Shown here piece after piece: positions 1-64,000 of a stretch of DNA of 64,000 nucleotides (its first letter is position 1; every line of letters starts with the position of its first letter). The DNA is taken from contig CANBOV010000002.1 of the NCBI GenBank assembly GCA_947371275.1, forward strand, positions 1 to 64,000, in the 5' to 3' direction. Source of the DNA: Flavobacteriaceae bacterium. GTDB lineage: Bacteria > Bacteroidota > Bacteroidia > Flavobacteriales > Flavobacteriaceae. Under the pieces are notes generated by a model, which did not search any database, had not been told where the DNA came from, and saw only the letters and a list, made by a program, of their open reading frames with translations. The position numbers and the translations under genes are program-made.

Positions 1-1182
1 AACATTTATGGCTTAAGTTTTAATGTTGCCAACAACAAAATTGGGTTTAGTGACTTGAATTCGAACACCAACTTAGAAGATTTGATTTTCACGGGTACGG
101 CGGCGGTGAACATGCGTTTTGACGCCAAAATCATCGGCCCAAGTGTTGCCATTCGTTTAAATAAATGGGGACTGGGTATTACGACAAAAGCTAACTTAAA
201 ATTTGATATTATCAATGTAAACCCTGTCATTGGTAATGCAATTTACAATAATGATTTGCCTTTAAACACGACTTTATTGAACCAATCTACTAATCAAAGG
301 ATAAATAGCATTTCATTTGGTGAAGTAGGTTTTTCGGCGGCCAGAATCTTAGTTGATAATGATAAACACAATTTTAGTGCTGGGGTTACTTTAAATTTAT
401 TATTCCCTGGTTCCTATTCCAATTTTGGTATGAGCGATATTAACGGTACCATTGTTCAAAACAGTACTGGATCCTTTCTAACTACCAGTCAGCCTGCTAC
501 CCTTAATTTTTCTTATTCAGGCAATCTAGCAGATAGTTTCACTAGCATTGGTGACTATAGTAAGTCTATTTTTGGTGGCTTGCATGGTATGGCCACCGAC
601 ATCGGATTTAATTATGTGTGGAAAGATGGCGATAAAAAATATAAAATCAAGGGCGGTTTGGCGATTAAAAATATGGGAAGTATGACTTTTAAGGATGGTA
701 ACAATCAAGCGACCAATTACAGTTTAACTATTCCAAATAATAACCCCTTAAATTTAAGTCAATTTGACAATGTTAAAAATCTAAAAGAAATCGAGACTAT
801 TTTATTAAATGATGGATATCTGACAAAAAAAGACGGAGAGAAAAATTTCAAGGTTAAATTACCTACCTTATTCACCCTGTATGGTGATTTTAAAATCGTG
901 CCAAAAGTTTATGTAACCGGTTATCTACAGCGTAAACTAAAAAAAGACACGGACAACGAACAAGTAACTTCTTTGAATGTGTTTTCTATTACCCCTAGAG
1001 TTAATTTGGGCTTTTTTGAAACCTACCTACCGATATCTAACAATGATATCTCGGGAACCAATGTGGGGATTGGATTTAGATTAGGAGGTTTTTATTTAGG
1101 TTCGAGTTCGATGGTTACTGCCTTGGTAAACGACAGTAAGCAAGCTGATTTGTATTTGGGTTTCCGTTGGGCCTTTTTATAA
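1..1182 (+). CDS. Outer-membrane beta-barrel protein, DUF5723-like (5' end missing)
   Basis: The reading frame is open all the way to base 1, so the ORF-track TTG start at 55 is artificial and the true start lies outside the window. The visible ~393 residues alternate polar and hydrophobic positions in a beta-barrel pattern. They contain phrases such as FDAKIIGPSVAIRLNKWG and end in an aromatic terminus (LYLGFRWAFL), as expected of a protein inserted by BAM. This resembles the DUF5723 family of Bacteroidota outer-membrane proteins of unknown function. That family name is from memory and only moderately certain. No partner gene is evident; the next gene starts 50 bp downstream. Confidence 0.6.
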   Translation, partial: NIYGLSFNVANNKIGFSDLNSNTNLEDLIFTGTAAVNMRFDAKIIGPSVAIRLNKWGLGITTKANLKFDIINVNPVIGNAIYNNDLPLNTTLLNQSTNQRINSISFGEVGFSAARILVDNDKHNFSAGVTLNLLFPGSYSNFGMSDINGTIVQNSTGSFLTTSQPATLNFSYSGNLADSFTSIGDYSKSIFGGLHGMATDIGFNYVWKDGDKKYKIKGGLAIKNMGSMTFKDGNNQATNYSLTIPNNNPLNLSQFDNVKNLKEIETILLNDGYLTKKDGEKNFKVKLPTLFTLYGDFKIVPKVYVTGYLQRKLKKDTDNEQVTSLNVFSITPRVNLGFFETYLPISNNDISGTNVGIGFRLGGFYLGSSSMVTALVNDSKQADLYLGFRWAFL

Positions 1183-1232
1183 AATTAAGCAGTTAAGTCC
1201 AGTGAGTAGCTTGTTCACCAAATGCCCTTGTT

Positions 1233-2564
1233 ATGCCTTATAGATTAGACGTCCATTATAGAAAGCAAACCTTAGTAAAGTTATTGAATAACATTCAATC
1301 GAATGAGGAAGCGATTATACAAGCCTTGTATGCTGATTTTAAGAAACCTGCTTTTGAAGTGGTGGCTACCGAGACGAGTTATATAGAGGCTGAATTAAAG
1401 TACACCTTAAAAAACATGGAAAAATGGGCAAAACCAAAGTGGGTATTGCCTTCTTTTTTAAACTTCCCCTCTTCTGATTTTATTTACAAAGAACCTTATG
1501 GGAAGGTATTAATTATTGCCCCTTGGAATTATCCGTATCAATTAGCTTTATCCCCTTTAATAGCTGCAGTAGCCGCAGGAAATCAAGTAGTAGTCAAACC
1601 TTCAGAGTTAACGCCGAACACTTCGGCTGTTATCACTAGAATTATCAGGTCAACCTTTGACGAAACGCATGTTGCTTGTATTGAAGGAGGGGTTGAAGAG
1701 GCACAAGCCTTATTGACACAACGATGGGATTACATTTTTTTCACGGGCAGTAGTAGTGTGGGTAAACTCGTGGCGCAAGCCGCGTCAAAACACTTGACCC
1801 CTGTTACCTTAGAATTGGGTGGTAAAAACCCTTGTATTATTGATGCTAGTGCCAATTTGAAACTTGCGGCTAAGCGAATTGTATGGGGAAAGTTTATGAA
1901 CGCTGGGCAAACCTGTATAGCGCCTGATTATCTATTGATTGCTGAAAAGATTAAGGAGACTTTTGTATCCTATTTAAAATCGGAAATCCTTTCCGCTTTT
2001 GGAGAACATCCAAAGGTTTCACCAGATTATGGTAGGATTGTAAATGAAAAAAACTGGAGGCGTTTGGTTGCCTTATTAGAAAATGAAGCAGTACTTTATG
2101 GAGGGGAATCTACGCTTGCAGATTGTTATATTGCCCCAACACTCTTGGACGAATCCCAATTAGATAGTTTGGTGATGCAAGAAGAAATTTTTGGTCCGAT
2201 ACTACCCATAATAAGTTATAGAACCGAAGAAGAGCTTGGGACTTACATTTTGCATTATGAAAAACCACTTGCGCTTTATGTATTTACTACTAATACTACC
2301 TTTGCTGAGAAAATGATTACCCACTATTCTTTTGGCGGAGGATGTATTAACGATACTTTAGTTCAATTTACCAATAAGCGATTGCCATTTGGAGGTATTG
2401 GCCATAGTGGTATTGGAGCTTATCACGGTGCTTGTAGTTTTGCTTTGTTTTCGCATCATAAATCAATTGTTAAAAAAGGAAACTGGTTGGATATCCACAC
2501 CCGATATGCTCCTTATCAAGGAAAAATTAAACTTATTAAAAAAGTGATAGGATGGTTTTCTTAA
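1233..2564 (+). CDS. Aldehyde dehydrogenase, ALDH3-like
   Basis: NAD(P)-dependent oxidation of aldehydes to acids; the class 3-like group favours medium/long-chain and aromatic aldehydes. The cofactor/active-site motifs are visible: PWNYPYQLAL near residue 90, general-base Glu in VTLELGGKNP (~192), nucleophile Cys in NAGQTCIAPDYLL (~226), and the EEIFGPILP and LPFGGIGHSGIG motifs. The protein is 443 aa against ~455 usual for the family. An in-frame TGA at 1203-1205 and no other start force the ATG at 1233, so the usual first ~15-20 residues (an oligomerisation helix) are short or missing. The C-terminal hydrophobic tail of membrane-bound ALDH3 is not obvious. It is probably a monocistronic gene. 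Confidence 0.9.
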   Translation: MPYRLDVHYRKQTLVKLLNNIQSNEEAIIQALYADFKKPAFEVVATETSYIEAELKYTLKNMEKWAKPKWVLPSFLNFPSSDFIYKEPYGKVLIIAPWNYPYQLALSPLIAAVAAGNQVVVKPSELTPNTSAVITRIIRSTFDETHVACIEGGVEEAQALLTQRWDYIFFTGSSSVGKLVAQAASKHLTPVTLELGGKNPCIIDASANLKLAAKRIVWGKFMNAGQTCIAPDYLLIAEKIKETFVSYLKSEILSAFGEHPKVSPDYGRIVNEKNWRRLVALLENEAVLYGGESTLADCYIAPTLLDESQLDSLVMQEEIFGPILPIISYRTEEELGTYILHYEKPLALYVFTTNTTFAEKMITHYSFGGGCINDTLVQFTNKRLPFGGIGHSGIGAYHGACSFALFSHHKSIVKKGNWLDIHTRYAPYQGKIKLIKKVIGWFS

Positions 2565-2663
2565 AACCTGAAAAATAATCCATTACATCTTTAATTTTTA
2601 TGTATATTGTTCCAGTAAATTTTGTAAAAGCCATTTTGTTTAATTGAAAAAAAGTGTACTCCT

Positions 2664-5600
2664 TTGACTAGCCTAGTTTCTTTTGCAAATATTAATAGTT
2701 ATATAATAATCAGTTTATTATTTATCATTCTATTATTATTCTACATAGCTATAAATAAAACGTTACGCAATAGACTTAATCTCAAAAAAAACTATTCTGA
2801 ATTTGAGCCTAAAGAAGAGCAATTTAGAATATACTTTCTTTTTTTTGGTATTACAATTCCTTTAATTGAAACAATCGTTGAAGTATTTCAGCTGAGAACG
2901 AGAAATAATCATATGTTGATTAATTTTAGTGTAGGCGCACTATTGTTACTCTTGTATTTATTAACTACCAAATTCAAATTTTTCTATCGTTATATCAATA
3001 CTATATTCACGGTTTCTTACTTTGCTTATTTTAGTTTTATTATCTATAACGTATTTTTTGAGCCCTTTGAATTGTTAACCTATTTAGAATTAGTTGTTGG
3101 CTTTTTTCTTTCCTATTATGTTATAAAAAACATTGTTCAATACTGGGTTTTTGTAGTGCTATTGTTTGTGTTTTTCATCATTGCCTATCGATTGGAGCTC
3201 ATTGCACCGAAGCAAATCATCTTATTAGTTTGTGCCTTTATTTCAATTATAGCCATACATATTTCAAGGCATTTAGCGTTATTAGAAACTAGGAATAAGT
3301 TCATTTTTTCTGACATCATCGTTAACAATGGAAATTCCTTGATTATCACTACTAACCGTAAAGGTGAAGTATCCTTTTGTAGTGAATCTGTGCAGGAAAT
3401 TTTAGGGTATACGGTTGAAGAAATGATGGGAATGGGATTTTGGGAACTTACGGAAGACCCCGATTTCATTGGAGAGGCGTATCATGACACCTTTATAGAC
3501 AACCGATTGCACATTAGAAAATTAAAAACCAAAAGTGGCGATTATAAATATATCCAATGGAAAGACAAAAAGTATTCTGACAATATTTCAATTGGAATCG
3601 GTCAAGATGTTACAGAACAAGTTAATATAAAAGACCAATACAGAAGTTTAATTGAATCGGCTGCTGATTTAATATATGAGATTGATTTGGATGCCATAGT
3701 AACCTATGTCAATCATTTTACCGAATTAACTTTGGGTTATTCAAGAGACGAAATTTTAAACAAGCGATATTCTCAATTTATTCGAAAAGATTATATAGAA
3801 TATGTTGTTGATTTCTACAAAGCAGCTCCGAAAGAAGTACGGGAATATAGTGATCTTGTTTTCCCTTTACAAAAAAAAGATGGTACCGCGATTTGGGTTT
3901 CACAAAAAGTAACTCAAAAAAAAGATCAAAAAGGTGAGGTTATAGGATTTTCGGCGATTGCTCGTGATATTACATTAGTAAAAAACTTAGAAATTGAACA
4001 TTACAATAGGAGTAAAAAAGTAAGAACTCATAATGAGACATTAAAGAAGTTAACCTCTCAAAGTTATTCTAATAAAGATGCTTTTATTACTATTTTAAAA
4101 AACATTCTAAAAGTTTCTGGAACCAATTGTTTAATAGACCGAGTAAGTTATTGGTCGTATTTTACTGATGGTTTACGTTGTGAAAGTTTGTATTATCTAC
4201 AAAGTGATCGTTATGAAAAAAGCTTTTTCATATCAATCGACCATTATCCAAACTATTTTAAATATATAGAAACTGGCGCACAAATTGTTGCGTCTAACGT
4301 TTACAACAACAATATTACACAAGAGCTATGTTTGGATTATTTTCCTAAAAACAATATTAAATCATTGCTTGATACTCCTATTTTTTTGAATGGAAAAATT
4401 GTGGGTATTCTATGTTTTGAAAAAATAGATATTGCTATTGAATGGGATAATGAAGATATTAATTTTGCCCGTTCTATAGCTGATTTAATTGCCATAGCGC
4501 TTGAAGCTCAAATGCGTATTGAAGCAGAAAAGAAATTAACTTATAAAAGTGATATTCTAATTGAAATCATTAAAAACACTGAAAAGTTTTTATTATCAAA
4601 GAATACAGATGAAATTTTTTCAGGCATTCTGGAGACTATTGGAAATGTTACTAATGTTGACAGGCTTTCTTTTTTTGAAAATCATGCTACCGCTCAAACC
4701 TATGAGCAAAGGTTTAGATGGACTTCTGAAGCCAAATCACTTACACCTCCAAATCCTTCACTTTTAAGTGTTCCACACAATGTCTTTCCGAGCATTACCG
4801 CTCAAATGAATGATAATAAAATTTATTACAATATCGTCAAAAAAATAACGGATGAACAATCCCGTGAGTTTTTACAAAAATTAGGAACTAAATCCATATT
4901 ATTTATTCCTATCTTCATTAAATCAGCCTTTTATGGTTTTATTGTTTTTGATGATTCAACTAATGAACGAGAATGGTCTACTGATGAAGTTAGTGCATTA
5001 CAAACCTTAACAAATAACATCTCTTATGCCATAGAACGCAATATTAACGAAGCGATGTTGCAAGAAAGTGAGGAGAAATTTAAGTTGTTGGCCAACAATA
5101 TTCCTGGGACAGTACATCTTTCAAAATATGATGAGAAATGGTCAAAAATATATCTTAATGATGAAATTGAGACATTAACAGGCTATCCGAAAGAGGATTT
5201 TTTAACCAATAAAATATATTACATAGATTTAGTACATCCAGACGATTTAAAAATTGTTGAGAATAATGCTAGTGAATTGTTTAAAAGAAAACAAAAAGTA
5301 CATTTGATTTATCGCATCATTAATAAATCTGGTGATTATATTTGGGTTGAAGAGTTTGGCGAGCCCATATTCAAAGATGATGACATCGTCTACATTGTAG
5401 GGATATTTATTGACATTACAAAAAGGATAGAAGCGGAAGAAGCCATCACTGCCAAAAATTATGCTGAAGCTGCAAACCGTGCTAAATCAGAGTTTTTGGC
5501 CAATATGAGTCATGAAATACGTACTCCACTGAATGGCATTATTGGTTTTACAGAATTATTAATGAACACGGAATTAGAAAGTATTCAAAAAAAATACATG

Positions 5601-6620
5601 AATACTATTAATCAATCGGCCAATGCATTGATGGAAGTCATCAATAATATTTTAGATTTTTCAAAGATAGAATCAGGAAAATTGGAATTGAATATTGAAA
5701 AATTCAATCTTTACGAGCTGGCCAACCAAGTGGTCGATTTAATAAAATTTGAAGCTGACCACAAGAAACTTCAATTGAATTTGAACATTGCAGAAAATGT
5801 GCCTAAATACATTTGGATCGATTACATTCGATTAAAACAAGTACTGATAAATTTATTAGGTAATGCGGTTAAGTTTACTGAGAAAGGGACTATCATGCTT
5901 TCTATTTCTGTTATAGAAATGATTGATGACAAAAAAATTAAATTAAAATTCTCAGTAAAAGATACGGGTATAGGTATTAAAAAGAATAATGAATTAAAAA
6001 TATTTGAAGCGTTTTCACAAGAGGATAGTTCGACGACCAAAAAATTTGGAGGCACAGGCTTAGGTTTATCCATTTCGAATCAGCTATTAGGTCTTATGAA
6101 TAGTAAGTTAGAACTTCAAAGCGAAGTAACTAAAGGCAGTGATTTTCATTTCCTCCTTGATGTTGACTTTACCAATCAGACATTGGATTCAGACAAGACG
6201 GATTCTATGCTTAAAAACATTCATAAAACGCAGGTTGCTAGTCTTGAAGTGAAAACTATCTATATTGCTGAAGACAATAAGATAAATATGCTTTTGGCTA
6301 GAACACTCGTTAAACAAATATTGCCAAACTCGGAAATTCATGAATTTGAAAACGGTAAAGAAGTATTGGAGCAAACGCAACAATTGTTGCCTGATTTAAT
6401 TTTGATGGATATTCAAATGCCAATCATGAATGGTTATGAATCCTCAGAACAAATAAGAAAATTGACCAATACTGAAAGTATTCCTATTATCGCGTTAACG
6501 GCAGGCACCATTGTTGGCGAAAAAGAAAAGTGTATTGAGCATGGCATGAATGATTATATACCTAAACCTATTGATAAAGAGCTTTTAGAGAGCGTCATAA
6601 AAAAACACCTGAGCAACTAA
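2664..6620 (+). CDS. Seven-TM PAS/GAF hybrid sensor histidine kinase with receiver domain
   Basis: A 1318-aa membrane sensor. About seven hydrophobic segments fill residues 10-205. Next come two PAS/PAC units (~215-440), two GAF-like domains (~465-615 and ~640-795), a third PAS (~805-930) and a HisKA domain with phospho-acceptor His in [20 protein letters not shown] (~945-955). The HATPase domain shows N box [15 protein letters not shown] and GGTGLGLSI. The C-terminal receiver has AEDN, phospho-acceptor Asp in [13 protein letters not shown] (~1247) and the KP lysine. It should autophosphorylate and pass phosphate to its own receiver, then to an unseen HPt or regulator. No output regulator is adjacent, so the stimulus and target are unknown. 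The start is TTG at 2664: no in-frame ATG precedes the TM region. Confidence 0.9.
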
Positions 6621-6948
6621 TGCTAATTTTTAAGTTAATTTAGTTGTGACCCAAAGAAAACTATCAAACGAAAGATAGCGCACAGGCAAAAAACACTAGA
6701 TATAATCGAATCAACTTCAATTCGATATTAATTGAGAATTTAAGTAGGTTTATTTCTTTATTGCTTTCTTAAAAACCATTTTTACAGTAAAAGAATCTTA
6801 TTTATTTTAATCTAAACTTAGAATTTAAAAAATTAAAAACTTTTTTTTTGCATTAATCGTAAATCGGGCGTAGTCATTTAATTTATTGGAGTAATTTGAC
6901 TTTAAAATGTGTTTGTCTTTTTTAATTTTGCCTAGCAAAAAATTAAAC
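6621..6948. other. 328-bp intergenic region upstream of mvaS
   Basis: A very AT-rich spacer between the hybrid kinase and mvaS. I see a short CTATC/GATAG inverted repeat near 6661-6678 without a T tract, so it is not a convincing terminator. A TAATTTTG box close to mvaS is listed separately. I find no ORF, RNA gene or repeat in it. Confidence 0.5.
6923..6930 (+). promoter_or_regulatory. Candidate -7 box of mvaS
   Basis: TAATTTTG matches the Bacteroidota TAnnTTTG -7 element, 18 bp before the ATG at 6949. A TTTG lies 24 bp upstream, slightly further than the usual ~19. It falls inside the N-terminal extension of the ORF-track call, which supports the downstream start. Confidence 0.4.
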
Positions 6949-8304
6949 ATGATAAAAGTAGGACTTGATAGTATAGCGTTTCACATTTCAAAACTTTATC
7001 TTCCGATTACCACTTTGGCTGAAAACCGTGGTATAGAACCTGAGAAACTTACTAAAGGATTGGGACTGCAAAAAATGAGCTATCTTGACGTACATGAAGA
7101 TGTTGTTACCTTGGCTTCCAATGCTGCGTTACAACTCATCAAACAAGAAAATTTAAACCCTTCGGACATTCACAGAATTTATGTTGGCAGTGAAAGTGGT
7201 GTAGACAGTTCGAAACCAATTGGTTCCTACGTAGTATCACTTTTAGAGCTTCAGTTTGGAGAAAAAAGTATGGAGCATTGTGATGTTGTAGATTTAACCT
7301 TTGCTTGTATAGGAGGCGTGGATGCTTTGCAAAACTGTTTGGATTACATTCGCCTTAATCCGAGTAAAAAAGCGATTGTTATTGCTTCCGATAATGCCAA
7401 ATACGATTTAAATTCGACTGGAGAATATACCCAAGGAGCGGGTGCCATTGCCCTATTGATTAGTGCTAATCCAAGAATAGTAAGTTTTTCTAAAGAAGTT
7501 GGCGTTTCAACGCAAGGCACTTTTGATTTCTTTAAGCCAAGACGTTATTTGAATAAAGAAACAGCGCTACAGCTTAAAGATAATCCCGAGTGGCAAGGGA
7601 TATTAGAGAATGAAATTGGGATCTATAAAGAGCAACCCGTATTTGATGGACAATATTCTAATCAATGTTATATTAATCGAATTAAGGGGGCTTATGAACA
7701 TTATAAAACGGAAAGTAATCAAACAGGGAAGCTTTATGAAAATTGGGTTTCCATTTTGATGCACTTACCTTATTGTTTTCAAGGCAGAAGGACTTTTATA
7801 GAACTATATGCAAATGAGAATCCTGAACTGCTTGCTTCTCAACTTGGTGATAGTACTAAGGACAAAATAAAAGCATTGGCTAAAAGTGACCCCTATTTAC
7901 AACTAGTTAACGAGAAAATAGTGCCTACTGAAATTGCTTCAGGTCAGGTAGGAAATATCTATACAGGATCTATATTCTTGGGATTGTTATCAACTCTTTG
8001 CTATCATTATCAAGAACAAACCGCCTTAGCATCCCAAAAAATGGGCTTTATCGCCTATGGTAGCGGTTCTAAATCTAAAGTATTTGAAGCGGAAGTAATA
8101 GAGGGTTGGGAAAGTCAAATTGGAAAAGTACATCTATTTGAAACATTGGAACTGCGCACTGCCCTTGATTTTGTAACTTATGAAAAGCTTCATAAGAAGG
8201 AATTAGAACTATCTGTAATTGCTCCTGTCAATGAATTTTATTTAGATCGAATTGAAAAGGAAAACCCAGTCTTGGTTGGAGCACGATATTACAAATTTGG
8301 TTAA
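6949..8304 (+). CDS. mvaS: Hydroxymethylglutaryl-CoA synthase
   Basis: Condenses acetyl-CoA and acetoacetyl-CoA to HMG-CoA, an early committed step of the mevalonate route to isoprenoids. From the ATG at 6949 it is 451 aa, slightly longer than bacterial MvaS (~390-400). Catalytic residues known for the family are all visible: Glu in VGSESGVDSSKP, the nucleophilic Cys in VDLTFACIGGVDAL, and His in LMHLPYCFQGRR. The GQVGNIYTGSIFLG block is also present. I prefer 6949 to the ORF-track start at 6907 because MIKVGLDSIAFHIS is the normal family N-terminus and a -7 box lies in the extension. It is convergent with comM with only 5 bp between stop codons. The idi gene at 57 kb belongs to the same pathway. 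Confidence 0.95.
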   Translation: MIKVGLDSIAFHISKLYLPITTLAENRGIEPEKLTKGLGLQKMSYLDVHEDVVTLASNAALQLIKQENLNPSDIHRIYVGSESGVDSSKPIGSYVVSLLELQFGEKSMEHCDVVDLTFACIGGVDALQNCLDYIRLNPSKKAIVIASDNAKYDLNSTGEYTQGAGAIALLISANPRIVSFSKEVGVSTQGTFDFFKPRRYLNKETALQLKDNPEWQGILENEIGIYKEQPVFDGQYSNQCYINRIKGAYEHYKTESNQTGKLYENWVSILMHLPYCFQGRRTFIELYANENPELLASQLGDSTKDKIKALAKSDPYLQLVNEKIVPTEIASGQVGNIYTGSIFLGLLSTLCYHYQEQTALASQKMGFIAYGSGSKSKVFEAEVIEGWESQIGKVHLFETLELRTALDFVTYEKLHKKELELSVIAPVNEFYLDRIEKENPVLVGARYYKFG

Positions 8305-8309
8305 CTAGA

Positions 8310-9845
8310 TCAACCTAGCCAACCGTCTCTATCCAAACTTCTATATTGTATAGCTTCAGCAATGTGGTTGGAGTTTACTGCATCAGATTGTTCTAAATCG
8401 GCTATAGTCCTCGCTACTTTAAGGATTCGGTCATAGGCTCTTGCAGAAAGATTTAGTCGTTCCATTGCTGTTTTTAAAAGTTGTAAAGAAGAATCTTCGA
8501 GTGCGCAATATTCTCGTAGTTGCTTGGTGTTCATCTGAGCATTATAATGAATTGAAGTCAAGCCTTCAAAGCGCAATGATTGAATTTCACGGGCTTTAGT
8601 AACGCGTTCTCTAATGAGTACACTACTTTCTGCTGGTCTAGTTTCGGTAAGTTTTTCAAAAGGGACAGGAGTCACTTCAATGTGGATATCGATACGGTCT
8701 AAAAGGGGACCGGAAATTTTGCTTAAATACCTTTGCATTTCGGCAGGTGAGGAACTTACGGGTGCATCAGGATCATTAAAATAGCCGCCTGGGCTTGGAT
8801 TCATGCTGGCCACCAACATAAAAGAAGAAGGATAGGTAATGGTAAATTTGGCTCGTGAAATGGTTACTTCTCTGTCTTCCAAGGGCTGGCGCATTACTTC
8901 TAACACTTCTCTTTTGAATTCAGGTAATTCATCCAAGAAAAGGACCCCGTTATGCGCTAAAGAAATTTCGCCCGGTTGGGGATAGCTTCCTCCTCCTACT
9001 AAAGAAACTGAGGACGCAGTATGGTGAGGGCTTCGAAAAGGCCGTTGATTCATTAAACCAGCCTCTTTAATCTTACCGGCTACACTATGAATTTTGGTTG
9101 TTTCTAAAGCTTCATTTATCGTCATTGGGGGTAAGATACTTGGGAGCCGTTTTGCCAGCATTGTTTTACCTGAGCCCGGAGGACCGATTAAAATAATGTT
9201 ATGTCCGCCCGCCGCAGCAATCTCCATGCATCTTTTTATGCTTTCTTGTCCTTTGACATCGGAAAAATCGAATTCCGGAAATTCTAATGTTTTATAAAAT
9301 TCATCATGGGTATCAATTACCGTGGGTTCTAACATTCCATTTCCGGCAAAAAAATCGATTACTTCCACCACATTTCCTATACCGTAAACATCCAAACCTG
9401 CCACTATTGCAGCTTCTTTAACGTTTTGCATGGGAAGGAAAAAACCTTTAAATCCCTCTTCTTTTGCTTTAATAGCGATGGACAAGGCCCCTTTTATGGG
9501 TTGCAAGCTTCCATCTAAAGAAAGTTCGCCCATGATGATGTATTGATCTAATTCTTTTGCTTTAATTTGGTTAGAAGCGGTTAAAATACCTATTGCAAGT
9601 GTTAAATCATAGGCAGAACCTTCTTTACGCAAATCAGCAGGGGCCATGTTGACCGTAATTTTTTTACCAGGCCAATTGTATCCGTTATTTTTTAGCGCGG
9701 CAGCAATACGGAAGCTACTTTCTTTTATGGCATTATCGGGCAAACCCACTAAATGATATCCTATTCCGCTATCTGTATTGACTTCTACCGTAATTGTAGT
9801 TGCTTCAACTCCAAAAACAGCACTTCCGTACACTTTTACTAACAT
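8310..9845 (-). CDS. comM: YifB/ComM family Mg-chelatase-like AAA+ ATPase
   Basis: ComM-type hexameric helicase that promotes branch migration during natural transformation in other bacteria; the role here is inferred from family only. The 511-aa length is normal. The N-terminal ChlI-like domain begins [20 protein letters not shown]. The AAA+ core has Walker [16 protein letters not shown] (~220) and Walker [14 protein letters not shown]-terminal Mg-chelatase domain follows, with the [20 protein letters not shown] signature. It is a single gene convergent with mvaS, and no other competence gene is nearby. Confidence 0.95.
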
Positions 9846-9940
9846 AACTATTTTTATTTCATAATAAAAATACTAAAATAGTTACAAAAAATTCAAATAA
9901 AGAAGAAAAAAATTATAAAATATAACCGCAGTGAAAATGA

Positions 9941-10843
9941 TTATTGCACATTATCACTCATTAATTCGCTTTTATTCTTGGCATAATCATAGCCTTGTTG
10001 CCACCAGAGGTGCATTTTTTCTTTATTGAATATTAAAGCATTATTGGTTAATTGAGTTGGAGTATAATATAAATTGAGTTTTACATTTTTATTTTTGGCT
10101 GCCAATTTACCAATTGTAATATCGTGTTTTTCAACTTGGTTGAGTAATGTTTGAAATAAATCAATCATTAAGGAAAATGGATTTTTGCCAATTTTTTTTG
10201 GAATACTTAGCATTTCGGTTTCTAAAATAACAACATCTACTTCCGTTGCCCCGCGATTAATTGCTTCTCTTATGGGAACTAAGCTTGAAAACCCACCATC
10301 GCCATATTCTGAATTATTTTTTGTTACTAGGCTCATAAAAGGAATATAATTGCAGGAGATCCAAATCCAATCACAAAATTCTTCATAATCAAAATCGGTT
10401 ATGGCTTTGTATTCTACCTCATTTTTGGATAGGTTGGTTACAGTTACAATAATGGTACAACCCGATTCTTTTAATAATTTGAATTCTTCAAGTGTAAAAT
10501 TGTCTTTAATGTATGTTTTAAGTTTTTGGCTTTCGCCGAATGTGCGCCTACCCTTTAGGAACTGTAGTAAGACATTAAAGTGATTTATCGAGACAATATC
10601 AGTGTCATTTTTTCGTTTAACCACGAATGGATTGATATCAAAAATTTTGTTCATATCCACACTTGTGTATATTTCTTTAATCTTATCTACTTTACCAAGC
10701 GCTAAATGGGGGATTAATAGGCTGCCAGTAGAAGTTCCTATCAATAAATCATATTTATGTTTTTTTTCTTCTAACAAGTATTGTGCTACTCCACCGCCAA
10801 AGGCACCTTTACTCCCTCCTCCTGAGATCACTAAAGCACGCAT
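9941..10843 (-). CDS. Patatin-like phospholipase
   Basis: Predicted serine lipid acyl hydrolase with a Ser-Asp dyad. The 300-aa protein starts with the oxyanion glycine loop SGGGSKGAFGGG. It continues with the nucleophile elbow GTSTG (~38-42) and the catalytic Asp in YGDGGFSS (~190-200). I see no signal peptide, so it is probably cytoplasmic or peripheral to the membrane. Its ATG lies 1 bp after the stop codon of the M1 peptidase, so the two are almost certainly cotranscribed and possibly translationally coupled. Substrate is unknown; membrane lipid turnover is a reasonable guess. Confidence 0.9.
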   Translation of the reverse strand: MRALVISGGGSKGAFGGGVAQYLLEEKKHKYDLLIGTSTGSLLIPHLALGKVDKIKEIYTSVDMNKIFDINPFVVKRKNDTDIVSINHFNVLLQFLKGRRTFGESQKLKTYIKDNFTLEEFKLLKESGCTIIVTVTNLSKNEVEYKAITDFDYEEFCDWIWISCNYIPFMSLVTKNNSEYGDGGFSSLVPIREAINRGATEVDVVILETEMLSIPKKIGKNPFSLMIDLFQTLLNQVEKHDITIGKLAAKNKNVKLNLYYTPTQLTNNALIFNKEKMHLWWQQGYDYAKNKSELMSDNVQ

Positions 10844-10844
10844 A

Positions 10845-12917
10845 TTATTCTTTTAACAGTTTTTGCAATTGCAATTTCTCATTCTCATTAAGTGACGACA
10901 TTAAAGTTTCAAAAATTGTTTTATACCCTTCTAAGGCCAATAATTCTCTAATTTTTTCTCTTGCGAATTTACTGAATTGCCATTTATAGTGGGTAGTGGC
11001 ATTGACTAAATTTTTTAAGACGTTGCTATCTTTATCACTTATTGTGAGTGCATTCATAATGGCATTTTGACGTACGGAACTTTCATACTTGGCAGAGGTA
11101 TAGTCCACTAATTCATCGTAGTACTTTGTTTTTTCGTCAGTTTGACCTTCAATCGAAAATATAGAAAAAGTTAAAAACAAAATGCGCAAGCTTTTGTCAT
11201 TTCCTCCAATCCAATTTTGCGCTTTACTCAAATATAGGTTTCGGCTATCGGGAAAATTTTTCCACAGATTCATAAACGCGATTTCTTTGGTATCATAGGA
11301 GTCATCCTCTAATAATGATTCGTATCTAGATTTGAACTCAGCGGGTATTTCTTCTGTAAATTCAGCTACTGATTGACGTACTTTAAGGTCGTTTGTTTCT
11401 AAAGCCAAAGCGAGTAATTCTCTTTTATCTTCATAAGGAATGAATTTCATTTGATACAGAATTTCAGTTTTAATGGGATAAAACACCTTTGATTTCAGCA
11501 ATTTACTGTAGGTTTCTTTATTTTCAGCGAATGTTTTTTTGCGAAGTTGTTGGGTTTCAAATAGCGTTTGCATGAAGGCATTTTTCTTCAGCAATGTATT
11601 GACTTCCTCTAGCGGAAAATGGTAGTCTTGTAACCAAATTTTCATAAATGCATCTGTATCAAACTTAGGCGCTACCTTTTTGATTTCTGCTAGAAAATCA
11701 TTGGTATCGACATTTTGGAATTGGTATTTATTGAGGTACTTTTTTACTGCTTTTTGAAATGCCTTTGGTCCGATTGACTCTCTAATGGTATGTAAAGCCC
11801 AAGCCCCTTTTTGGTAAAAGGATAAGGAACTTGCTTTTTCGTTCATCACTGCTATAGTATCGTTTTTGGCTGCATTTCGCAACTGAAGGGAGGAGCGGTA
11901 GAGTTGGTGGTAAAAATAATCCTCCCCAAATATTTGGCGTTCGGCCAAAAGTGCATAGTAGGTTGCAAAACCTTCTTGAAGCCAATGATGTTTACCTGAT
12001 TTGGCTGTAATTAAATCCCCAAACCACTGATGAGCCAATTCGTGGGCGTTTACATTTACATAATTTCGATCGTTAAAATCGGTATTGTCAATTACGAAAT
12101 CTTGAGCAAAAATAGTTGCGGTGGTATTTTCCATACCGGCATATAAAAAGTCTTCGACTGGAATTTGCTTGTAAATTTTCCAAGGATAGGTTACTCCAAT
12201 TTCGTTTTCTAAATAATCAAATACCTCTTTGGAATAGCGATATGTAGGTTCAAACTTAGAGGTGTCTTTTGGTTGGATAAACATTTGCAAAGGAACATCT
12301 GACTTAGAGCCTACCGTTTTATTGCGGAAGTCTCCTATGGCAACAGCAACCAAGTAGGAACTCATGGGATTCTCCATTTCGTAAGTCCAAATTTTAAAGT
12401 TGGTTTTTTCAGGAACCACTTTTTTCAGTACACCGTTTGCTATTACCACAAAATCTTTGTCGTAGCACACTTGTAAATTAAAAATGACTTTTTCGTTTGG
12501 ATCATCAAAACTAGGCAACCAGTGGCTGGTGTATTTTCCTTGTCCTTGTGTCCATATTTGGCGTTTATCTCCTTCTCCGTTGAAATACATTGTTTGCTTG
12601 GGAAAAGCAGTATAACTAAAACTTACCCAATTCTTTCCATTTTTAAATCCTTCGAAAAGTAAAAGCTCCTTATGATTATTTATATACCTAACCGGCTTGT
12701 TGTTGACTAAAACATGATCAAAATCCATGTTTTTAGCATCAATACGAATGGTATCAATGTTTTTGAGTACTTTGAAATGATATACCACTGCCCCCACTAC
12801 TTTCTTCATTGTAGCATCGGGAACCACCATAGCTTGAGCGGTTAAAAAATCCACTTTAGTTGTTTGCTGAGCAAAAGTGACAACGCTGAAAAGCAGTAAT
12901 AAAAGTGTGCGCATCAT
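10845..12917 (-). CDS. M1 family metallopeptidase (aminopeptidase N-like)
   Basis: Zinc aminopeptidase. The 690-aa protein begins with a clear signal peptide (MRTLLLLLFSVVTFAQQT), so it is exported. The exopeptidase loop GMENTT (~262) and the zinc site HELAHQWFGD with the downstream Glu in WLQEGFATYY (~292-320) are intact. The C-terminal half is a helical HEAT-like region. Two Met codons open the ORF; either could start, and the second gives the tighter signal peptide. It is the first gene of a pair with the patatin lipase. A likely role is peptide scavenging in the periplasm. Confidence 0.93.
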   Translation of the reverse strand: MMRTLLLLLFSVVTFAQQTTKVDFLTAQAMVVPDATMKKVVGAVVYHFKVLKNIDTIRIDAKNMDFDHVLVNNKPVRYINNHKELLLFEGFKNGKNWVSFSYTAFPKQTMYFNGEGDKRQIWTQGQGKYTSHWLPSFDDPNEKVIFNLQVCYDKDFVVIANGVLKKVVPEKTNFKIWTYEMENPMSSYLVAVAIGDFRNKTVGSKSDVPLQMFIQPKDTSKFEPTYRYSKEVFDYLENEIGVTYPWKIYKQIPVEDFLYAGMENTTATIFAQDFVIDNTDFNDRNYVNVNAHELAHQWFGDLITAKSGKHHWLQEGFATYYALLAERQIFGEDYFYHQLYRSSLQLRNAAKNDTIAVMNEKASSLSFYQKGAWALHTIRESIGPKAFQKAVKKYLNKYQFQNVDTNDFLAEIKKVAPKFDTDAFMKIWLQDYHFPLEEVNTLLKKNAFMQTLFETQQLRKKTFAENKETYSKLLKSKVFYPIKTEILYQMKFIPYEDKRELLALALETNDLKVRQSVAEFTEEIPAEFKSRYESLLEDDSYDTKEIAFMNLWKNFPDSRNLYLSKAQNWIGGNDKSLRILFLTFSIFSIEGQTDEKTKYYDELVDYTSAKYESSVRQNAIMNALTISDKDSNVLKNLVNATTHYKWQFSKFAREKIRELLALEGYKTIFETLMSSLNENEKLQLQKLLKE

Positions 12918-13015
12918 ACTGAAATATAGAATACGAATATAAGCATTTTCAGCTTGTTCGCTTTTTTAATTTACAAATTAAAAAACTATATTCGCTATGA
13001 TTATTCAAACCATCA

Positions 13016-15127
13016 ATGATGTCCAATTCACTGCTTCAAACCCCCATAGAATACCTTAAAGGCGTAGGTCCTCAGCGAGGGGAATTGTTGCGCAAGGAGC
13101 TTGGCATACACCGGTATGAAGACTTGCTTAATTTTTACCCTAACCGTTATATTGATCGAACGCGATATTATAGAGTTAATGAATTAAACAATAATGTAGC
13201 AGAAGTACAAATCATCGGTAGAATTATCAACATTAAAACGGTTGAATTTGGCAAAGCCAAAAAAAGGTTAGTGGCTAGTTTTGTTGATGAAACAGGGCAA
13301 ATAGAGCTTACTTGGTTTCAGGGGCATAAATGGATTCGGGACACTTTAAAATTAAACACGCTCTACGTTATTTTTGGAAAAGTAACGAATTTCAATGGGC
13401 AATATAGCATGGCACATCCTGAGATGGAATTACAGAGCGAACATGAAAATAGCTTACGATCGGCCATGCAACCGGTGTATCCCTCTACTGAAACTTTAAC
13501 CAACAGAGGAATTTCAAATAGGGTAATTAATAAGATGATGCAGCAGGTATTTTTAGAAACCCAAGCCAAATTTGCAGAAACCTTACCACTGTATTTGTTA
13601 GAAAATTTAAAATTGATTCCGAAAAACGAGGCATTATTCAACATACATTTCCCTAAAAGTCCTGATTTGTTGGCTAAAGCTCAATTTAGATTGAAATTTG
13701 AAGAATTGTTTTTTATACAATTGCAATTAATTACAAAAAATTTAGTTCAGAAGCATAAAATCAAAGGGCATCCCTTCACTATTGTTGGACGACATTTCAA
13801 TAATTTCTATCAGAAACATTTGCCATTTGAATTGACCAATGCACAGAAAAAAGTAGTAAAAGAAATTAGAAATGACATGGGCACCAATGCTCAAATGAAC
13901 CGATTGTTGCAAGGAGATGTAGGTTCAGGAAAAACTATAGTAGCCTTAATGTCTATGTTGATAGCTTTAGACAATGGATTTCAAAGTTGTTTAATGGCTC
14001 CCACCGAAATTTTGGCTAACCAACATTATCATGGCCTAACTGAGTTGGCTAAAGACCTCAACATAAACATCAAAATTCTTACAGGTTCTACTAAAACCAT
14101 AGAACGGAAGGCTATACACGAGGCCCTAGAAAACGGTTCGCTACATATCTTAATTGGCACTCATGCGCTGTTAGAGGATAAAGTACAATTTCAAAACTTA
14201 GGATTGGCAATTATTGATGAGCAGCATCGTTTTGGAGTTGAACAGCGTTCGAAGCTTTGGAAGAAAAACAATATACCGCCCCACATTTTGGTTATGACTG
14301 CAACCCCTATTCCAAGGACTTTGGCAATGAGTTTATATGGAGATTTAGACATTTCTGTTATTGATGAATTACCCCCAGGACGTAAACCCATACAAACGGT
14401 ACACCGCTATGACAGCAATCGGTTGAAAGTATGGAAATTCATTAGGGATGAAATTGCCAAAGGCCGTCAGATTTACATTGTATATCCCTTGATACAGGAA
14501 AGTGAAACAATGGATTACAAAGATTTGATTGATGGGTACGAAAGTATTTCCCGAGATTTTCCTTTACCAAACTATAGCATTTCTATAGTACACGGTAAAA
14601 TGAAGCCTGCCGATAAAGATGCTGAAATGAAACGATTTGCCGAAGGAAAAACCAATATTATGGTTGCTACTACGGTAATTGAAGTGGGTGTTAACATTCC
14701 CAATGCCAGTGTAATGATTATTGAAAGTGCTGAGCGATTTGGATTGTCTCAATTACATCAATTGCGCGGTCGTGTAGGTAGAGGTGCCGAACAAAGTTAT
14801 TGTATTTTGATGACCTCTTTTAAATTATCAGCTGATAGCAAAATCCGTTTAGAAACCATGTGTACTACCAACGATGGTTTTGAAATAGCAGAAGTTGATT
14901 TGAAGCTCCGAGGTCCGGGAGACCTTATGGGTAAACAGCAAAGTGGCGTCCTAAATCTACAAATAGCTGACTTAGTAAAAGACAAAGATATCTTGCTTTT
15001 GGCACGACAAAAAGCTTTAGAATTATTGAAACGAGATCCTTCCATGGAATTAATAGAACATCAAAGCCTGCGAGGGGCTTTTATAGAATTAACTAAGAAG
15101 AAAAATATATGGAATTATATTAGCTAA
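13016..15127 (+). CDS. recG: ATP-dependent DNA helicase RecG
   Basis: Branched-DNA translocase that remodels stalled forks and Holliday junctions. At 703 aa it has normal length. The N-terminal wedge/OB domain begins with TPIEYLKGVGPQRGELLRKE. Walker A is LLQGDVGSGKTIVAL (~298-312) and the DExH box is IIDEQHRFGVEQR (~397). The RecG-type C-terminal motifs are HQLRGRVGRG and LKLRGPGDLMGKQQSG. The start is ATG 13016 or the adjacent ATG 13019. It is divergent from the M1 peptidase across a ~100-bp spacer. Confidence 0.97.
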   Translation: MMSNSLLQTPIEYLKGVGPQRGELLRKELGIHRYEDLLNFYPNRYIDRTRYYRVNELNNNVAEVQIIGRIINIKTVEFGKAKKRLVASFVDETGQIELTWFQGHKWIRDTLKLNTLYVIFGKVTNFNGQYSMAHPEMELQSEHENSLRSAMQPVYPSTETLTNRGISNRVINKMMQQVFLETQAKFAETLPLYLLENLKLIPKNEALFNIHFPKSPDLLAKAQFRLKFEELFFIQLQLITKNLVQKHKIKGHPFTIVGRHFNNFYQKHLPFELTNAQKKVVKEIRNDMGTNAQMNRLLQGDVGSGKTIVALMSMLIALDNGFQSCLMAPTEILANQHYHGLTELAKDLNINIKILTGSTKTIERKAIHEALENGSLHILIGTHALLEDKVQFQNLGLAIIDEQHRFGVEQRSKLWKKNNIPPHILVMTATPIPRTLAMSLYGDLDISVIDELPPGRKPIQTVHRYDSNRLKVWKFIRDEIAKGRQIYIVYPLIQESETMDYKDLIDGYESISRDFPLPNYSISIVHGKMKPADKDAEMKRFAEGKTNIMVATTVIEVGVNIPNASVMIIESAERFGLSQLHQLRGRVGRGAEQSYCILMTSFKLSADSKIRLETMCTTNDGFEIAEVDLKLRGPGDLMGKQQSGVLNLQIADLVKDKDILLLARQKALELLKRDPSMELIEHQSLRGAFIELTKKKNIWNYIS

Positions 15128-15187
15128 AACATCCATTACAACTGTTAAATAAATTCAAAGTATAACGCCACTTTCATTGCTAAGAAG

Positions 15188-15195
15188 TAGTTTTG
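15188..15195 (+). promoter_or_regulatory. Candidate -7 box of the RND efflux operon
   Basis: TAGTTTTG fits TAnnTTTG and lies 24 bp before the first possible ATG of the adaptor gene. No convincing -33 TTTG at the right distance, so it may be weak or activator-dependent. Confidence 0.35.
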
Positions 15196-15219
15196 TACTA
15201 CTGACTACCACACTATTAA

Positions 15220-16287
15220 ATGCACTTTATTTACATGAAATCAAAATACATTTTTATAACACTTTTAATCGTCACTTTAGGATGTTTGATTGGTTACCGA
15301 ATAACCAAAAACAAGGAAGAAAATAGCAAAGAAAAAGAGGGTAAAAAACCTCCGATTACAGTCACTGGTCTTGTGGTAAAACCGCAAGATTTCTCAAATA
15401 CTCTTTCGCTTTCTGGTTCGATTGAAGCCAATGAACAAATTGAGATCCGAAGTGAGGTATCTGGCATAGTTGAAACTATCTTATTTAGTGAAGGAAGTCA
15501 AGTTAGCAAAGGACAAGTGTTACTTAAAGTTAACGACATTGAACTAAGAGCACAATTGGCTCAAGCAAAAACAAAAGAAAGTCTGGCTTCTGAAAATGAA
15601 AGGAGAGCTAAACTTTTATTACAAAAGGAAGCCATAAGTCAGGAAGAATATGACATTGCTAGCGCCGATTATCGAACTACAAAATCCCAAACACAATTAA
15701 TACAAGCTCAAATTGGCAAAACATCGATAAGAGCCCCTTTTTCTGGAAAAATTGGGTTGCGTACTATTTCACCGGGCACCTATGTAACCCCAACTACAAT
15801 GATTGCTAATTTGGTAAATACTAATCCTCTGAAGGTGACATTCTCACTACCCGAAAAATATGCATCTCAAATTGGCAATGGAGCAAAAATCACCTTTACA
15901 GTACCTAATTTAACGGATAAATTTACAGCAAAAATTTATGCTTTAGAACCGGGAATTGAATTAGCTACTAGAACTTTAAAAATTAGAGCTGTAACAGACA
16001 ATGTAACTGGTAAATTATTACCAGGAACTTTCGCTACAATTGAACTACCCTTAAAAAATAATAAAGATGCAATCATTATTCCTACAGAGGCAATAGTGCC
16101 TATTCAAGATGGGAAGAAAGTATTTATTGCAAATAACGGACAGGCAAAAGAAGTAAAAGTAGCAACCTTGGCTAGGACTGACAAAGATGTTGTCATTATT
16201 TCTGGATTAAAAATAGGTGATACGGTATTGACTTCTGGAGTAATGTCTTTAAAGGATGAAGCAGCAATCAAAGTAAAAATCAAGTAA
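15220..16287 (+). CDS. RND efflux periplasmic adaptor (membrane fusion protein)
   Basis: Links the inner-membrane pump encoded next to an outer-membrane TolC channel. The 355-aa protein has a single N-terminal hydrophobic anchor (IFITLLIVTLGCLIGY). The LGC could be a lipobox but does not fit the consensus well. A biotinyl-lipoyl-like hairpin half (IRSEVSGIVETILFSEGSQV) comes next, then a coiled coil (~105-165), the second half (IRAPFSGKIGLRTISPG) and beta-barrel/MP domains. Start may be ATG 15220 or ATG 15235; the second places the Lys residues directly before the membrane segment. First gene of a three-gene operon. Confidence 0.93.
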   Translation: MHFIYMKSKYIFITLLIVTLGCLIGYRITKNKEENSKEKEGKKPPITVTGLVVKPQDFSNTLSLSGSIEANEQIEIRSEVSGIVETILFSEGSQVSKGQVLLKVNDIELRAQLAQAKTKESLASENERRAKLLLQKEAISQEEYDIASADYRTTKSQTQLIQAQIGKTSIRAPFSGKIGLRTISPGTYVTPTTMIANLVNTNPLKVTFSLPEKYASQIGNGAKITFTVPNLTDKFTAKIYALEPGIELATRTLKIRAVTDNVTGKLLPGTFATIELPLKNNKDAIIIPTEAIVPIQDGKKVFIANNGQAKEVKVATLARTDKDVVIISGLKIGDTVLTSGVMSLKDEAAIKVKIK

Positions 16288-16305
16288 ACTTTAGAAACTA
16301 AACTT

Positions 16306-19300
16306 ATGAGTTTATCTACCTTAAGTATAAAACGACCGGTTTTTACAATTGTCATTAACTTGACCATTATCCTTTTTGGGATTATTGGTTACAGTTATTT
16401 GGGTGTTCGAGAATTTCCTTCAATTGATCCTGCACAAATATCGGTTCGAACTAATTACACGGGAGCTAATGCAGATATTATTGAATCACAAATCACGGAG
16501 CCTCTAGAAAAAGCCATTAACTCTATTGACGGCATACGAAACATCACGTCTTCTAGTAATCAAGGCTCTAGTATTATTACCATCGAATTTAAATTAGAAA
16601 AAAATTTGGAGGAAGCCGCTAATGATGTTCGAGATAAAGTTTCCCAAGCAATAAAAAGCTTGCCTCAAGACATCGATGCACCACCAGTAGTTGCAAAGGC
16701 TGATGCCGATTCAGATCCTATAATTTCTATGACTGTTCAAAGTAATACTAAGAATGTTTTGGAATTGAGTGATTATGCTGAAAATGTTATTGCGGAACGA
16801 TTACAAACTATACCGGGAGTAAGCAGTGTTCAAATATGGGGTCAAAAACGATATTCCATGCGCTTATGGATAGATCCCGTTAAATTATCCTCTTATGGTG
16901 TAACCGTTTCAGATGTACGAACCGCTTTAGAAAAGCAAAATGTAGAATTGCCTTCAGGAAAATTGACAGGAGCCAACACAGAGCTTACAGTCAAAACTAT
17001 GGGTAATTTAGCTAAGCCCGAAGAATTTAATAACATTGTCATTTCGGCTGATGGAAATAAAATTGTTCGTCTTAGTGACATAGGCTATGCTGAATTAGGG
17101 GCCGAAAATTTAGAAACGCAATTAAAAACAAATAATCAGCCAATGGTTGGTTTGGCTGTTATCCCTCAACCGGGTACTAATTATTTGGAAATTGCAAAGC
17201 AATTTTACAAACAATATGACATTTTCAAAAAAGAGTTACCTAAAGATATTCAGATTAATGTGGCTTTAGACACTACATTGTTCATTAAAAAATCGGTTAT
17301 AGAAGTTGCTGAAACTTTGTTGATTTCTATACTTTTAGTGATTCTAATCATCTTTTTATTCTTTAGAGATTGGGCTATTGCCTTTCGTCCGCTAATCGAT
17401 ATCCCTGTTTCATTAATTGCTACATTTTTTATTATGTACTTATGTGGTTTCTCGGTTAACGTTTTAACCCTTTTGGCTATTGTTCTGGCTACAGGACTGG
17501 TAGTCGATGATGGAATCGTTGTTACAGAAAACATTTTTAAAAAAGTTGAACAAGGTATGTCTCCAATTGAAGCTGCTATCAAAGGTTCGAATGAAATTTT
17601 CTTTGCGGTAATTTCAATCTCCATTACTTTGGCTGCTGTGTTTTTACCGATAATCTTTTTAGAAGGATTTGTGGGTAGGTTGTTTAGAGAATTTGGGGTC
17701 GTCATTGGCGCAGCGGTATTAATTTCGGCATTTGTATCTTTAACATTGACTCCTATGTTAAACGCGTACTTGATGAAAGGTGGAGAGCAGAAAAAAACCA
17801 AATTCTATACCTTTACTGAGCCTTATTTTGAAGGACTAAACAAAGGATACGCTAGTGCATTAGAGCGATTTATGCAAAAAAAGTGGTTAAGCTTTCCCAT
17901 TGTAATTATATGTTTTGGCTTGATACTTTTATTTTTTAAAATCATTCCCAAAGAGACGGCACCCTATGATGATCGAAGTTTGGTTATTGTTGGTGTTTCG
18001 ACACCGGAAGGAGCTACTTATGACTATACAGACCGTTTTATGACAGATTTATCAAAGTTGATAGACGATTCAATTCCGGAGAAAAAAATTGCCTTGGTTA
18101 TTACTGCTCCTGGATTTGCATCATCTTCTGTCAATAGTGGAAGGGTTAGATTGGCACTTAAAGACCCTGAAGATAGACAAAAGTCCCAGAAAGAAATTGC
18201 GGATAATTTAACTAAATGGACTAAGAAATATTCACAGGCCAAAGTTACCGTTTCAGAGCAACCTACTATCGCTGTAAATAAAAAAGGCGGGCTTCCGATA
18301 CAGTATATTATTCAAGCACCTAATTTTGAAAAACTTCGGGAGAAAATTCCGCAATTTATAGACTTGGCGAATCAGAATGATACCTTTTCAAATGTCGACG
18401 TGAATTTGAAATTCAACAAACCAGAAATTAATGTGACCATAGACCGGGAAAAAGCCGAGAGCTTGGGCATTTCTGTTTTGGATGTTGCCCAAACATTACA
18501 ATTGTCTTTAAGTGGACAACGATTTGGCTACTTTATGCGTAATGGCAAACAATACCAAGTTATAGGACAGTTTGATAAGAAGGACCGCGATGAACCTCTA
18601 GATTTAACTTCTATGTTTGTTAAAAACAATAAAGGAATATTAATCCAATTGGACAATGTAGTCAAAGTCGACGAACAAAGTAATCCACCACAATTGTATC
18701 ACAACAATCGTTATATGTCGGCCACCGTTTCGGCTGGATTAGCACCTGGTAAAAGTATCAGTGACGGAATTGAAGCAATGGATGAGATTAAATCTAAAGT
18801 ACTTGATAGTAGTTTTACTACTGATTTAGGTGGGGAATCAAGGGATTTTGTTGAAAGCAGTTCGAATACGATGTTTGCCTTTGGTTTAGCTTTGCTGTTA
18901 ATCTATTTGATATTGGCGGCCCAGTTTGAAAGTTTCATAGATCCTTTTATCATTATACTCACAGTTCCTATGGCTGTTGCTGGGGCTTTATTTTCTTTAT
19001 GGCTATTTGGCCAAACATGGAATATCTTTAGTCAAATAGGAACTGTGATGTTAATAGGATTAGTGACCAAAAACGGTATCTTAATTGTGGAATTTGCGAA
19101 CCAACTGCGAGAAAAAGGAATGTCTAAATATGATGCCATTATCCACGCATCAGAAGCAAGATTACGCCCCATCCTAATGACTAGTTTAGCTATAGCGTTG
19201 GGGGCTTTACCCATTGCCTTGTCGCTTGGAGCAGCTTCTACCAGCAGGATTGGAATGGGTGTAGTAATTGTAGGCGGAACTATTTTCTCTTTATTATTGA

Positions 19301-19392
19301 CCTTATTTGTTATTCCGTCTTTTTATATGATGTGGTCAAGGATCAAAAAACACCGTCCTGAATTTGATAACGTGGAAGCTTTGGAAAAATAA
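16306..19392 (+). CDS. RND efflux pump permease subunit (AcrB/HAE1 type)
   Basis: Proton-driven trimeric inner-membrane transporter exporting drugs or other amphiphiles. At 1028 aa it has standard HAE1 length. The pattern is TM1 (IKRPVFTIVINLTIILFGIIGY), a large periplasmic loop, TM2-6 and then the repeat half. TM4 carries the proton-relay Asp pair in GLVVDDGIVVTENIF (~398-412). The C-terminal half has GLVTKNGILIVEFANQLRE, the HAE1 signature. It lies 18 bp after the adaptor and 6 bp before TolC. Substrate range cannot be read from sequence, and no dedicated regulator gene is adjacent. Confidence 0.96.
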   Translation: MSLSTLSIKRPVFTIVINLTIILFGIIGYSYLGVREFPSIDPAQISVRTNYTGANADIIESQITEPLEKAINSIDGIRNITSSSNQGSSIITIEFKLEKNLEEAANDVRDKVSQAIKSLPQDIDAPPVVAKADADSDPIISMTVQSNTKNVLELSDYAENVIAERLQTIPGVSSVQIWGQKRYSMRLWIDPVKLSSYGVTVSDVRTALEKQNVELPSGKLTGANTELTVKTMGNLAKPEEFNNIVISADGNKIVRLSDIGYAELGAENLETQLKTNNQPMVGLAVIPQPGTNYLEIAKQFYKQYDIFKKELPKDIQINVALDTTLFIKKSVIEVAETLLISILLVILIIFLFFRDWAIAFRPLIDIPVSLIATFFIMYLCGFSVNVLTLLAIVLATGLVVDDGIVVTENIFKKVEQGMSPIEAAIKGSNEIFFAVISISITLAAVFLPIIFLEGFVGRLFREFGVVIGAAVLISAFVSLTLTPMLNAYLMKGGEQKKTKFYTFTEPYFEGLNKGYASALERFMQKKWLSFPIVIICFGLILLFFKIIPKETAPYDDRSLVIVGVSTPEGATYDYTDRFMTDLSKLIDDSIPEKKIALVITAPGFASSSVNSGRVRLALKDPEDRQKSQKEIADNLTKWTKKYSQAKVTVSEQPTIAVNKKGGLPIQYIIQAPNFEKLREKIPQFIDLANQNDTFSNVDVNLKFNKPEINVTIDREKAESLGISVLDVAQTLQLSLSGQRFGYFMRNGKQYQVIGQFDKKDRDEPLDLTSMFVKNNKGILIQLDNVVKVDEQSNPPQLYHNNRYMSATVSAGLAPGKSISDGIEAMDEIKSKVLDSSFTTDLGGESRDFVESSSNTMFAFGLALLLIYLILAAQFESFIDPFIIILTVPMAVAGALFSLWLFGQTWNIFSQIGTVMLIGLVTKNGILIVEFANQLREKGMSKYDAIIHASEARLRPILMTSLAIALGALPIALSLGAASTSRIGMGVVIVGGTIFSLLLTLFVIPSFYMMWSRIKKHRPEFDNVEALEK

Positions 19393-19398
19393 TTGATT

Positions 19399-20706
19399 AT
19401 GAAATTGAAACCCTTATATACAATCTTATTTCTCAGTTGCTTTATGCCTAGGTTACAAGCACAAGAACTATTGAAATTGGAAGATGCCGTAAAAATAGCC
19501 TTGGAAAACAATTTTGCAATTCGCATCGCGTCCAATACTTTAAAAATGTATGAAGCTAATGCAACTATAGGAAATGCAGGTATGTTGCCTAAAGTAACGG
19601 CGAACATACTAGACAATAACAGCATTCAAAATAGCTCTCAAACAAGACAAGACGGCACAAAAACGGAATTGAATAATGCCAAAAACAAAAGTTTAACCTA
19701 TGGCGTTGGCATAGATTGGACCGTGTTTGATGGTTTTAAAATGTTTGCTAAAAAAGGTCAGCTAGCCGAATTACAAAAGCTTGGCGACTCTAATCTCAAA
19801 CTTACTATTATTACTAAAATTAGCGATGTAAATACTACATATTTTGATTTGGTCCAGCAACAACAGCAGCTAGCTGCAATTGATAGTTCTCTAGTTATTT
19901 CCAACCAAAGATTAACCATTGCACAAAACCGATTTAGCATAGGCAAAGCGTCCAAATTAGAAGTTTTGAATGCCCAAGTCGATTTAAATACCGATCAAAC
20001 GGTACAATTAAAACAAAGGGAAATGCTGGCTAATACTAAAATAATACTGAATCAACTTTTAGCAAGAGATGTGAAAACAGCATTTTTTGTGGTGGAAGAA
20101 ATTGTTGTAGATAAAAATTTGTTGTTACCGGCCTTAACGGATTTAGCCCTCAAACAAAACCCGCAACTCGAAGCTCAAATAATTAATAAAAGAGTGGCAG
20201 AATTGCAGTTGAAGCAAGTAATAGGTAATCGTTATCCCTTACTCAAAGTTACTACTGGCTATAATTTTGCTGAGAGCCAATCCAGTTTAGGATTTACTTC
20301 ATCATCCTATGCAAGAGGATTAAATTATGGTTTTAGTGCTAGTCTGAATCTATTTGATGGGTTTGCTCAAAAACGTACAGAAAAAATTGCCAAATTGGAA
20401 ATTGAGAATTCTAAAATTGCAATAGACCAAGAATCAAATGCTTTGAAGGGTCAATTGGAAAGTGGCTATCAAACCTACATTACAAATATAGATTTGATGG
20501 ATTTGGAAGACAAAAATGAAGCCATTGCAAAACAGAATCTTGAAATTACACTTGAAAAATTTAGAATTGGTACTATAACTCCTATTGAGTTCAGAACAGC
20601 ACAATTGAATTTCATTAACGCTAAAGTTAGAAATACCATCGCTCAATTTCAGGCAAAACAATCTGAAATCAATTTAAAAGAATTGGCTGGAAATTTAAGT
20701 TTTTAA
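19399..20706 (+). CDS. TolC family outer-membrane efflux channel
   Basis: Outer-membrane exit duct for the RND pump encoded directly upstream. I use the ATG at 19399 rather than the track TTG at 19393, because the signal peptide (MKLKPLYTILFLSCFMPRLQAQ) then starts cleanly. The mature ~415 residues show the two structural repeats of the family with long amphipathic helices. An example is LTLEDAVKIALENN-like LEDAVKIALENNFAI at the N-terminus. Two barrel strands sit near YGFSASLNLFDGF. It completes an adaptor-pump-channel operon. Confidence 0.94.
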   Translation: MKLKPLYTILFLSCFMPRLQAQELLKLEDAVKIALENNFAIRIASNTLKMYEANATIGNAGMLPKVTANILDNNSIQNSSQTRQDGTKTELNNAKNKSLTYGVGIDWTVFDGFKMFAKKGQLAELQKLGDSNLKLTIITKISDVNTTYFDLVQQQQQLAAIDSSLVISNQRLTIAQNRFSIGKASKLEVLNAQVDLNTDQTVQLKQREMLANTKIILNQLLARDVKTAFFVVEEIVVDKNLLLPALTDLALKQNPQLEAQIINKRVAELQLKQVIGNRYPLLKVTTGYNFAESQSSLGFTSSSYARGLNYGFSASLNLFDGFAQKRTEKIAKLEIENSKIAIDQESNALKGQLESGYQTYITNIDLMDLEDKNEAIAKQNLEITLEKFRIGTITPIEFRTAQLNFINAKVRNTIAQFQAKQSEINLKELAGNLSF

Positions 20707-20736
20707 AATAGTTTCGAATTAACAACCTGCTATATA

Positions 20737-21600
20737 ATGATTCAATACAACCCTAAAGACTGGATTACTTTTATCTTTCGATTTCATAAGTCGGATACTT
20801 TTAGACAATTACTACCGATGATGGTTTTTATTGGAGCCTATGCTGGAATTATATGTTATTTTGAAATAGATTATTTTAAGTTAGCCGAAGAAAGTCATGT
20901 AAAAAACATATCCATAATGCATGGTATGTTAGGTTTTGTTATCTCATTGTTATTAGCCTATCGCACTAATACTGCCTACGATCGCTGGTGGGAAGGAAGA
21001 AAATTATGGGGAGCCTTAGTAAATAACAGTCGGAATTTAGCCTTGAAACTTTCGGCTATGTTAACTGACGAAAATGATAAAAAGTATTTGCGTTTTTTGA
21101 TTCCCACTTATGCATCTGTATTAGCAAAGCACCTAAGTGACGAGGAAGTGGGACAAATCTTGTTTGACGATGTTACTTTACAAATCGATCATCAAAAGCA
21201 CAAACCTAATCAGGTGGCCAAAGCCCTATTCCAAAAAATTCATGACCTCCATAAAGAAGGAAAAATATCAGGAGAACAATTAATCATACTTAATGGAGAA
21301 TTGTTATCATTTACCGAAGTGTGTGGAGCCTGTGAGCGTATTAAAAACACCCCTATTCCCTATTCATATAGCGCATTTATCAAAAAGTTCGTCTTCTTTT
21401 ATGTGATGACATTGCCGTTTGGATATGCTTTTAACTTAGGGTATTATGTGATTCCAGTCGTAGTATTTATCTTTTATGTGTTGGCCAGTTTAGAATTAAT
21501 TGCTGAAGAAATAGAAGATCCCTTTGGCAGTGATGCAAATGATTTACCCACCAGTAAGATTGCTTCTAACATCAAGAAACATATTGAAGAAATTTTATGA
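20737..21600 (+). CDS. Bestrophin family (YneE-like) ion channel
   Basis: A 287-aa predicted pentameric anion/cation channel of the bacterial bestrophin group. Motifs seen include the N-terminal membrane segment after DTFRQLLP, the conserved block RTNTAYDRWWEGRKLWGALVN (~68-88) and the family C-terminal IEDPFGSDANDLP motif. Two further membrane segments occur near residues 210-255 (FVFFYVMTLPFGYAFNLGYY). It starts 30 bp after tolC on the same strand and may be read through from the efflux operon. A physiological role is not evident; bacterial bestrophins are implicated in ion homeostasis. Confidence 0.88.
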   Translation: MIQYNPKDWITFIFRFHKSDTFRQLLPMMVFIGAYAGIICYFEIDYFKLAEESHVKNISIMHGMLGFVISLLLAYRTNTAYDRWWEGRKLWGALVNNSRNLALKLSAMLTDENDKKYLRFLIPTYASVLAKHLSDEEVGQILFDDVTLQIDHQKHKPNQVAKALFQKIHDLHKEGKISGEQLIILNGELLSFTEVCGACERIKNTPIPYSYSAFIKKFVFFYVMTLPFGYAFNLGYYVIPVVVFIFYVLASLELIAEEIEDPFGSDANDLPTSKIASNIKKHIEEIL

Positions 21601-21657
21601 TTTCATTTTTGGGTTATGCCATTTAAAATACTACTTTAGTAATGATTATTACATACT

Positions 21658-22584
21658 ATGTCCATTAAAGCATTACTACATAAACCGGCCCTCACTCATG
21701 AAAAGTCTCTAAAGACTTTGGTTGAAAACCGAACTATTTTTTCATTAGACCATTGTGAACTAAATATTTTTGAAACCTATCAAAAGTCGGATTTGGTCCC
21801 TTTGAAGTTTAATGACTTGGTGGTTACAAGTATGCTACGTGGTAAAAAAGTAATGCATCTTTTTGACGAACCACAATTTGAATACCTTCCTGGAGAAACG
21901 GTAATTGTTCCTTCAAACGTGGAGATGAAAATTGATTTCCCTGAAGCATCCAAAGATAATCCTACTCAATGCATTGCGCTAGCTATCGACAACAATATCA
22001 TCACCAATACGCTGGATTTTCTTAATGAAAAGTATCCTAAAGAAGGGAAAAGTAATTTATGGAAATTAGACCATGAGAATTATTTCTTTTATAATAATGT
22101 TGAATTGGCCGCTACAATCAATAAACTGATTAAGGAATGTATGGGTGATTCAATTACTAAAGATGCCATAGCTGATTTAACCTTGCAAGAGCTCATTATC
22201 CGCATTATTCAAACTCAAACTGCAAAACGATTTGAAAATGAAAAACTCATCGATAGCAACAGTCCTATTTCGCCTTCCATAGCGTTTATCAAAAATAATA
22301 TACGGGAGACCATAAATTTAAAAGACTTGAGCGATAAAGCTTGTATGAGTACCACTTCTTTTTATCGCTATTTTAAAAGGGAATTAGGCATGAGTCCTAT
22401 TGAGTACATATTGAATGAAAAAATAAAATATGCCAAGAAACTCCTAAGCAATCCAAAGATTCATGTAAATGAAGTATCTTATGCTACAGGGTTTGAAGAC
22501 TGTAACTACTTTATAAGACTTTTTAAAAAATATGAGGGTGTTACGCCAAAGCAATACCAATTAATGAATTATACTTCTCATTAA
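21658..22584 (+). CDS. AraC family transcriptional regulator
   Basis: A 308-aa regulator. The N-terminal ~190 residues form a cupin-like sensing domain of the AraC_N type (YLPGETVIVPSNVEMKIDFPEA). The C-terminal ~100 residues carry the double helix-turn-helix: LKDLSDKACMSTTSFYRYFKRELGMSPIEYI, then VNEVSYATGFEDCNYFIRLFKKYEGVTPKQYQ. Its stop codon overlaps that of the convergent DUF779 gene by 4 bp. The likely target is the aldB-DUF779 transcription unit, where tandem 10-bp direct repeats spaced 21 bp apart lie upstream of the promoter. The ligand may be an aldehyde or alcohol (inference). Confidence 0.92.
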   Translation: MSIKALLHKPALTHEKSLKTLVENRTIFSLDHCELNIFETYQKSDLVPLKFNDLVVTSMLRGKKVMHLFDEPQFEYLPGETVIVPSNVEMKIDFPEASKDNPTQCIALAIDNNIITNTLDFLNEKYPKEGKSNLWKLDHENYFFYNNVELAATINKLIKECMGDSITKDAIADLTLQELIIRIIQTQTAKRFENEKLIDSNSPISPSIAFIKNNIRETINLKDLSDKACMSTTSFYRYFKRELGMSPIEYILNEKIKYAKKLLSNPKIHVNEVSYATGFEDCNYFIRLFKKYEGVTPKQYQLMNYTSH

Positions 22585-22958
22585 TCATAAGTATTAAAGG
22601 TAACAGGGTCTAACAGTTCCAACTCTTCAGGAGTAAATAATCGGTATTTAATGATGAACGTTTTTCCGTAGGGAGTTTCTAGCGAAAAGCCACCTGCTCC
22701 TATCCCATCCATTACATCTAATGTAAAATGAGCATTTTTCCAGTATTCGTATAAATCTTTATCAAGCCAGAAATCAAAACCATCTACTTGTCCTATACAT
22801 ACATCGCCCGTTCTTGTATAAAAACCCCCTTTTTCAAAACACTGAGGTTGGGTTCCTTCACAGCAACCACCCGCTTGGTAAAACATTAAATCTCCGAATT
22901 TAGCTTTAAGCATGGCAATGACAGCGAATGCTTCTTGAGTAACCTCTATTCTTTTCAT
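22581..22958 (-). CDS. DUF779 domain-containing protein
   Basis: A 125-aa protein of the DUF779 family, known to co-occur with aldehyde/alcohol dehydrogenase genes but without an assigned function. It is Cys-rich near the middle (AGGCCEGTQPQC, then GDVCIGQVDGFDFWLD), which could bind a metal or react with aldehydes. It lies 83 bp downstream of the AldB-type dehydrogenase on the same strand and is probably cotranscribed with it. The spacer holds a weak ACCGCA/TGCGGT inverted repeat. No signal peptide, so cytoplasmic. Confidence 0.9.
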   Translation of the reverse strand: MKRIEVTQEAFAVIAMLKAKFGDLMFYQAGGCCEGTQPQCFEKGGFYTRTGDVCIGQVDGFDFWLDKDLYEYWKNAHFTLDVMDGIGAGGFSLETPYGKTFIIKYRLFTPEELELLDPVTFNTYD

Positions 22959-23041
22959 CTTTTATCATTTTATAAAAACAAACCGCAAACCAACTTAAAA
23001 AAGCCAATCTGCGGTAAGTACTAAATTATTGTTTTTTTCTA

Positions 23042-24547
23042 TTAAAAGAAACCTAATTTGCTTTTACTATAAGAAATTAACATGTTTTTTGTTTGACGGT
23101 AATGTGCCAGCATCATTTTGTGATTCTCTCTTCCTATACCCGATTGTTTATAACCCCCAAATGGTGCACCTGCTGGATAGGCATGGTAGCTGTTTACCCA
23201 TACCCTACCTGCATGAATTGCTCTAGGTACTTGGTACAATTCATGAGCATCACGTGTCCAAACTCCGGCTCCTAAACCATAAAGTGTATCATTAGCGATT
23301 GCGATTGCTTCTTCTGTAGTCTTAAAAGTCGTAACTGCTAGAACTGGTCCAAATATTTCTTCTTGAAAAATTCTCATCTTATTTGTTCCTTTGAATACAG
23401 TAGGTTTAATATAGTAACCTGTATCTAAATCGCCTCCTAATTTATTTTCATCACCACCAATTAACAATTCGGCACCTTCTTCCTTTCCTAAATTAATATA
23501 GGACATGATTTTATCTCTTTGTACTTTGGAAGCTTGGGCTCCCATCATTACGGTTGGGTCTAAAGGATTTCCTGTTTTTACCGCTGCTACTCTTTCAATA
23601 ACTCTTTCAATAAATTGATCATAAATATCTTCATGTACCAATAAACGCGAAGGACAAGTACAAACCTCACCTTGGTTTAAACAATACAGAACAGCACCTT
23701 CAATAGCTTTATCTAAGAATTCATCATCAGCATCCATTACAGATGGAAAGAAAATGTTCGGTGATTTACCTCCAAGTTCTAAGGTTACTGGAACAATATT
23801 TTCGGTAGCATATTGCATTACCATTCTTCCAGTAGCTGTTGAACCTGTAAAGGCCGCTTTAGCCACTTTTGGATTTGTTACTAAAGCTCTTCCTAACTCT
23901 GAACCAAAACCATTTACAACATTAATAACTCCTGCAGGAATAATATTTCCGATTAATTCCATTAATATCATAATTGAAACTGGAGTGTTTTCAGCAGGTT
24001 TCAATACCACACAGTTTCCTGCTGCTAGCGCTGGTGCTAGTTTCCAAACAGCCATTAAAATAGGGAAGTTCCATGGAATGATTTGCGCAATTACTCCGAG
24101 TGGTTCATGTACAATCAAAGAAACAGTAGTTTCATCTAACTCACTAACAGAACCTTCTTCCGCTCTAATTACCCCTGCAAAATAACGGAAATGATCAATA
24201 GCTAATGGCAAATCAGCTGCTAAAGTTTCTCGAACAGCCTTACCGTTATCTACTGTTTCAGCTGCTGCTAAATAGGCTAAGTTATCTTCCATCACTTGAG
24301 CGATTTTGATTAGCATATTACTTCTGTCAGTAACTGAAACTTTACTCCATGTTTTGAATGCTTCGTAAGCCGCGTCAACTGCTAAGGTTAAATCTTCTTT
24401 ATTTGAATGTGCTGCTTTGGTAAACACTTTTCCGTCTACCGGAGACACTACGTCAAAATACTGTCCTGATGCTGGTGGAACAAATTTTCCTCCAATGTAA
24501 TTATCGTATTTATCTTTAAATGTGGGTCTTTGAATTAAATTACTCAT
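23042..24547 (-). CDS. aldB: Aldehyde dehydrogenase, AldB/ExaC (AcoD) type
   Basis: NAD(P)-dependent oxidation of acetaldehyde and other short aldehydes to acids. From memory the sequence closely parallels E. coli AldB across its length. Shared stretches are AADLPLAIDHFRYFAGVIRA, LELGGKSPNIFF with the general-base Glu (~257), NQGEVCTCPSRLLV with the nucleophilic Cys (~295), and the AHYRQTKNMLISYS C-terminus. I choose the ATG at 24547 (501 aa), where MSNLIQRPTFKDKYDNYIGG begins. The track start lies past a -7 box. Regulation by the nearby AraC protein is suggested by direct repeats at 24599-24629. Gene name rests on similarity alone. Confidence 0.93.
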   Translation of the reverse strand: MSNLIQRPTFKDKYDNYIGGKFVPPASGQYFDVVSPVDGKVFTKAAHSNKEDLTLAVDAAYEAFKTWSKVSVTDRSNMLIKIAQVMEDNLAYLAAAETVDNGKAVRETLAADLPLAIDHFRYFAGVIRAEEGSVSELDETTVSLIVHEPLGVIAQIIPWNFPILMAVWKLAPALAAGNCVVLKPAENTPVSIMILMELIGNIIPAGVINVVNGFGSELGRALVTNPKVAKAAFTGSTATGRMVMQYATENIVPVTLELGGKSPNIFFPSVMDADDEFLDKAIEGAVLYCLNQGEVCTCPSRLLVHEDIYDQFIERVIERVAAVKTGNPLDPTVMMGAQASKVQRDKIMSYINLGKEEGAELLIGGDENKLGGDLDTGYYIKPTVFKGTNKMRIFQEEIFGPVLAVTTFKTTEEAIAIANDTLYGLGAGVWTRDAHELYQVPRAIHAGRVWVNSYHAYPAGAPFGGYKQSGIGRENHKMMLAHYRQTKNMLISYSKSKLGFF

Positions 24548-24569
24548 AGTTTTAAATTTTTGATTTATC

Positions 24570-24577
24570 CAAAAGTA
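24570..24577 (-). promoter_or_regulatory. Candidate -7 box of aldB
   Basis: On the minus strand this reads TACTTTTG, matching TAnnTTTG, 23 bp upstream of the ATG at 24547. No TTTG is present at the -33 position. The AraC-like repeats begin there instead, as expected of an activator-dependent promoter. Confidence 0.45.
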
Positions 24578-24598
24578 CCTCCTATACTGTTTTGAGAA

Positions 24599-24629
24599 TA
24601 GCACATTTCAAGCAAATTATAGCACATTT
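24599..24629 (-). promoter_or_regulatory. Candidate AraC-family operator: two 10-bp direct repeats
   Basis: TAGCACATTT occurs at 24599-24608 and again exactly at 24620-24629 (plus-strand reading), a 21-bp period or two helical turns. Its inner edge lies 21 bp from the aldB -7 box, over the -33 position. Same-face direct repeats overlapping the promoter are the classic layout for a class II AraC/XylS activator. Confidence 0.55.
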
Positions 24630-24771
24630 TTAATGATATGAAAATAGTAACAACATATAATTACCGAAAACAAAAAAAAACCTTAAAAAACCAACAATAT
24701 GACAATCCTGCAAAACAAAAAACATCCTGTTTACTAATGAAAATATATTTTAATCTAAAAACTACAATCCT

Positions 24772-24779
24772 TATATTTG
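24772..24779 (+). promoter_or_regulatory. Candidate -7 box of pheT
   Basis: TATATTTG fits TAnnTTTG, 19 bp before the pheT ATG at 24799, leaving a short leader. The -33 position holds TTTT rather than TTTG. Confidence 0.5.
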
Positions 24780-24798
24780 CAGCCTTAAATAGGTATAC

Positions 24799-27219
24799 AT
24801 GAGAATTTCATACAATTGGTTAAAACAATTCATTAAAATAGATTTAAAATCAGAAGAAACTTCGGCAATCCTTACTGATTTAGGATTGGAAGTAGAGGTG
24901 GTTGAGAAATACCAATCGGTTCGTGGTGGTCTTGAAGGAGTCGTTGTAGGTCATGTGTTAAGTTGTGAAAAACATCCTGATGCCGATCGCTTGAAAATTA
25001 CTAAAGTAGACTTGGGAGATGGAACACCTGTACAAATTGTTTGCGGAGCTGCTAATGTTGCTGCAGGCCAAAAAGTTCCTGTTGCTACTATTGGCACAAA
25101 ATTGTTTGACAAGGAAGGGGTAGAATTTGAAATCAAAAAAGGAAAAATTCGAGGACAAGAAAGTCATGGTATGATTTGTGCTGAAGACGAATTAGGATTG
25201 GGTACCAGTCATGAAGGAATAATGGTATTGGATGACAAATTGAAACCAGGGACTCCTTGCGCTAAAGTATTCAATATTGAAAATGATGAAGTATTTGAAA
25301 TTGGGCTTACCCCCAACCGAGCGGATGCGATGTCTCATTATGGTGTAGCGCGAGATTTAAGAGCAAGTCTACTTCAAAAAAACAGCAATATCGAATTGAT
25401 TACCCCATCGGTAAGTACGTTTCGTATAGACAAAAGAACATTGAAGATTGACGTTGATGTTAAGGATAATAAATTAGCTCCAAGATATTGTGGGGTTACA
25501 CTTTCCGGGATAACGGTAAAACCATCTCCTGATTGGTTACAAAACCGCTTAAAAGCCATTGGACTTACCCCTAAAAACAATATTGTTGACGTTACTAATT
25601 ATATCCTTCATGATTTAGGACAACCGTTGCATGCATTTGACGCCTCTAAAATTAATGGGAAAATCATCGTTAAGACATTGGCTGCTGGCACAAAATTCAC
25701 CACGCTAGATGATGTTGAAAGAAGCTTACATGAAGAAGACTTAATGATTTGTGATGAAAAAGGACCGCTTTGTATGGCAGGTGTATTTGGAGGGAAAAAT
25801 TCGGGAGTAACTGAAACCACAAATACGATATTTTTAGAAAGCGCTTATTTCAATCCCGTATCTGTTCGTAAAACCGCTAAGAGACATGCATTAAACACTG
25901 ATGCTTCTTTCCGTTTTGAAAGAGGTATTGACCCTAATATTACGGAATTTGCTTTAAAACGTGCTGCTTTATTGATTAAAGAAATAACAGGAGGTGAAAT
26001 CACATCAGATATCATCGATATCTACCCTAAGGCCATTGAAGACTTCCGCGTGTTTTTGAACTTTGATAAAACAACTAAACTGATAGGCCAAGAATTATCA
26101 AAAGAAACAATTAAGAAAATTTTGGCTTCATTAGACATTAAAGTGACAACTGTTTCTGATGCTGGCTTAGGATTAATCATTCCGTCGTATCGAGTAGATG
26201 TGCAGAGAGAAATTGATGTAATTGAAGAAATCTTGCGGGTGTATGGTTATAACAACATCAATTTTACCAAAAAATTAAATGCTACGGTGGCTAACTCAGC
26301 TCGTACCGAAGATTACAAAATACAAAACATTATTGCTGCGCAATTGAATGCCAAAGGGTTTCATGAAATGATGGCCAATTCATTAACCACTCCTGATTAT
26401 GTGAAGTTAACAAACATGCTTAAAGAAGAATATAACGTAATGATGTTGAATCCGTTGAGTAATGATTTGTCGGTGATGCGTCAGTCTTTGTTATTTTCTG
26501 GATTAGAAGCAGTGTCTTATAACATCAACCGCAGAAATGGGGATTTGAAATTATTTGAATTTGGTAAGACCTACCACAAATTACCGTCGGGGTATGATGA
26601 GCCTAAGCACTTGACTTTATTTGTTTCGGGTGACCGTTCGGAAGAGAGTTGGACTTTGAATCAAAAGCCAACAGACTTCTTCTTATTCAAAGGTTACGTA
26701 AACAGTATCTTAGAGCGATTGGGCATTTGTAAAGTCCAAAACAAGCCTTTATCCTCTGATGTATTTGCCGAAGGAATGGCTATTGCTTGCGGTCAAGATA
26801 CTTTGGTAGAATTTGGCACTGTAAAGAAATCAATATTGAAACATTTTGACATCAAGCAAGAGGTATTCTATGCAGATTTCAACTGGAACTTACTATTGAA
26901 ATTATTATCTACTAAAATAAAATTTGTTGAATTGCCAAAATATCCAGAAGTGCGCCGGGATTTAGCGCTACTGGTTGATGAAGCGGTTGCGTTTGAATCC
27001 ATTTATAGTATTGCGCGTCAAACCGAAAAATCGTTATTGAAAGACGTGAATTTATTTGATGTATACCAAGGGAAAAACCTTCCAGAAGGCAAGAAGTCGT
27101 ATGCTGTGAGTTTCACCTTGCAAGACACTACAAAAACCTTAACAGAGGAGCAAATTGATAAAATCATGAACAAGCTTCAAAAGAATATGGAAAACGAACT
27201 GGGTGCCAGTTTACGATAA
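24799..27219 (+). CDS. pheT: Phenylalanine--tRNA ligase beta subunit
   Basis: Beta chain of the heterotetrameric PheRS. The 806 aa show all expected domains. There is an N-terminal EMAP/tRNA-binding domain (VVGHVLSCEKHPDADRLKITKV, ~50-72) and B3/B4 editing domains. B5 modules and the catalytic-like core include FRFERGIDPNITEFALKRAA. The C-terminal ferredoxin-fold anticodon-binding domain begins near YPEVRRDLALLVDE. The alpha subunit (pheS) is not in the window, so the subunit genes are unlinked here. A strong bidirectional hairpin follows the stop codon. Confidence 0.98.
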   Translation: MRISYNWLKQFIKIDLKSEETSAILTDLGLEVEVVEKYQSVRGGLEGVVVGHVLSCEKHPDADRLKITKVDLGDGTPVQIVCGAANVAAGQKVPVATIGTKLFDKEGVEFEIKKGKIRGQESHGMICAEDELGLGTSHEGIMVLDDKLKPGTPCAKVFNIENDEVFEIGLTPNRADAMSHYGVARDLRASLLQKNSNIELITPSVSTFRIDKRTLKIDVDVKDNKLAPRYCGVTLSGITVKPSPDWLQNRLKAIGLTPKNNIVDVTNYILHDLGQPLHAFDASKINGKIIVKTLAAGTKFTTLDDVERSLHEEDLMICDEKGPLCMAGVFGGKNSGVTETTNTIFLESAYFNPVSVRKTAKRHALNTDASFRFERGIDPNITEFALKRAALLIKEITGGEITSDIIDIYPKAIEDFRVFLNFDKTTKLIGQELSKETIKKILASLDIKVTTVSDAGLGLIIPSYRVDVQREIDVIEEILRVYGYNNINFTKKLNATVANSARTEDYKIQNIIAAQLNAKGFHEMMANSLTTPDYVKLTNMLKEEYNVMMLNPLSNDLSVMRQSLLFSGLEAVSYNINRRNGDLKLFEFGKTYHKLPSGYDEPKHLTLFVSGDRSEESWTLNQKPTDFFLFKGYVNSILERLGICKVQNKPLSSDVFAEGMAIACGQDTLVEFGTVKKSILKHFDIKQEVFYADFNWNLLLKLLSTKIKFVELPKYPEVRRDLALLVDEAVAFESIYSIARQTEKSLLKDVNLFDVYQGKNLPEGKKSYAVSFTLQDTTKTLTEEQIDKIMNKLQKNMENELGASLR

Positions 27220-27220
27220 A

Positions 27221-27250
27221 AAAAAGCCTCACATAGTGAGGCTTTTTTTT
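27221..27250. terminator. Bidirectional terminator between pheT and the fasciclin gene
   Basis: AAGCCTCAC-ATA-GTGAGGCTT forms a 9-bp stem with an A tract on the left and a T tract on the right, so it can end both convergent genes. Confidence 0.85.
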
Positions 27251-27278
27251 CAAAATCTATTCACAGTGCAACTAAAAA

Positions 27279-27845
27279 TTATTCTTTAGGTGTCAATACA
27301 GCATCAATCACATGGATTACACCGTTTGACTGATACACATCAGCAAGGGTTATTTTGGCACTTTCCCCCTTTTCATCAGTAATATAAAAATATTTTCCTT
27401 TCATCCCTACTGAAAGTATTCCTCCGCTAACCGTTTTCAGCACTGCTTTTCCATTACTTTCTTTGATTAATTTTGTCAAAATCATTTCATCTAGTTTTCC
27501 TGGGACTACATGATAGGTTAAAATTGCTTGCAATAGTTTCTTGTTTTCTGGTTTTAATAAAGTCTCAATTGTACCCTTTGGTAATTTATCAAAGGCAGCA
27601 TTGGTTGGGGCAAACACGGTGAATGGTCCTTTAGTTTGCAGTGTTTCTACTAAACCAGCGGCTTTGACCGCAGCTACTAATGTAGTATGGTCTTTAGAAT
27701 TAACTGCATTTTCGATAATGTTCTTAGAAGGATACATAGCGGCGCCTCCTACCATTACGCTTTTCTCTTTTTGTGCAACAGCGAAATTCCCTGCTAACAT
27801 CGCTAAGGCTAGTAGCATCAATGTAATTAAATTTTGTTTTTTCAT
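27279..27845 (-). CDS. Fasciclin (FAS1) domain protein, secreted
   Basis: A 188-aa protein with a signal peptide (LITLMLLALAMLAGNFAVAQ) and one FAS1 domain. The family H1 and H2 blocks are visible: VETLQTKGPFTVFAPTNAAFDKLP around residues 68-92, and the C-terminal SNGVIHVIDAVLTP. FAS1 domains act in cell-surface adhesion and in biofilm or matrix contacts. Here the protein is likely periplasmic or released, since no T9SS sorting domain or lipobox is present. Single gene, convergent with pheT. Confidence 0.93.
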   Translation of the reverse strand: MKKQNLITLMLLALAMLAGNFAVAQKEKSVMVGGAAMYPSKNIIENAVNSKDHTTLVAAVKAAGLVETLQTKGPFTVFAPTNAAFDKLPKGTIETLLKPENKKLLQAILTYHVVPGKLDEMILTKLIKESNGKAVLKTVSGGILSVGMKGKYFYITDEKGESAKITLADVYQSNGVIHVIDAVLTPKE

Positions 27846-28079
27846 TTTCTCTTGTTTATTAATAGTTATAGAAGCATTTACGAGACTAATTATTAATTGG
27901 TTTTTGAAACTAGCTTTTATTTAGAAAATTACATCGTACAGTGCTACCTTAGCCTCAATTACCTCATTAATTTAATATTTTGCTAATAGTTCGTTGAAAA
28001 CTTTGTGTTTGAAGTGGCCCCATTACATAGTGTGCTTTTGCAGTTATAAGCTTCTGAAGTAAATTAAAATAAATCAAAA

Positions 28080-28112
28080 AAAAAGCCCTCTCATTACTGA
28101 AAGGGCTTCACT
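28080..28112 (-). terminator. Terminator of typA
   Basis: Read on the minus strand, AAGCCCT-loop-AGGGCTT is followed by a run of nine T residues, 20 bp downstream of the typA stop codon. Confidence 0.75.
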
Positions 28113-28128
28113 TATTTTAGAATGTAAA

Positions 28129-29925
28129 TTACATTTTATTTCGTTTTCTATCATTTTCGTTCAAATAGATTTTTCTCAAACGAATAGATTTTGGCGTTAC
28201 CTCTACGTATTCGTCTTTTTGAATGTATTCTAAAGCTTCTTCTAAAGAGAAAATAATTGGCGGAATAATTCTCGCCTTTTCATCATTTCCTGAAGAACGA
28301 ACGTTTGATTGCTTTTTCGCCTTAGTAACGTTTATACTCATATCATCGCTACGAGAGTTTTCTCCAATAACCTGACCTTCGTATATTTCGTCATTTGGAT
28401 TTACGAAGAATTTACCACGGTCTTGTAATTTATCAATTGAATATGGAATTGCTTTTCCGTTCTCCATAGAGATTAATGATCCATTGTTTCTTCCTGGAAT
28501 TTCACCTTTGTAAGGTTCATACCCAATATAACGGTGTGCCATGATTGCTTCACCTGCTGTAGCGGTCAACAATTGATTACGCAATCCGATAATTCCACGT
28601 GATGGAATGTTAAATTTTACAATCATACGCTCCCCTTTAGCTTCCATAGAAAGCATTTCTCCTTTACGGATGGACACAAACTCTACCGCTCTACCAGAAA
28701 GGTGCTCAGGTAAATCGATAGTTAATTCCTCAATTGGCTCACATTTAACACCATCAATTTCTTTGATTATTACTTGTGGTTGTCCAATTTGCAATTCATA
28801 TCCTTCTCTTCTCATCGTTTCGATAAGAACCGATAAGTGAAGTACACCACGACCAAAAACCATGAACTTATCTGCAGAGTCAGTTTCTCCTAATTTCATG
28901 GCTAGGTTTTTCTCTAACTCTTTAGTAAGTCTGTCTCTGATGTGTCTTGATGTCACAAATTTTCCTTCTTTACCAAAGAAAGGTGAATCATTAATAGTAA
29001 ACAACATACTCATTGTTGGCTCATCGATCGCAATCGTTTGCAATGCTTCTGGGTTTTCAAAATCAGCGATAGTATCTCCAATTTCAAAACCTTCTACTCC
29101 AACGATAGCGCAAATATCTCCGGCTATAACTTCAGCGACTTTTTTACGCCCAAGACCTTCAAAAGTATGTAATTCTTTAATTCTTGATTTCATTATTGTA
29201 CCATCTCTTTTTACTAAAGAGATTGGCATTCCTTCTTTAAGAACACCTCTTTCTAAACGACCAATCGCAATACGACCGGTGAACGAAGAGAAATCTAAAG
29301 AGGTAATCAACATTTGTGGTGTTCCTTCAGATACTTTTGGAGCAGGCACATTAGCTACTACCATATCTAATAAAGGTTCGATATTGGTCGTCATATTTTC
29401 CCAGTGGTCAGACATCCAGTTGTTTTTGGCTGAACCGTAAACAGTTGGGAAGTCTAATTGCCATTCTTCTGCTCCTAATTCGAACATTAAGTCAAATACT
29501 TTTTCGTGTACTTCTTCAGGAGTACAGTTTTCTTTATCTACTTTATTTATAACTACGCACGGTTTTAATCCTAAATCAATTGCTTTTTGCAATACAAAAC
29601 GTGTTTGCGGCATCGGCCCTTCAAATGCATCTACTAATAGACAAACACCATCCGCCATATTTAATACACGTTCTACTTCACCACCAAAATCGGCGTGACC
29701 TGGGGTGTCGATAATATTGATTTTTGTTCCTTTATAAACTACTGAAACGTTTTTTGATGTGATAGTAATACCTCTTTCACGCTCAAGGTCGTTGTTGTCA
29801 AGAATTAAGTCACCGGTATTTTCGTTTTCACGAAATAATTGACAGTGATACATGATTTTGTCAACCAAAGTAGTTTTACCGTGGTCAACGTGAGCAATAA
29901 TTGCAATGTTTCTGATAGATTCCAT
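28129..29925 (-). CDS. typA: Translational GTPase TypA/BipA
   Basis: Ribosome-associated EF-G-like GTPase involved in ribosome assembly and stress adaptation. From ATG 29925 it is 598 aa, the usual length. G motifs are all present: AHVDHGKTTL (G1), RGIT (G2), DTPGHADFGG (G3) and NKVDK (G4). Domain II, the EF-G-like domain and the TypA-specific C-terminus follow. The ORF-track start at 29955 is upstream of a TACCTTTG -7 box at 29945-29952 and would not be transcribed. MESIRNIAIIAHVDHG is the family N-terminus. Confidence 0.98.
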   Translation of the reverse strand: MESIRNIAIIAHVDHGKTTLVDKIMYHCQLFRENENTGDLILDNNDLERERGITITSKNVSVVYKGTKINIIDTPGHADFGGEVERVLNMADGVCLLVDAFEGPMPQTRFVLQKAIDLGLKPCVVINKVDKENCTPEEVHEKVFDLMFELGAEEWQLDFPTVYGSAKNNWMSDHWENMTTNIEPLLDMVVANVPAPKVSEGTPQMLITSLDFSSFTGRIAIGRLERGVLKEGMPISLVKRDGTIMKSRIKELHTFEGLGRKKVAEVIAGDICAIVGVEGFEIGDTIADFENPEALQTIAIDEPTMSMLFTINDSPFFGKEGKFVTSRHIRDRLTKELEKNLAMKLGETDSADKFMVFGRGVLHLSVLIETMRREGYELQIGQPQVIIKEIDGVKCEPIEELTIDLPEHLSGRAVEFVSIRKGEMLSMEAKGERMIVKFNIPSRGIIGLRNQLLTATAGEAIMAHRYIGYEPYKGEIPGRNNGSLISMENGKAIPYSIDKLQDRGKFFVNPNDEIYEGQVIGENSRSDDMSINVTKAKKQSNVRSSGNDEKARIIPPIIFSLEEALEYIQKDEYVEVTPKSIRLRKIYLNENDRKRNKM

Positions 29926-29944
29926 GTGTGCTTTTTTGTGGGTG

Positions 29945-29952
29945 CAAAGGTA
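29945..29952 (-). promoter_or_regulatory. Candidate -7 box of typA
   Basis: TACCTTTG on the minus strand matches TAnnTTTG, 20 bp before the ATG at 29925. It argues against the longer ORF-track start. No matching -33 TTTG at 17-23 bp. Confidence 0.45.
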
Positions 29953-30075
29953 CACTTTATTTTTATATAAAAAACCATTAACAAATTAGTTTACACTTTA
30001 TTAAAACTATGCTCATAGTTCATAAAATCCTTGATAAGTTTTAGTACAATTTTTTTCAACTAATTTGAAAATATA

Positions 30076-30083
30076 TATATTTG
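30076..30083 (+). promoter_or_regulatory. Candidate -7 box just upstream of the PAS kinase
   Basis: TATATTTG ends 5 bp before ATG 30089. If it is used, transcription would begin at or near the start codon. It also places the track TTG start (30065) upstream of the transcript. Confidence 0.35.
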
Positions 30084-30088
30084 AAGTA

Positions 30089-31810
30089 ATGAAAAATAAT
30101 TCTAACAAAATAACCATAACCTACATCCTTATTTTAACGATTGTGGCTGCCTTAGGTCATGTTTTTGTATTGAATTATTCTTCTGCTACAACTCCCGAAG
30201 CTATTTTAAATTATAGCTATTTAAAGGATATACTCCTCATCTTATTTTCTAGTTTATTTTTTAAATACATTTTGATTCAAAATGACAAAAAAAACGAATC
30301 GGTGTTTAAAAAACTACAAGAAACCAATAATGAGATTATTGACTCCAATGAACGATATGACATAGTAGCTAAAGCTACTAGCGACACTATTTGGGACTGG
30401 AAAATAGAGGAAGATAGTTTTATATGGAATAAAGGGATTCAAGGTGTTTTTGGTTATAGTAAAGAAGATGTTGGTAAAACCTCCAAATGGTGGTTTGATA
30501 GAATACATCCTGAAGACAGTTTGAAAATGTCTGTAAAACTATATTCCTTTTTAGAGCAAAAAACAGAGAAATGGCAGGATGAATACCGTTTTCAGTGTGC
30601 AGATGGAAGTTTTAAATATGTTTTCGATAGAGGATTTTTAGTAAAGGATAAAGATGGAAAACCCATTCGAATGATTGGAGCTATTCAGGATGTTACAAAG
30701 CAAAAGGAAGAAGAACAACGACTAAGGCTATTAGAAACCGTAATTACCCAAACGAAAGATGCTGTAATGATTACAGACATCGACACTAAGGAAAATGTCA
30801 TTCCGAATATCATCTTTGTCAATTCTGCATTTACCGACATGACAGGTTATCTTGCAGAAGAAGTTATAGGCAAATCACCAGCAATGTTCTTTGGTGCGAA
30901 ATCAGACATAATGGAATTTGACAAATTAAAAACTTCTGTTCAAGAATACAAAGAATGTTTTATCGAAACCATTAGTTACAAAAAGAACAAAGATGAGTTT
31001 TGGGTTAATTTTTCAATGATACCGATCACCAATAAAGATGGAGAACATTCGCACTGGATTTCGATTCAAAGAGATGTTACTGAAGAAAAAGAACGTGATA
31101 AAGAACGAGAACACCTAATTAGAGAATTAACACAAAACAATAAGGATTTAAAGCAATTCTCTTACATTACATCTCACAATTTAAGAGCTCCTCTTTCAAA
31201 TCTAACAGGTTTGTTAAACCTATTAGACGATATGACAATTGAAGACCTTGAGTTAAAAGAAATCATCACTGGCTTTTCTAAATCTACCCATCTTTTAAAT
31301 GAGACCATAAACGATTTAGTTAAAGTTGTAATTATCAAAGACAACCCTTCTATCGAAAAAGAAAAAGTATTAATTAAAGAAATTTTTGAAAATGTATTTA
31401 ATCAATTAAGCTTTCTAATCAGTTTACACAAACCAATCCTTAAGATTGATCTGGAAGAAGTTACTATTTTAAACATAAATAAGTCCTACTTAGAAAGTAT
31501 TTTTTTAAATTTACTAACTAACTCCATAAAATATAGATCAGAGAATCGACAATTAAGAGTATCTATCACTTCAAAAGTTATTGAAGATAATTTGATTTTA
31601 ACATTTAAGGACAATGGAATTGGTATTGATTTACAAAGAAATAAAGATAAAATATTTGGACTATACCAACGTTTCCACAACCACCCCGACAGTAAAGGGC
31701 TTGGACTTTATTTAGTCAAATCACAAGTTGAAGCTATGGGAGGTACCATTACAGTGGAAAGTGAAATAGGAAAAGGGACCACCTTTACAATTATATTTAA
31801 AAATAATTAA
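30089..31810 (+). CDS. PAS-domain sensor histidine kinase
   Basis: A 573-aa membrane kinase. Two N-terminal membrane segments (ITYILILTIVAALGHVFVLNY and LKDILLILFSSLFFKYILI) precede two PAS/PAC units (~95-215 and ~220-350). A dimerisation/phospho-acceptor segment with His in YITSHNLRAPLSNL (~365) and an HATPase domain (LLTNSIKYRS, DNGIGIDL, KGLGLYLVKSQVEAMGG) follow. It has no receiver of its own. A stand-alone receiver gene starts 3 bp after its stop codon and is presumably the cognate partner. Start chosen at ATG 30089 rather than TTG 30065. Confidence 0.93.
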   Translation: MKNNSNKITITYILILTIVAALGHVFVLNYSSATTPEAILNYSYLKDILLILFSSLFFKYILIQNDKKNESVFKKLQETNNEIIDSNERYDIVAKATSDTIWDWKIEEDSFIWNKGIQGVFGYSKEDVGKTSKWWFDRIHPEDSLKMSVKLYSFLEQKTEKWQDEYRFQCADGSFKYVFDRGFLVKDKDGKPIRMIGAIQDVTKQKEEEQRLRLLETVITQTKDAVMITDIDTKENVIPNIIFVNSAFTDMTGYLAEEVIGKSPAMFFGAKSDIMEFDKLKTSVQEYKECFIETISYKKNKDEFWVNFSMIPITNKDGEHSHWISIQRDVTEEKERDKEREHLIRELTQNNKDLKQFSYITSHNLRAPLSNLTGLLNLLDDMTIEDLELKEIITGFSKSTHLLNETINDLVKVVIIKDNPSIEKEKVLIKEIFENVFNQLSFLISLHKPILKIDLEEVTILNINKSYLESIFLNLLTNSIKYRSENRQLRVSITSKVIEDNLILTFKDNGIGIDLQRNKDKIFGLYQRFHNHPDSKGLGLYLVKSQVEAMGGTITVESEIGKGTTFTIIFKNN

Positions 31811-31813
31811 GCC

Positions 31814-32218
31814 ATGCTAGATAAGATTTTTTGTGTAGATGATGATGCCATTACCCTTATGCTTTGTAAAAAAGTAATAGAGCGCGTTTCTTTTGCTAAA
31901 GAAATATTAACAGCTCAAAATGGAGAAGAAGCCTTCGCTTATTTCAAAACATTAGCCAGCAATAACGATTCACCTACTGATTATCCCAAGTTGATTTTAT
32001 TAGATTTAAACATGCCTATAATGAATGGATGGGAGTTCCTTGATGCTTACCAAGAATGCGGTTATCAAAACATCTTTAAAGAAGCTAAATTCATAGTTCT
32101 TTCCTCTACTATTGACCCGCAAGATGTTGAAAAAGCAAAGAAATACAGTGCTGTTTTAGATTTCTTATCTAAACCTATTACAAAAGAAATGTTGGAAGAT
32201 TTAAAATCTAGATTATAA
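31814..32218 (+). CDS. Single-domain response regulator
   Basis: A 134-aa CheY/Rcp1-like receiver with no output domain. Acidic pocket VDDDAITLML, phospho-acceptor Asp in LILLDLNMPIMNGWEFLDA, switch Ser/Thr in FIVLSSTIDP and the KP lysine in LSKPITKEM are all present. The AIT and EFLDA features are typical of receivers paired with phytochrome-like or PAS kinases. It is in an operon with the kinase directly upstream. Output must come through protein-protein contact or a phosphorelay. Confidence 0.94.
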   Translation: MLDKIFCVDDDAITLMLCKKVIERVSFAKEILTAQNGEEAFAYFKTLASNNDSPTDYPKLILLDLNMPIMNGWEFLDAYQECGYQNIFKEAKFIVLSSTIDPQDVEKAKKYSAVLDFLSKPITKEMLEDLKSRL

Positions 32219-32238
32219 ATTCTTATTTTTTTAAAATA

Positions 32239-32268
32239 AAAAAAGCACTCATTATGAGTGCTTTTTTT
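32239..32268. terminator. Bidirectional terminator, response regulator / rpsT
   Basis: AAAGCACTC-ATTAT-GAGTGCTTT is a strong hairpin flanked by A and T tracts, serving both convergent genes. Confidence 0.85.
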
Positions 32269-32290
32269 ATTTATCTTTTAATAAGTTACA

Positions 32291-32542
32291 TTATAACTTC
32301 GTAACGTGTTTCGTTAATTTTGATTTTAAATTAGCAGCCTTATTGTCATGTATAATGTTTTTCTTAGCTAGTTTATCAATCATAGAAATAACAGCAGATA
32401 ATTTTGCAGAAGCATCTGATTTATCTGTAGCTAATCTTAATGCTTTAATAGCATTACGAGTAGTTTTGTGCTGGTATCTATTTAATACTCTTTTTTTCTC
32501 GTTACTTCTAATTCTTTTTAAAGCTGACTTGTGATTTGCCAT
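32291..32542 (-). CDS. rpsT: 30S ribosomal protein S20
   Basis: An 83-aa basic all-helical protein binding 16S rRNA at the base of the 30S body. N-terminus MANHKSALKRIRSNEKKRVLNRYQHKTTRNAIKAL is typical. It follows tRNA-Glu by 26 bp on the same strand and probably shares the TTTG-N19-TATTTTTG promoter upstream of that tRNA. Confidence 0.98.
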   Translation of the reverse strand: MANHKSALKRIRSNEKKRVLNRYQHKTTRNAIKALRLATDKSDASAKLSAVISMIDKLAKKNIIHDNKAANLKSKLTKHVTKL

Positions 32543-32567
32543 TTTTTCTTTTCTTTTATTTAAATTG

Positions 32568-32639
32568 TAGCCCGTAGGGGAATCGAACCCCTCTTACCAG
32601 GATGAAAACCTGGCGTCCTAACCGATAGACGAACGGGCC
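32568..32639 (-). tRNA. tRNA-Glu (anticodon TTC)
   Basis: 72 nt. The anticodon stem CCAGG/CCTGG closes the loop TTTTCAT, giving UUC. The T-arm is AGGGG-TTCGATT-CCCCT, and the acceptor GGCCCGT/ACGGGCT ends in a G1-U72 wobble with discriminator A. CCA is not encoded. Confidence 0.96.
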
Positions 32640-32658
32640 ATCTTTCTCAATGCGGATG

Positions 32659-32689
32659 CAAAAATACAACTATTTTTTATTTTCACAAG
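32659..32689 (-). promoter_or_regulatory. Promoter of tRNA-Glu and rpsT
   Basis: Minus-strand TTTG (32686-32689), exactly 19 bp, then TATTTTTG (32659-32666): a full match to the Bacteroidota -33/-7 promoter. The tRNA 5' end lies 20 bp downstream. Confidence 0.65.
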
Positions 32690-32717
32690 AGTCAGGATAA
32701 TTTTTTTTCTATTTTTT

Positions 32718-34196
32718 TTAATAAGCTTTCGCAAATAGCACTCTACCAGCAGATTTAGCTCCAGAAAAAATACACTTCCCTTCTTCTTCAACCCTATCCA
32801 AAGGTATACATCTTATCGTTGCCTTAGTTAAATCCTTGATTTTCTCCTCTGTTTCAGGGGTTCCATCCCAATGAGCTGAGATAAAACCTGTTTTATTTTC
32901 TAACACTTGCTTAAACTCTTCATATGAATTTACCTCGGTGATATGATTATCTCTATATTTAAGTGCACGATTGAATAAATCCTTTTGAATTTGTTCAAGC
33001 AACCCAGCAACATATTCAACTGCTCCATCCTTGGAAATAACTTCCTTTGAAAGTGTATCTCGGCGAGCTATTTCAAAAGTGCCATTTTCAATATCTTTTG
33101 GTCCGATAGCAATCCGAACAGGAACTCCTTTTAATTCCCATTCTGCAAACTTGAAACCTGGTTTTTGAGTAGTTCGATTATCAAACTTAACAGATACCCC
33201 TAACTTTCTAAATGACGCGGCTATTTCATTAGCTACAGTTGAAATGATATCAAATTCTTCATCTGTTCTAAAAATTGGGACAATCACTACTTGTATTGGT
33301 GCTAAATTAGGAGGCAGAACTAATCCGTTATCATCTGAATGTGTCATTACTAAAGCACCCATCAGACGTGTAGAAACACCCCAAGAAGTACCCCATACAT
33401 GCTCTTGTTTACCATCTTGATTTGCGAATTTAACATCAAATGCTTTAGCAAAGTTTTGTCCCAAGAAATGGGAAGTACCAGCTTGCAAAGCCTTTCCATC
33501 TTGCATTAAAGCTTCAATACAATACGTTTCATCAGCACCTGCAAATCGTTCTGTTTCAGTTTTTAACCCCTTGATTACTGGAATTGCCATAAAAGATTCT
33601 GCAAAGTCAGCATATACGTGCATCATTTTTTCAGATTCTTCAATTGCCTCTGCTTTTGTAGCGTGGGCAGTATGTCCTTCCTGCCATAAAAACTCAGCAG
33701 TTCTTAAAAATAAACGAGTACGCATTTCCCAGCGCACAACATTAGCCCACTGATTTATCAACAAAGGAAGATCTCTATACGATTGAACCCAATTTTTATA
33801 TGTTGACCAAATTATTGCTTCACTGGTTGGACGAACAATTAATTCTTCTTCTAATTTGGCATTAGGATCTACCATTAATTTACCAGGACGAGATTCGTCG
33901 TTCTTTAGACGGTAATGCGTAACAATTGCACATTCTTTAGCAAATCCTTCAGCATTTTTTTCCTCAGCTTCAAACATGCTTTTAGGCACAAAAAGAGGAA
34001 AATAGGCATTACTATGACCTGTTTCTTTGAACATCCTATCTAGTTCTGCTTGCATTTTTTCCCATATAGCATAACCATAAGGTTTGATAACCATACAGCC
34101 TCTAACTCCTGAGTTTTCGGCTAAGTCTGCCTTAACTACTAATTCGTTATACCATTTAGAATAGTCTTCTTCTCTCTTTGTTAAGTTCTTGCTCAT
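32718..34196 (-). CDS. proS: Proline--tRNA ligase, short archaeal/eukaryotic-like form
   Basis: Class II aminoacyl-tRNA synthetase. At 492 aa, and with the N-terminus [40 protein letters not shown], it is the type 3 ProRS without the INS editing domain found in E. coli-type enzymes. Motif 2 and active-site stretches ([24 protein letters not shown]) and the HGCG-like [18 protein letters not shown] block are visible. The anticodon-binding and C-terminal zinc-like domains follow, ending in KAY. Divergent from the lipoprotein gene at 34297. Confidence 0.98.
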
Positions 34197-34249
34197 AGTG
34201 AATAGTTTGGCATAAAAATTGTTTAACTTTTTTTAACTAAATTGTTCGG

Positions 34250-34280
34250 CAAAACTAACTATTTTTGTATAGTCCAACAA
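34250..34280 (-). promoter_or_regulatory. Candidate promoter of proS
   Basis: TAGTTTTG on the minus strand (34250-34257) fits TAnnTTTG. TTG sequences lie 17 and 20 bp upstream. It is back to back with the -7 box of the divergent gene. Confidence 0.4.
34260..34267 (+). promoter_or_regulatory. Candidate -7 box of the aromatic/Gly-rich lipoprotein gene
   Basis: TATTTTTG fits TAnnTTTG, 29 bp before ATG 34297. It starts only 2 bp from the proS -7 box on the opposite strand. Confidence 0.35.
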
Positions 34281-34296
34281 TAAAAATGCTATCGAT

Positions 34297-35256
34297 ATGA
34301 AAACTAATTATTTTTCTCGTTCCAGATTATCCAATTACGTCCTATTTGGATTAATCGCTTTAACAATTACTTCTTGTGGTTCTTATCAAAACAGCTCCTA
34401 TTATGATCGAGATGGAGTTTATGGTGGTGATACAAAAACAATATCTAATGATAATACTCAAACTAATAAATATCAAGAGTATTTCAGCGACCTAAATAAG
34501 AACCCTGAAATTGTTACGAATGTAGACAACTACAGTAGTGTACCTAAGGACTCCATAGCAAAAACTGAAAATTATAATTCAGGAAATTCAAGTTGGGGAA
34601 GTAATCCCCAGTCAGTAACCGTTAATGTTTATGATAATAATTGGGGGTATGGCTATTGGAATAACTATTGGTATGGTAATTATTGGGGATGGAATAGTTA
34701 TGGTCCTTCTTTGAGCTGGGGTTGGAATAGTTGGTATGGTCCAAGTTGGAATTTTGGTTGGAGTAATTGGTATGGTCCAAATTGGTATGGTGGTTATTAT
34801 GGATACAATAATTGGTATGGTAACTACTATAACAATTACTACAACAGCTATAATCACGGCGGCGGAAGAAGAGGACCTTCCTATAGTGGTTATGCTTCAA
34901 ATCGCAGCTACGCAAGTAACCGTTATTCCAATAACCGAATGTCATCAAACATCTATACTGGGAACAGAAACAGTGGATTTTCTGGTCAACAAAACACCAG
35001 AAATACCTACAGTAACACCAGAACTAATTCTTCAAATAGCAACTACACTTATGGATCCCCTAGAACCAACACAAACCAAAGTTACTCAACCCCTAGAAAC
35101 AACGTAAGAACTGAATCAACACCTATTCGTACTTACACGCCAAGCACCAATAGCGGTGGTGGACGATCTTCCTATGGAGGAGGTGGTTATGGCGGAGGAG
35201 GGAGTTCATCTGGCGGTGGTGGTGGAAGATCATCGGGCGGCGGAGGAAGAAGATAA
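34297..35256 (+). CDS. Low-complexity Tyr/Trp/Asn/Gly-rich lipoprotein, function unknown
   Basis: 319 aa. A lipoprotein signal (LFGLIALTITSCGSY) gives a lipidated Cys near residue 27. Residues ~105-190 are an aromatic low-complexity tract with recurring NWYGPNWYGGYYGY-like units. An Asn/Ser/Thr/Arg-rich region (~195-285) and a Gly-rich tail (SYGGGGYGGGGSSSGGGGG) follow. No catalytic domain is seen. The composition resembles prion-like or adhesive proteins. Homologues in Flavobacteria are, as I recall, sometimes mislabelled as prolyl-tRNA synthetase because they sit beside proS; nothing in this sequence supports that label. Confidence 0.8.
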   Translation: MKTNYFSRSRLSNYVLFGLIALTITSCGSYQNSSYYDRDGVYGGDTKTISNDNTQTNKYQEYFSDLNKNPEIVTNVDNYSSVPKDSIAKTENYNSGNSSWGSNPQSVTVNVYDNNWGYGYWNNYWYGNYWGWNSYGPSLSWGWNSWYGPSWNFGWSNWYGPNWYGGYYGYNNWYGNYYNNYYNSYNHGGGRRGPSYSGYASNRSYASNRYSNNRMSSNIYTGNRNSGFSGQQNTRNTYSNTRTNSSNSNYTYGSPRTNTNQSYSTPRNNVRTESTPIRTYTPSTNSGGGRSSYGGGGYGGGGSSSGGGGGRSSGGGGRR

Positions 35257-35294
35257 TTATTTCTCAAAAATACATTTATAGAATTAAGATACTT

Positions 35295-36776
35295 ATGAAA
35301 AAGAATTTATTATTAATATTAACCTTCATGTCTTTTTTTACAATTCAAGCTCAGGAGGTTAGAGTAGAAGACGCCTTACGATATGCAGTGGAAAACATTA
35401 CTGGAACAGCCCGTTACAGAGCAATGGGTGGTGCATTTGGTGCTCTTGGTGCTGACTTATCTGCATTAAATCAAAATCCTGCAGGATCTTTATTTTTTAA
35501 TAACAATTATGCTACAGCCACTGGGTCAATAAATTACTCTAAAAACAGCTCTTTGTACTTTGGAACAAGAGCACGAGAATCCGACACTTCATTAGACTTG
35601 AATCAAGCAGGAGCTGTATTTATTTTTGTAGATAATCATACTAAAACTGACTGGAAGAAAATTGCTGTAGCCTTCAATTATGAAAATACTAACAATTTTA
35701 ATAACACCATATTTTCTGCAGGAACTAACCCATATAACTCTATTGGAAATTATTTTGTGAACTTTGCCCAAGGGTATATTGAAAACGATTTAAGCTATTC
35801 TGATTATTCAAATTTTGGCTTTGATGGGCAGCAAGCTTATTTAGGCTATCAGTCTTTCTTAATAGACCCTGTCACAAGTAGCACTTATTCAAGTCATGTA
35901 CCGGCAGGTGCTAATTATTATCAAGATAATTCTATAACTTCAACTGGTTATAATGGAAAAATAACAGGTAATTTTGCTGCTCAATATAAAAATTATTTAT
36001 TTTTAGGAGTAAATATTAATGCTCATTTTACAGATTATGTTAGAACCACATCATTGTTTGAACAAAACGACAGTCCTTCCACTAATAAAATTACTTCCAT
36101 TCGATTTGATAATGAGTTACACACTTTTGGTTCTGGTATTTCGTTAAATCTTGGAGCTATTATAAAACCAATTCCTCAATTAAGACTTGGCATCGCTTAT
36201 GAATCTCCAACTTGGTATCATCTTACTGATGAGTTAACACAACGAGTAAGTAGTAAACGTATAACCGGGACACAACTAAATACAGCTGCTGTTGACCCTC
36301 AAATGACCAATGTTTACGATCCTTATAAAATTCAAACACCTTCTAAATGGACTGGTAGTTTTGCTTATGTATTTGGAAAAAAAGGTTTGATCAGTATTGA
36401 TGTTTCAACAAAAGACTATAATTCTACCCGATTTAAACCTAAAAATCTATATTCAGATTTAAATACAATCATGAGTAAAAACCTAACAAATGCAACAGAA
36501 GTTAGAATTGGTGGAGAATATAGAATAAAACTAATTAGCCTAAGAGCTGGATATCATTTTGATCAAAGTCCGTATAAAATTGACCAAGCTTATGGAGATT
36601 TGACCGGATATTCTGGAGGAATCGGGTATAACTTAGGTGACAGCAAAATCGATATTGCTTATTCCTATGATCATAGAAATTTTAATCAATATTTAATATC
36701 TTCGGGGATGCCAGATCCTGCGAGAATAAGTCGCTATAACAGTAATATAGTTGTAAGTTATTCTGTTAACTTTTAA
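35295..36776 (+). CDS. FadL/OMPP1 family outer-membrane transport protein
   Basis: A 493-aa outer-membrane beta-barrel with signal peptide (LLLILTFMSFFTIQAQ). The N-terminal plug-like block GTARYRAMGGAFGALGADLSALNQNPAGSLFF is characteristic of the FadL/TodX family, which moves hydrophobic solutes across the outer membrane. In Flavobacteria the group is often labelled hemin receptor without evidence. The C-terminus (NSNIVVSYSVNF) ends in Phe as BAM substrates do. It starts 38 bp after the low-complexity lipoprotein gene and could share its transcript. A GNRA-loop terminator follows. Confidence 0.9.
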   Translation: MKKNLLLILTFMSFFTIQAQEVRVEDALRYAVENITGTARYRAMGGAFGALGADLSALNQNPAGSLFFNNNYATATGSINYSKNSSLYFGTRARESDTSLDLNQAGAVFIFVDNHTKTDWKKIAVAFNYENTNNFNNTIFSAGTNPYNSIGNYFVNFAQGYIENDLSYSDYSNFGFDGQQAYLGYQSFLIDPVTSSTYSSHVPAGANYYQDNSITSTGYNGKITGNFAAQYKNYLFLGVNINAHFTDYVRTTSLFEQNDSPSTNKITSIRFDNELHTFGSGISLNLGAIIKPIPQLRLGIAYESPTWYHLTDELTQRVSSKRITGTQLNTAAVDPQMTNVYDPYKIQTPSKWTGSFAYVFGKKGLISIDVSTKDYNSTRFKPKNLYSDLNTIMSKNLTNATEVRIGGEYRIKLISLRAGYHFDQSPYKIDQAYGDLTGYSGGIGYNLGDSKIDIAYSYDHRNFNQYLISSGMPDPARISRYNSNIVVSYSVNF

Positions 36777-36804
36777 ATAGAAACTTTATAAAACTCAGAC
36801 AAAG

Positions 36805-36833
36805 AACCATTTCGGAAACGGAATGGTTTTTTT
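36805..36833 (+). terminator. Terminator of the FadL-like gene
   Basis: AACCATTTCG-GAAA-CGGAATGGTT is a 10-bp stem (one U-G pair) capped by a GAAA tetraloop and followed by a T tract. Confidence 0.85.
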
Positions 36834-36875
36834 ATTTTAACATTGGTCCAGTCAATTTAATTTGAAATAAAAGCG

Positions 36876-36883
36876 TAATTTTG
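36876..36883 (+). promoter_or_regulatory. Candidate -7 box of rimO
   Basis: TAATTTTG fits TAnnTTTG, 32 bp upstream of the rimO ATG. The only nearby TTTG is 11 bp upstream, too close for a -33 element. Confidence 0.4.
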
Positions 36884-36915
36884 CACACCCTTAGCATAAA
36901 TAAGGAATTAAATCT

Positions 36916-38217
36916 ATGAGAACTAAGTCTTTAAAAAAAAATAAAATTAATGTTATTACTCTAGGATGTTCAAAAAACACCTATGATAGTGAAGTTTTAA
37001 TGGGCCAACTCAAAGCCAGTGGAAAAGACGTAGTACATGAACAGGAAGGGAACATAGTTGTAATAAACACTTGTGGGTTTATAGATAATGCAAAGGCAGA
37101 ATCTGTTAACACTATTTTAGAATATGCTGATAAAAAAGAAAAAGGCTTAGTAGATAAAGTATTTGTAACCGGTTGTTTATCTGAAAGATATCGCCCTGAT
37201 TTAGAAAAAGAAATCCCTAATATAGACCAATATTTTGGAACAACTGAATTACCTTTATTGTTAAAAGCCTTAGGTGCTGATTACAAACATGAGCTACTTG
37301 GAGAACGGTTATCAACTACTCCTAAAAACTATGCCTATTTAAAAATTGCTGAAGGTTGTGATCGACCGTGTAGCTTTTGTGCTATCCCAATTATGCGAGG
37401 TAAACATGTATCGCAAACTATAGAAAAGTTAGTAAAAGAAGCCGAAGGATTAGCTAAAAATGGCGTAAAAGAACTAATTCTAATTGCACAAGATTTGACC
37501 TACTATGGTTTGGATTTATACAAAAAAAGAAATCTTGCTGAATTACTTGAAAATCTAGTAAAAGTTGAAGGGATAGAATGGATACGATTACATTATGCGT
37601 TCCCTACTGGCTTTCCTATGGATGTGTTAGATTTAATGACGCGAGAACCTAAAATTTGTAATTATATAGACATCCCTTTACAGCATATATCAGACAAAAT
37701 TCTGAAATCGATGCGAAGAGGAACAACAAAGGAAAAAACCACAAAATTACTAAAGGAGTTTCGCGAAGCAGTTCCGGGAATGACCATTAGAACAACGCTT
37801 ATAGTAGGTTATCCAGGTGAAACACAAGAAGATTTTGAAACTATGAGAGATTGGGTTCAAGAGATGAAATTTGAGCGCTTAGGATGCTTTACCTACTCTC
37901 ATGAAGAAAACACCCATGCGTTTCAATTGGAAGATAATGTTCCTGAAGAAATAAAACAAGCACGTGCTGCAGAAATCATGGATTTGCAATCTCAGATTTC
38001 TTGGGATTTAAATCAAGAAAAAGTAGGACAAACTTTCAAATGTATCATTGACAGAAAAGAAGGGCAATATTTTATTGGGAGAACTGAATTTGATAGTCCG
38101 GATGTTGACAACGAAGTACTTATTGACGCTTCAAAATTCTATGTGAAAACGGGTGAATTTATCAATATAAAAATAATTGACGCCACAGAGTTTGATCTTT
38201 ATGGCGAACCTGCTTAA
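36916..38217 (+). CDS. rimO: Ribosomal protein S12 methylthiotransferase RimO
   Basis: Radical SAM enzyme that adds a methylthio group to the conserved Asp of ribosomal protein S12. At 433 aa it has normal length. The N-terminal UPF0004 domain supplies three Cys (ITLGCSKNTYDSE, VINTCGFIDNAK, VTGCLSERY) for an auxiliary 4Fe-4S cluster. The radical SAM cluster motif CDRPCSFCAIP follows near residue 149, and a C-terminal TRAM domain ends the protein. SKNTYDSE rather than NxxDSE-type variants points to RimO over MiaB. Monocistronic, with a hairpin after the stop. Confidence 0.97.
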   Translation: MRTKSLKKNKINVITLGCSKNTYDSEVLMGQLKASGKDVVHEQEGNIVVINTCGFIDNAKAESVNTILEYADKKEKGLVDKVFVTGCLSERYRPDLEKEIPNIDQYFGTTELPLLLKALGADYKHELLGERLSTTPKNYAYLKIAEGCDRPCSFCAIPIMRGKHVSQTIEKLVKEAEGLAKNGVKELILIAQDLTYYGLDLYKKRNLAELLENLVKVEGIEWIRLHYAFPTGFPMDVLDLMTREPKICNYIDIPLQHISDKILKSMRRGTTKEKTTKLLKEFREAVPGMTIRTTLIVGYPGETQEDFETMRDWVQEMKFERLGCFTYSHEENTHAFQLEDNVPEEIKQARAAEIMDLQSQISWDLNQEKVGQTFKCIIDRKEGQYFIGRTEFDSPDVDNEVLIDASKFYVKTGEFINIKIIDATEFDLYGEPA

Positions 38218-38218
38218 T

Positions 38219-38249
38219 AAAATAACTCCAATTTTATTGGATTTATTTT
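38219..38249. terminator. Bidirectional terminator, rimO / TorF-like gene
   Basis: AAAATAACTCCAAT-TTT-ATTGGATTTATTTT pairs over ~13 bp with one mismatch, with A/T-rich flanks on both sides of the convergent stops. Confidence 0.65.
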
Positions 38250-38250
38250 A

Positions 38251-39126
38251 TTAATAGTCAATACTGATACCAGCTACAAGAAAATTATTACCGAATGTTT
38301 CAGTATTTCTTTTTGCATCATTATGAATGTAATTAATAAATATGGGCATTGTTATGCCTCTACCTAAATCAATTTCTTTACTTACTTTTAAACCCATGTT
38401 TACGAAAGAAACTTTATCATAGTCTGCATAAGAATAATATCCTGCTTTATTGTTTAATACTGCACCTATAACGGGTGCAAATTCGATTTCTTTGATGCTA
38501 TTAGAAGGGAGTTTATTAAAAGGTTTAATAGTATATCCTAGTTCAATATAAGTTGTAAAGTTTTGTTTTGGGTTATTTCCATCATCATCATAGCGATAAT
38601 CATTCCCTGCAACTAATGTACTTAAAGTTACATTAAAGGGATATTTATATCCCTCTGAAAAATCAAAATATAGAGTAGCATCTACCGTTTTAACACCATT
38701 TTTTCCATAGTTAAAAAACCTATTGTCGACTCCAGCCACTTTACTTACAGAAGGCCAGTAATAATCCCATAGTTGCACTTGCAAATAATCTGTGATTTGG
38801 TAGGTAGCATAAAAATCCATTTCTTGATATCCTTTGTAAGCAGTTGCTCCGTCAGGATAAAAATAATCATATTTAAAATTTGTAGTAGCCCAAAATCCTA
38901 GTGACAATTTAGCTGTAACTGCATATTCTATTGTTGGCTGTAATGCCACATAATCACCTCCCCAACATTGCCCACGCCACAGATAACGGCTCACAATATC
39001 AAGTTTTAGTTCAAGCTTCTTCTCTTTTTCTACAATTGTAGTATCTACTGCTGCTTTGTTTTCTTGAGAATGCAGAAATGATGAAAACAAGCCAAAAATC
39101 ACTACAAATACAATATTACCCTTCAT
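38251..39126 (-). CDS. TorF-like putative outer-membrane porin
   Basis: A 291-aa protein with signal peptide (VFVVIFGLFSSFLHSQ). Its beta-barrel pattern begins with LDIVSRYLWRGQCWGGDYVALQPTIEY, a phrase typical of the TorF (gcw_chp) putative porin family, and ends in an aromatic residue (GISIDY). Its ATG lies inside the 3' end of the CHASE4 hybrid kinase gene (11-bp overlap), so translation is probably coupled to it. Substrate is unknown. The family assignment is by motif memory. Confidence 0.75.
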   Translation of the reverse strand: MKGNIVFVVIFGLFSSFLHSQENKAAVDTTIVEKEKKLELKLDIVSRYLWRGQCWGGDYVALQPTIEYAVTAKLSLGFWATTNFKYDYFYPDGATAYKGYQEMDFYATYQITDYLQVQLWDYYWPSVSKVAGVDNRFFNYGKNGVKTVDATLYFDFSEGYKYPFNVTLSTLVAGNDYRYDDDGNNPKQNFTTYIELGYTIKPFNKLPSNSIKEIEFAPVIGAVLNNKAGYYSYADYDKVSFVNMGLKVSKEIDLGRGITMPIFINYIHNDAKRNTETFGNNFLVAGISIDY

Positions 39127-41224
39127 CTATGTCTAATTTGCTCAAATACTTATCAATAAGCTCAAATAATCGTTCTCTATTAAGCGGTTTTGTAATATAA
39201 TCAGTGAAACCTGCTTCCTCAATTTTCATTTTATCCTCTGAAGAAGAATAAGCCGTTTGGGCAATAATTGGCAAATTGGGCCTAATAGGCAGGATTTGTT
39301 CTAATGCTTCAAAACCATTCATTAATGGCATTTTGATATCCATCAAAACTAAATCAATATTAGGATTATTGAGGCAAATATCTACCGCTTCTTGACCATT
39401 AATTGCTCTAATAATCTTATACTTTTTATGTTGCATCATTTTTTGAAACAACAAGAAGTTAATATTATCATCTTCAGCAATTAATATAACTTCATTTTCT
39501 GATTTTGTATCTTCAAGGTTAATAATTGGCTTCACAATAATATGTTCTGCTTTATCATATTTCAAGGGTATTGAAAAATAAAACACAGAACCTTCTCCAA
39601 CCTTAGAAGATAAGCTAATAGTCCCTCCCAGAAGTTCTACATAGGCTTTAGAAATGGCTAAACCAAGACCTAAACCGCCTACTTTTATTGAGATATCACT
39701 ATCAACTCGTTTAAAACGATCAAATATATATTTGTGATTATCTTCATCGATACCTAAGCCTGTATCTGTAACTTTAAAATTTATTAATCCATTAATAACA
39801 TCAATTTCATAGCCAAACGCGACTTCACCTTCATCTGTAAATTTTATAGCGTTAGTAAGCAAATTAATCAACACTTGTTTTAACTTAATATCATCGGTAA
39901 TGATATTGAATTCTGCTGCTTTAGTTGGCTTAATTAATTTAAAATTAATTCCTTTATTTTTAATGGTAATTTTTACCGTTTTATATAGTTCGTTAACACA
40001 AGACTCCAAATTGACCACGGTTAAATTAGGAATTAATTGATTGGAATCAATTTTAGACATTTCAATTAAATCATCAATAATAGAAACCAAATTTTTACCG
40101 CTCTTTTCAATTACATTTAAGTATTCTAGCTTTTCTGATTCATTAATTTCAGTATTGATAATTAATTCTGTAAAACCATTTATGGCATTCATTGGGGTTC
40201 TTATCTCGTGGGATAAATTAGCCAAAAAGGAAGATTTCAAACGATCACTTTCCTCTGCTTTGATTTTAGCATTTATTAATTCAATTTTTTGATTGCTATT
40301 TTCTTCAAACAAATTACCGATATAACTGAATTCACCCGTAGTCTTTTTTAATTCCTTTATGGCCTTTCTATTACCACTTTCCAGAGCTCTTCTAACTAAA
40401 TCTAGTGGGTAATAGACTAATCTACGAGTATATATAAGGCTTATCAACAAATTGAAAAAGAAGGCTACTATAATGACGTAAAGTAAGTTGGTTGTGTTTT
40501 CAAAATAAACCACAAAACTTCTTTTAAAGACTAATTCCCCGACAAGTTGGTTATTAACATCACGTAAGATTACCGAAGAATAAATTTTATCATTATTAGT
40601 GGGTAAAGTCATTTTGGCATCCATAAATTGGATACTGGATTCTGTAAGTTTTTCCAAGTTTTTGATAAACTTTCTATCCATTAATCTTACTACAAAAAAA
40701 TAACCCGAGGCTTTGGTTTTATTTTTTAAAGGATCATTCGAAGGGTGGATCGCCGCTCCCGTTACTTCTACGATTCCTTCTGGAATCTTCATATAGAATT
40801 TATTAATTCCTTCTTTATCCAATAAATTCATTTCCTTTTTTGGAATGAAGTCTATTGATTTTATTTTGGGCGTTGGTGTCTTAGTTATAAAATTAGCATT
40901 AGCATCATATACCCCTAGATAATCAGCTTCATAAATATTTAATTCATTACTTATCGTTTCCTCATACCATTTTGTATTTTTAGTTTTTACAAATGTTACA
41001 AATTCATCCCAATTTGTATCATTATTTATCGCCACCAAGATAGGTTTAGAATTAACTTCTAGCAACTTAGAGACTTCATTATCAAATTGTTTTACAGAAT
41101 TAGCATACACTTGTTTTTCTGCTTTTTTAGTATAGTAAAACAATGCAAAATAGAGAATTATAAAGAATATACTTGAAGATATGATCAGCCAAAGGATTTT
41201 AGGGAAAGTCTTTTTTAAGGTCAT
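39116..41224 (-). CDS. CHASE4-domain hybrid histidine kinase with receiver
   Basis: 702-aa membrane sensor. A TM segment (ILWLIISSSIFFIILYFALFYY, ~10-31) leads to an extracytoplasmic CHASE4-like domain (NNDTNWDEFVTFVKTKNTKWYEE). A second TM lies at ~230-252 and a helical linker follows. HisKA has its His in SSFLANLSHEIRTPMNAINGF (~330-345). HATPase motifs are NLLTNAIKFT, DTGLGI and GGLGLGLAI. The C-terminal receiver has AEDDNINF, Asp in LVLMDIKMPLMNGF and Lys in DYITKPL. It overlaps the TorF-like porin gene downstream, suggesting a shared function. No DNA-binding regulator is adjacent. Confidence 0.93.
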   Translation of the reverse strand: MTLKKTFPKILWLIISSSIFFIILYFALFYYTKKAEKQVYANSVKQFDNEVSKLLEVNSKPILVAINNDTNWDEFVTFVKTKNTKWYEETISNELNIYEADYLGVYDANANFITKTPTPKIKSIDFIPKKEMNLLDKEGINKFYMKIPEGIVEVTGAAIHPSNDPLKNKTKASGYFFVVRLMDRKFIKNLEKLTESSIQFMDAKMTLPTNNDKIYSSVILRDVNNQLVGELVFKRSFVVYFENTTNLLYVIIVAFFFNLLISLIYTRRLVYYPLDLVRRALESGNRKAIKELKKTTGEFSYIGNLFEENSNQKIELINAKIKAEESDRLKSSFLANLSHEIRTPMNAINGFTELIINTEINESEKLEYLNVIEKSGKNLVSIIDDLIEMSKIDSNQLIPNLTVVNLESCVNELYKTVKITIKNKGINFKLIKPTKAAEFNIITDDIKLKQVLINLLTNAIKFTDEGEVAFGYEIDVINGLINFKVTDTGLGIDEDNHKYIFDRFKRVDSDISIKVGGLGLGLAISKAYVELLGGTISLSSKVGEGSVFYFSIPLKYDKAEHIIVKPIINLEDTKSENEVILIAEDDNINFLLFQKMMQHKKYKIIRAINGQEAVDICLNNPNIDLVLMDIKMPLMNGFEALEQILPIRPNLPIIAQTAYSSSEDKMKIEEAGFTDYITKPLNRERLFELIDKYLSKLDIDEG

Positions 41225-41378
41225 CTATATTAATTTAATTAACTGATAAAAATGCAATTATTATACTAATATATAGATTATTAATTTAAAATAAAAAAAG
41301 TAATTAATAGCCTCAAATTAAATATGAAATTAAGGCAAAAAAAATTAAATTTGTTTGTCATTTTATTCTATAAATACC

Positions 41379-42179
41379 ATGAAAAAAGTTGTATTATTTT
41401 CCTTTTACTTTATTTTAGTTAGTAGCATTACAGCGCAAAAATCAAAAAAAGTATATGTAGAATTAGCGAAAGAAGCTGGGTATAATGGAGATTGGAAAAC
41501 CGCCGAATTTTATTATACTAAAATAATAGCATTATACCCGAGAGATTCAACAGCCTATTTTGAACGAGCCATTTGTAAAGAAGGACAACATGATTATAAA
41601 GGAGCAATTGAAGATTACACAATACAAGGAAAAATAAATCCTTCTGAACCCGATAATTTTTTCTTAAGAGGAAGAGACCGCCAAAAAATCAAAGATTATA
41701 AAAATGCAATTTCTGACTATAATAAAACTATCGAAATGGAGCCTGATAATCCGGATGCATATCGATTTAGAGGGCAAATAAAGGAGATTTTGGGTCAAAA
41801 GGAAGAAGCTTTAAAAGATTATTCTAAAGCTTTAGAATTAAAACCCTACTCTGATGCTTATTATGATAGAGGGCTTTTAAAATATAAAATGAACGATTTA
41901 AATCCAGCTTTATCAGACTTAGATAACGCTATTGAAATAGATTCTTTATTTGACGTTGCTCTAATGTATAGAGGCTTAATTAAAATGACTCAAAAAAATT
42001 ATACGAGCTCCTTAAAGGACCTAAATGACGCTATAAAAATAAATCCAAAAAACAAGTTATATTATTTAAAAAGAGGCCAATTAAAATTAGCCATGGGACA
42101 AAAAAATGAGGCTTGCAAGGATTTTATATTGTATAAGAAATATGGAGGTACCTTAAATAAAAAATATAATTGTAAATAA
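41379..42179 (+). CDS. Secreted tetratricopeptide repeat protein
   Basis: 266 aa from ATG 41379. The track TTG start at 41355 would put extra residues before the signal peptide (VVLFSFYFILVSSITAQ). At least six TPR units of 34 residues follow, e.g. AIEDYTIQGKINPSEPDNFFLRG and ALKDYSKALELKPYSDAYYDRG. The last is DACKDF-like (KNEACKDFILYKKYGG). TPR arrays are protein-interaction scaffolds, and the export signal places it in the periplasm. It lies 8 bp upstream of apbE on the same strand and is likely cotranscribed with it. Confidence 0.9.
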   Translation: MKKVVLFSFYFILVSSITAQKSKKVYVELAKEAGYNGDWKTAEFYYTKIIALYPRDSTAYFERAICKEGQHDYKGAIEDYTIQGKINPSEPDNFFLRGRDRQKIKDYKNAISDYNKTIEMEPDNPDAYRFRGQIKEILGQKEEALKDYSKALELKPYSDAYYDRGLLKYKMNDLNPALSDLDNAIEIDSLFDVALMYRGLIKMTQKNYTSSLKDLNDAIKINPKNKLYYLKRGQLKLAMGQKNEACKDFILYKKYGGTLNKKYNCK

Positions 42180-42187
42180 ATTCATCG

Positions 42188-43189
42188 ATGAATAAATACT
42201 TATTTTTACTGTTACTATTTTTAGTTTATTCAAACCTTTGTTATTCTCAACTTGAGTCGGCAACAATAGAGGGAACTACTCAAGGCACTACTTATCATAT
42301 TACTTATTTGGATACCAAACACCGAAATTTACAACCCGAAATTGAAAAAATATTAGTTGATTTTGATTTTTCTGTGTCCACGTACAATCCTTTTTCAATA
42401 ATAACAAGAGTTAATCGAAATGATAACGATGTAAAAGTGGACCGCTATTTTAAAACTTGTTTTAAGAAAGCCAAAGAGGTATGGAAAAACACGGATGGAG
42501 CCTTTGACCCAACGGTATTACCTTTAACCAATGCATGGGGATTTGGTCCTGGAAAGAAAGAAAAAATTGAAAAGGAGAAAATAGATAGTATTTTACAGTT
42601 TGTTGGCTTTAATTTAATTGAATTAAAGGGTAATAGAATTATCAAAAAAGATCCACGTGTTGCCCTTGATTTTAATGCATTTGCACAAGGATATTCTGTA
42701 GATGTTGTTGCTGCGTTTCTAAACAAAAAAAACATTAAATCTTATATTGTAGAAATTGGAGGGGAGGTTTATGCTAAAGGATCAAATTTTGGCAAACCGT
42801 GGGAGATTGGTTTAGAGCAACCCAAAGACAACAAGGAAAGCATTAATCCCTTGCTTGCAAAAGTAATTTTGAACAATAGCGCGGTATCTACCTCGGGAAA
42901 CAACCGCAGGTATTTTATAGAGGATGGCGTAAAATATGCTCATCATTTAGATCCAAAAACAGGTTATCCTGCCAAAAACACTTTACTAACGGCATCCTTA
43001 TTTGCAAAAGACTGCATAACTACAGATGCTTATGCTACAGGAGTTTTAGTAATGGGTCTTGAAAAAGCTAAAGTATTTTTAAGTGTTCATCCGGAAATCA
43101 AAGCTTTTTTAATTTACAGTGATACAGCGGGCAACTATATGTTTTATAAAACTCCGGGGTTAGAATCTATAGTAACTGAATTGAAATAA
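42188..43189 (+). CDS. apbE: FAD:protein FMN transferase ApbE
   Basis: Periplasmic Mg-dependent enzyme that attaches FMN covalently to Ser/Thr of target redox proteins (e.g. NqrB/NqrC, RnfG). The 333-aa protein has a signal peptide (YLFLLLLFLVYSNLCYSQ). Family motifs include SVSTYNPFSIITRVN, DFNAFAQGYSVDVVAA, VEIGGEVYAKG, HHLDPKTGYPAKN and TTDAYATGVLVMG with the metal-binding Asp. It follows the TPR gene and is convergent with an operon encoding DUF2271, YceI and cytochrome proteins. Its flavinylation target is not encoded next to it in an obvious way. Confidence 0.95.
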   Translation: MNKYLFLLLLFLVYSNLCYSQLESATIEGTTQGTTYHITYLDTKHRNLQPEIEKILVDFDFSVSTYNPFSIITRVNRNDNDVKVDRYFKTCFKKAKEVWKNTDGAFDPTVLPLTNAWGFGPGKKEKIEKEKIDSILQFVGFNLIELKGNRIIKKDPRVALDFNAFAQGYSVDVVAAFLNKKNIKSYIVEIGGEVYAKGSNFGKPWEIGLEQPKDNKESINPLLAKVILNNSAVSTSGNNRRYFIEDGVKYAHHLDPKTGYPAKNTLLTASLFAKDCITTDAYATGVLVMGLEKAKVFLSVHPEIKAFLIYSDTAGNYMFYKTPGLESIVTELK

Positions 43190-43221
43190 AAAAAACAGCA
43201 TCCCAAAGGATGCTGTTTTTA
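43190..43221. terminator. Bidirectional terminator, apbE / DUF2271 gene
   Basis: ACAGCATCC-CAAA-GGATGCTGT is a 9-bp stem extended by A and T tracts, between convergent stop codons. Confidence 0.85.
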
Positions 43222-43247
43222 TATTGCATAAGTTCAAAGTACTTCTC

Positions 43248-44045
43248 TTATTTATCTAATAAAACTTTGTAGGTTGAAGTTCCGTTATCATTTGTTACGT
43301 TAATAAGGTATTCACCATTTGCATAACTTGATAAATCAATTCTTTTAGATGATTTAGCATTATCATCAGAAGTAATGTTTTCGCTATAAATAGTAGCGCC
43401 TAATAGATTTACTACTTTAACATTTTTAACCTCATTTTTAAAGTTAAGGTTAAATATTCCATTTGAAGGATTTGGATACACTACTACTTCCGGAGATAGA
43501 TTAAAATCAGCAATTGCTAAAGGTACTGGAGTCCATGAATACGACATTCCTGTAAAATTAGTATCTGCAGTCACGGGAGTTGAAGCTATTGCTGTTGGTC
43601 CTTTTGTGAAGGTAATATATTTAGTAGCTGTACCTGCAGTACCATGATCCCATGTTTCTTGCACGGCTACTCTAAAATTTCCATCTGCGACAAGCACTCC
43701 AGAAACATTTTTACCATCCCAAGTTACGGTAGTGGCTGCCATACTTGACAATGTAGTTGTAGTTGTAATTCCTGTTACATTACCAGCTGCAGCGGTATTC
43801 CATGTAGGAAGGTGATTACTTTGTGTGTTTTTACCTCTAACTAATAAAGACTTTACAAACGTCCAAGTCGTACCTGTAGAGTTATATTCAATCCAAATTG
43901 CTAAACATCTTTTAGTACCAGAATAAGTTGTAGCATGCGCGGTCTGATTAACGGTAAAAGAATACGTTCCCGCGGTTTGCCCTTTCACTGACATAGAAAT
44001 GCATAGTAAAAAGGTTAATCCTAATAATTTGTAATTTGCTTTCAT
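43248..44045 (-). CDS. DUF2271-like protein with T9SS type A sorting domain
   Basis: 265 aa. After a signal peptide (LLGLTFLLCISMSVKGQ), residues ~25-165 resemble DUF2271: CLAIWIEYNSTGTTWTFVKSLLVRG, then W-N-rich and TVTWDGKNVSGVLVADGNFRVAV. This is a periplasmic domain often found near apbE and PepSY genes. The last ~80 residues are a T9SS CTD (VVVYPNPSNGIFNLNF to STYKVLLDK), so the protein should cross the outer membrane and be surface-attached or released. Last gene of the operon starting at 46273. I found no [S/T]GA[S/T] flavinylation motif in it. Confidence 0.8.
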   Translation of the reverse strand: MKANYKLLGLTFLLCISMSVKGQTAGTYSFTVNQTAHATTYSGTKRCLAIWIEYNSTGTTWTFVKSLLVRGKNTQSNHLPTWNTAAAGNVTGITTTTTLSSMAATTVTWDGKNVSGVLVADGNFRVAVQETWDHGTAGTATKYITFTKGPTAIASTPVTADTNFTGMSYSWTPVPLAIADFNLSPEVVVYPNPSNGIFNLNFKNEVKNVKVVNLLGATIYSENITSDDNAKSSKRIDLSSYANGEYLINVTNDNGTSTYKVLLDK

Positions 44046-44065
44046 CTATTATGATATTTTAAATG

Positions 44066-44599
44066 TTATTTATTTTCTAAGGTTAATTTTATGTTGATTT
44101 TTGAAGTTTCCGCTAGTGTTTTTTTAGCTAATGCGGGCACCTCAATTTTGTAATCTGAAAGTTTAATAACGAAGTTTCCTGCTATGGTTACTTTACCTCC
44201 ATCATTTGCTACGGTTACTTTGGTTTTAACTTTATTGGTTACACCGTGAATAGTTAAATCACCTTCAGCATCATAGCTACCAGCTTTTCCATCGTATCCT
44301 ATAACTTTTCCATCAAAACTAGTTTTAGGAAACTTATCACTTTCCATGTAATTTTCATTGAAGTGTTCTTCCATTAATGGCGACTTAAACTTGAATGATT
44401 TTACCATACCTTGAACTACTAATTTTCCGGTACTTTTATCAAAAATACTAGACACGGTTTTATTGTTACCAATAACCTCATCAAGGGCACCTGGTACGGT
44501 AGCATCAAACTTAATCTCTCCCTCACGAGTTAACATTTTTTGAGAAAAAGTAGCACCTCCTATTAAAAGTGCGATAACTAAAATTGCGATTTTTTTCAT
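44066..44599 (-). CDS. YceI family lipid/isoprenoid-binding periplasmic protein
   Basis: A 177-aa protein with a signal peptide (IAILVIALLIGGATFSQ) and the lipocalin-like YceI fold. Family phrases seen are KLVVQGMVKSFKFKSPLMEEHF, SDKFPKTSFDGKVIGYD and YDAEGDLTIHGVTNKV. YceI proteins bind polyisoprenoid or quinone-like ligands in a deep hydrophobic pocket. Here it follows the cytochrome lipoprotein gene by 35 bp in a five-gene operon, suggesting a carrier role in envelope redox chemistry (inference). Confidence 0.95.
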   Translation of the reverse strand: MKKIAILVIALLIGGATFSQKMLTREGEIKFDATVPGALDEVIGNNKTVSSIFDKSTGKLVVQGMVKSFKFKSPLMEEHFNENYMESDKFPKTSFDGKVIGYDGKAGSYDAEGDLTIHGVTNKVKTKVTVANDGGKVTIAGNFVIKLSDYKIEVPALAKKTLAETSKINIKLTLENK

Positions 44600-44634
44600 A
44601 ATATCTATTTATTGTGGTATTTTGTTACTAATTA

Positions 44635-44985
44635 TTAAGGTTGGTAACCCGTATTTTTCCATTGTAAAATCAATTTGATTTTAGCTTTAGAAAGTGGGGC
44701 ACCCCCTTTAGGCATTGTTTTGGTAGTATCTATGTCTCTTATAGTACTTCCAAATTCAATACTTTCTCTTATAGTGGTATAATCATAATATTCATTATAA
44801 CCTCCTTGTGATGTATTTCCTTGAAAGTGACATGTAGTACATTGACTATCGAACAATGGTTTAATGTTTTTTTCGAATGAAGGGTTTTCAACATATCCTC
44901 CTATTTCATCATAGGTATGAGAATCACACGAACTCCCTAGTATACTTATGAATACTGCTACTACTATTAATTTAAACTTTTTCAT
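44635..44985 (-). CDS. c-type cytochrome-like lipoprotein
   Basis: 116 aa. A lipobox (ISILGSSC) gives a membrane-anchored Cys. One haem c attachment site, CTTCH (residues ~54-58, in LFDSQCTTCHFQG), is present, and MPKGGAPLS near residue 93 supplies a possible distal Met. Short single-haem cytochromes of this form shuttle electrons at the membrane. It is 2 bp downstream of the DUF5777 gene and 35 bp upstream of yceI. Too short for a catalytic oxidase subunit. Confidence 0.85.
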   Translation of the reverse strand: MKKFKLIVVAVFISILGSSCDSHTYDEIGGYVENPSFEKNIKPLFDSQCTTCHFQGNTSQGGYNEYYDYTTIRESIEFGSTIRDIDTTKTMPKGGAPLSKAKIKLILQWKNTGYQP

Positions 44986-44987
44986 AA

Positions 44988-45854
44988 TTAAAATACTCTA
45001 TACATGTTAAACCCAAAAAATATACCTCTTTGTCCTTGGTCCCAAGTCCCTAAACCATTTGTAAAATAGGCTACATCATTCATAGCTTGGCTATTAGAGA
45101 ACAATAATTGGAATATGTGACCTCCTGTATCAATATCCATACCAATAGACAATGGATTGTGATATGGACTTTCTTTCATTGTATTAAGACGGGCAGCATA
45201 GTCCATATTAACACTAATTCTTTTAGAAACTTTTAGTCTACCACCAGCCGCTACTAAGAATTGATCTTTCTTTTCTTCTGTTGGTTCGTATAAATTTTTA
45301 TGTACAAATATTGGGTCAATCTCTAATGAAAAAGACTCACTTAACTTACTTGAAATCAACAATTGTGAAGTGAATGCTAAACGGTCTGAAAATTTCAATG
45401 CAGGATCAATTTCTTTTTTCAATGCGCTGTTGGCATCTAAGGTATTGTAAACGGCAATAGTGAAAGGAAAACCATTTTCCATTTGATTTGCAATTCGAAG
45501 TTTAGAAGCTAGCTCATAAGTCTTGTTATAAGTATGTCTAGACATTCCAAGAGACCACCAATTTGTTACTCCATAAATACCTCCAATTTTTGTATAGGCA
45601 GCGTCTAAACCAAAGAAATTATCTAATCCTTTAGTACAATCTCCGAAGCGGTGAGAGACTAAGAAATACCAATCATTTTTAGCTGGTAATTTAGTAGACT
45701 GAATATTACATATTTGTAATCCTTTGAAAGCAGCAGAAGCCGCTACCTTTTCTTTTGGCGCTGAGTCGAGTTCTTTCATCAGGTCGTCTTGAGCACTTGC
45801 TACATTGAAAGCAAATAACAAAAGTGCTGAGCTCGCAATTTTAATTAATTTCAT
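44988..45854 (-). CDS. DUF5777 family outer-membrane beta-barrel protein
   Basis: A 288-aa protein with signal peptide (ASSALLLFAFNVASAQ). Motifs LPAKNDWYFLVSHRFGD, FFGLDAAYTKIGGIYGVTNWWSLGMSRH and a C-terminal GIFFGFNMYRVF match what I recall of DUF5777 barrels. These have no assigned function and often accompany YceI and cytochrome genes in Bacteroidota. Spacing is 14 bp from the OB-fold gene and 2 bp to the cytochrome gene, so it is firmly within the operon. Confidence 0.85.
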   Translation of the reverse strand: MKLIKIASSALLLFAFNVASAQDDLMKELDSAPKEKVAASAAFKGLQICNIQSTKLPAKNDWYFLVSHRFGDCTKGLDNFFGLDAAYTKIGGIYGVTNWWSLGMSRHTYNKTYELASKLRIANQMENGFPFTIAVYNTLDANSALKKEIDPALKFSDRLAFTSQLLISSKLSESFSLEIDPIFVHKNLYEPTEEKKDQFLVAAGGRLKVSKRISVNMDYAARLNTMKESPYHNPLSIGMDIDTGGHIFQLLFSNSQAMNDVAYFTNGLGTWDQGQRGIFFGFNMYRVF

Positions 45855-45868
45855 TTTGACTTTTTTTA

Positions 45869-46273
45869 TTATTTATTTAGATTACATTGGTCTAATTTCA
45901 ATTCGCCTAGAAGGTCATCGTAACCCACTACACGTCCTTTTATCGTTACTGCTTGTCCTACTTTTAAAGAAGCATCTGCAGCAATTAAGCTACAGTTTAC
46001 AGTCTGATCTAAGATTACTTCTTTATTACTGAGAGAAGTAATTGTTCCAGATACTGCTACTGGTTTTTCTAAGTATTTTTTATTTGATGCTTCTGTATTG
46101 GCAGTAAATTCGGCCACAATATTTTTGGTCGTAATAGTGAAAGCTGCTGCTTCAGATTGTACATCTCTTTTACCATAACTGTACACTAAATAATTCTTTA
46201 CATAAGGAAAAGCTACAACTCCTGCTATCACCAGCAAAATAAGGAACACTACAATTTTATTCTTTTTTTTCAT
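45869..46273 (-). CDS. Membrane-anchored OB-fold protein (tRNA_anti-like)
   Basis: 134 aa from ATG 46273. The track start at 46309 adds 12 residues before the basic KKKNK stretch that normally begins the membrane anchor. One N-terminal TM helix (VVFLILLVIAGVVAFPYV) is followed by a small beta domain (KPVAVSGTITSLSNKEVILD to VTIKGRVVGYDDLLGELKLD). This fits the periplasmic tRNA_anti-like OB fold, with two Cys (VNCSLI, DQCNLNK). The layout recalls CcmE but the haem-binding His/Tyr of CcmE are not seen. First gene of the redox operon. Confidence 0.8.
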   Translation of the reverse strand: MKKKNKIVVFLILLVIAGVVAFPYVKNYLVYSYGKRDVQSEAAAFTITTKNIVAEFTANTEASNKKYLEKPVAVSGTITSLSNKEVILDQTVNCSLIAADASLKVGQAVTIKGRVVGYDDLLGELKLDQCNLNK

Positions 46274-46619
46274 TTTACTAAATTCTATTTTTAAAAAATT
46301 GGCATGCAAATAAATAATTATTAAAACCTAAAAACAAATATTTGGATGTTTTCAATAAAACAAACAACTACTGTTCTACCCTACCTGTATTTTTAAAAAA
46401 ATATCCGTAAATGACAATAAAAAAGGGTTCAACCTACTTTATATTAAAAAAACCAAAGCAATTTCTTTCATTTAATTGTATTTGTATCGAGAATCTAATC
46501 TTTTAAAAATCAGTACTTATATACACACAAACACTAAACAATCACGATGAATAATACCCTATCTCATTTTTTCTTAAGATTATCTTAAGAAGAAATGAAA
46601 ACTTATCAATGTAAGAAAT
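46274..46619. other. 346-bp intergenic region with a perfect inverted repeat
   Basis: Separates the redox operon promoter region from the end of the radical SAM gene; both neighbours are on the minus strand. It is strongly AT-rich and contains the palindrome at 46571-46591 (listed separately). I see no ORF of credible length. I did not find a clean minus-strand TAnnTTTG box for the operon. Confidence 0.5.
46571..46591. repeat. Perfect 9-bp inverted repeat
   Basis: TTCTTAAGA-TTA-TCTTAAGAA, further flanked by partly matching CATTTT and GAAATG. No T tract follows on the minus strand (which would serve the radical SAM gene), so it may be an operator or a weak terminator. Confidence 0.6.
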
Positions 46620-48821
46620 TTACATAATTAACAAGCCAAACTCTTGCAAAGACTTTATTGGTTTTGAGAACCAAAACAATTCAAAATCTTCAAAGAGCAA
46701 TTCAAAATCGGCTTTAATATTGGCAAAGGTAGTAGTCTTCACTAGCGGAATCGTTATATTTTTATTGTGAATTGTTATAGAATTTAATGTTTTCAATAGC
46801 CACTCCCCTTTCTCTCTATCTATATTAATTTCGATTGCTTTTTTTCTATCTTGAAACAGCAGGCGCATCATTTCCCAGGAAGATCCTTTTTTGGATTTAG
46901 TATAGACCTCAACCTCTGGTAGGTTTCCCAACCAAATTACTTTGGAGGACGGTTTTATAGTGAAGTACTCTTCGGTTTCTAGCGCCGATTGAATAAAATT
47001 GGGTTTTATAGTAGTTTTTGGGATTTTAAAATCGAACCAATCTTTTAATTCATAGTCTAATCCGATGCCGTGCATGAAGTTGAAGAGTGACTTTTTGAGT
47101 CCGAAGCTAAATTTATCATGATCTATTCCTGTTTTGTCTATGAATTGGACATCATTATTGGCAAAGGAAATCACGTTTGGTTTTGGAATAACGGCAAATT
47201 CTTCTGGATTCATTCCGACTGGGCTATGGGCAGTCATGGCGAATTGGTGCCAGAAACCCGATTGAATGATGCCTAATTCGAACAATTGGCGTACCATTTC
47301 GAGGCTATCTATGGTTTCTTGAACAGTTTGCGTTGGATATCCATACATTAAGTAGGCATGCACCATGATGCCTGAATCGGTGAAATTACGTGTAACTTGG
47401 GCTACTTGTGCTACCGTAACCCCTTTTTGTATTAGGTCTAATAATCGATCGGATGCTACTTCAAGTCCGCCAGAGACGGCTATACACCCACTGGCTTGCA
47501 AGAGCATGCAAAGGTCACGGGTAAAGTTTTTCTCAAAACGAATATTGGTCCACCAAGTGACTGTTAGCTTACGTCGGATAATTTCTAGGGCAACTTCGCG
47601 CATTAGGGCTGGAGGTGCTGCTTCGTCTACAAAATGGAAACCACTTTCTCCTGTTTGTTCTATAAGTTGCTGCATCCTATCGACTAGGGTCATGGCAGCT
47701 ATTGGTTCGTAGAGTTTGATATAATCTAACGAAATATCGCAGAAGGTACATTTCCCCCAGTAGCAGCCGTGTGCCATGGTGAGTTTATTCCAACGACCAT
47801 CGCTCCAGAGGCTGTGCATGGGATTTGCAATTTCTATTACGGAGATGTACTGCTGCAGGGGTAAATCGGAGTAATCAGGTGTCCCTACTTCGCTTTGTTT
47901 GTAATCAGCTTTTGACGTTGTATTTAGGTACACTACTTCGTTATTATCTAGGCACAAGGTTCTTTTGAATTCTGCTTGAATCGAGGGCTGAGAAATTGAT
48001 TGGTATAGTAATTCAATGGGAAGCTCGCCGTCATCTAAGGTTATAAAATCAAAGAATTGGAAAACCCGATTGTCTTTAAGTTGGCGTAATTCAGTATTGG
48101 GGAAGCCACCACCCATGGCAATTTTAAGGGACGGATATTGTTTTTTTAGGAATTGGGCGCTACGAAAAGCGCTGTAAAGATTCCCTGGGAATGGTACTGA
48201 GAAGCAGACCAGTTTGGGCTGTACTTCCTTTATTCTTTCGCTTAAAATCTGCAAGGCTATACCATCAATATAAGTCTTATCGCTTTGTAGGGAAGTGTAG
48301 AGTTCGTCGAAGCTATTGGCACTGCGTCCTAGGCGTTCGGCATACCGGCTGAAACCAAAGTTTTCATCTACACATTCTATTATGAAATCGGACAAATCTT
48401 CAAGATATAAAGTGGCTAGGTGTTTGGCTTTGTCCTGCATTCCCATGGTGCCGAAGGCCCATTCCATATCGTCTAATTGATCAAAACGGGAGGCTTCGGG
48501 CAGGAAGTTACCGCTACAGATTAGCCTTGCTAGGGTATGATTTTTACCTTGTAGGAAAAGCATAACCGCTTCAATAGTATTGGTGTAGACTTCGTTCAAT
48601 TGTGCTATACGCTGCGCATTGGCCGATTGTGGTGTTGCTGCTGCTTGGAATACTTTGATTAATCCATGTTTAGAAAACAGTTTGTTAATCACTTCAATCC
48701 CAAGGTCCATTTGGTAGGACGGAATGTTTTTGGTATTGAGAAACCCTTTCAAATAGGCCGTTGCGGGATAGGGCGTATTGAGTTGGGTAAATGGAGGCGT
48801 GATTAAAAGTAAGTCTTTCAT
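46620..48821 (-). CDS. B12-binding-domain radical SAM protein
   Basis: 733 aa. The N-terminal segment (LLLITPPFTQLNTPYPATAYLKGFL) and the ~200-290 region look like a cobalamin-binding Rossmann fold (KEVQPKLVCFSVPFPGNLYSAF, KIAMGGGFPNTELRQL). The radical SAM core has cluster motif GCYWGKCTFCDIS (~352-364). Its CX4CX2C spacing is common in this B12-SAM subgroup rather than the canonical CX3CX2C. HFVDEAAPP, SGGLEVASDRLLDLIQKGV and AYLMYGYPTQT follow. Substrate is unknown and may involve a methylation or rearrangement at an unactivated carbon. It stands alone without biosynthetic neighbours. Confidence 0.9.
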   Translation of the reverse strand: MKDLLLITPPFTQLNTPYPATAYLKGFLNTKNIPSYQMDLGIEVINKLFSKHGLIKVFQAAATPQSANAQRIAQLNEVYTNTIEAVMLFLQGKNHTLARLICSGNFLPEASRFDQLDDMEWAFGTMGMQDKAKHLATLYLEDLSDFIIECVDENFGFSRYAERLGRSANSFDELYTSLQSDKTYIDGIALQILSERIKEVQPKLVCFSVPFPGNLYSAFRSAQFLKKQYPSLKIAMGGGFPNTELRQLKDNRVFQFFDFITLDDGELPIELLYQSISQPSIQAEFKRTLCLDNNEVVYLNTTSKADYKQSEVGTPDYSDLPLQQYISVIEIANPMHSLWSDGRWNKLTMAHGCYWGKCTFCDISLDYIKLYEPIAAMTLVDRMQQLIEQTGESGFHFVDEAAPPALMREVALEIIRRKLTVTWWTNIRFEKNFTRDLCMLLQASGCIAVSGGLEVASDRLLDLIQKGVTVAQVAQVTRNFTDSGIMVHAYLMYGYPTQTVQETIDSLEMVRQLFELGIIQSGFWHQFAMTAHSPVGMNPEEFAVIPKPNVISFANNDVQFIDKTGIDHDKFSFGLKKSLFNFMHGIGLDYELKDWFDFKIPKTTIKPNFIQSALETEEYFTIKPSSKVIWLGNLPEVEVYTKSKKGSSWEMMRLLFQDRKKAIEINIDREKGEWLLKTLNSITIHNKNITIPLVKTTTFANIKADFELLFEDFELFWFSKPIKSLQEFGLLIM

Positions 48822-48837
48822 AGTTTTCTACGGTCAA

Positions 48838-48845
48838 CAAATTTA
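48838..48845 (-). promoter_or_regulatory. Candidate -7 box of the radical SAM gene
   Basis: Minus-strand TAAATTTG fits TAnnTTTG, 16 bp before the ATG at 48821; no good -33 match. Confidence 0.35.
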
Positions 48846-49017
48846 GTTTAACTTTTTATAGATAACTAAGATTGAGGGTTATAAAAATAGCAAAATGTAA
48901 GAATAAAAGTTGTAGTACTTGTAATAACAAGCTATTAAAGCAATGTAAAAACGAGCGTAACACTAGACAGAGTAAGCGTTACCTATATCTTAGCTATAGC
49001 TTATCCTAGTGGTATCT

Positions 49018-49072
49018 ATGAAGTAAGTATGGAGTAACTATGGAGTAACTATGGAGCAACTATGGAGTAACC
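49018..49072. repeat. Five-unit 11-bp tandem repeat
   Basis: Units in order: ATGAAGTAAGT, ATGGAGTAACT, ATGGAGTAACT, ATGGAGCAACT, ATGGAGTAACC. The two central copies are identical and the others differ at one or two positions. Period 11 is close to one helical turn. The repeat lies in a non-coding gap, and each unit carries an in-frame-looking TAA/GTA pattern, so it is not protein coding. Confidence 0.9.
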
Positions 49073-49193
49073 CCTACTTACAAGGCTACAAAATACTATA
49101 TATCAATACTTTAAATAAAAACAAACCTAGACAAGGCTTACATTTATTTTGTAAGAATTTAAAATATTCTAAAAAAATCGATTTATAGGGAGG

Positions 49194-49907
49194 CTACCTT
49201 CCGTCTTTCTTTCTGGCGGCGATGTACTCGTTTAGTTTTTTACCGTAGAGCGATTTAGCCACTTTTGGAGACATTGATTTTTGGATGGTATCTAAGAATT
49301 TCAGGTTGATGTCGTAGATTTCTGCAAGGGTTACATAGGGTGCTACTTCGTGGTCTCCGTGGTTTACGGCAAAGTTGGTTGTATAAAGGTATTTTCTTTT
49401 GGTGATGCTTTTTTGCTCTTCCTCTATTCTATTGACTTCATTTGTGTTTTTAGTTTTAAAAGCATTGAATTTCTTTTCGATTAGCGTGAGGTCTTGGTCT
49501 ACAAATCTTGAGACTACTTTTTTATATTCGTCGTAAAGTTCTTGATTTTTGGAACCTGTTATCTTGGCATCGGCGGTAAAGAAATCGAGTGATGTTTCAA
49601 GGTTCATCGTTCCTTTTTCGGCAAAAAACGGAATGTTATTATCTAGCGAATTACTCACCCCTCGATCCAAGAACAAATAGAGCATTTCTGGAGACTTTAA
49701 ATCCAGTTCGGATGTGAAATGGGAATCGCCATTGATTTTGATGGTATCTAGAGCAATTAAGGTAGTGTCTTTAACACGTTGAATGTATAAGGTTCCTTTT
49801 TTTAATCCTTTAATATAACCGGTAAGGAGAAAATCTTTGGTTTGTTTTTTTTCGGAACAAGAGACCAATAAGATTACTAAAAAAAAGGCTAGGAAAGATT
49901 TATTCAT
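49194..49907 (-). CDS. DUF4369 domain lipoprotein
   Basis: 237 aa. A lipobox (FFLVILLVSC) anchors it in the envelope. The DUF4369 domain follows (FLLTGYIKGLKKGTLYIQRVKDTTLIALDTIKI), then a helical segment ending LDTIQKSMSPKVAKSLYGKKLNEYI. In many Bacteroidota homologues this helical part leads into a TlpA/AhpC-type thioredoxin domain. Here the protein stops just before where that domain would begin, and no CXXC is present. It may be a natural stand-alone form or a truncation. It lies downstream of the M61 gene behind a strong terminator. Confidence 0.85.
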   Translation of the reverse strand: MNKSFLAFFLVILLVSCSEKKQTKDFLLTGYIKGLKKGTLYIQRVKDTTLIALDTIKINGDSHFTSELDLKSPEMLYLFLDRGVSNSLDNNIPFFAEKGTMNLETSLDFFTADAKITGSKNQELYDEYKKVVSRFVDQDLTLIEKKFNAFKTKNTNEVNRIEEEQKSITKRKYLYTTNFAVNHGDHEVAPYVTLAEIYDINLKFLDTIQKSMSPKVAKSLYGKKLNEYIAARKKDGR

Positions 49908-49933
49908 GATATTCTTTTTTTGGCAATAATACT

Positions 49934-49969
49934 AAAAAAACCTCAATTTGAAAGTCAAATTGAGGTTTT
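49934..49969 (-). terminator. Terminator of the M61 peptidase gene
   Basis: AACCTCAATTTGA-AAG/CTT-TCAAATTGAGGTT makes a perfect 13-bp stem. On the minus strand a run of T follows. It separates the M61 gene from the DUF4369 gene. Confidence 0.85.
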
Positions 49970-49990
49970 GAAATTGTTCGTTACTAGGGT

Positions 49991-51853
49991 TTATCCTTTT
50001 AACCAAGCATTGTTTAATTTTTCTTTGGTTGTATCGGACATTTTATATCCTTCTACTTCCATGGTTGAAGGTTTTACTTTACCTGTTAGGGTTTGTACTG
50101 TACCCTCTCTTCTGATTTTGACACTGATAGGGTCATCAGTTTTCCAGTTTTGAGCACTGATAATCATATCATAGATATTGTCTAAGTTGTAGGCTTTATC
50201 ATTGACAGCAAGAATTACATCTCCACCTCTTAAACCTAGACCATTCATAAAATCATTCAGTTCGGTTTCTGGAATGATTACAATTTCTTTATTGTTCGGA
50301 TTGATGGTAATGTAAGGCGTTGCTTGATCTTTAAGGAATGGATTCCCAGGAATGGTCATTTTTGCTTTAGCTACCCCCATTTTACCAAAATACACATCAT
50401 AAGGAATTGGGGTGTTACCCGCCACATAGGTAGCTAAAAATTGGCCCACTTCTGGATACGTTAAGGCTGTTATTTTAGCAAATAGCTCATCGTCATTGAA
50501 GGGCTTACTCGCTCCGTATTCTTTAGACAGCTTTTTCATTAAATCTAGAATTCCGCGTTCGCCGTTACTTTTTTCACGGATGATGATATCTACACACATT
50601 CCGATTAGGGCTCCTTTTTCGTATACATTAAGGTATTGTTCCTTGTAAGGAGGCACTAATACATTGGCACTCATTTCGGTAAAAGGCATGGTATCGTTTA
50701 GGGTAGCCGAATTCGCAATCTTTCCAGCCATTCTTTGATAAAATTCATCAGCGGTTATTAAACCTTGATTGATTTGGAACAAATTGGCGAAATATTCGGT
50801 ACATCCTTCGTACATCCATAGATGCTTAGACATTTTAGGGTTATTGTAATCAAAAAATTGAATCTCTTTTGAGTGAATACTTAGAGGTGTAACGGTATGG
50901 AAAAATTCGTGCGACACAACATCTTTTATTTGTTCGCCTAAATCTTCTGCCGGCATTGCTTCTGGGAAACAAACGGAAGTTGATGTATGGTGTTCTAGAG
51001 CACCAAATCCTTTAGCATCGTTTTCACTTTCAGCTAAGTACAGTAAAACTGTATATCTTTTATTGGTATTGATAGAACCTAAAAAGGCTTTTTGCGCACG
51101 CATTGTTTTTTCTAGGTATGGCAACAAGGATTTGGCCGTATGCACCCCGTTGGGTGAATAAACACTAAACAAGATTTCCATTCCGTCTACGGTGAATTTT
51201 TCGAAATCAGGTTTAGCATACATGATTGGATTATCCACAAGATCAAAATAACGAGAAGTAACAAAATTATCAACCGTATCACTTTTATCTAAATCTACCA
51301 TAGAAGTAGCGCCGAAAAGCGAGGCAGGATGTTTTACTGTAACATTGTATTTTATTTCTTTATTATTTTCAAAGTAGCCTACAAAACAATGATTGTTTAC
51401 CATGAAACTTTTACCCTCTAAAATATTACTCCCTGCAGGAGAGAAGATATCGTCTTTTCCGAATCCGGTTCCTTTTTCGGAATCATAGGTGTCGTTTACC
51501 CAATAGGTAATTTTGGCTAATGCCTTAGCTTTTGTAATCTTCCATGAATTATCATCGGATTTGGTTGTGGTGATTTCCTTTCCATTTTTATCGAACGCTT
51601 TTAAATCGTCAATTAGTTTTCCGTAGTTATCATAGGAATAGGTTCCCGGTACTGTTTTGGGGATATGAAAAACTATTTCATTAGAAGTGAATTTAGGAGG
51701 AGTAACGGTTACCATTACTTTGTCATCTTTCACTTGATTTAAATCGATAGTTACTTTAAGTTCTGTGGTTTTTGCGGGGGCTTTTTTTTGTGCCGACACA
51801 CTCACGTTGAAAAGAGTTAAAGCAAATAAGGCACTGAGAATTAGTTTTTTCAT
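49991..51853 (-). CDS. M61 family metallopeptidase with PDZ domain
   Basis: 620 aa from ATG 51853, where the signal peptide MKKLILSALFALTLFNVSVSAQ starts; the track start at 51889 lies in a -7 box. The N-terminal beta domain (~25-190) leads to a thermolysin-like zinc domain with VVSHEFFHTVTPL (HExxH ~322) and a downstream Glu in MYEGCTEYFANL. The C-terminal PDZ domain contains GLRGGDVILAVNDKAYN (~555-572). The family resembles glycyl aminopeptidase. Secreted or periplasmic; a role in peptide degradation is likely. Confidence 0.93.
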   Translation of the reverse strand: MKKLILSALFALTLFNVSVSAQKKAPAKTTELKVTIDLNQVKDDKVMVTVTPPKFTSNEIVFHIPKTVPGTYSYDNYGKLIDDLKAFDKNGKEITTTKSDDNSWKITKAKALAKITYWVNDTYDSEKGTGFGKDDIFSPAGSNILEGKSFMVNNHCFVGYFENNKEIKYNVTVKHPASLFGATSMVDLDKSDTVDNFVTSRYFDLVDNPIMYAKPDFEKFTVDGMEILFSVYSPNGVHTAKSLLPYLEKTMRAQKAFLGSINTNKRYTVLLYLAESENDAKGFGALEHHTSTSVCFPEAMPAEDLGEQIKDVVSHEFFHTVTPLSIHSKEIQFFDYNNPKMSKHLWMYEGCTEYFANLFQINQGLITADEFYQRMAGKIANSATLNDTMPFTEMSANVLVPPYKEQYLNVYEKGALIGMCVDIIIREKSNGERGILDLMKKLSKEYGASKPFNDDELFAKITALTYPEVGQFLATYVAGNTPIPYDVYFGKMGVAKAKMTIPGNPFLKDQATPYITINPNNKEIVIIPETELNDFMNGLGLRGGDVILAVNDKAYNLDNIYDMIISAQNWKTDDPISVKIRREGTVQTLTGKVKPSTMEVEGYKMSDTTKEKLNNAWLKG

Positions 51854-51886
51854 TTCTAGAAAGTTGATTTTTTTTAAATAAGTCAA

Positions 51887-51894
51887 CAAATGTA
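51887..51894 (-). promoter_or_regulatory. Candidate -7 box of the M61 gene
   Basis: Minus-strand TACATTTG fits TAnnTTTG, 33 bp before ATG 51853. It overlaps the longer track start, which favours the ATG at 51853. Confidence 0.35.
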
Positions 51895-52115
51895 ACTAAT
51901 AGTTACAGTTGATTTTAACATTTAAGCCTTGATTAACAAAAATCATGTTACTAATTTGTATTTTGCTAGGAGAAGCTTGCTACCAAGGGGAAACTAATAA
52001 AAAGCTTAAATCAAAAGTAAGTGGTCTAAGTGCTAGGTATCACAAAGAGAAATGTATTAGCCTTTTGACAATAGTGAAAGGAATTGAAGAAATGGCAATT
52101 GGAAGTGTATATACT

Positions 52116-52147
52116 AAAAAAGACTCTTGTGGTTCAAGAGTCTTTTT
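52116..52147 (-). terminator. Terminator of the DUF2805 gene
   Basis: AAAAGACTCTTG-TGGTT-CAAGAGTCTTTTT hairpin, 2 bp past the stop codon, with T/A tracts on both sides. Confidence 0.8.
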
Positions 52148-52148
52148 A

Positions 52149-52424
52149 TTAATCAAATTTATTTTTGATGTAATATTTACTGTCTAAATCATCATCAAAA
52201 TCGTCAATAATTGGTTTTGGCTTAGGTTTACTTCCTATGGCTTTCTTTTTCCAAAGTTCAAAATTATCTTTGGATAATTTTTTTCTCATCAATTCGGTTA
52301 CTTCATTTTCTGTAAGGCCAAATTCTTCTTTTAAAACTTCAAAAGGTTTTCGTTCCTCTTGAGCCATACTGACAACTCGTTCTAATTGCTCGTTGTTCAG
52401 TTCTACTAGTTTACTTTTTTTCAT
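52149..52424 (-). CDS. DUF2805 (TIGR03643-like) small protein
   Basis: 91 aa, cytoplasmic. Residues ~8-70 form a predicted helix-turn-helix-like unit (LNNEQLERVVSMAQEERKPFEVLKEEFGLTENEVTELMRKKL). A short tail with KPKPKPIIDDFDDDLDSKYYIKNKFD follows. This matches what I recall of DUF2805, a small conserved family of unknown function, possibly DNA-binding. Monocistronic with its own terminator. Confidence 0.8.
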   Translation of the reverse strand: MKKSKLVELNNEQLERVVSMAQEERKPFEVLKEEFGLTENEVTELMRKKLSKDNFELWKKKAIGSKPKPKPIIDDFDDDLDSKYYIKNKFD

Positions 52425-52629
52425 TTCTGTAAAAGCAGTTTTAATAAATAGATATCAAGTGATTCGTTCGTATATCAATATTACTAAAAAAAATAATTAG
52501 TTTGTTTAGAAGGGCTACATTTTTTTTAATTCTTCACCGATTTGAGATTTTAATATATTGGGAATGAAAGTATTGAGAAGCAAACAATTTAGACAAGCAC
52601 TGCCTGTTTGCCTTTCAACAAACACCAAA

Positions 52630-53232
52630 TTATTTTATAATTCTGAAGGTTAGATTTATTCGGGGGCCTACAGGTTTGGCTGTTTTGGCGATTTGATGTT
52701 TCCAAAAATGCTGGGTAGTTCCTGTCATTAACAGTAAACTTCCGTGTTCTAAATTGATTTTTAGTTTTTGTTCTTTAAGGGTATTATGTTGTAAATGAAA
52801 CGTTCTTTCGGCACCAAAGCTAATGGAGGCAATGATAGGATCACGACCTAATTCTTTTTCGTTATCGGCATGCCAACCGTTACTATCTTTACCATCACGG
52901 TAAAAATTGAGTAATACGGTGGTGAAGTTTTCTGTGCAGACCTCTTCCAATTCATTTTTGATGAACATTAATAAGGCATTCCAGTTGTGCGGTTGCATTA
53001 CCACATTAGAGTAGGCATACGATTTCCCTTCATTCCCAAAGAGGGCTGTTAAACGCGGTTGGGGATGAGTTTTACCATATACTGTAATTTCATCTTGTTT
53101 CCAGGGAATTTCGTCTCTTAGTTTGGCAAACAACTCATTGGATCGCACCTTATCAAAGAAATCAGGATAATATTCTATAGTTGCATCGGGTACATTAAAG
53201 GTGATTTTTTCTTTTGGAAAAAGGGAGTTCAT
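52630..53232 (-). CDS. alkB: AlkB-like alpha-ketoglutarate-dependent dioxygenase
   Basis: Fe(II)/2-oxoglutarate dioxygenase that repairs alkylated bases by oxidative demethylation. At 200 aa it resembles the ALKBH2/3-type short form. The iron ligands HxD are in NGWHADNEKELG (~119) and the second His is in FWKHQIAK. The 2-OG-binding Arg pair is in GPRINLTFR. It begins 12 bp after the EamA transporter gene on the same strand, so the two may form an operon although no functional link is obvious. Confidence 0.93.
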   Translation of the reverse strand: MNSLFPKEKITFNVPDATIEYYPDFFDKVRSNELFAKLRDEIPWKQDEITVYGKTHPQPRLTALFGNEGKSYAYSNVVMQPHNWNALLMFIKNELEEVCTENFTTVLLNFYRDGKDSNGWHADNEKELGRDPIIASISFGAERTFHLQHNTLKEQKLKINLEHGSLLLMTGTTQHFWKHQIAKTAKPVGPRINLTFRIIK

Positions 53233-53244
53233 TCTCTACGGTAC

Positions 53245-54153
53245 TTATTTTTTTAGTTTGACATTCATCAAGACAATAGCCAGAAGTATTAACGCAATAC
53301 CTATCCATTGTGAAAACATCACTGTTTCATTAAGAAAAACAAAAGCCATTGTTACTGACACGGGTAGTTCAAGTGCTGCAACGATGCTTCCCAACCCTAT
53401 ACCGGTTAACGGAAACCCCGCATTTAAAAGTAAGGGAGGTATCACAGTGCCGAACAAAGCAATTAGAATCCCCCAAGTATAGAAAATATCATAATTAAAC
53501 GGAGTATGCTGCGTAGCCAGTAAAAAAACAAGAACCACTATAGCTCCACCTAAAAGCATGTATAAACTTCTTTGAGCAGCAGAAATGGAAAGCGCTATTT
53601 TGTTGGCGGCATACATGGTGGTGGTAAACGACGCCGCGGCTAGTAGACCTAGCGTTATTCCTCTCCAATTGAGTGTTGCTTGAGTGCTTAAAAGTTTGGT
53701 TGCAAAAGTAGTTCCAATTAAAATAACTATTACTGCAAAGACTTTGGTTACCGACGGTCGTCTTTTATCTAGTACTGTCTCTAGCACTACACCCATCCAA
53801 ACGGTTTGCATGAGTAACACTATCCCAATGGACACAGGAATGTATTTTACAGCCAAATAATAAAAAATACTGGTAAGGCCCGTAGATGTCCCAACCACCA
53901 TTAATTTTTTAATATCGGTAACGGACGGTTTTGACACTATTTTGGTACTAAACTTTGTTTGAAAAAAATGGAGTAAACCCACTACTAGTATACCAATAGT
54001 AAACTGGGCTGTTATTACTTCTGCGGGGGTGTAGTGGAGTCCGCTAGTACTAGTATCGGCATAGGCTAATTTCACAAAGGTAGCTAGCATACCATAACTC
54101 GTGGCACCTAATCCTACTAAAAAAACTCCTTTTAACACTTTGTTACTTGCCAT
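53245..54153 (-). CDS. EamA family (DMT) transporter
   Basis: A 302-aa integral membrane protein with about ten predicted TM helices in two EamA repeats (~8-150 and ~160-300). Visible examples are VFLVGLGATSYGMLATFVKLAY, FYYLAVKYIPVSIGIVLLMQTVWMGVVLETVL and VTMAFVFLNETVMFSQWIGIALILLAIVLM. DMT carriers export or import metabolites such as amino acids or nucleotides; the substrate cannot be inferred. Upstream of alkB with a 12-bp gap. Confidence 0.9.
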   Translation of the reverse strand: MASNKVLKGVFLVGLGATSYGMLATFVKLAYADTSTSGLHYTPAEVITAQFTIGILVVGLLHFFQTKFSTKIVSKPSVTDIKKLMVVGTSTGLTSIFYYLAVKYIPVSIGIVLLMQTVWMGVVLETVLDKRRPSVTKVFAVIVILIGTTFATKLLSTQATLNWRGITLGLLAAASFTTTMYAANKIALSISAAQRSLYMLLGGAIVVLVFLLATQHTPFNYDIFYTWGILIALFGTVIPPLLLNAGFPLTGIGLGSIVAALELPVSVTMAFVFLNETVMFSQWIGIALILLAIVLMNVKLKK

Positions 54154-54218
54154 AATACATTTTTAAAAAGCGGACAAAGATAAAGAAACAGCAGGCACTT
54201 TGGAACTATTATAAAAAC

Positions 54219-54247
54219 AAAAACCACCACTTTATCAGTGATGGTTT
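54219..54247 (-). terminator. Terminator of tRNA-Thr
   Basis: On the minus strand AACCATCACT-GATAA-AGTGGTGGTT pairs with one mismatch and is followed by TTTTTGTTTT. Confidence 0.65.
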
Positions 54248-54255
54248 TCTTATTG

Positions 54256-54329
54256 AGCCGGCGGAGGGACTCGAACCCACGACCTGCTGATTACAAATCA
54301 GCTGCTCTAGCCAACTGAGCTACGCTGGC
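54256..54329 (-). tRNA. tRNA-Thr (anticodon TGT)
   Basis: 74 nt cloverleaf. D stem GCTC/GAGC, anticodon stem GCTGA/TCAGC around loop TTTGTAA (UGU, Thr), T loop TTCGAGT. By my alignment two pairs are imperfect: A4-C69 in the acceptor (GCCAGCG/CGCCGGC) and U50-U64 in the T stem (GTGGG/CCCTC). The discriminator is U. CCA not encoded. Confidence 0.9.
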
Positions 54330-54344
54330 GTCTCAATGTGAATG

Positions 54345-54375
54345 CAAATATAATAGTCAAAATGAATTCACCAAA
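54345..54375 (-). promoter_or_regulatory. Promoter of tRNA-Thr
   Basis: Minus-strand TTTG (54372-54375), exactly 19 bp, then TATATTTG (54345-54352): a full Bacteroidota promoter match 16 bp before the tRNA. Confidence 0.65.
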
Positions 54376-54407
54376 ACATTTTACACTTTTTTTATTGTTT
54401 TTTCTGC

Positions 54408-54674
54408 TTACAGTGCGTTGATTTTTTCAACCAATTGATTTGCAGTTTGTTCTAATTCTACATTGATTTGTTTAAAATGAGCTTTTTTATTCTCAACTTT
54501 CTTAGTGTTCACTTTAGTAATCAAAGCATCGAAAGATGATATAGCTTCATCAATGATAGCGTTAGTTTTATCAGATGGTTTTCCAGAAGAAGTCATTTCA
54601 TAGATATAAACTGCTTCAATAATATCACCTAATACAAAGTTGATGTCTTTTTTTAAATTCTTAACACTTCCCAT
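54408..54674 (-). CDS. Small helical protein of unknown function
   Basis: 88 aa, no signal peptide, no recognised motif. Predicted as two or three amphipathic helices (DINFVLGDIIEAVYIYEMT, IIDEAISSFDALITKV, FKQINVELEQTANQLVEKINAL). I believe similar small proteins are conserved in Flavobacteria, but I cannot name a family. It lies downstream of manA with a 55-bp gap. A TAATTTTG box just before it suggests its own transcript. Confidence 0.7.
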   Translation of the reverse strand: MGSVKNLKKDINFVLGDIIEAVYIYEMTSSGKPSDKTNAIIDEAISSFDALITKVNTKKVENKKAHFKQINVELEQTANQLVEKINAL

Positions 54675-54699
54675 TTTCTTGTAAATTTTAAATTTGGCG

Positions 54700-54707
54700 C
54701 AAAATTA
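54700..54707 (-). promoter_or_regulatory. Candidate -7 box of the 88-aa gene
   Basis: Minus-strand TAATTTTG matches TAnnTTTG, 25 bp before ATG 54674. No clear -33. Confidence 0.4.
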
Positions 54708-54729
54708 CATTAAATCTTTAGAATATAAA

Positions 54730-55692
54730 CTACGAAATATAAATTTCTAATAGCGTGGCCTTTCCATTAAGCTGAAAATCAGTCAGCGATGCAGGTATTA
54801 AAACCGTATCCCCTTTACTGTAAGTATAAGTATCATCATTATCAATTAAATGAAAATCCCCCTCTACGCACATATAGACAGTAAAAGAGTCTATTGTTTT
54901 GTTTATTGTGATGGTTCCATTAAGTGGAATCATATTGGTTGTGAAATAATTACAGCGCACCATTTCATTGGAAACGTTATCCACTTTGGCATAGGTTTTT
55001 TGAGCCTCTACGGTATCGTAGTTGATGGCTTCTAAGGCTAAATCTAAATGGAGTTCGCGTTGGTTTCCGTTGGCATCTACCCGATCAAAATCGTAGATTC
55101 TATAAGTAATATCAGAAGTTTGTTGGATTTCGGCAATAACATTTCCGGCTCCGATAGCATGGATAGTACCTGTATTAAGAAAGAACACATCTCCTACATG
55201 AACTTTCTTAGTGTCTAAAATATTCAACAATGTTTTATCATGAACGTTTTTCAAAAACTGCTCAGGAGATTCCTTTTCTTTGAATCCGACAATTAAGCTA
55301 GCATCCCTATCCGCTTGCATTACGTACCACATTTCGGTTTTTCCGAAAGAGTGGTGGCGTTTCATGGCTAGTTCGTCATTGGGGTGTACTTGTATAGATA
55401 AATCTTCACGCGCATCGAGGTATTTGAAAAGGAGAGGGAATTGTTTGCCGTAGGTCGCGTACACACTTGTTCCTAGAATTTCGCTAGGGTACTCCTTAAT
55501 TAATTCGTTTAAATCTTTCCCTTTGAAAATACCATTTGCGACGATACTCACGTCATTTTCTACGGTAGATATTTCCCAGCTTTCTCCTGTGATATTGGAT
55601 GTAATAGCTTTATTTAGATATGTTTTTAGTTTTGTTCCACCCCAAATTCTTTCTTTAAAAATGGGTTTGAATTGTAATGGGTATGCTTTCAT
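54730..55692 (-). CDS. manA: Mannose-6-phosphate isomerase, class I
   Basis: Zinc enzyme interconverting mannose-6-P and fructose-6-P, feeding GDP-mannose and glycan synthesis or mannose use. The 320-aa length fits the short bacterial type I form. Zinc/active-site stretches are SIQVHPNDELAMKRHHSFGKTEMW (~100-123) and GTIHAIGAGNVIAEIQQTSDITYRIYDFDR (~175-205). Last gene of the idi-queD-bcp-manA run, 20 bp after bcp. A TAATTTTG box overlaps the end of bcp and could add a separate start. Confidence 0.94.
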   Translation of the reverse strand: MKAYPLQFKPIFKERIWGGTKLKTYLNKAITSNITGESWEISTVENDVSIVANGIFKGKDLNELIKEYPSEILGTSVYATYGKQFPLLFKYLDAREDLSIQVHPNDELAMKRHHSFGKTEMWYVMQADRDASLIVGFKEKESPEQFLKNVHDKTLLNILDTKKVHVGDVFFLNTGTIHAIGAGNVIAEIQQTSDITYRIYDFDRVDANGNQRELHLDLALEAINYDTVEAQKTYAKVDNVSNEMVRCNYFTTNMIPLNGTITINKTIDSFTVYMCVEGDFHLIDNDDTYTYSKGDTVLIPASLTDFQLNGKATLLEIYIS

Positions 55693-55712
55693 TTAGATTA
55701 TTTTACACAAAA

Positions 55713-56165
55713 TTACATTGAATTGAGCATTTCGAGTGCTTTTTGGATGTGTATTTTTCCTGAGAGACTGTTGAATATGAGTTGGATTACCCCTTCTCTA
55801 TTCACTACATAGGTCACTCTGCCGGGAATCAATCCTAATAAATCGTTTGGGACTCCGAATAATTTTCTCAATTTCTTATCGGCATCAGAAAGCAAGATAA
55901 AAGGAAGCTTGTATTGGTTGGTAAATTTTTGATGGGCCTTAACGGAATCGCTGCTTACCCCTATGACTTCTGCACCTAAGGATTTAAACTCTTCGTATTG
56001 GTCTCTGAAGGAACACGCTTGTTCGGTACAAACGCGGGTATTGTCTTTGGGATAAAAATAAATCACAAAAGGCTTCTGCCCTACTATACTCTCGCTGGCA
56101 AAGGAATTTCCATTGGTATCTATTGCGGAAAAATTGGGCATTTTATCTCCTAATTGTAATGCCAT
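55713..56165 (-). CDS. bcp: Thioredoxin-dependent peroxiredoxin, BCP/PrxQ type
   Basis: A 150-aa thiol peroxidase reducing H2O2 and alkyl hydroperoxides. Peroxidatic and resolving cysteines sit five apart in NTRVCTEQACSFRDQY (~44-50), the PrxQ-alpha arrangement. The usual TPGC is replaced by TRVC, so the Pro before the peroxidatic Cys is not in the standard place. No signal peptide. Its first base overlaps the last base of queD. Confidence 0.93.
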   Translation of the reverse strand: MALQLGDKMPNFSAIDTNGNSFASESIVGQKPFVIYFYPKDNTRVCTEQACSFRDQYEEFKSLGAEVIGVSSDSVKAHQKFTNQYKLPFILLSDADKKLRKLFGVPNDLLGLIPGRVTYVVNREGVIQLIFNSLSGKIHIQKALEMLNSM

Positions 56166-56575
56166 TATGTTCCACTGTAGGTTACGAAATTACGAGGTGT
56201 TTCATATAAAACCACTTCTAACTCTTTAGTAGCATCAATATAATTCCTAAGTTTCCGCCATATAACCACCGCAATATTTTCGGCTGTAGGGTTTAGGTTG
56301 GCAAATTCAGGAACATCAAGGTTTAGGTTTTTATGATCGAAGTTATATTCTATGTGCTCTTTTATTAAATCTGAGAGAATCTTGACATCCACTACGAACC
56401 CAGTTTCAGGGTCAATTTCCCCCGTAACGGAAACGATTAACTCATAGTTATGCCCGTGAAAATTTGGGTTATTGCATTTACCAAAAACGGCATCGTTTTT
56501 TTCCATTGACCAATCTTTACGGTATAAACGGTGTGCTGCGTTGAAATGTGCTTTTCTGGATACGGTTACTTTCAT
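56165..56575 (-). CDS. queD: 6-carboxy-5,6,7,8-tetrahydropterin synthase (QueD/PTPS family)
   Basis: Zinc enzyme of the queuosine/7-deazapurine pathway. The 136-aa protein has the zinc His residues in AHFNAAHRLY (~9-18) and NFHGHNYELIV, the catalytic Cys in FGKCNNPNFHGHNY, and a C-terminal Glu in LEVVLYETPRNFVTY. Eukaryote-type PTPS is an alternative, but the short length and Cys context favour QueD. Other queuosine genes are not in the window. Stop/start overlap with bcp and 2-bp gap to idi indicate one operon. Confidence 0.92.
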   Translation of the reverse strand: MKVTVSRKAHFNAAHRLYRKDWSMEKNDAVFGKCNNPNFHGHNYELIVSVTGEIDPETGFVVDVKILSDLIKEHIEYNFDHKNLNLDVPEFANLNPTAENIAVVIWRKLRNYIDATKELEVVLYETPRNFVTYSGT

Positions 56576-56577
56576 GA

Positions 56578-57105
56578 TTACAGTTTGTGGTCTTCTAGGT
56601 AGTGGTAAAATTCGTCAAAAATGATTTTGAACCAAACGGTGTACAATTGGGGGTTGTTTTGCATATCCGCTTTGACGGCTTCTATGCTCATCCATTTCCA
56701 ACTTTCTACTTCTTCTGAATTGATGGTAGGATTGTCATTGTAATATCCAATCATAACATGGTCTAATTCGTGCTCAGTTAGACCGTTATCGAAAGGCGCT
56801 TTATAAATGAAGTGAAATAACTCCTTCAGTTCAGTCTCGAACCCCATCTCTTCCAATAGACGACGTTTCCCTGCTTGCATATTGGTTTCTCCCTCCCGTT
56901 GATGGCTGCAACACGTATTAGTCCACAGTAAGGGAGAATGGTATTTTTGATGGGCCCTTTGTTGCAACATGATTTCGTTCTTACTGTTGAGCACAAAAAC
57001 GGAAAAAGCCCTATGTAAGACTGCCTTTTCATGTGCTTCTAGTTTATTCATCAAACCGATAGGCTCATCTTGTTCGTTGACCAAGATTACTTTTTCTTCT
57101 GTCAT
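56578..57105 (-). CDS. idi: Isopentenyl-diphosphate delta-isomerase, type I
   Basis: Nudix-fold enzyme interconverting IPP and DMAPP, essential when isoprenoids come from the mevalonate route. The 175-aa protein shows the catalytic Cys in LLWTNTCCSHQREGE (~65), the Nudix box RRLLEEMGFE and the catalytic Glu in TEHELDHVMIGYYND (~115). This matches mvaS elsewhere in the window. First gene of the idi-queD-bcp-manA operon, with a TATTTTTG box upstream. Confidence 0.96.
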   Translation of the reverse strand: MTEEKVILVNEQDEPIGLMNKLEAHEKAVLHRAFSVFVLNSKNEIMLQQRAHQKYHSPLLWTNTCCSHQREGETNMQAGKRRLLEEMGFETELKELFHFIYKAPFDNGLTEHELDHVMIGYYNDNPTINSEEVESWKWMSIEAVKADMQNNPQLYTVWFKIIFDEFYHYLEDHKL

Positions 57106-57122
57106 AGTTTTTATTAAACGTT

Positions 57123-57130
57123 CAAAAATA
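57123..57130 (-). promoter_or_regulatory. Candidate -7 box of the idi operon
   Basis: Minus-strand TATTTTTG matches TAnnTTTG, 17 bp before the idi ATG. No TTTG at the expected -33 spacing. Confidence 0.4.
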
Positions 57131-57320
57131 CGAAAAAAAACTACCTTCTAAATTTATGCCGCTCGAACAACCGTTAAACTTTCCTTAAATAGCAGCAATT
57201 TGCAATCTAACTGACATTTTGCCTCGTATTTGTACTGTAAATTTGTAGTAGATTAAAAAACCAAAATGTCACTGAATAGTAACCGAATGTCGTTTGGGCA
57301 ATCATAACAAACCATTAACT

Positions 57321-58424
57321 ATGCGAAAATCCATTTTTAACTTTTTACTTTTGGTACCACTTTTTATGCTCAATGCCTGTGGTCAGAATAACAAACAAGA
57401 AACAACTATCAAACCTATTGCTATGGAAAACGTAATTTCTAAACCTGGAAACCCTTATTACTCAAACACCGACACTACTAAGCTGACTATTTCAGATGCT
57501 GAGTGGAAAAAAGTGCTTTCGGCTGATTTGTACGCGGTAGCTCGCGAGGCTAATACTGAAAGAGCTTATACCGGAACGATGTGGAACTCAGAAACTAAGG
57601 GAACCTATTATTGTGCGGCCTGTGGTTACAAATTATTTCAATCTGAGCAGAAATTTGTGAGCAGTTGTGGATGGCCAAGTTTTTTTGAGCAAGAAAATAA
57701 AAACAGTGTCATTTTCAAACCCGACAATTCCTATGGCATGCGCAGAACTGAGGCTTTATGTGGCCGTTGTAACAGTCACTTAGGTCATTTATTTGATGAT
57801 GGACCTGCGCCTACTGGAAAACGTTATTGCATGAATGCTATTTCGTTGGACTTTGTCCCTTTAGGTATGGCCAGTACTAAAAATGGGGCTACTGAGACCC
57901 TTGTACTTGGCGGAGGATGTTATTGGTGTGTGGAAGCGGTTTACGAACAATTGGAGGGCGTAGAAAAAGTAGTTTCTGGATTTTCTGGAGGTTCGGTTGA
58001 AAATCCGAGTTATGAAGAAGTATGCACGGGTACTACGGGAGCGGCGGAAGTAGTTCAGATTACCTATGACACAACGAAAACCAATTTGGATGAAATATTA
58101 AAAGTCTTTTTTACGGTGCATGATCCTACCACATTGAATCGGCAAGGTGCGGACGCAGGTACACAATACCGCTCAGTTATATTTTATAAAAACGAGGAGC
58201 AAAAGAAGGCCGCTGAAACTGTCATTACTGAATTAACTAAGGCTAACGTATATAATTCAAAAATAGTTACCACTTTAGAACCTTTTAAAGCTTTTTATAA
58301 AGCCAAAGAGTATCATCAAAATTATTATGAAAACAATAAGTCACAGCCCTATTGTCAATTGGTGATACAGCCTAAATTGGAAAAGTTTGAAAAAGTCTTT
58401 AAAGACCGATTAAAAAAGAGATAA
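57321..58424 (+). CDS. msrAB: Fused methionine sulfoxide reductase MsrB-MsrA lipoprotein
   Basis: Repairs both epimers of methionine sulfoxide. From ATG 57321 it is 367 aa. A lipobox (LLLVPLFMLNACG) anchors it in the envelope. MsrB comes first (~60-190), with zinc Cys pairs CAACG and CGRCNSHLGH and catalytic Cys in RYCMNAISL. MsrA follows (~195-365), with the catalytic stretch GGGCYWCVEAVYEQLEGV. The B-then-A order differs from the Trx-MsrA-MsrB order of Neisseria PilB. The track TTG start (57294) adds residues before the signal peptide and is disfavoured. Confidence 0.95.
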   Translation: MRKSIFNFLLLVPLFMLNACGQNNKQETTIKPIAMENVISKPGNPYYSNTDTTKLTISDAEWKKVLSADLYAVAREANTERAYTGTMWNSETKGTYYCAACGYKLFQSEQKFVSSCGWPSFFEQENKNSVIFKPDNSYGMRRTEALCGRCNSHLGHLFDDGPAPTGKRYCMNAISLDFVPLGMASTKNGATETLVLGGGCYWCVEAVYEQLEGVEKVVSGFSGGSVENPSYEEVCTGTTGAAEVVQITYDTTKTNLDEILKVFFTVHDPTTLNRQGADAGTQYRSVIFYKNEEQKKAAETVITELTKANVYNSKIVTTLEPFKAFYKAKEYHQNYYENNKSQPYCQLVIQPKLEKFEKVFKDRLKKR

Positions 58425-58437
58425 TAAATAAAATGAG

Positions 58438-58464
58438 CCGCTTATACAACTAAGCGGTTTTTTT
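58438..58464. terminator. Terminator, msrAB / FAD oxidoreductase
   Basis: CCGCTTA-TACAAC-TAAGCGG hairpin with a run of seven T on the plus strand. It overlaps the stop codon of the convergent FAD gene. Confidence 0.8.
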
Positions 58465-60022
58465 ATTTCAGCACTTCTGCAATTTTTAAGGCACATTTTT
58501 CGCCATCTATCGCGGCAGAAATAATTCCACCAGCAAAACCGGCACCTTCTCCGCAAGGATATAGTCCTTTGATTTGGAGGTGTTCTAGTGTATCATGATG
58601 GCGTGGTATTCTAACTGGAGAGGACGTTCTGCTTTCGGGTGCATGAAGAATGGCTTCGTTAGTCATATAGCCTTTCATTGATTTACCAAACTGCACAAAA
58701 CCTTCACGGAGTATTTGTGTAAGGAAACTTGGAAACACTTGGCCCATTTCTATGGAAGTGGTTCCGGGTACATAGGAGGTTTTTGGGATAGAAGATGATA
58801 CTTTACTTTGCGTAAAGTCGACCATTCTTTGCGCTGGTACTTTTTGAGTCTCCCCTGCTAGCTGCCAAGCTTTTTGTTCGATTGCCTTTTGGAATTCCAT
58901 TCCGGCTAGGGCTCCGAATTTGGCATACGGCTTGAAATCTTCTAATTTTAGTTCGACTACTATACCCGAATTGGCTGTTGCTTGGTCTCTTTTGGAAGGC
59001 GACCATCCATTGGTTACTACTTCACCTGGGTTAGTGGCACAGGGTGCAATTACCCCACCTGGACACATACAAAACGAATACATTCCACGACCGTTTACCT
59101 GTTTTACAATTGAATAAGGGGCTGGAGGCAAATGTTCACCACGGAAATCACAGCTGTATTGTATTTTATCAATTAGTTCTTGAGGATGTTCGGCTCTTAC
59201 CCCTAGCGCAAAAGGTTTGGCTTCGATAAAGATCTTCTTTCTATCGAGTAATTCAAAAATATCGCGCGCCGAGTGACCGGTGGCTAGGATTACCTTATTG
59301 GCGGAAATTGTATCTCCTTTGTGGGTAACTATCCCTTGGATTTCATTGTTTACAATAATAAAATCGGTTACACGAGTTTCGAATAGCACTTGACCGCCAC
59401 ATTCAATAATTTTTTCTCGAATGTCTTGAATAATTTGCGGTAATTTATTGGTACCGATGTGAGGATGTGCCTCTACTAAGATATCGGGGGTAGCTCCAAA
59501 AGCTACTAATAGCTGGAGTATCCGATCAACATCCCCTCTTTTTTTGGAACGCGTGTATAATTTTCCATCAGAATAGGTACCGGCACCACCTTCTCCAAAA
59601 CAATAATTGGAGTCTTCATTTACGATGTGGTCCACGTTTATGGCTTTTAGATCACGGCGTCTACCTCTGACGTCTTTACCTCTTTCAATGACTATGGGTT
59701 TTAATCCTAATTCGATTAATTGTAAAGCTGCAAAGAGACCTGCAGGACCGGCCCCTATGATGATAACTTCTTGTTTGTTTGAAACGTTTTCGTAGTTAGG
59801 AAGTTCGATTTTTTGTTCTGTATATTTTTCATCAATCAGATAGACCAACACTTTAAGATTGACTTTTATTGCTTTTTGACGCGCATCAATAGAACGTTTT
59901 AGAATAACAACTTTATGAACCAGTTTAGTAGAAACGCGTGCTAATTGAGCTACATTTTCATAAAGCAACTTTTCATTGGCGGCAATTTCTGGAGAAACCT
60001 GAAGTTGTAGTTCGCTTGGCAT
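58463..60022 (-). CDS. FAD-dependent oxidoreductase (COG2509-like)
   Basis: 519 aa from ATG 60022. The track TTG at 60043 lies within a -7 box. After an ~85-residue N-terminal domain, the FAD-binding Rossmann motif is VIIIGAGPAGLFAALQLIELGLKPIVIERG (~85-113). Family blocks NYCFGEGGAGTYSDGKLYTR, CPGGVIAPC, GWSPSKRD and the C-terminal YPCGEGAGFAGGIISAAIDG follow. This is the uncharacterised FAD dehydrogenase family COG2509, with no agreed substrate. Single gene, no signal peptide. Confidence 0.92.
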   Translation of the reverse strand: MPSELQLQVSPEIAANEKLLYENVAQLARVSTKLVHKVVILKRSIDARQKAIKVNLKVLVYLIDEKYTEQKIELPNYENVSNKQEVIIIGAGPAGLFAALQLIELGLKPIVIERGKDVRGRRRDLKAINVDHIVNEDSNYCFGEGGAGTYSDGKLYTRSKKRGDVDRILQLLVAFGATPDILVEAHPHIGTNKLPQIIQDIREKIIECGGQVLFETRVTDFIIVNNEIQGIVTHKGDTISANKVILATGHSARDIFELLDRKKIFIEAKPFALGVRAEHPQELIDKIQYSCDFRGEHLPPAPYSIVKQVNGRGMYSFCMCPGGVIAPCATNPGEVVTNGWSPSKRDQATANSGIVVELKLEDFKPYAKFGALAGMEFQKAIEQKAWQLAGETQKVPAQRMVDFTQSKVSSSIPKTSYVPGTTSIEMGQVFPSFLTQILREGFVQFGKSMKGYMTNEAILHAPESRTSSPVRIPRHHDTLEHLQIKGLYPCGEGAGFAGGIISAAIDGEKCALKIAEVLK

Positions 60023-60040
60023 TGATGGGTTCTTTTTTGG

Positions 60041-60048
60041 CAAAAATA
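60041..60048 (-). promoter_or_regulatory. Candidate -7 box of the FAD oxidoreductase
   Basis: Minus-strand TATTTTTG matches TAnnTTTG, 18 bp before ATG 60022. It overlaps the TTG start in the ORF track and so argues for the ATG. Confidence 0.45.
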
Positions 60049-60071
60049 AGGAAATGAATGATAGTAAAAAT

Positions 60072-60098
60072 AAAAAAGGTTTAGCTTTCGCTAAACCT
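60072..60098 (-). terminator. Terminator of the T9SS thrombospondin-3-repeat gene
   Basis: On the minus strand AGGTTTAGC-GAAA-GCTAAACCT is a perfect 9-bp stem with a GAAA tetraloop followed by TTTTTT. Confidence 0.85.
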
Positions 60099-60125
60099 CT
60101 TTTGGTTTCCTAAAATTCAGCAGGA

Positions 60126-61628
60126 TTATTTCTTGATGAATTTATAATTTGAAGTACTATTGTTGGTAGTTACTTTTACAAAATAAACACCTGTTTGTAA
60201 ATCAGCTACTGAAATAGTGGTAATTGCTTCGTTTCCTTTGTGTTGTTTTACTTTGGCACCATTGATTGAATAAATTTCAATGGATGCAATCGTATCATTT
60301 GAGTTGTTTTTGATATTCAATACATCAGAAGTTGGGTTTGGATAAATATCAATAGAACTAGCTACTAATGTATTTGGTTGTACACCTAAAGCAACATTTG
60401 TTTCCAAATAGTCTGCAATTCCGTTGTTATTGGTGTCATCGTTTGCAGGATTTCCATCATGGTTGTAGTCTTCTAGGAACGTAAGTACGCCGTCACCGTC
60501 ATCATCATTATCAAGATAATTTGGGATACCGTCGTTATCGGTATCAGCCAAAGTAGCAACTTTATTATTGAAGACATATTCAAGATTGGTTAAAATCATA
60601 TCCCCATCGTCATCATTGTCTAGGTAATTTGGCATACCATCGAAATCAGTATCGTCATTGGCAAGATTTGTATCGCCATTAGCATCTTCTAGATTGGTAG
60701 CTACTGAATCGTTATCAGCGTCAATAGAACAATCTATAACACTCAATGATAGTGGTTTAACTGCTCCAGCACCCATAGCATAAATCGTCTGTGGATTGGT
60801 AGTATTCATAAACGCTGTTGGATCTGCAATAGGGTTATTGTTTTGCATATCATCAAGGGATGCATAGAATGTATAGCTTCCACCTAAATCATTGGCAGCC
60901 ACTGACAAATCAAACGCTTGTATACCATCGGTATCATCATCACAACGCACAAATGAATAATTAGAATAATATCCTGGTCTGTAAAAACGCCAAGCTTCAT
61001 GATAGGCTGTCCAAGTACCTGTATTTCTTCCTGGCGCTGCAATACCTGTATCTCCTGCAAGATTAATTAGACCAGTTACTGTTCGTCCGCTGTTCCAAGT
61101 AGCACAAGCTTGTTTATCCACTAATTGAACATCAATCACATTTGAAGTTTCATTAAGAATCATTTGGAAGGTGCTTTTTGAAGCGGTACAAGCGAAAAGA
61201 GAGTTATTATAAAAATAGACTACAAATTTACGGTAAGGAGCCGTCCCGTATACTCCGTACGACACAAAACCTTCACCGTTAAAATTATTTAAATCCGTGT
61301 ATGCTCCAAGAATAGCATTTTTTACTGGAAAAGCAGCATCTGGAATGGTTTGAGAAAATGCAAAAGGAGAATACGTATTGGCAAGGTTTGTTCTAAAATC
61401 GATGTATCCGTTGGTACTGATTAGTACTTGATTATAGGTAACTCCGTAATAGTCGAAATTAAATGGTAACGTAATTACCCCAGAGTTCATATCGTCGTTT
61501 GTTGGTAACGAAGTTAAAGAACCAGTGAAGGGTTGGTATGGTATCGCAGACACCGCATAGTTAGATTGTGCTGTTCCTTTTATAAAAAGAAAAGAAAAAG
61601 CAAGAAAAAGAATGTACTTTTGTTTCAT
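60126..61628 (-). CDS. Secreted protein with thrombospondin type 3 repeats and T9SS type A sorting domain
   Basis: 500 aa from ATG 61628 with signal peptide (YILFLAFSFLFIKGTAQ). Residues ~25-215 form a beta-rich domain of unknown name (LPFNFDYYGVTYNQVLISTNGYIDF). Calcium-binding Asp-rich repeats of the TSP3 kind follow (DTDFDGMPNYLDNDDDGD and DTDNDGIPNYLDNDDDGDG, ~325-405). A C-terminal T9SS sorting domain completes it (IDIYPNPTSDVLNIKNN to TSNYKFIKK). Expected at the cell surface or outside the cell. A good promoter and terminator mark it as monocistronic. Confidence 0.92.
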   Translation of the reverse strand: MKQKYILFLAFSFLFIKGTAQSNYAVSAIPYQPFTGSLTSLPTNDDMNSGVITLPFNFDYYGVTYNQVLISTNGYIDFRTNLANTYSPFAFSQTIPDAAFPVKNAILGAYTDLNNFNGEGFVSYGVYGTAPYRKFVVYFYNNSLFACTASKSTFQMILNETSNVIDVQLVDKQACATWNSGRTVTGLINLAGDTGIAAPGRNTGTWTAYHEAWRFYRPGYYSNYSFVRCDDDTDGIQAFDLSVAANDLGGSYTFYASLDDMQNNNPIADPTAFMNTTNPQTIYAMGAGAVKPLSLSVIDCSIDADNDSVATNLEDANGDTNLANDDTDFDGMPNYLDNDDDGDMILTNLEYVFNNKVATLADTDNDGIPNYLDNDDDGDGVLTFLEDYNHDGNPANDDTNNNGIADYLETNVALGVQPNTLVASSIDIYPNPTSDVLNIKNNSNDTIASIEIYSINGAKVKQHKGNEAITTISVADLQTGVYFVKVTTNNSTSNYKFIKK

Positions 61629-61667
61629 AATGGTTTGGTTTATTTGTTTGTTTGAAAAATTGACAGA

Positions 61668-61698
61668 CAAATATAAAAAAAACTAGTTATATATCAAT
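61668..61698 (-). promoter_or_regulatory. Promoter of the T9SS thrombospondin-3-repeat gene
   Basis: Minus-strand ATTG (61695-61698), 19 bp, then TATATTTG (61668-61675): near-consensus Bacteroidota promoter, 40 bp before ATG 61628. Confidence 0.55.
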
Positions 61699-61713
61699 AA
61701 TTACTAAGTTTTT

Positions 61714-61947
61714 ATGCGGAAAATTAAATTAATATGGGATTTCAGAGGACTTGACGCCAGTAAAATCGCGGAACATCATGAAATCCATTTGAAAGAATAT
61801 ATTGCAACCGAAAAATTACCTTACAACATTACGGGATTTGAAATTAAAAACGAACTGTATGCTATTGCTTATATGGTAGTTACTGATGAGCATATGATTA
61901 CTGTGAGGGATGCTTTGAAACCCCATCGAGGAGAACTGTATGAATAA
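61714..61947 (+). CDS. Small conserved protein of unknown function
   Basis: 77 aa (MRKIKLIWDFRGLDASKIAEHHEIHLKEYI...). No signal peptide or TM segment. Two His in HHEIH and the C-terminal DALKPHRGELYE look like conserved positions. I recall similar short proteins in Flavobacteria but cannot name a family with certainty. It resembles a small ferredoxin-like alpha/beta fold in pattern (inference). Divergent from the T9SS gene and ended by a strong bidirectional hairpin with recQ. Confidence 0.75.
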   Translation: MRKIKLIWDFRGLDASKIAEHHEIHLKEYIATEKLPYNITGFEIKNELYAIAYMVVTDEHMITVRDALKPHRGELYE

Positions 61948-61948
61948 A

Positions 61949-61975
61949 AAAAGAGAAGGCGTTACCTTCTCTTTT
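61949..61975. terminator. Bidirectional terminator, 77-aa gene / recQ
   Basis: AAAAGAGAAGG-CGTTA-CCTTCTCTTTT forms an 11-bp stem between convergent stop codons. Confidence 0.85.
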
Positions 61976-61980
61976 ATCAT

Positions 61981-64000
61981 TTAATTAGCAACTTCGCTAA
62001 TGAATTTAATACGCATTAATCGTAATTCTTCTATATCGTAATCTCCATCAAATTCTTTTAGAGCTTCTTCTATCTTATCGGATTCAGAATCCATAAAATA
62101 ATCATGGATTTCTTGTTGTTGCTCTTCGTCTAAGATCTCGTTGACCCAATAATCAATATTTAATTTAGTTCCTGAATAGACTATTTGCTCCATTTCTTTG
62201 AGAAGGTTATCCATGGTAAACCCTTTGGCTTTGGCAATATCTTCTAGGGATAATTTTCTATCAATATTTTGAATAATGTATAATTTATTGGACGAGTTAG
62301 CACCGGTGGATTTTACTACTAAATCATCGGGGCGGATGATTTCGTTATCTTCTACGTAGCGAGCGATTAATTCGACAAACTCTTTACCGTATTTTTTAGC
62401 TTTACCTTCCCCTACTCCGTGTACATTGCTTAATTCGTCAACGGTAATTGGGTATTTTAGCGCCATATCCTCTAAGGATGGATCTTGGAAAACTACAAAG
62501 GGAGGAACGCCTAACTTTTTGGATACTTTTTTACGAAGATCTCTAAGCATACTCATCAACGCTTCGTCGGCCGTCCCCGAAGATTTAGCTGCTGTAACGA
62601 TAGCATCATCCTCTGCTTCGTTGTATTCATGATCTTCAGACATCAAGAATGAGCTAGGCTTATTAATATAGTCATGTCCTTTATCTGAAACTTTTAAAAT
62701 ACCGTAGGTTTCTATGTCTTTGGTTAAAAGTCCGTCTACTAATACTTGCCGTATGAGCGCCATCCAGTAACGTTCTTCAAAATTACTTCCGCAACCAAAG
62801 AAAGGTTGGGCATCCGTACGATGTGCTTTTATAGTTGCATTTATTCTACCAATCAATGTAAAGACTATTTCTTTAGACTTGTATAGATATTTAGTATCTC
62901 TGACTACTTCTAAGAGCATTTTAACTTGCTCTTTGGCTTCTACTTTTGATTTAGGATTACGAACATTATCATCCATATCGGCACCTTCACCTGTTTCACT
63001 ATCAAATTCTTCACCGAAGTAATGCAAAAGGAATTTACGCCTTGACATAGATGTTTCGGCATAGGCTACTACTTCTTGTAACAATGCGAAGCCTATTTCT
63101 TGTTCGGCTACTGGTTTACCTGACATGAACTTCTCTAATTTTTCTACATCTTTATAGGAGTAGTAAGCTAAGCAGTATCCTTCTCCCCCATCTCGACCAG
63201 CGCGTCCTGTTTCTTGGTAATAACTTTCTAGAGATTTGGGAATATCGTGGTGAATGACAAAACGAACATCGGGTTTATCAATACCCATCCCGAAGGCTAT
63301 AGTAGCGACAACGACTTCTACATCTTCCATAAGGAACATGTCCTGGTGTTTCGCTCTAGTTTTAGCGTCTAAACCGGCATGATAGGGCACTGCACTTATT
63401 CCGTTTACTTGCAGGACCTCCGCAATTTCTTCTACTTTCTTACGACTAAGGCAATAGATGATCCCAGATTTTCCTTTATGTTGTTTAATGAAACGGATGA
63501 TATCGGCTTCAATATTTTTGGTTTTGGTACGAACTTCGTAGAATAAATTGGGACGGTTGAACGATGCTTTAAAAGTGGTTGCATCAGACATGTCAAGATT
63601 TTTCAAGATGTCTTCTTGTACTTTTGGAGTAGCTGTAGCTGTTAAACCTATTACAGGCACATCTCCTAACTGTTTGATGATACTTCTAAGGTTTCTGTAT
63701 TCAGGTCTAAAATCGTGGCCCCATTCAGAGATACAATGCGCTTCATCAATGGCGACAAAAGATATGGGCACACTTTGAAGAAATTCTACATATTCTTCTT
63801 TGGTTAAAGATTCAGGAGCTACATATAGTAGTTTGGTAATTCCGGAAGTAATATCTTTTTTAACTTGGTTTATTTCGGTCTTGGTAAGTGAAGAATTTAA
63901 TACGTGAGCAATGCCACTTTCGGAAGACAAACTTCTGATGGCATCTACTTGGTTTTTCATTAATGCAATAAGAGGGGAAACTACTATCGCCGTTCCGTGC
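61981..64000 (-). CDS. recQ: ATP-dependent DNA helicase RecQ (5' end beyond the window)
   Basis: 3'-5' DNA helicase. The frame stays open past the track start into base 64000 (…GTAIVVSPLIALMKNQVD, motif Ia), so the N-terminus with Walker A is outside. Visible are the DEAH box in AIDEAHCISEWGHDFRPEY, ATATPKVQEDI, the RQC-adjacent YYQETGRAGRDG motif, an HRDC domain (ADEALMSMLRDLRKKVSKKLG...) and a C-terminal HTH_40-like extension. The zinc-binding subdomain that in E. coli has four Cys reads MSRRKFLLHYFGEEFD and GEGADMDDNVRNPK here, with no Cys at any of those positions. Confidence 0.96.
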   Translation of the reverse strand, partial: HGTAIVVSPLIALMKNQVDAIRSLSSESGIAHVLNSSLTKTEINQVKKDITSGITKLLYVAPESLTKEEYVEFLQSVPISFVAIDEAHCISEWGHDFRPEYRNLRSIIKQLGDVPVIGLTATATPKVQEDILKNLDMSDATTFKASFNRPNLFYEVRTKTKNIEADIIRFIKQHKGKSGIIYCLSRKKVEEIAEVLQVNGISAVPYHAGLDAKTRAKHQDMFLMEDVEVVVATIAFGMGIDKPDVRFVIHHDIPKSLESYYQETGRAGRDGGEGYCLAYYSYKDVEKLEKFMSGKPVAEQEIGFALLQEVVAYAETSMSRRKFLLHYFGEEFDSETGEGADMDDNVRNPKSKVEAKEQVKMLLEVVRDTKYLYKSKEIVFTLIGRINATIKAHRTDAQPFFGCGSNFEERYWMALIRQVLVDGLLTKDIETYGILKVSDKGHDYINKPSSFLMSEDHEYNEAEDDAIVTAAKSSGTADEALMSMLRDLRKKVSKKLGVPPFVVFQDPSLEDMALKYPITVDELSNVHGVGEGKAKKYGKEFVELIARYVEDNEIIRPDDLVVKSTGANSSNKLYIIQNIDRKLSLEDIAKAKGFTMDNLLKEMEQIVYSGTKLNIDYWVNEILDEEQQQEIHDYFMDSESDKIEEALKEFDGDYDIEELRLMRIKFISEVAN

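Follow-up and report, generated by a model that had tools for sequence, protein, structure and literature searches.

The aldB locus and its candidate regulator gene

The analysed window is a stretch of 64,000 nucleotides from a Flavobacteriaceae genome, and the direct repeat considered here lies in the gap between its aldB gene, whose ATG is at 24547 on the minus strand, and pheT, the divergent gene at 24799 on the plus strand. The features of the locus are given below, where n refers to distinct aldB upstream regions and promoter positions are counted from a predicted start near 24565 according to the published numbering for the genus (PMC6847099).

21658-22584, plus strand: AraC-family regulator, the candidate operator-binding protein (PF06719, 2.1e-23; HTH_18, 2.6e-21)
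22581-22958, minus strand: DUF779 protein, on the same strand as aldB and just downstream of it (PF05610, 2.8e-36)
23042-24547, minus strand: aldB/exaC-like aldehyde dehydrogenase, the candidate regulated gene (Aldedh, 1.5e-161)
24570-24577, minus strand: -7 box TACTTTTG (TAnnTTTG), starting 21 nt past the core of the proximal half-site
24596-24604, minus strand: proximal half-site RTGCTATTC (GTGCTATTC), core at 24599-24604, approximately -39 to -34, in the -33 region
24613-24614, minus strand: second box TG of the distal half-site, approximately -49/-48 (T 99%, G 99%, n = 126)
24620-24625, minus strand: distal half-site core RTGCTA (here GTGCTA), approximately -60 to -55 (T, G, C and T invariant, R and A nearly so, n = 126)
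24599-24629, no strand assigned: direct repeat as first reported from the sequence letters

The aldB product scores 863 bits against the NCBIfam ExaC model, slightly below the cut-off of 900. The DUF779 protein carries a cysteine-rich motif, GGCCEGTQPQC, and DUF779 is tied to ExaC-like aldehyde dehydrogenases; no convincing relative of the protein was found in the PDB, and almost nothing on DUF779 in the open-licence literature. The AraC-family gene, which the first-pass annotation had placed in the same locus, is indeed found about 2 kb away from the repeat, on the far side of the DUF779 gene, the two genes being convergent. Its product matches HTH_AraC in two stretches, giving two HTH motifs in the C-terminal domain, and the C-terminal part has PDB matches to the AraC and MarA DNA-binding domains. 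The separate N-terminal sensor/dimerisation domain is of the AraC_N type (PF06719, residues 34-189), in which 117 orthologs show no variation at Cys33 and Cys105 and very little at Cys161.

The direct repeat and the promoter

The 10-bp direct repeat with a 21-bp period is present as initially described, with the unit TAGCACATTT at 24599-24608 and 24620-24629, and the identity extends to 11 bp when the preceding A is counted (ATAGCACATTT at 24598-24608 and 24619-24629, 21 bp from start to start). In the direction of aldB the unit reads AAATGTGCTAT, and AAATGTGCTATAATTTGCTTGAAATGTGCTATTC is followed after 18 nt by the -7 box TACTTTTG (24577-24570). The tandem pair of TAGCACATTT occurs only once in the 2.84-Mb genome. 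As a bare repeat it is statistically unremarkable, the window holding 19 pairs of exact repeats, 10 bp or longer and spaced 11-40 apart, against a mean of about 3.5 in first-order simulations; its reality rests on conservation, and it is for that reason, rather than for the repeat statistics of the window, that it is judged real.

The -7 box matches the Flavobacterium consensus element TAHHTTTG, which has its T at -12 (PMC6847099); in that numbering the proximal core spans -39 to -34, whereas -60 to -55 is taken up by the distal core, whose coordinates were derived from a pattern match at 24599-24625. The repeat thus lies upstream of the -7 box as had been claimed, although not immediately so, as 21 nt separate the box from the nearer half-site. 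The claimed lack of a -33 TTTG is likewise correct in that none is found at the canonical -33 spacing from the aldB -7 box in the window, yet it is uninformative, as F. johnsoniae promoters generally show little -33 signal (PMC6847099). The absence fits a class II promoter but is, for the same reason, weak evidence for one.

Conservation upstream of aldB

The comparison covers 126 distinct aldB upstream regions, mainly from Flavobacterium and from MAG-rich genome sets. A first set of 51 loci was retrieved through DUF779, an AraC protein search gave the orthologs in 300 genomes of the genus, from which 80 and then 9 further regions were drawn, and 14 regions were located through the motif itself. 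The consensus in the aldB direction is RTGCTAY-N4-TG-N8-RTGCTATTC. Both TGCTA cores have an unvarying T, G and C, and the final A is kept in 96-99% of the regions. The period of the half-sites is 21 bp in 126/126 regions. The distal site is bipartite, with TGCTA followed about 10 bp on, one helical turn beyond the core, by the TG box and a weaker preference for AA next to it; the second box of the proximal site is unconserved, and its TGCTA, invariant or nearly so, continues instead into T (92%), T (84%) and C (61%).

The conservation extends to the position of the operator relative to the promoter. TAnnTTTG begins 21 nt past the operator in 120 of the 126 regions and 22 nt past it in three, and the -7 box is slightly altered in two loci (L045 and L210). 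Between the second half-site and the ATG there are anything from 54 to 67 nt, and the stretch from the operator to about position -20 is unconserved. Since the -7 spacing is fixed while the ATG distance varies and the intervening bases drift, the operator-to-promoter geometry is, judging from these alignments, what selection holds, as would be expected of an activator working with the polymerase. A lack of conservation upstream of orthologous aldB genes had been named beforehand as a ground for rejecting the operator; the proposal withstands this test, as the tandem, its 21-bp period and the 21-nt spacing are kept in all complete upstream regions of genomes with an AraC ortholog and are missing where the ortholog is missing.

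Just upstream of the -7 box many of the 126 regions have a TGAA-like word (T 73%, G 68%, A 73%, A 77%), which lies beyond the operator and is a possible extended promoter element. At the equivalent positions, 24580-24583, the window reads AGGA.

Co-occurrence of the operator and the AraC gene

With AraC orthologs defined by at least 60% identity, the operator is found in 108/108 complete aldB loci that have an ortholog and in 0/19 that do not, counting loci retrieved through DUF779 or AraC and excluding those retrieved through the motif. The sole tabulated exception, L021, was set aside, as its contig starts inside aldB. No tandem operator was found in the 19 aldB loci without an AraC ortholog, seven of which carry an AraC paralog at 36-44% identity. 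The Fisher value for the co-occurrence, 9e-22, overstates the independence of related rows. On the aldB tree the araC gene and the operator each change three times and at the same places, so that, the loci being related, the perfect association comes down to three independent events.

The pairing holds where the genes are no longer adjacent and where the genus is left. In three genomes (G268, G251 and G136; loci L224-L226) aldB keeps the operator although araC is on a separate contig or at a distance of 24-27 kb. Among 301 genomes of the family, mostly of other genera, the operator with the -7 box was found in two genomes outside Flavobacterium, G514 and G563, in both of them before aldB, and an AraC search of the same 301 genomes returned orthologs above 60% in exactly these two (88% and 65%), the remainder reaching at most 44%. 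The seven family genomes with an AraC at 41-44% are without the operator, and the tandem is not shared by the loci of the distant AraC paralogs at 36-44% identity.

Two further groups of loci deserve mention. In three genomes (G219, G245 and G282) aldB is truncated or decayed, DUF779 was not found, and an intact araC and the operator persist; decayed or truncated aldB is seen in L208 (7601-8622), L209 (7582-8620) and L228 (9619-9080), where the operator and the regulator have outlasted the target gene. In the Lacihabitans-type loci L038, L041, L042 and L052, an AraC gene with 43% identity is divergent from aldB and the gap between them holds only single TGCTA-like half-site words, which suggests a related operator of another layout.

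Predicted targets of the regulator

All examined matches to the strict tandem in 300 genomes of the genus lie at aldB, within long ORFs or among tandem arrays with a 21-bp unit. A relaxed pattern matches in 56 of 60 genomes with araC, and its few extra matches are single and non-recurrent. No second recurrent target thus emerged from the strict scan of the 300 genomes or the relaxed scan of the 60, and a wider regulon was rejected. In the genome of the window itself, matches with one and two mismatches are too many to tell from chance. As no second recurrent operator match appeared in these scans, the AraC protein is best called a single-target regulator, with aldB as its only recurrent target found. 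Autoregulation was also considered and rejected, there being no conserved half-site upstream of araC.

The 21-bp tandem arrays consist of TGTGCTA-containing units unrelated to aldB and occur in L084 (about 1501-1700, inside overlapping repetitive ORFs), in L089 (about 1501-1600, outside long ORFs) and in contigs C66 and C272 of G161.

Discussion

The repeat is very probably the operator of the neighbouring AraC_N/HTH_AraC regulator, predicted from the conservation described above to activate the aldB-DUF779 unit in a class II manner. The anatomy of the region, with a 21-bp tandem, a bipartite distal site, a proximal site at the -33 region and rigid spacing to the -7 box, is that of a class II site. 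The class II AraC activator layout initially proposed is therefore supported: the second half-site fills -39 to -34 in the -33 region, and its distance of 21 nt to the -7 box is kept in 120/126 regions. From the same sequences we infer physical binding, activation rather than repression and a class II contact. In such a model two AraC subunits would bind head to tail over approximately -60 to -34, each placing one HTH motif on an RTGCTA core, and the second HTH of the distal subunit would touch the TG box one turn further along. The proximal subunit would be located at about -39 to -34, where region 4 of sigma meets the promoter, and would recruit the RNA polymerase with the Bacteroidota primary sigma factor to the TAnnTTTG -7 box, with aldB and DUF779 together as the target unit. 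Against this model count the small number of independent changes behind the co-occurrence, the lack of a conserved site before araC and the unconserved second box of the proximal half-site.

The same protein could instead bind the repeat as a repressor, or as a ligand-switched repressor and activator, blocking the polymerase at the -33 region. Some AraC proteins do repress without their ligand, the proximal half-site overlaps the -33 region, and occupancy of -60 to -34 would also suit a repressor. However, the site covers neither the -7 box nor the start, its distance from the -7 box is kept to within 1 bp, which a blocker would not need, and no conserved remote third half-site for looping is seen in the aldB upstream regions, so that repression appears improbable. 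It is more improbable still that the operator belongs to a regulator encoded outside the locus and that the AraC gene is a passenger. The two could be co-inherited by linkage, and only three independent changes speak to their association, but unlinking of the genes does not part the operator from AraC (L224-L226), outside Flavobacterium the operator is found, among the 301 family genomes, only in those with an AraC ortholog, and the footprint usual for AraC is a 21-bp tandem (PMC3870299, PMC3878776).

In 87 of the 105 testable loci a divergent pheT gene is no more than 1.5 kb away, and the repeats might be thought to serve it in place of aldB, yet the element from which they keep a fixed distance is the -7 box of aldB. 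A pheT promoter element was ruled out by the 18 loci that keep the operator without an adjacent pheT, and this assignment is accordingly extremely unlikely. A chance repeat in AT-rich intergenic DNA would agree with the unexceptional repeat statistics of the window, but the core, period and spacing conserved over 126 distinct regions rule it out and make its probability practically negligible.

The arrangement resembles araI1-I2 of the Escherichia coli araBAD promoter, where tandem half-sites are 21 bp apart, the proximal one lies at the -35 region and its second box is the poorer. The likeness thus comprises the 21-bp tandem, the placement of the proximal site and its weaker second box; the half-site sequence and the sigma factor are different, and a remote looping site is not seen here. 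Comparative genomics of the AraC-family RhaR motifs in Bacteroides, Bacillales and Enterococcus has predicted 21-bp direct repeats in Bacteroides (PMC3870299). RhaR is likewise an AraC-family regulator with a motif inferred by comparative genomics, but it is another regulator with a multi-gene sugar regulon, whereas here a single aldehyde dehydrogenase target has a fixed -7 spacing. The HTCS motifs of Bacteroides thetaiotaomicron are direct repeats averaging 21 bp apart (PMC3878776), and the HTCS proteins share with the present regulator the AraC-type DNA-binding domain, the approximately 21-bp direct repeats and the phylum; they are membrane sensor kinases for glycans, in contrast to the one-component cytoplasmic protein considered here. 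The E. coli YqhC is an AraC_N-domain AraC protein with a single target, the aldehyde reductases yqhD-dkgA (PMC8249747, PMC8262776). The two proteins share the AraC_N domain, and YqhC is comparable to the present regulator also in its single target and adjacent aldehyde-handling gene. YqhC, however, controls reductases from the yqhC/yqhD spacer, whereas here the target is a dehydrogenase with DUF779 and the regulator is convergent with the operon.

By analogy with YqhC, and given the ExaC-like target, the regulator probably responds to an aldehyde or to its product. A more specific reading, in which the AraC_N protein senses aldehydes by thiol chemistry, with Cys33, Cys105 and Cys161 reacting with aldehydes or their products, and switches on aldB-DUF779 as a dedicated detoxification operon, is rather doubtful; the conservation of these cysteines in the 117 AraC orthologs allows thiol chemistry but does not show it; if true, it would describe a one-regulator, one-promoter aldehyde circuit of Flavobacterium.

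The first-pass annotation had regarded such operators as rarely defined in Flavobacteria. The Flavobacterium example is new, but 21-bp direct-repeat AraC motifs have already been predicted in Bacteroides; the kind is therefore already known, and the novelty is limited to the Flavobacterium regulator and operator. In the open-licence literature no paper was found that links DUF779, aldehyde dehydrogenase and AraC, nor one on a Flavobacterium AraC direct-repeat operator or on the present regulator. The locus provides an operator and regulator pair that is defined at the level of single bases and directly testable in Flavobacterium, where few one-component activator sites have been defined. With its rigid 21-nt spacing between the operator and TAnnTTTG it is a good model for the cooperation of an AraC activator with the divergent sigma factor of the Bacteroidota where a promoter lacks the -33 box. 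The aldB operator and promoter could also serve as a compact inducible promoter for the genus.
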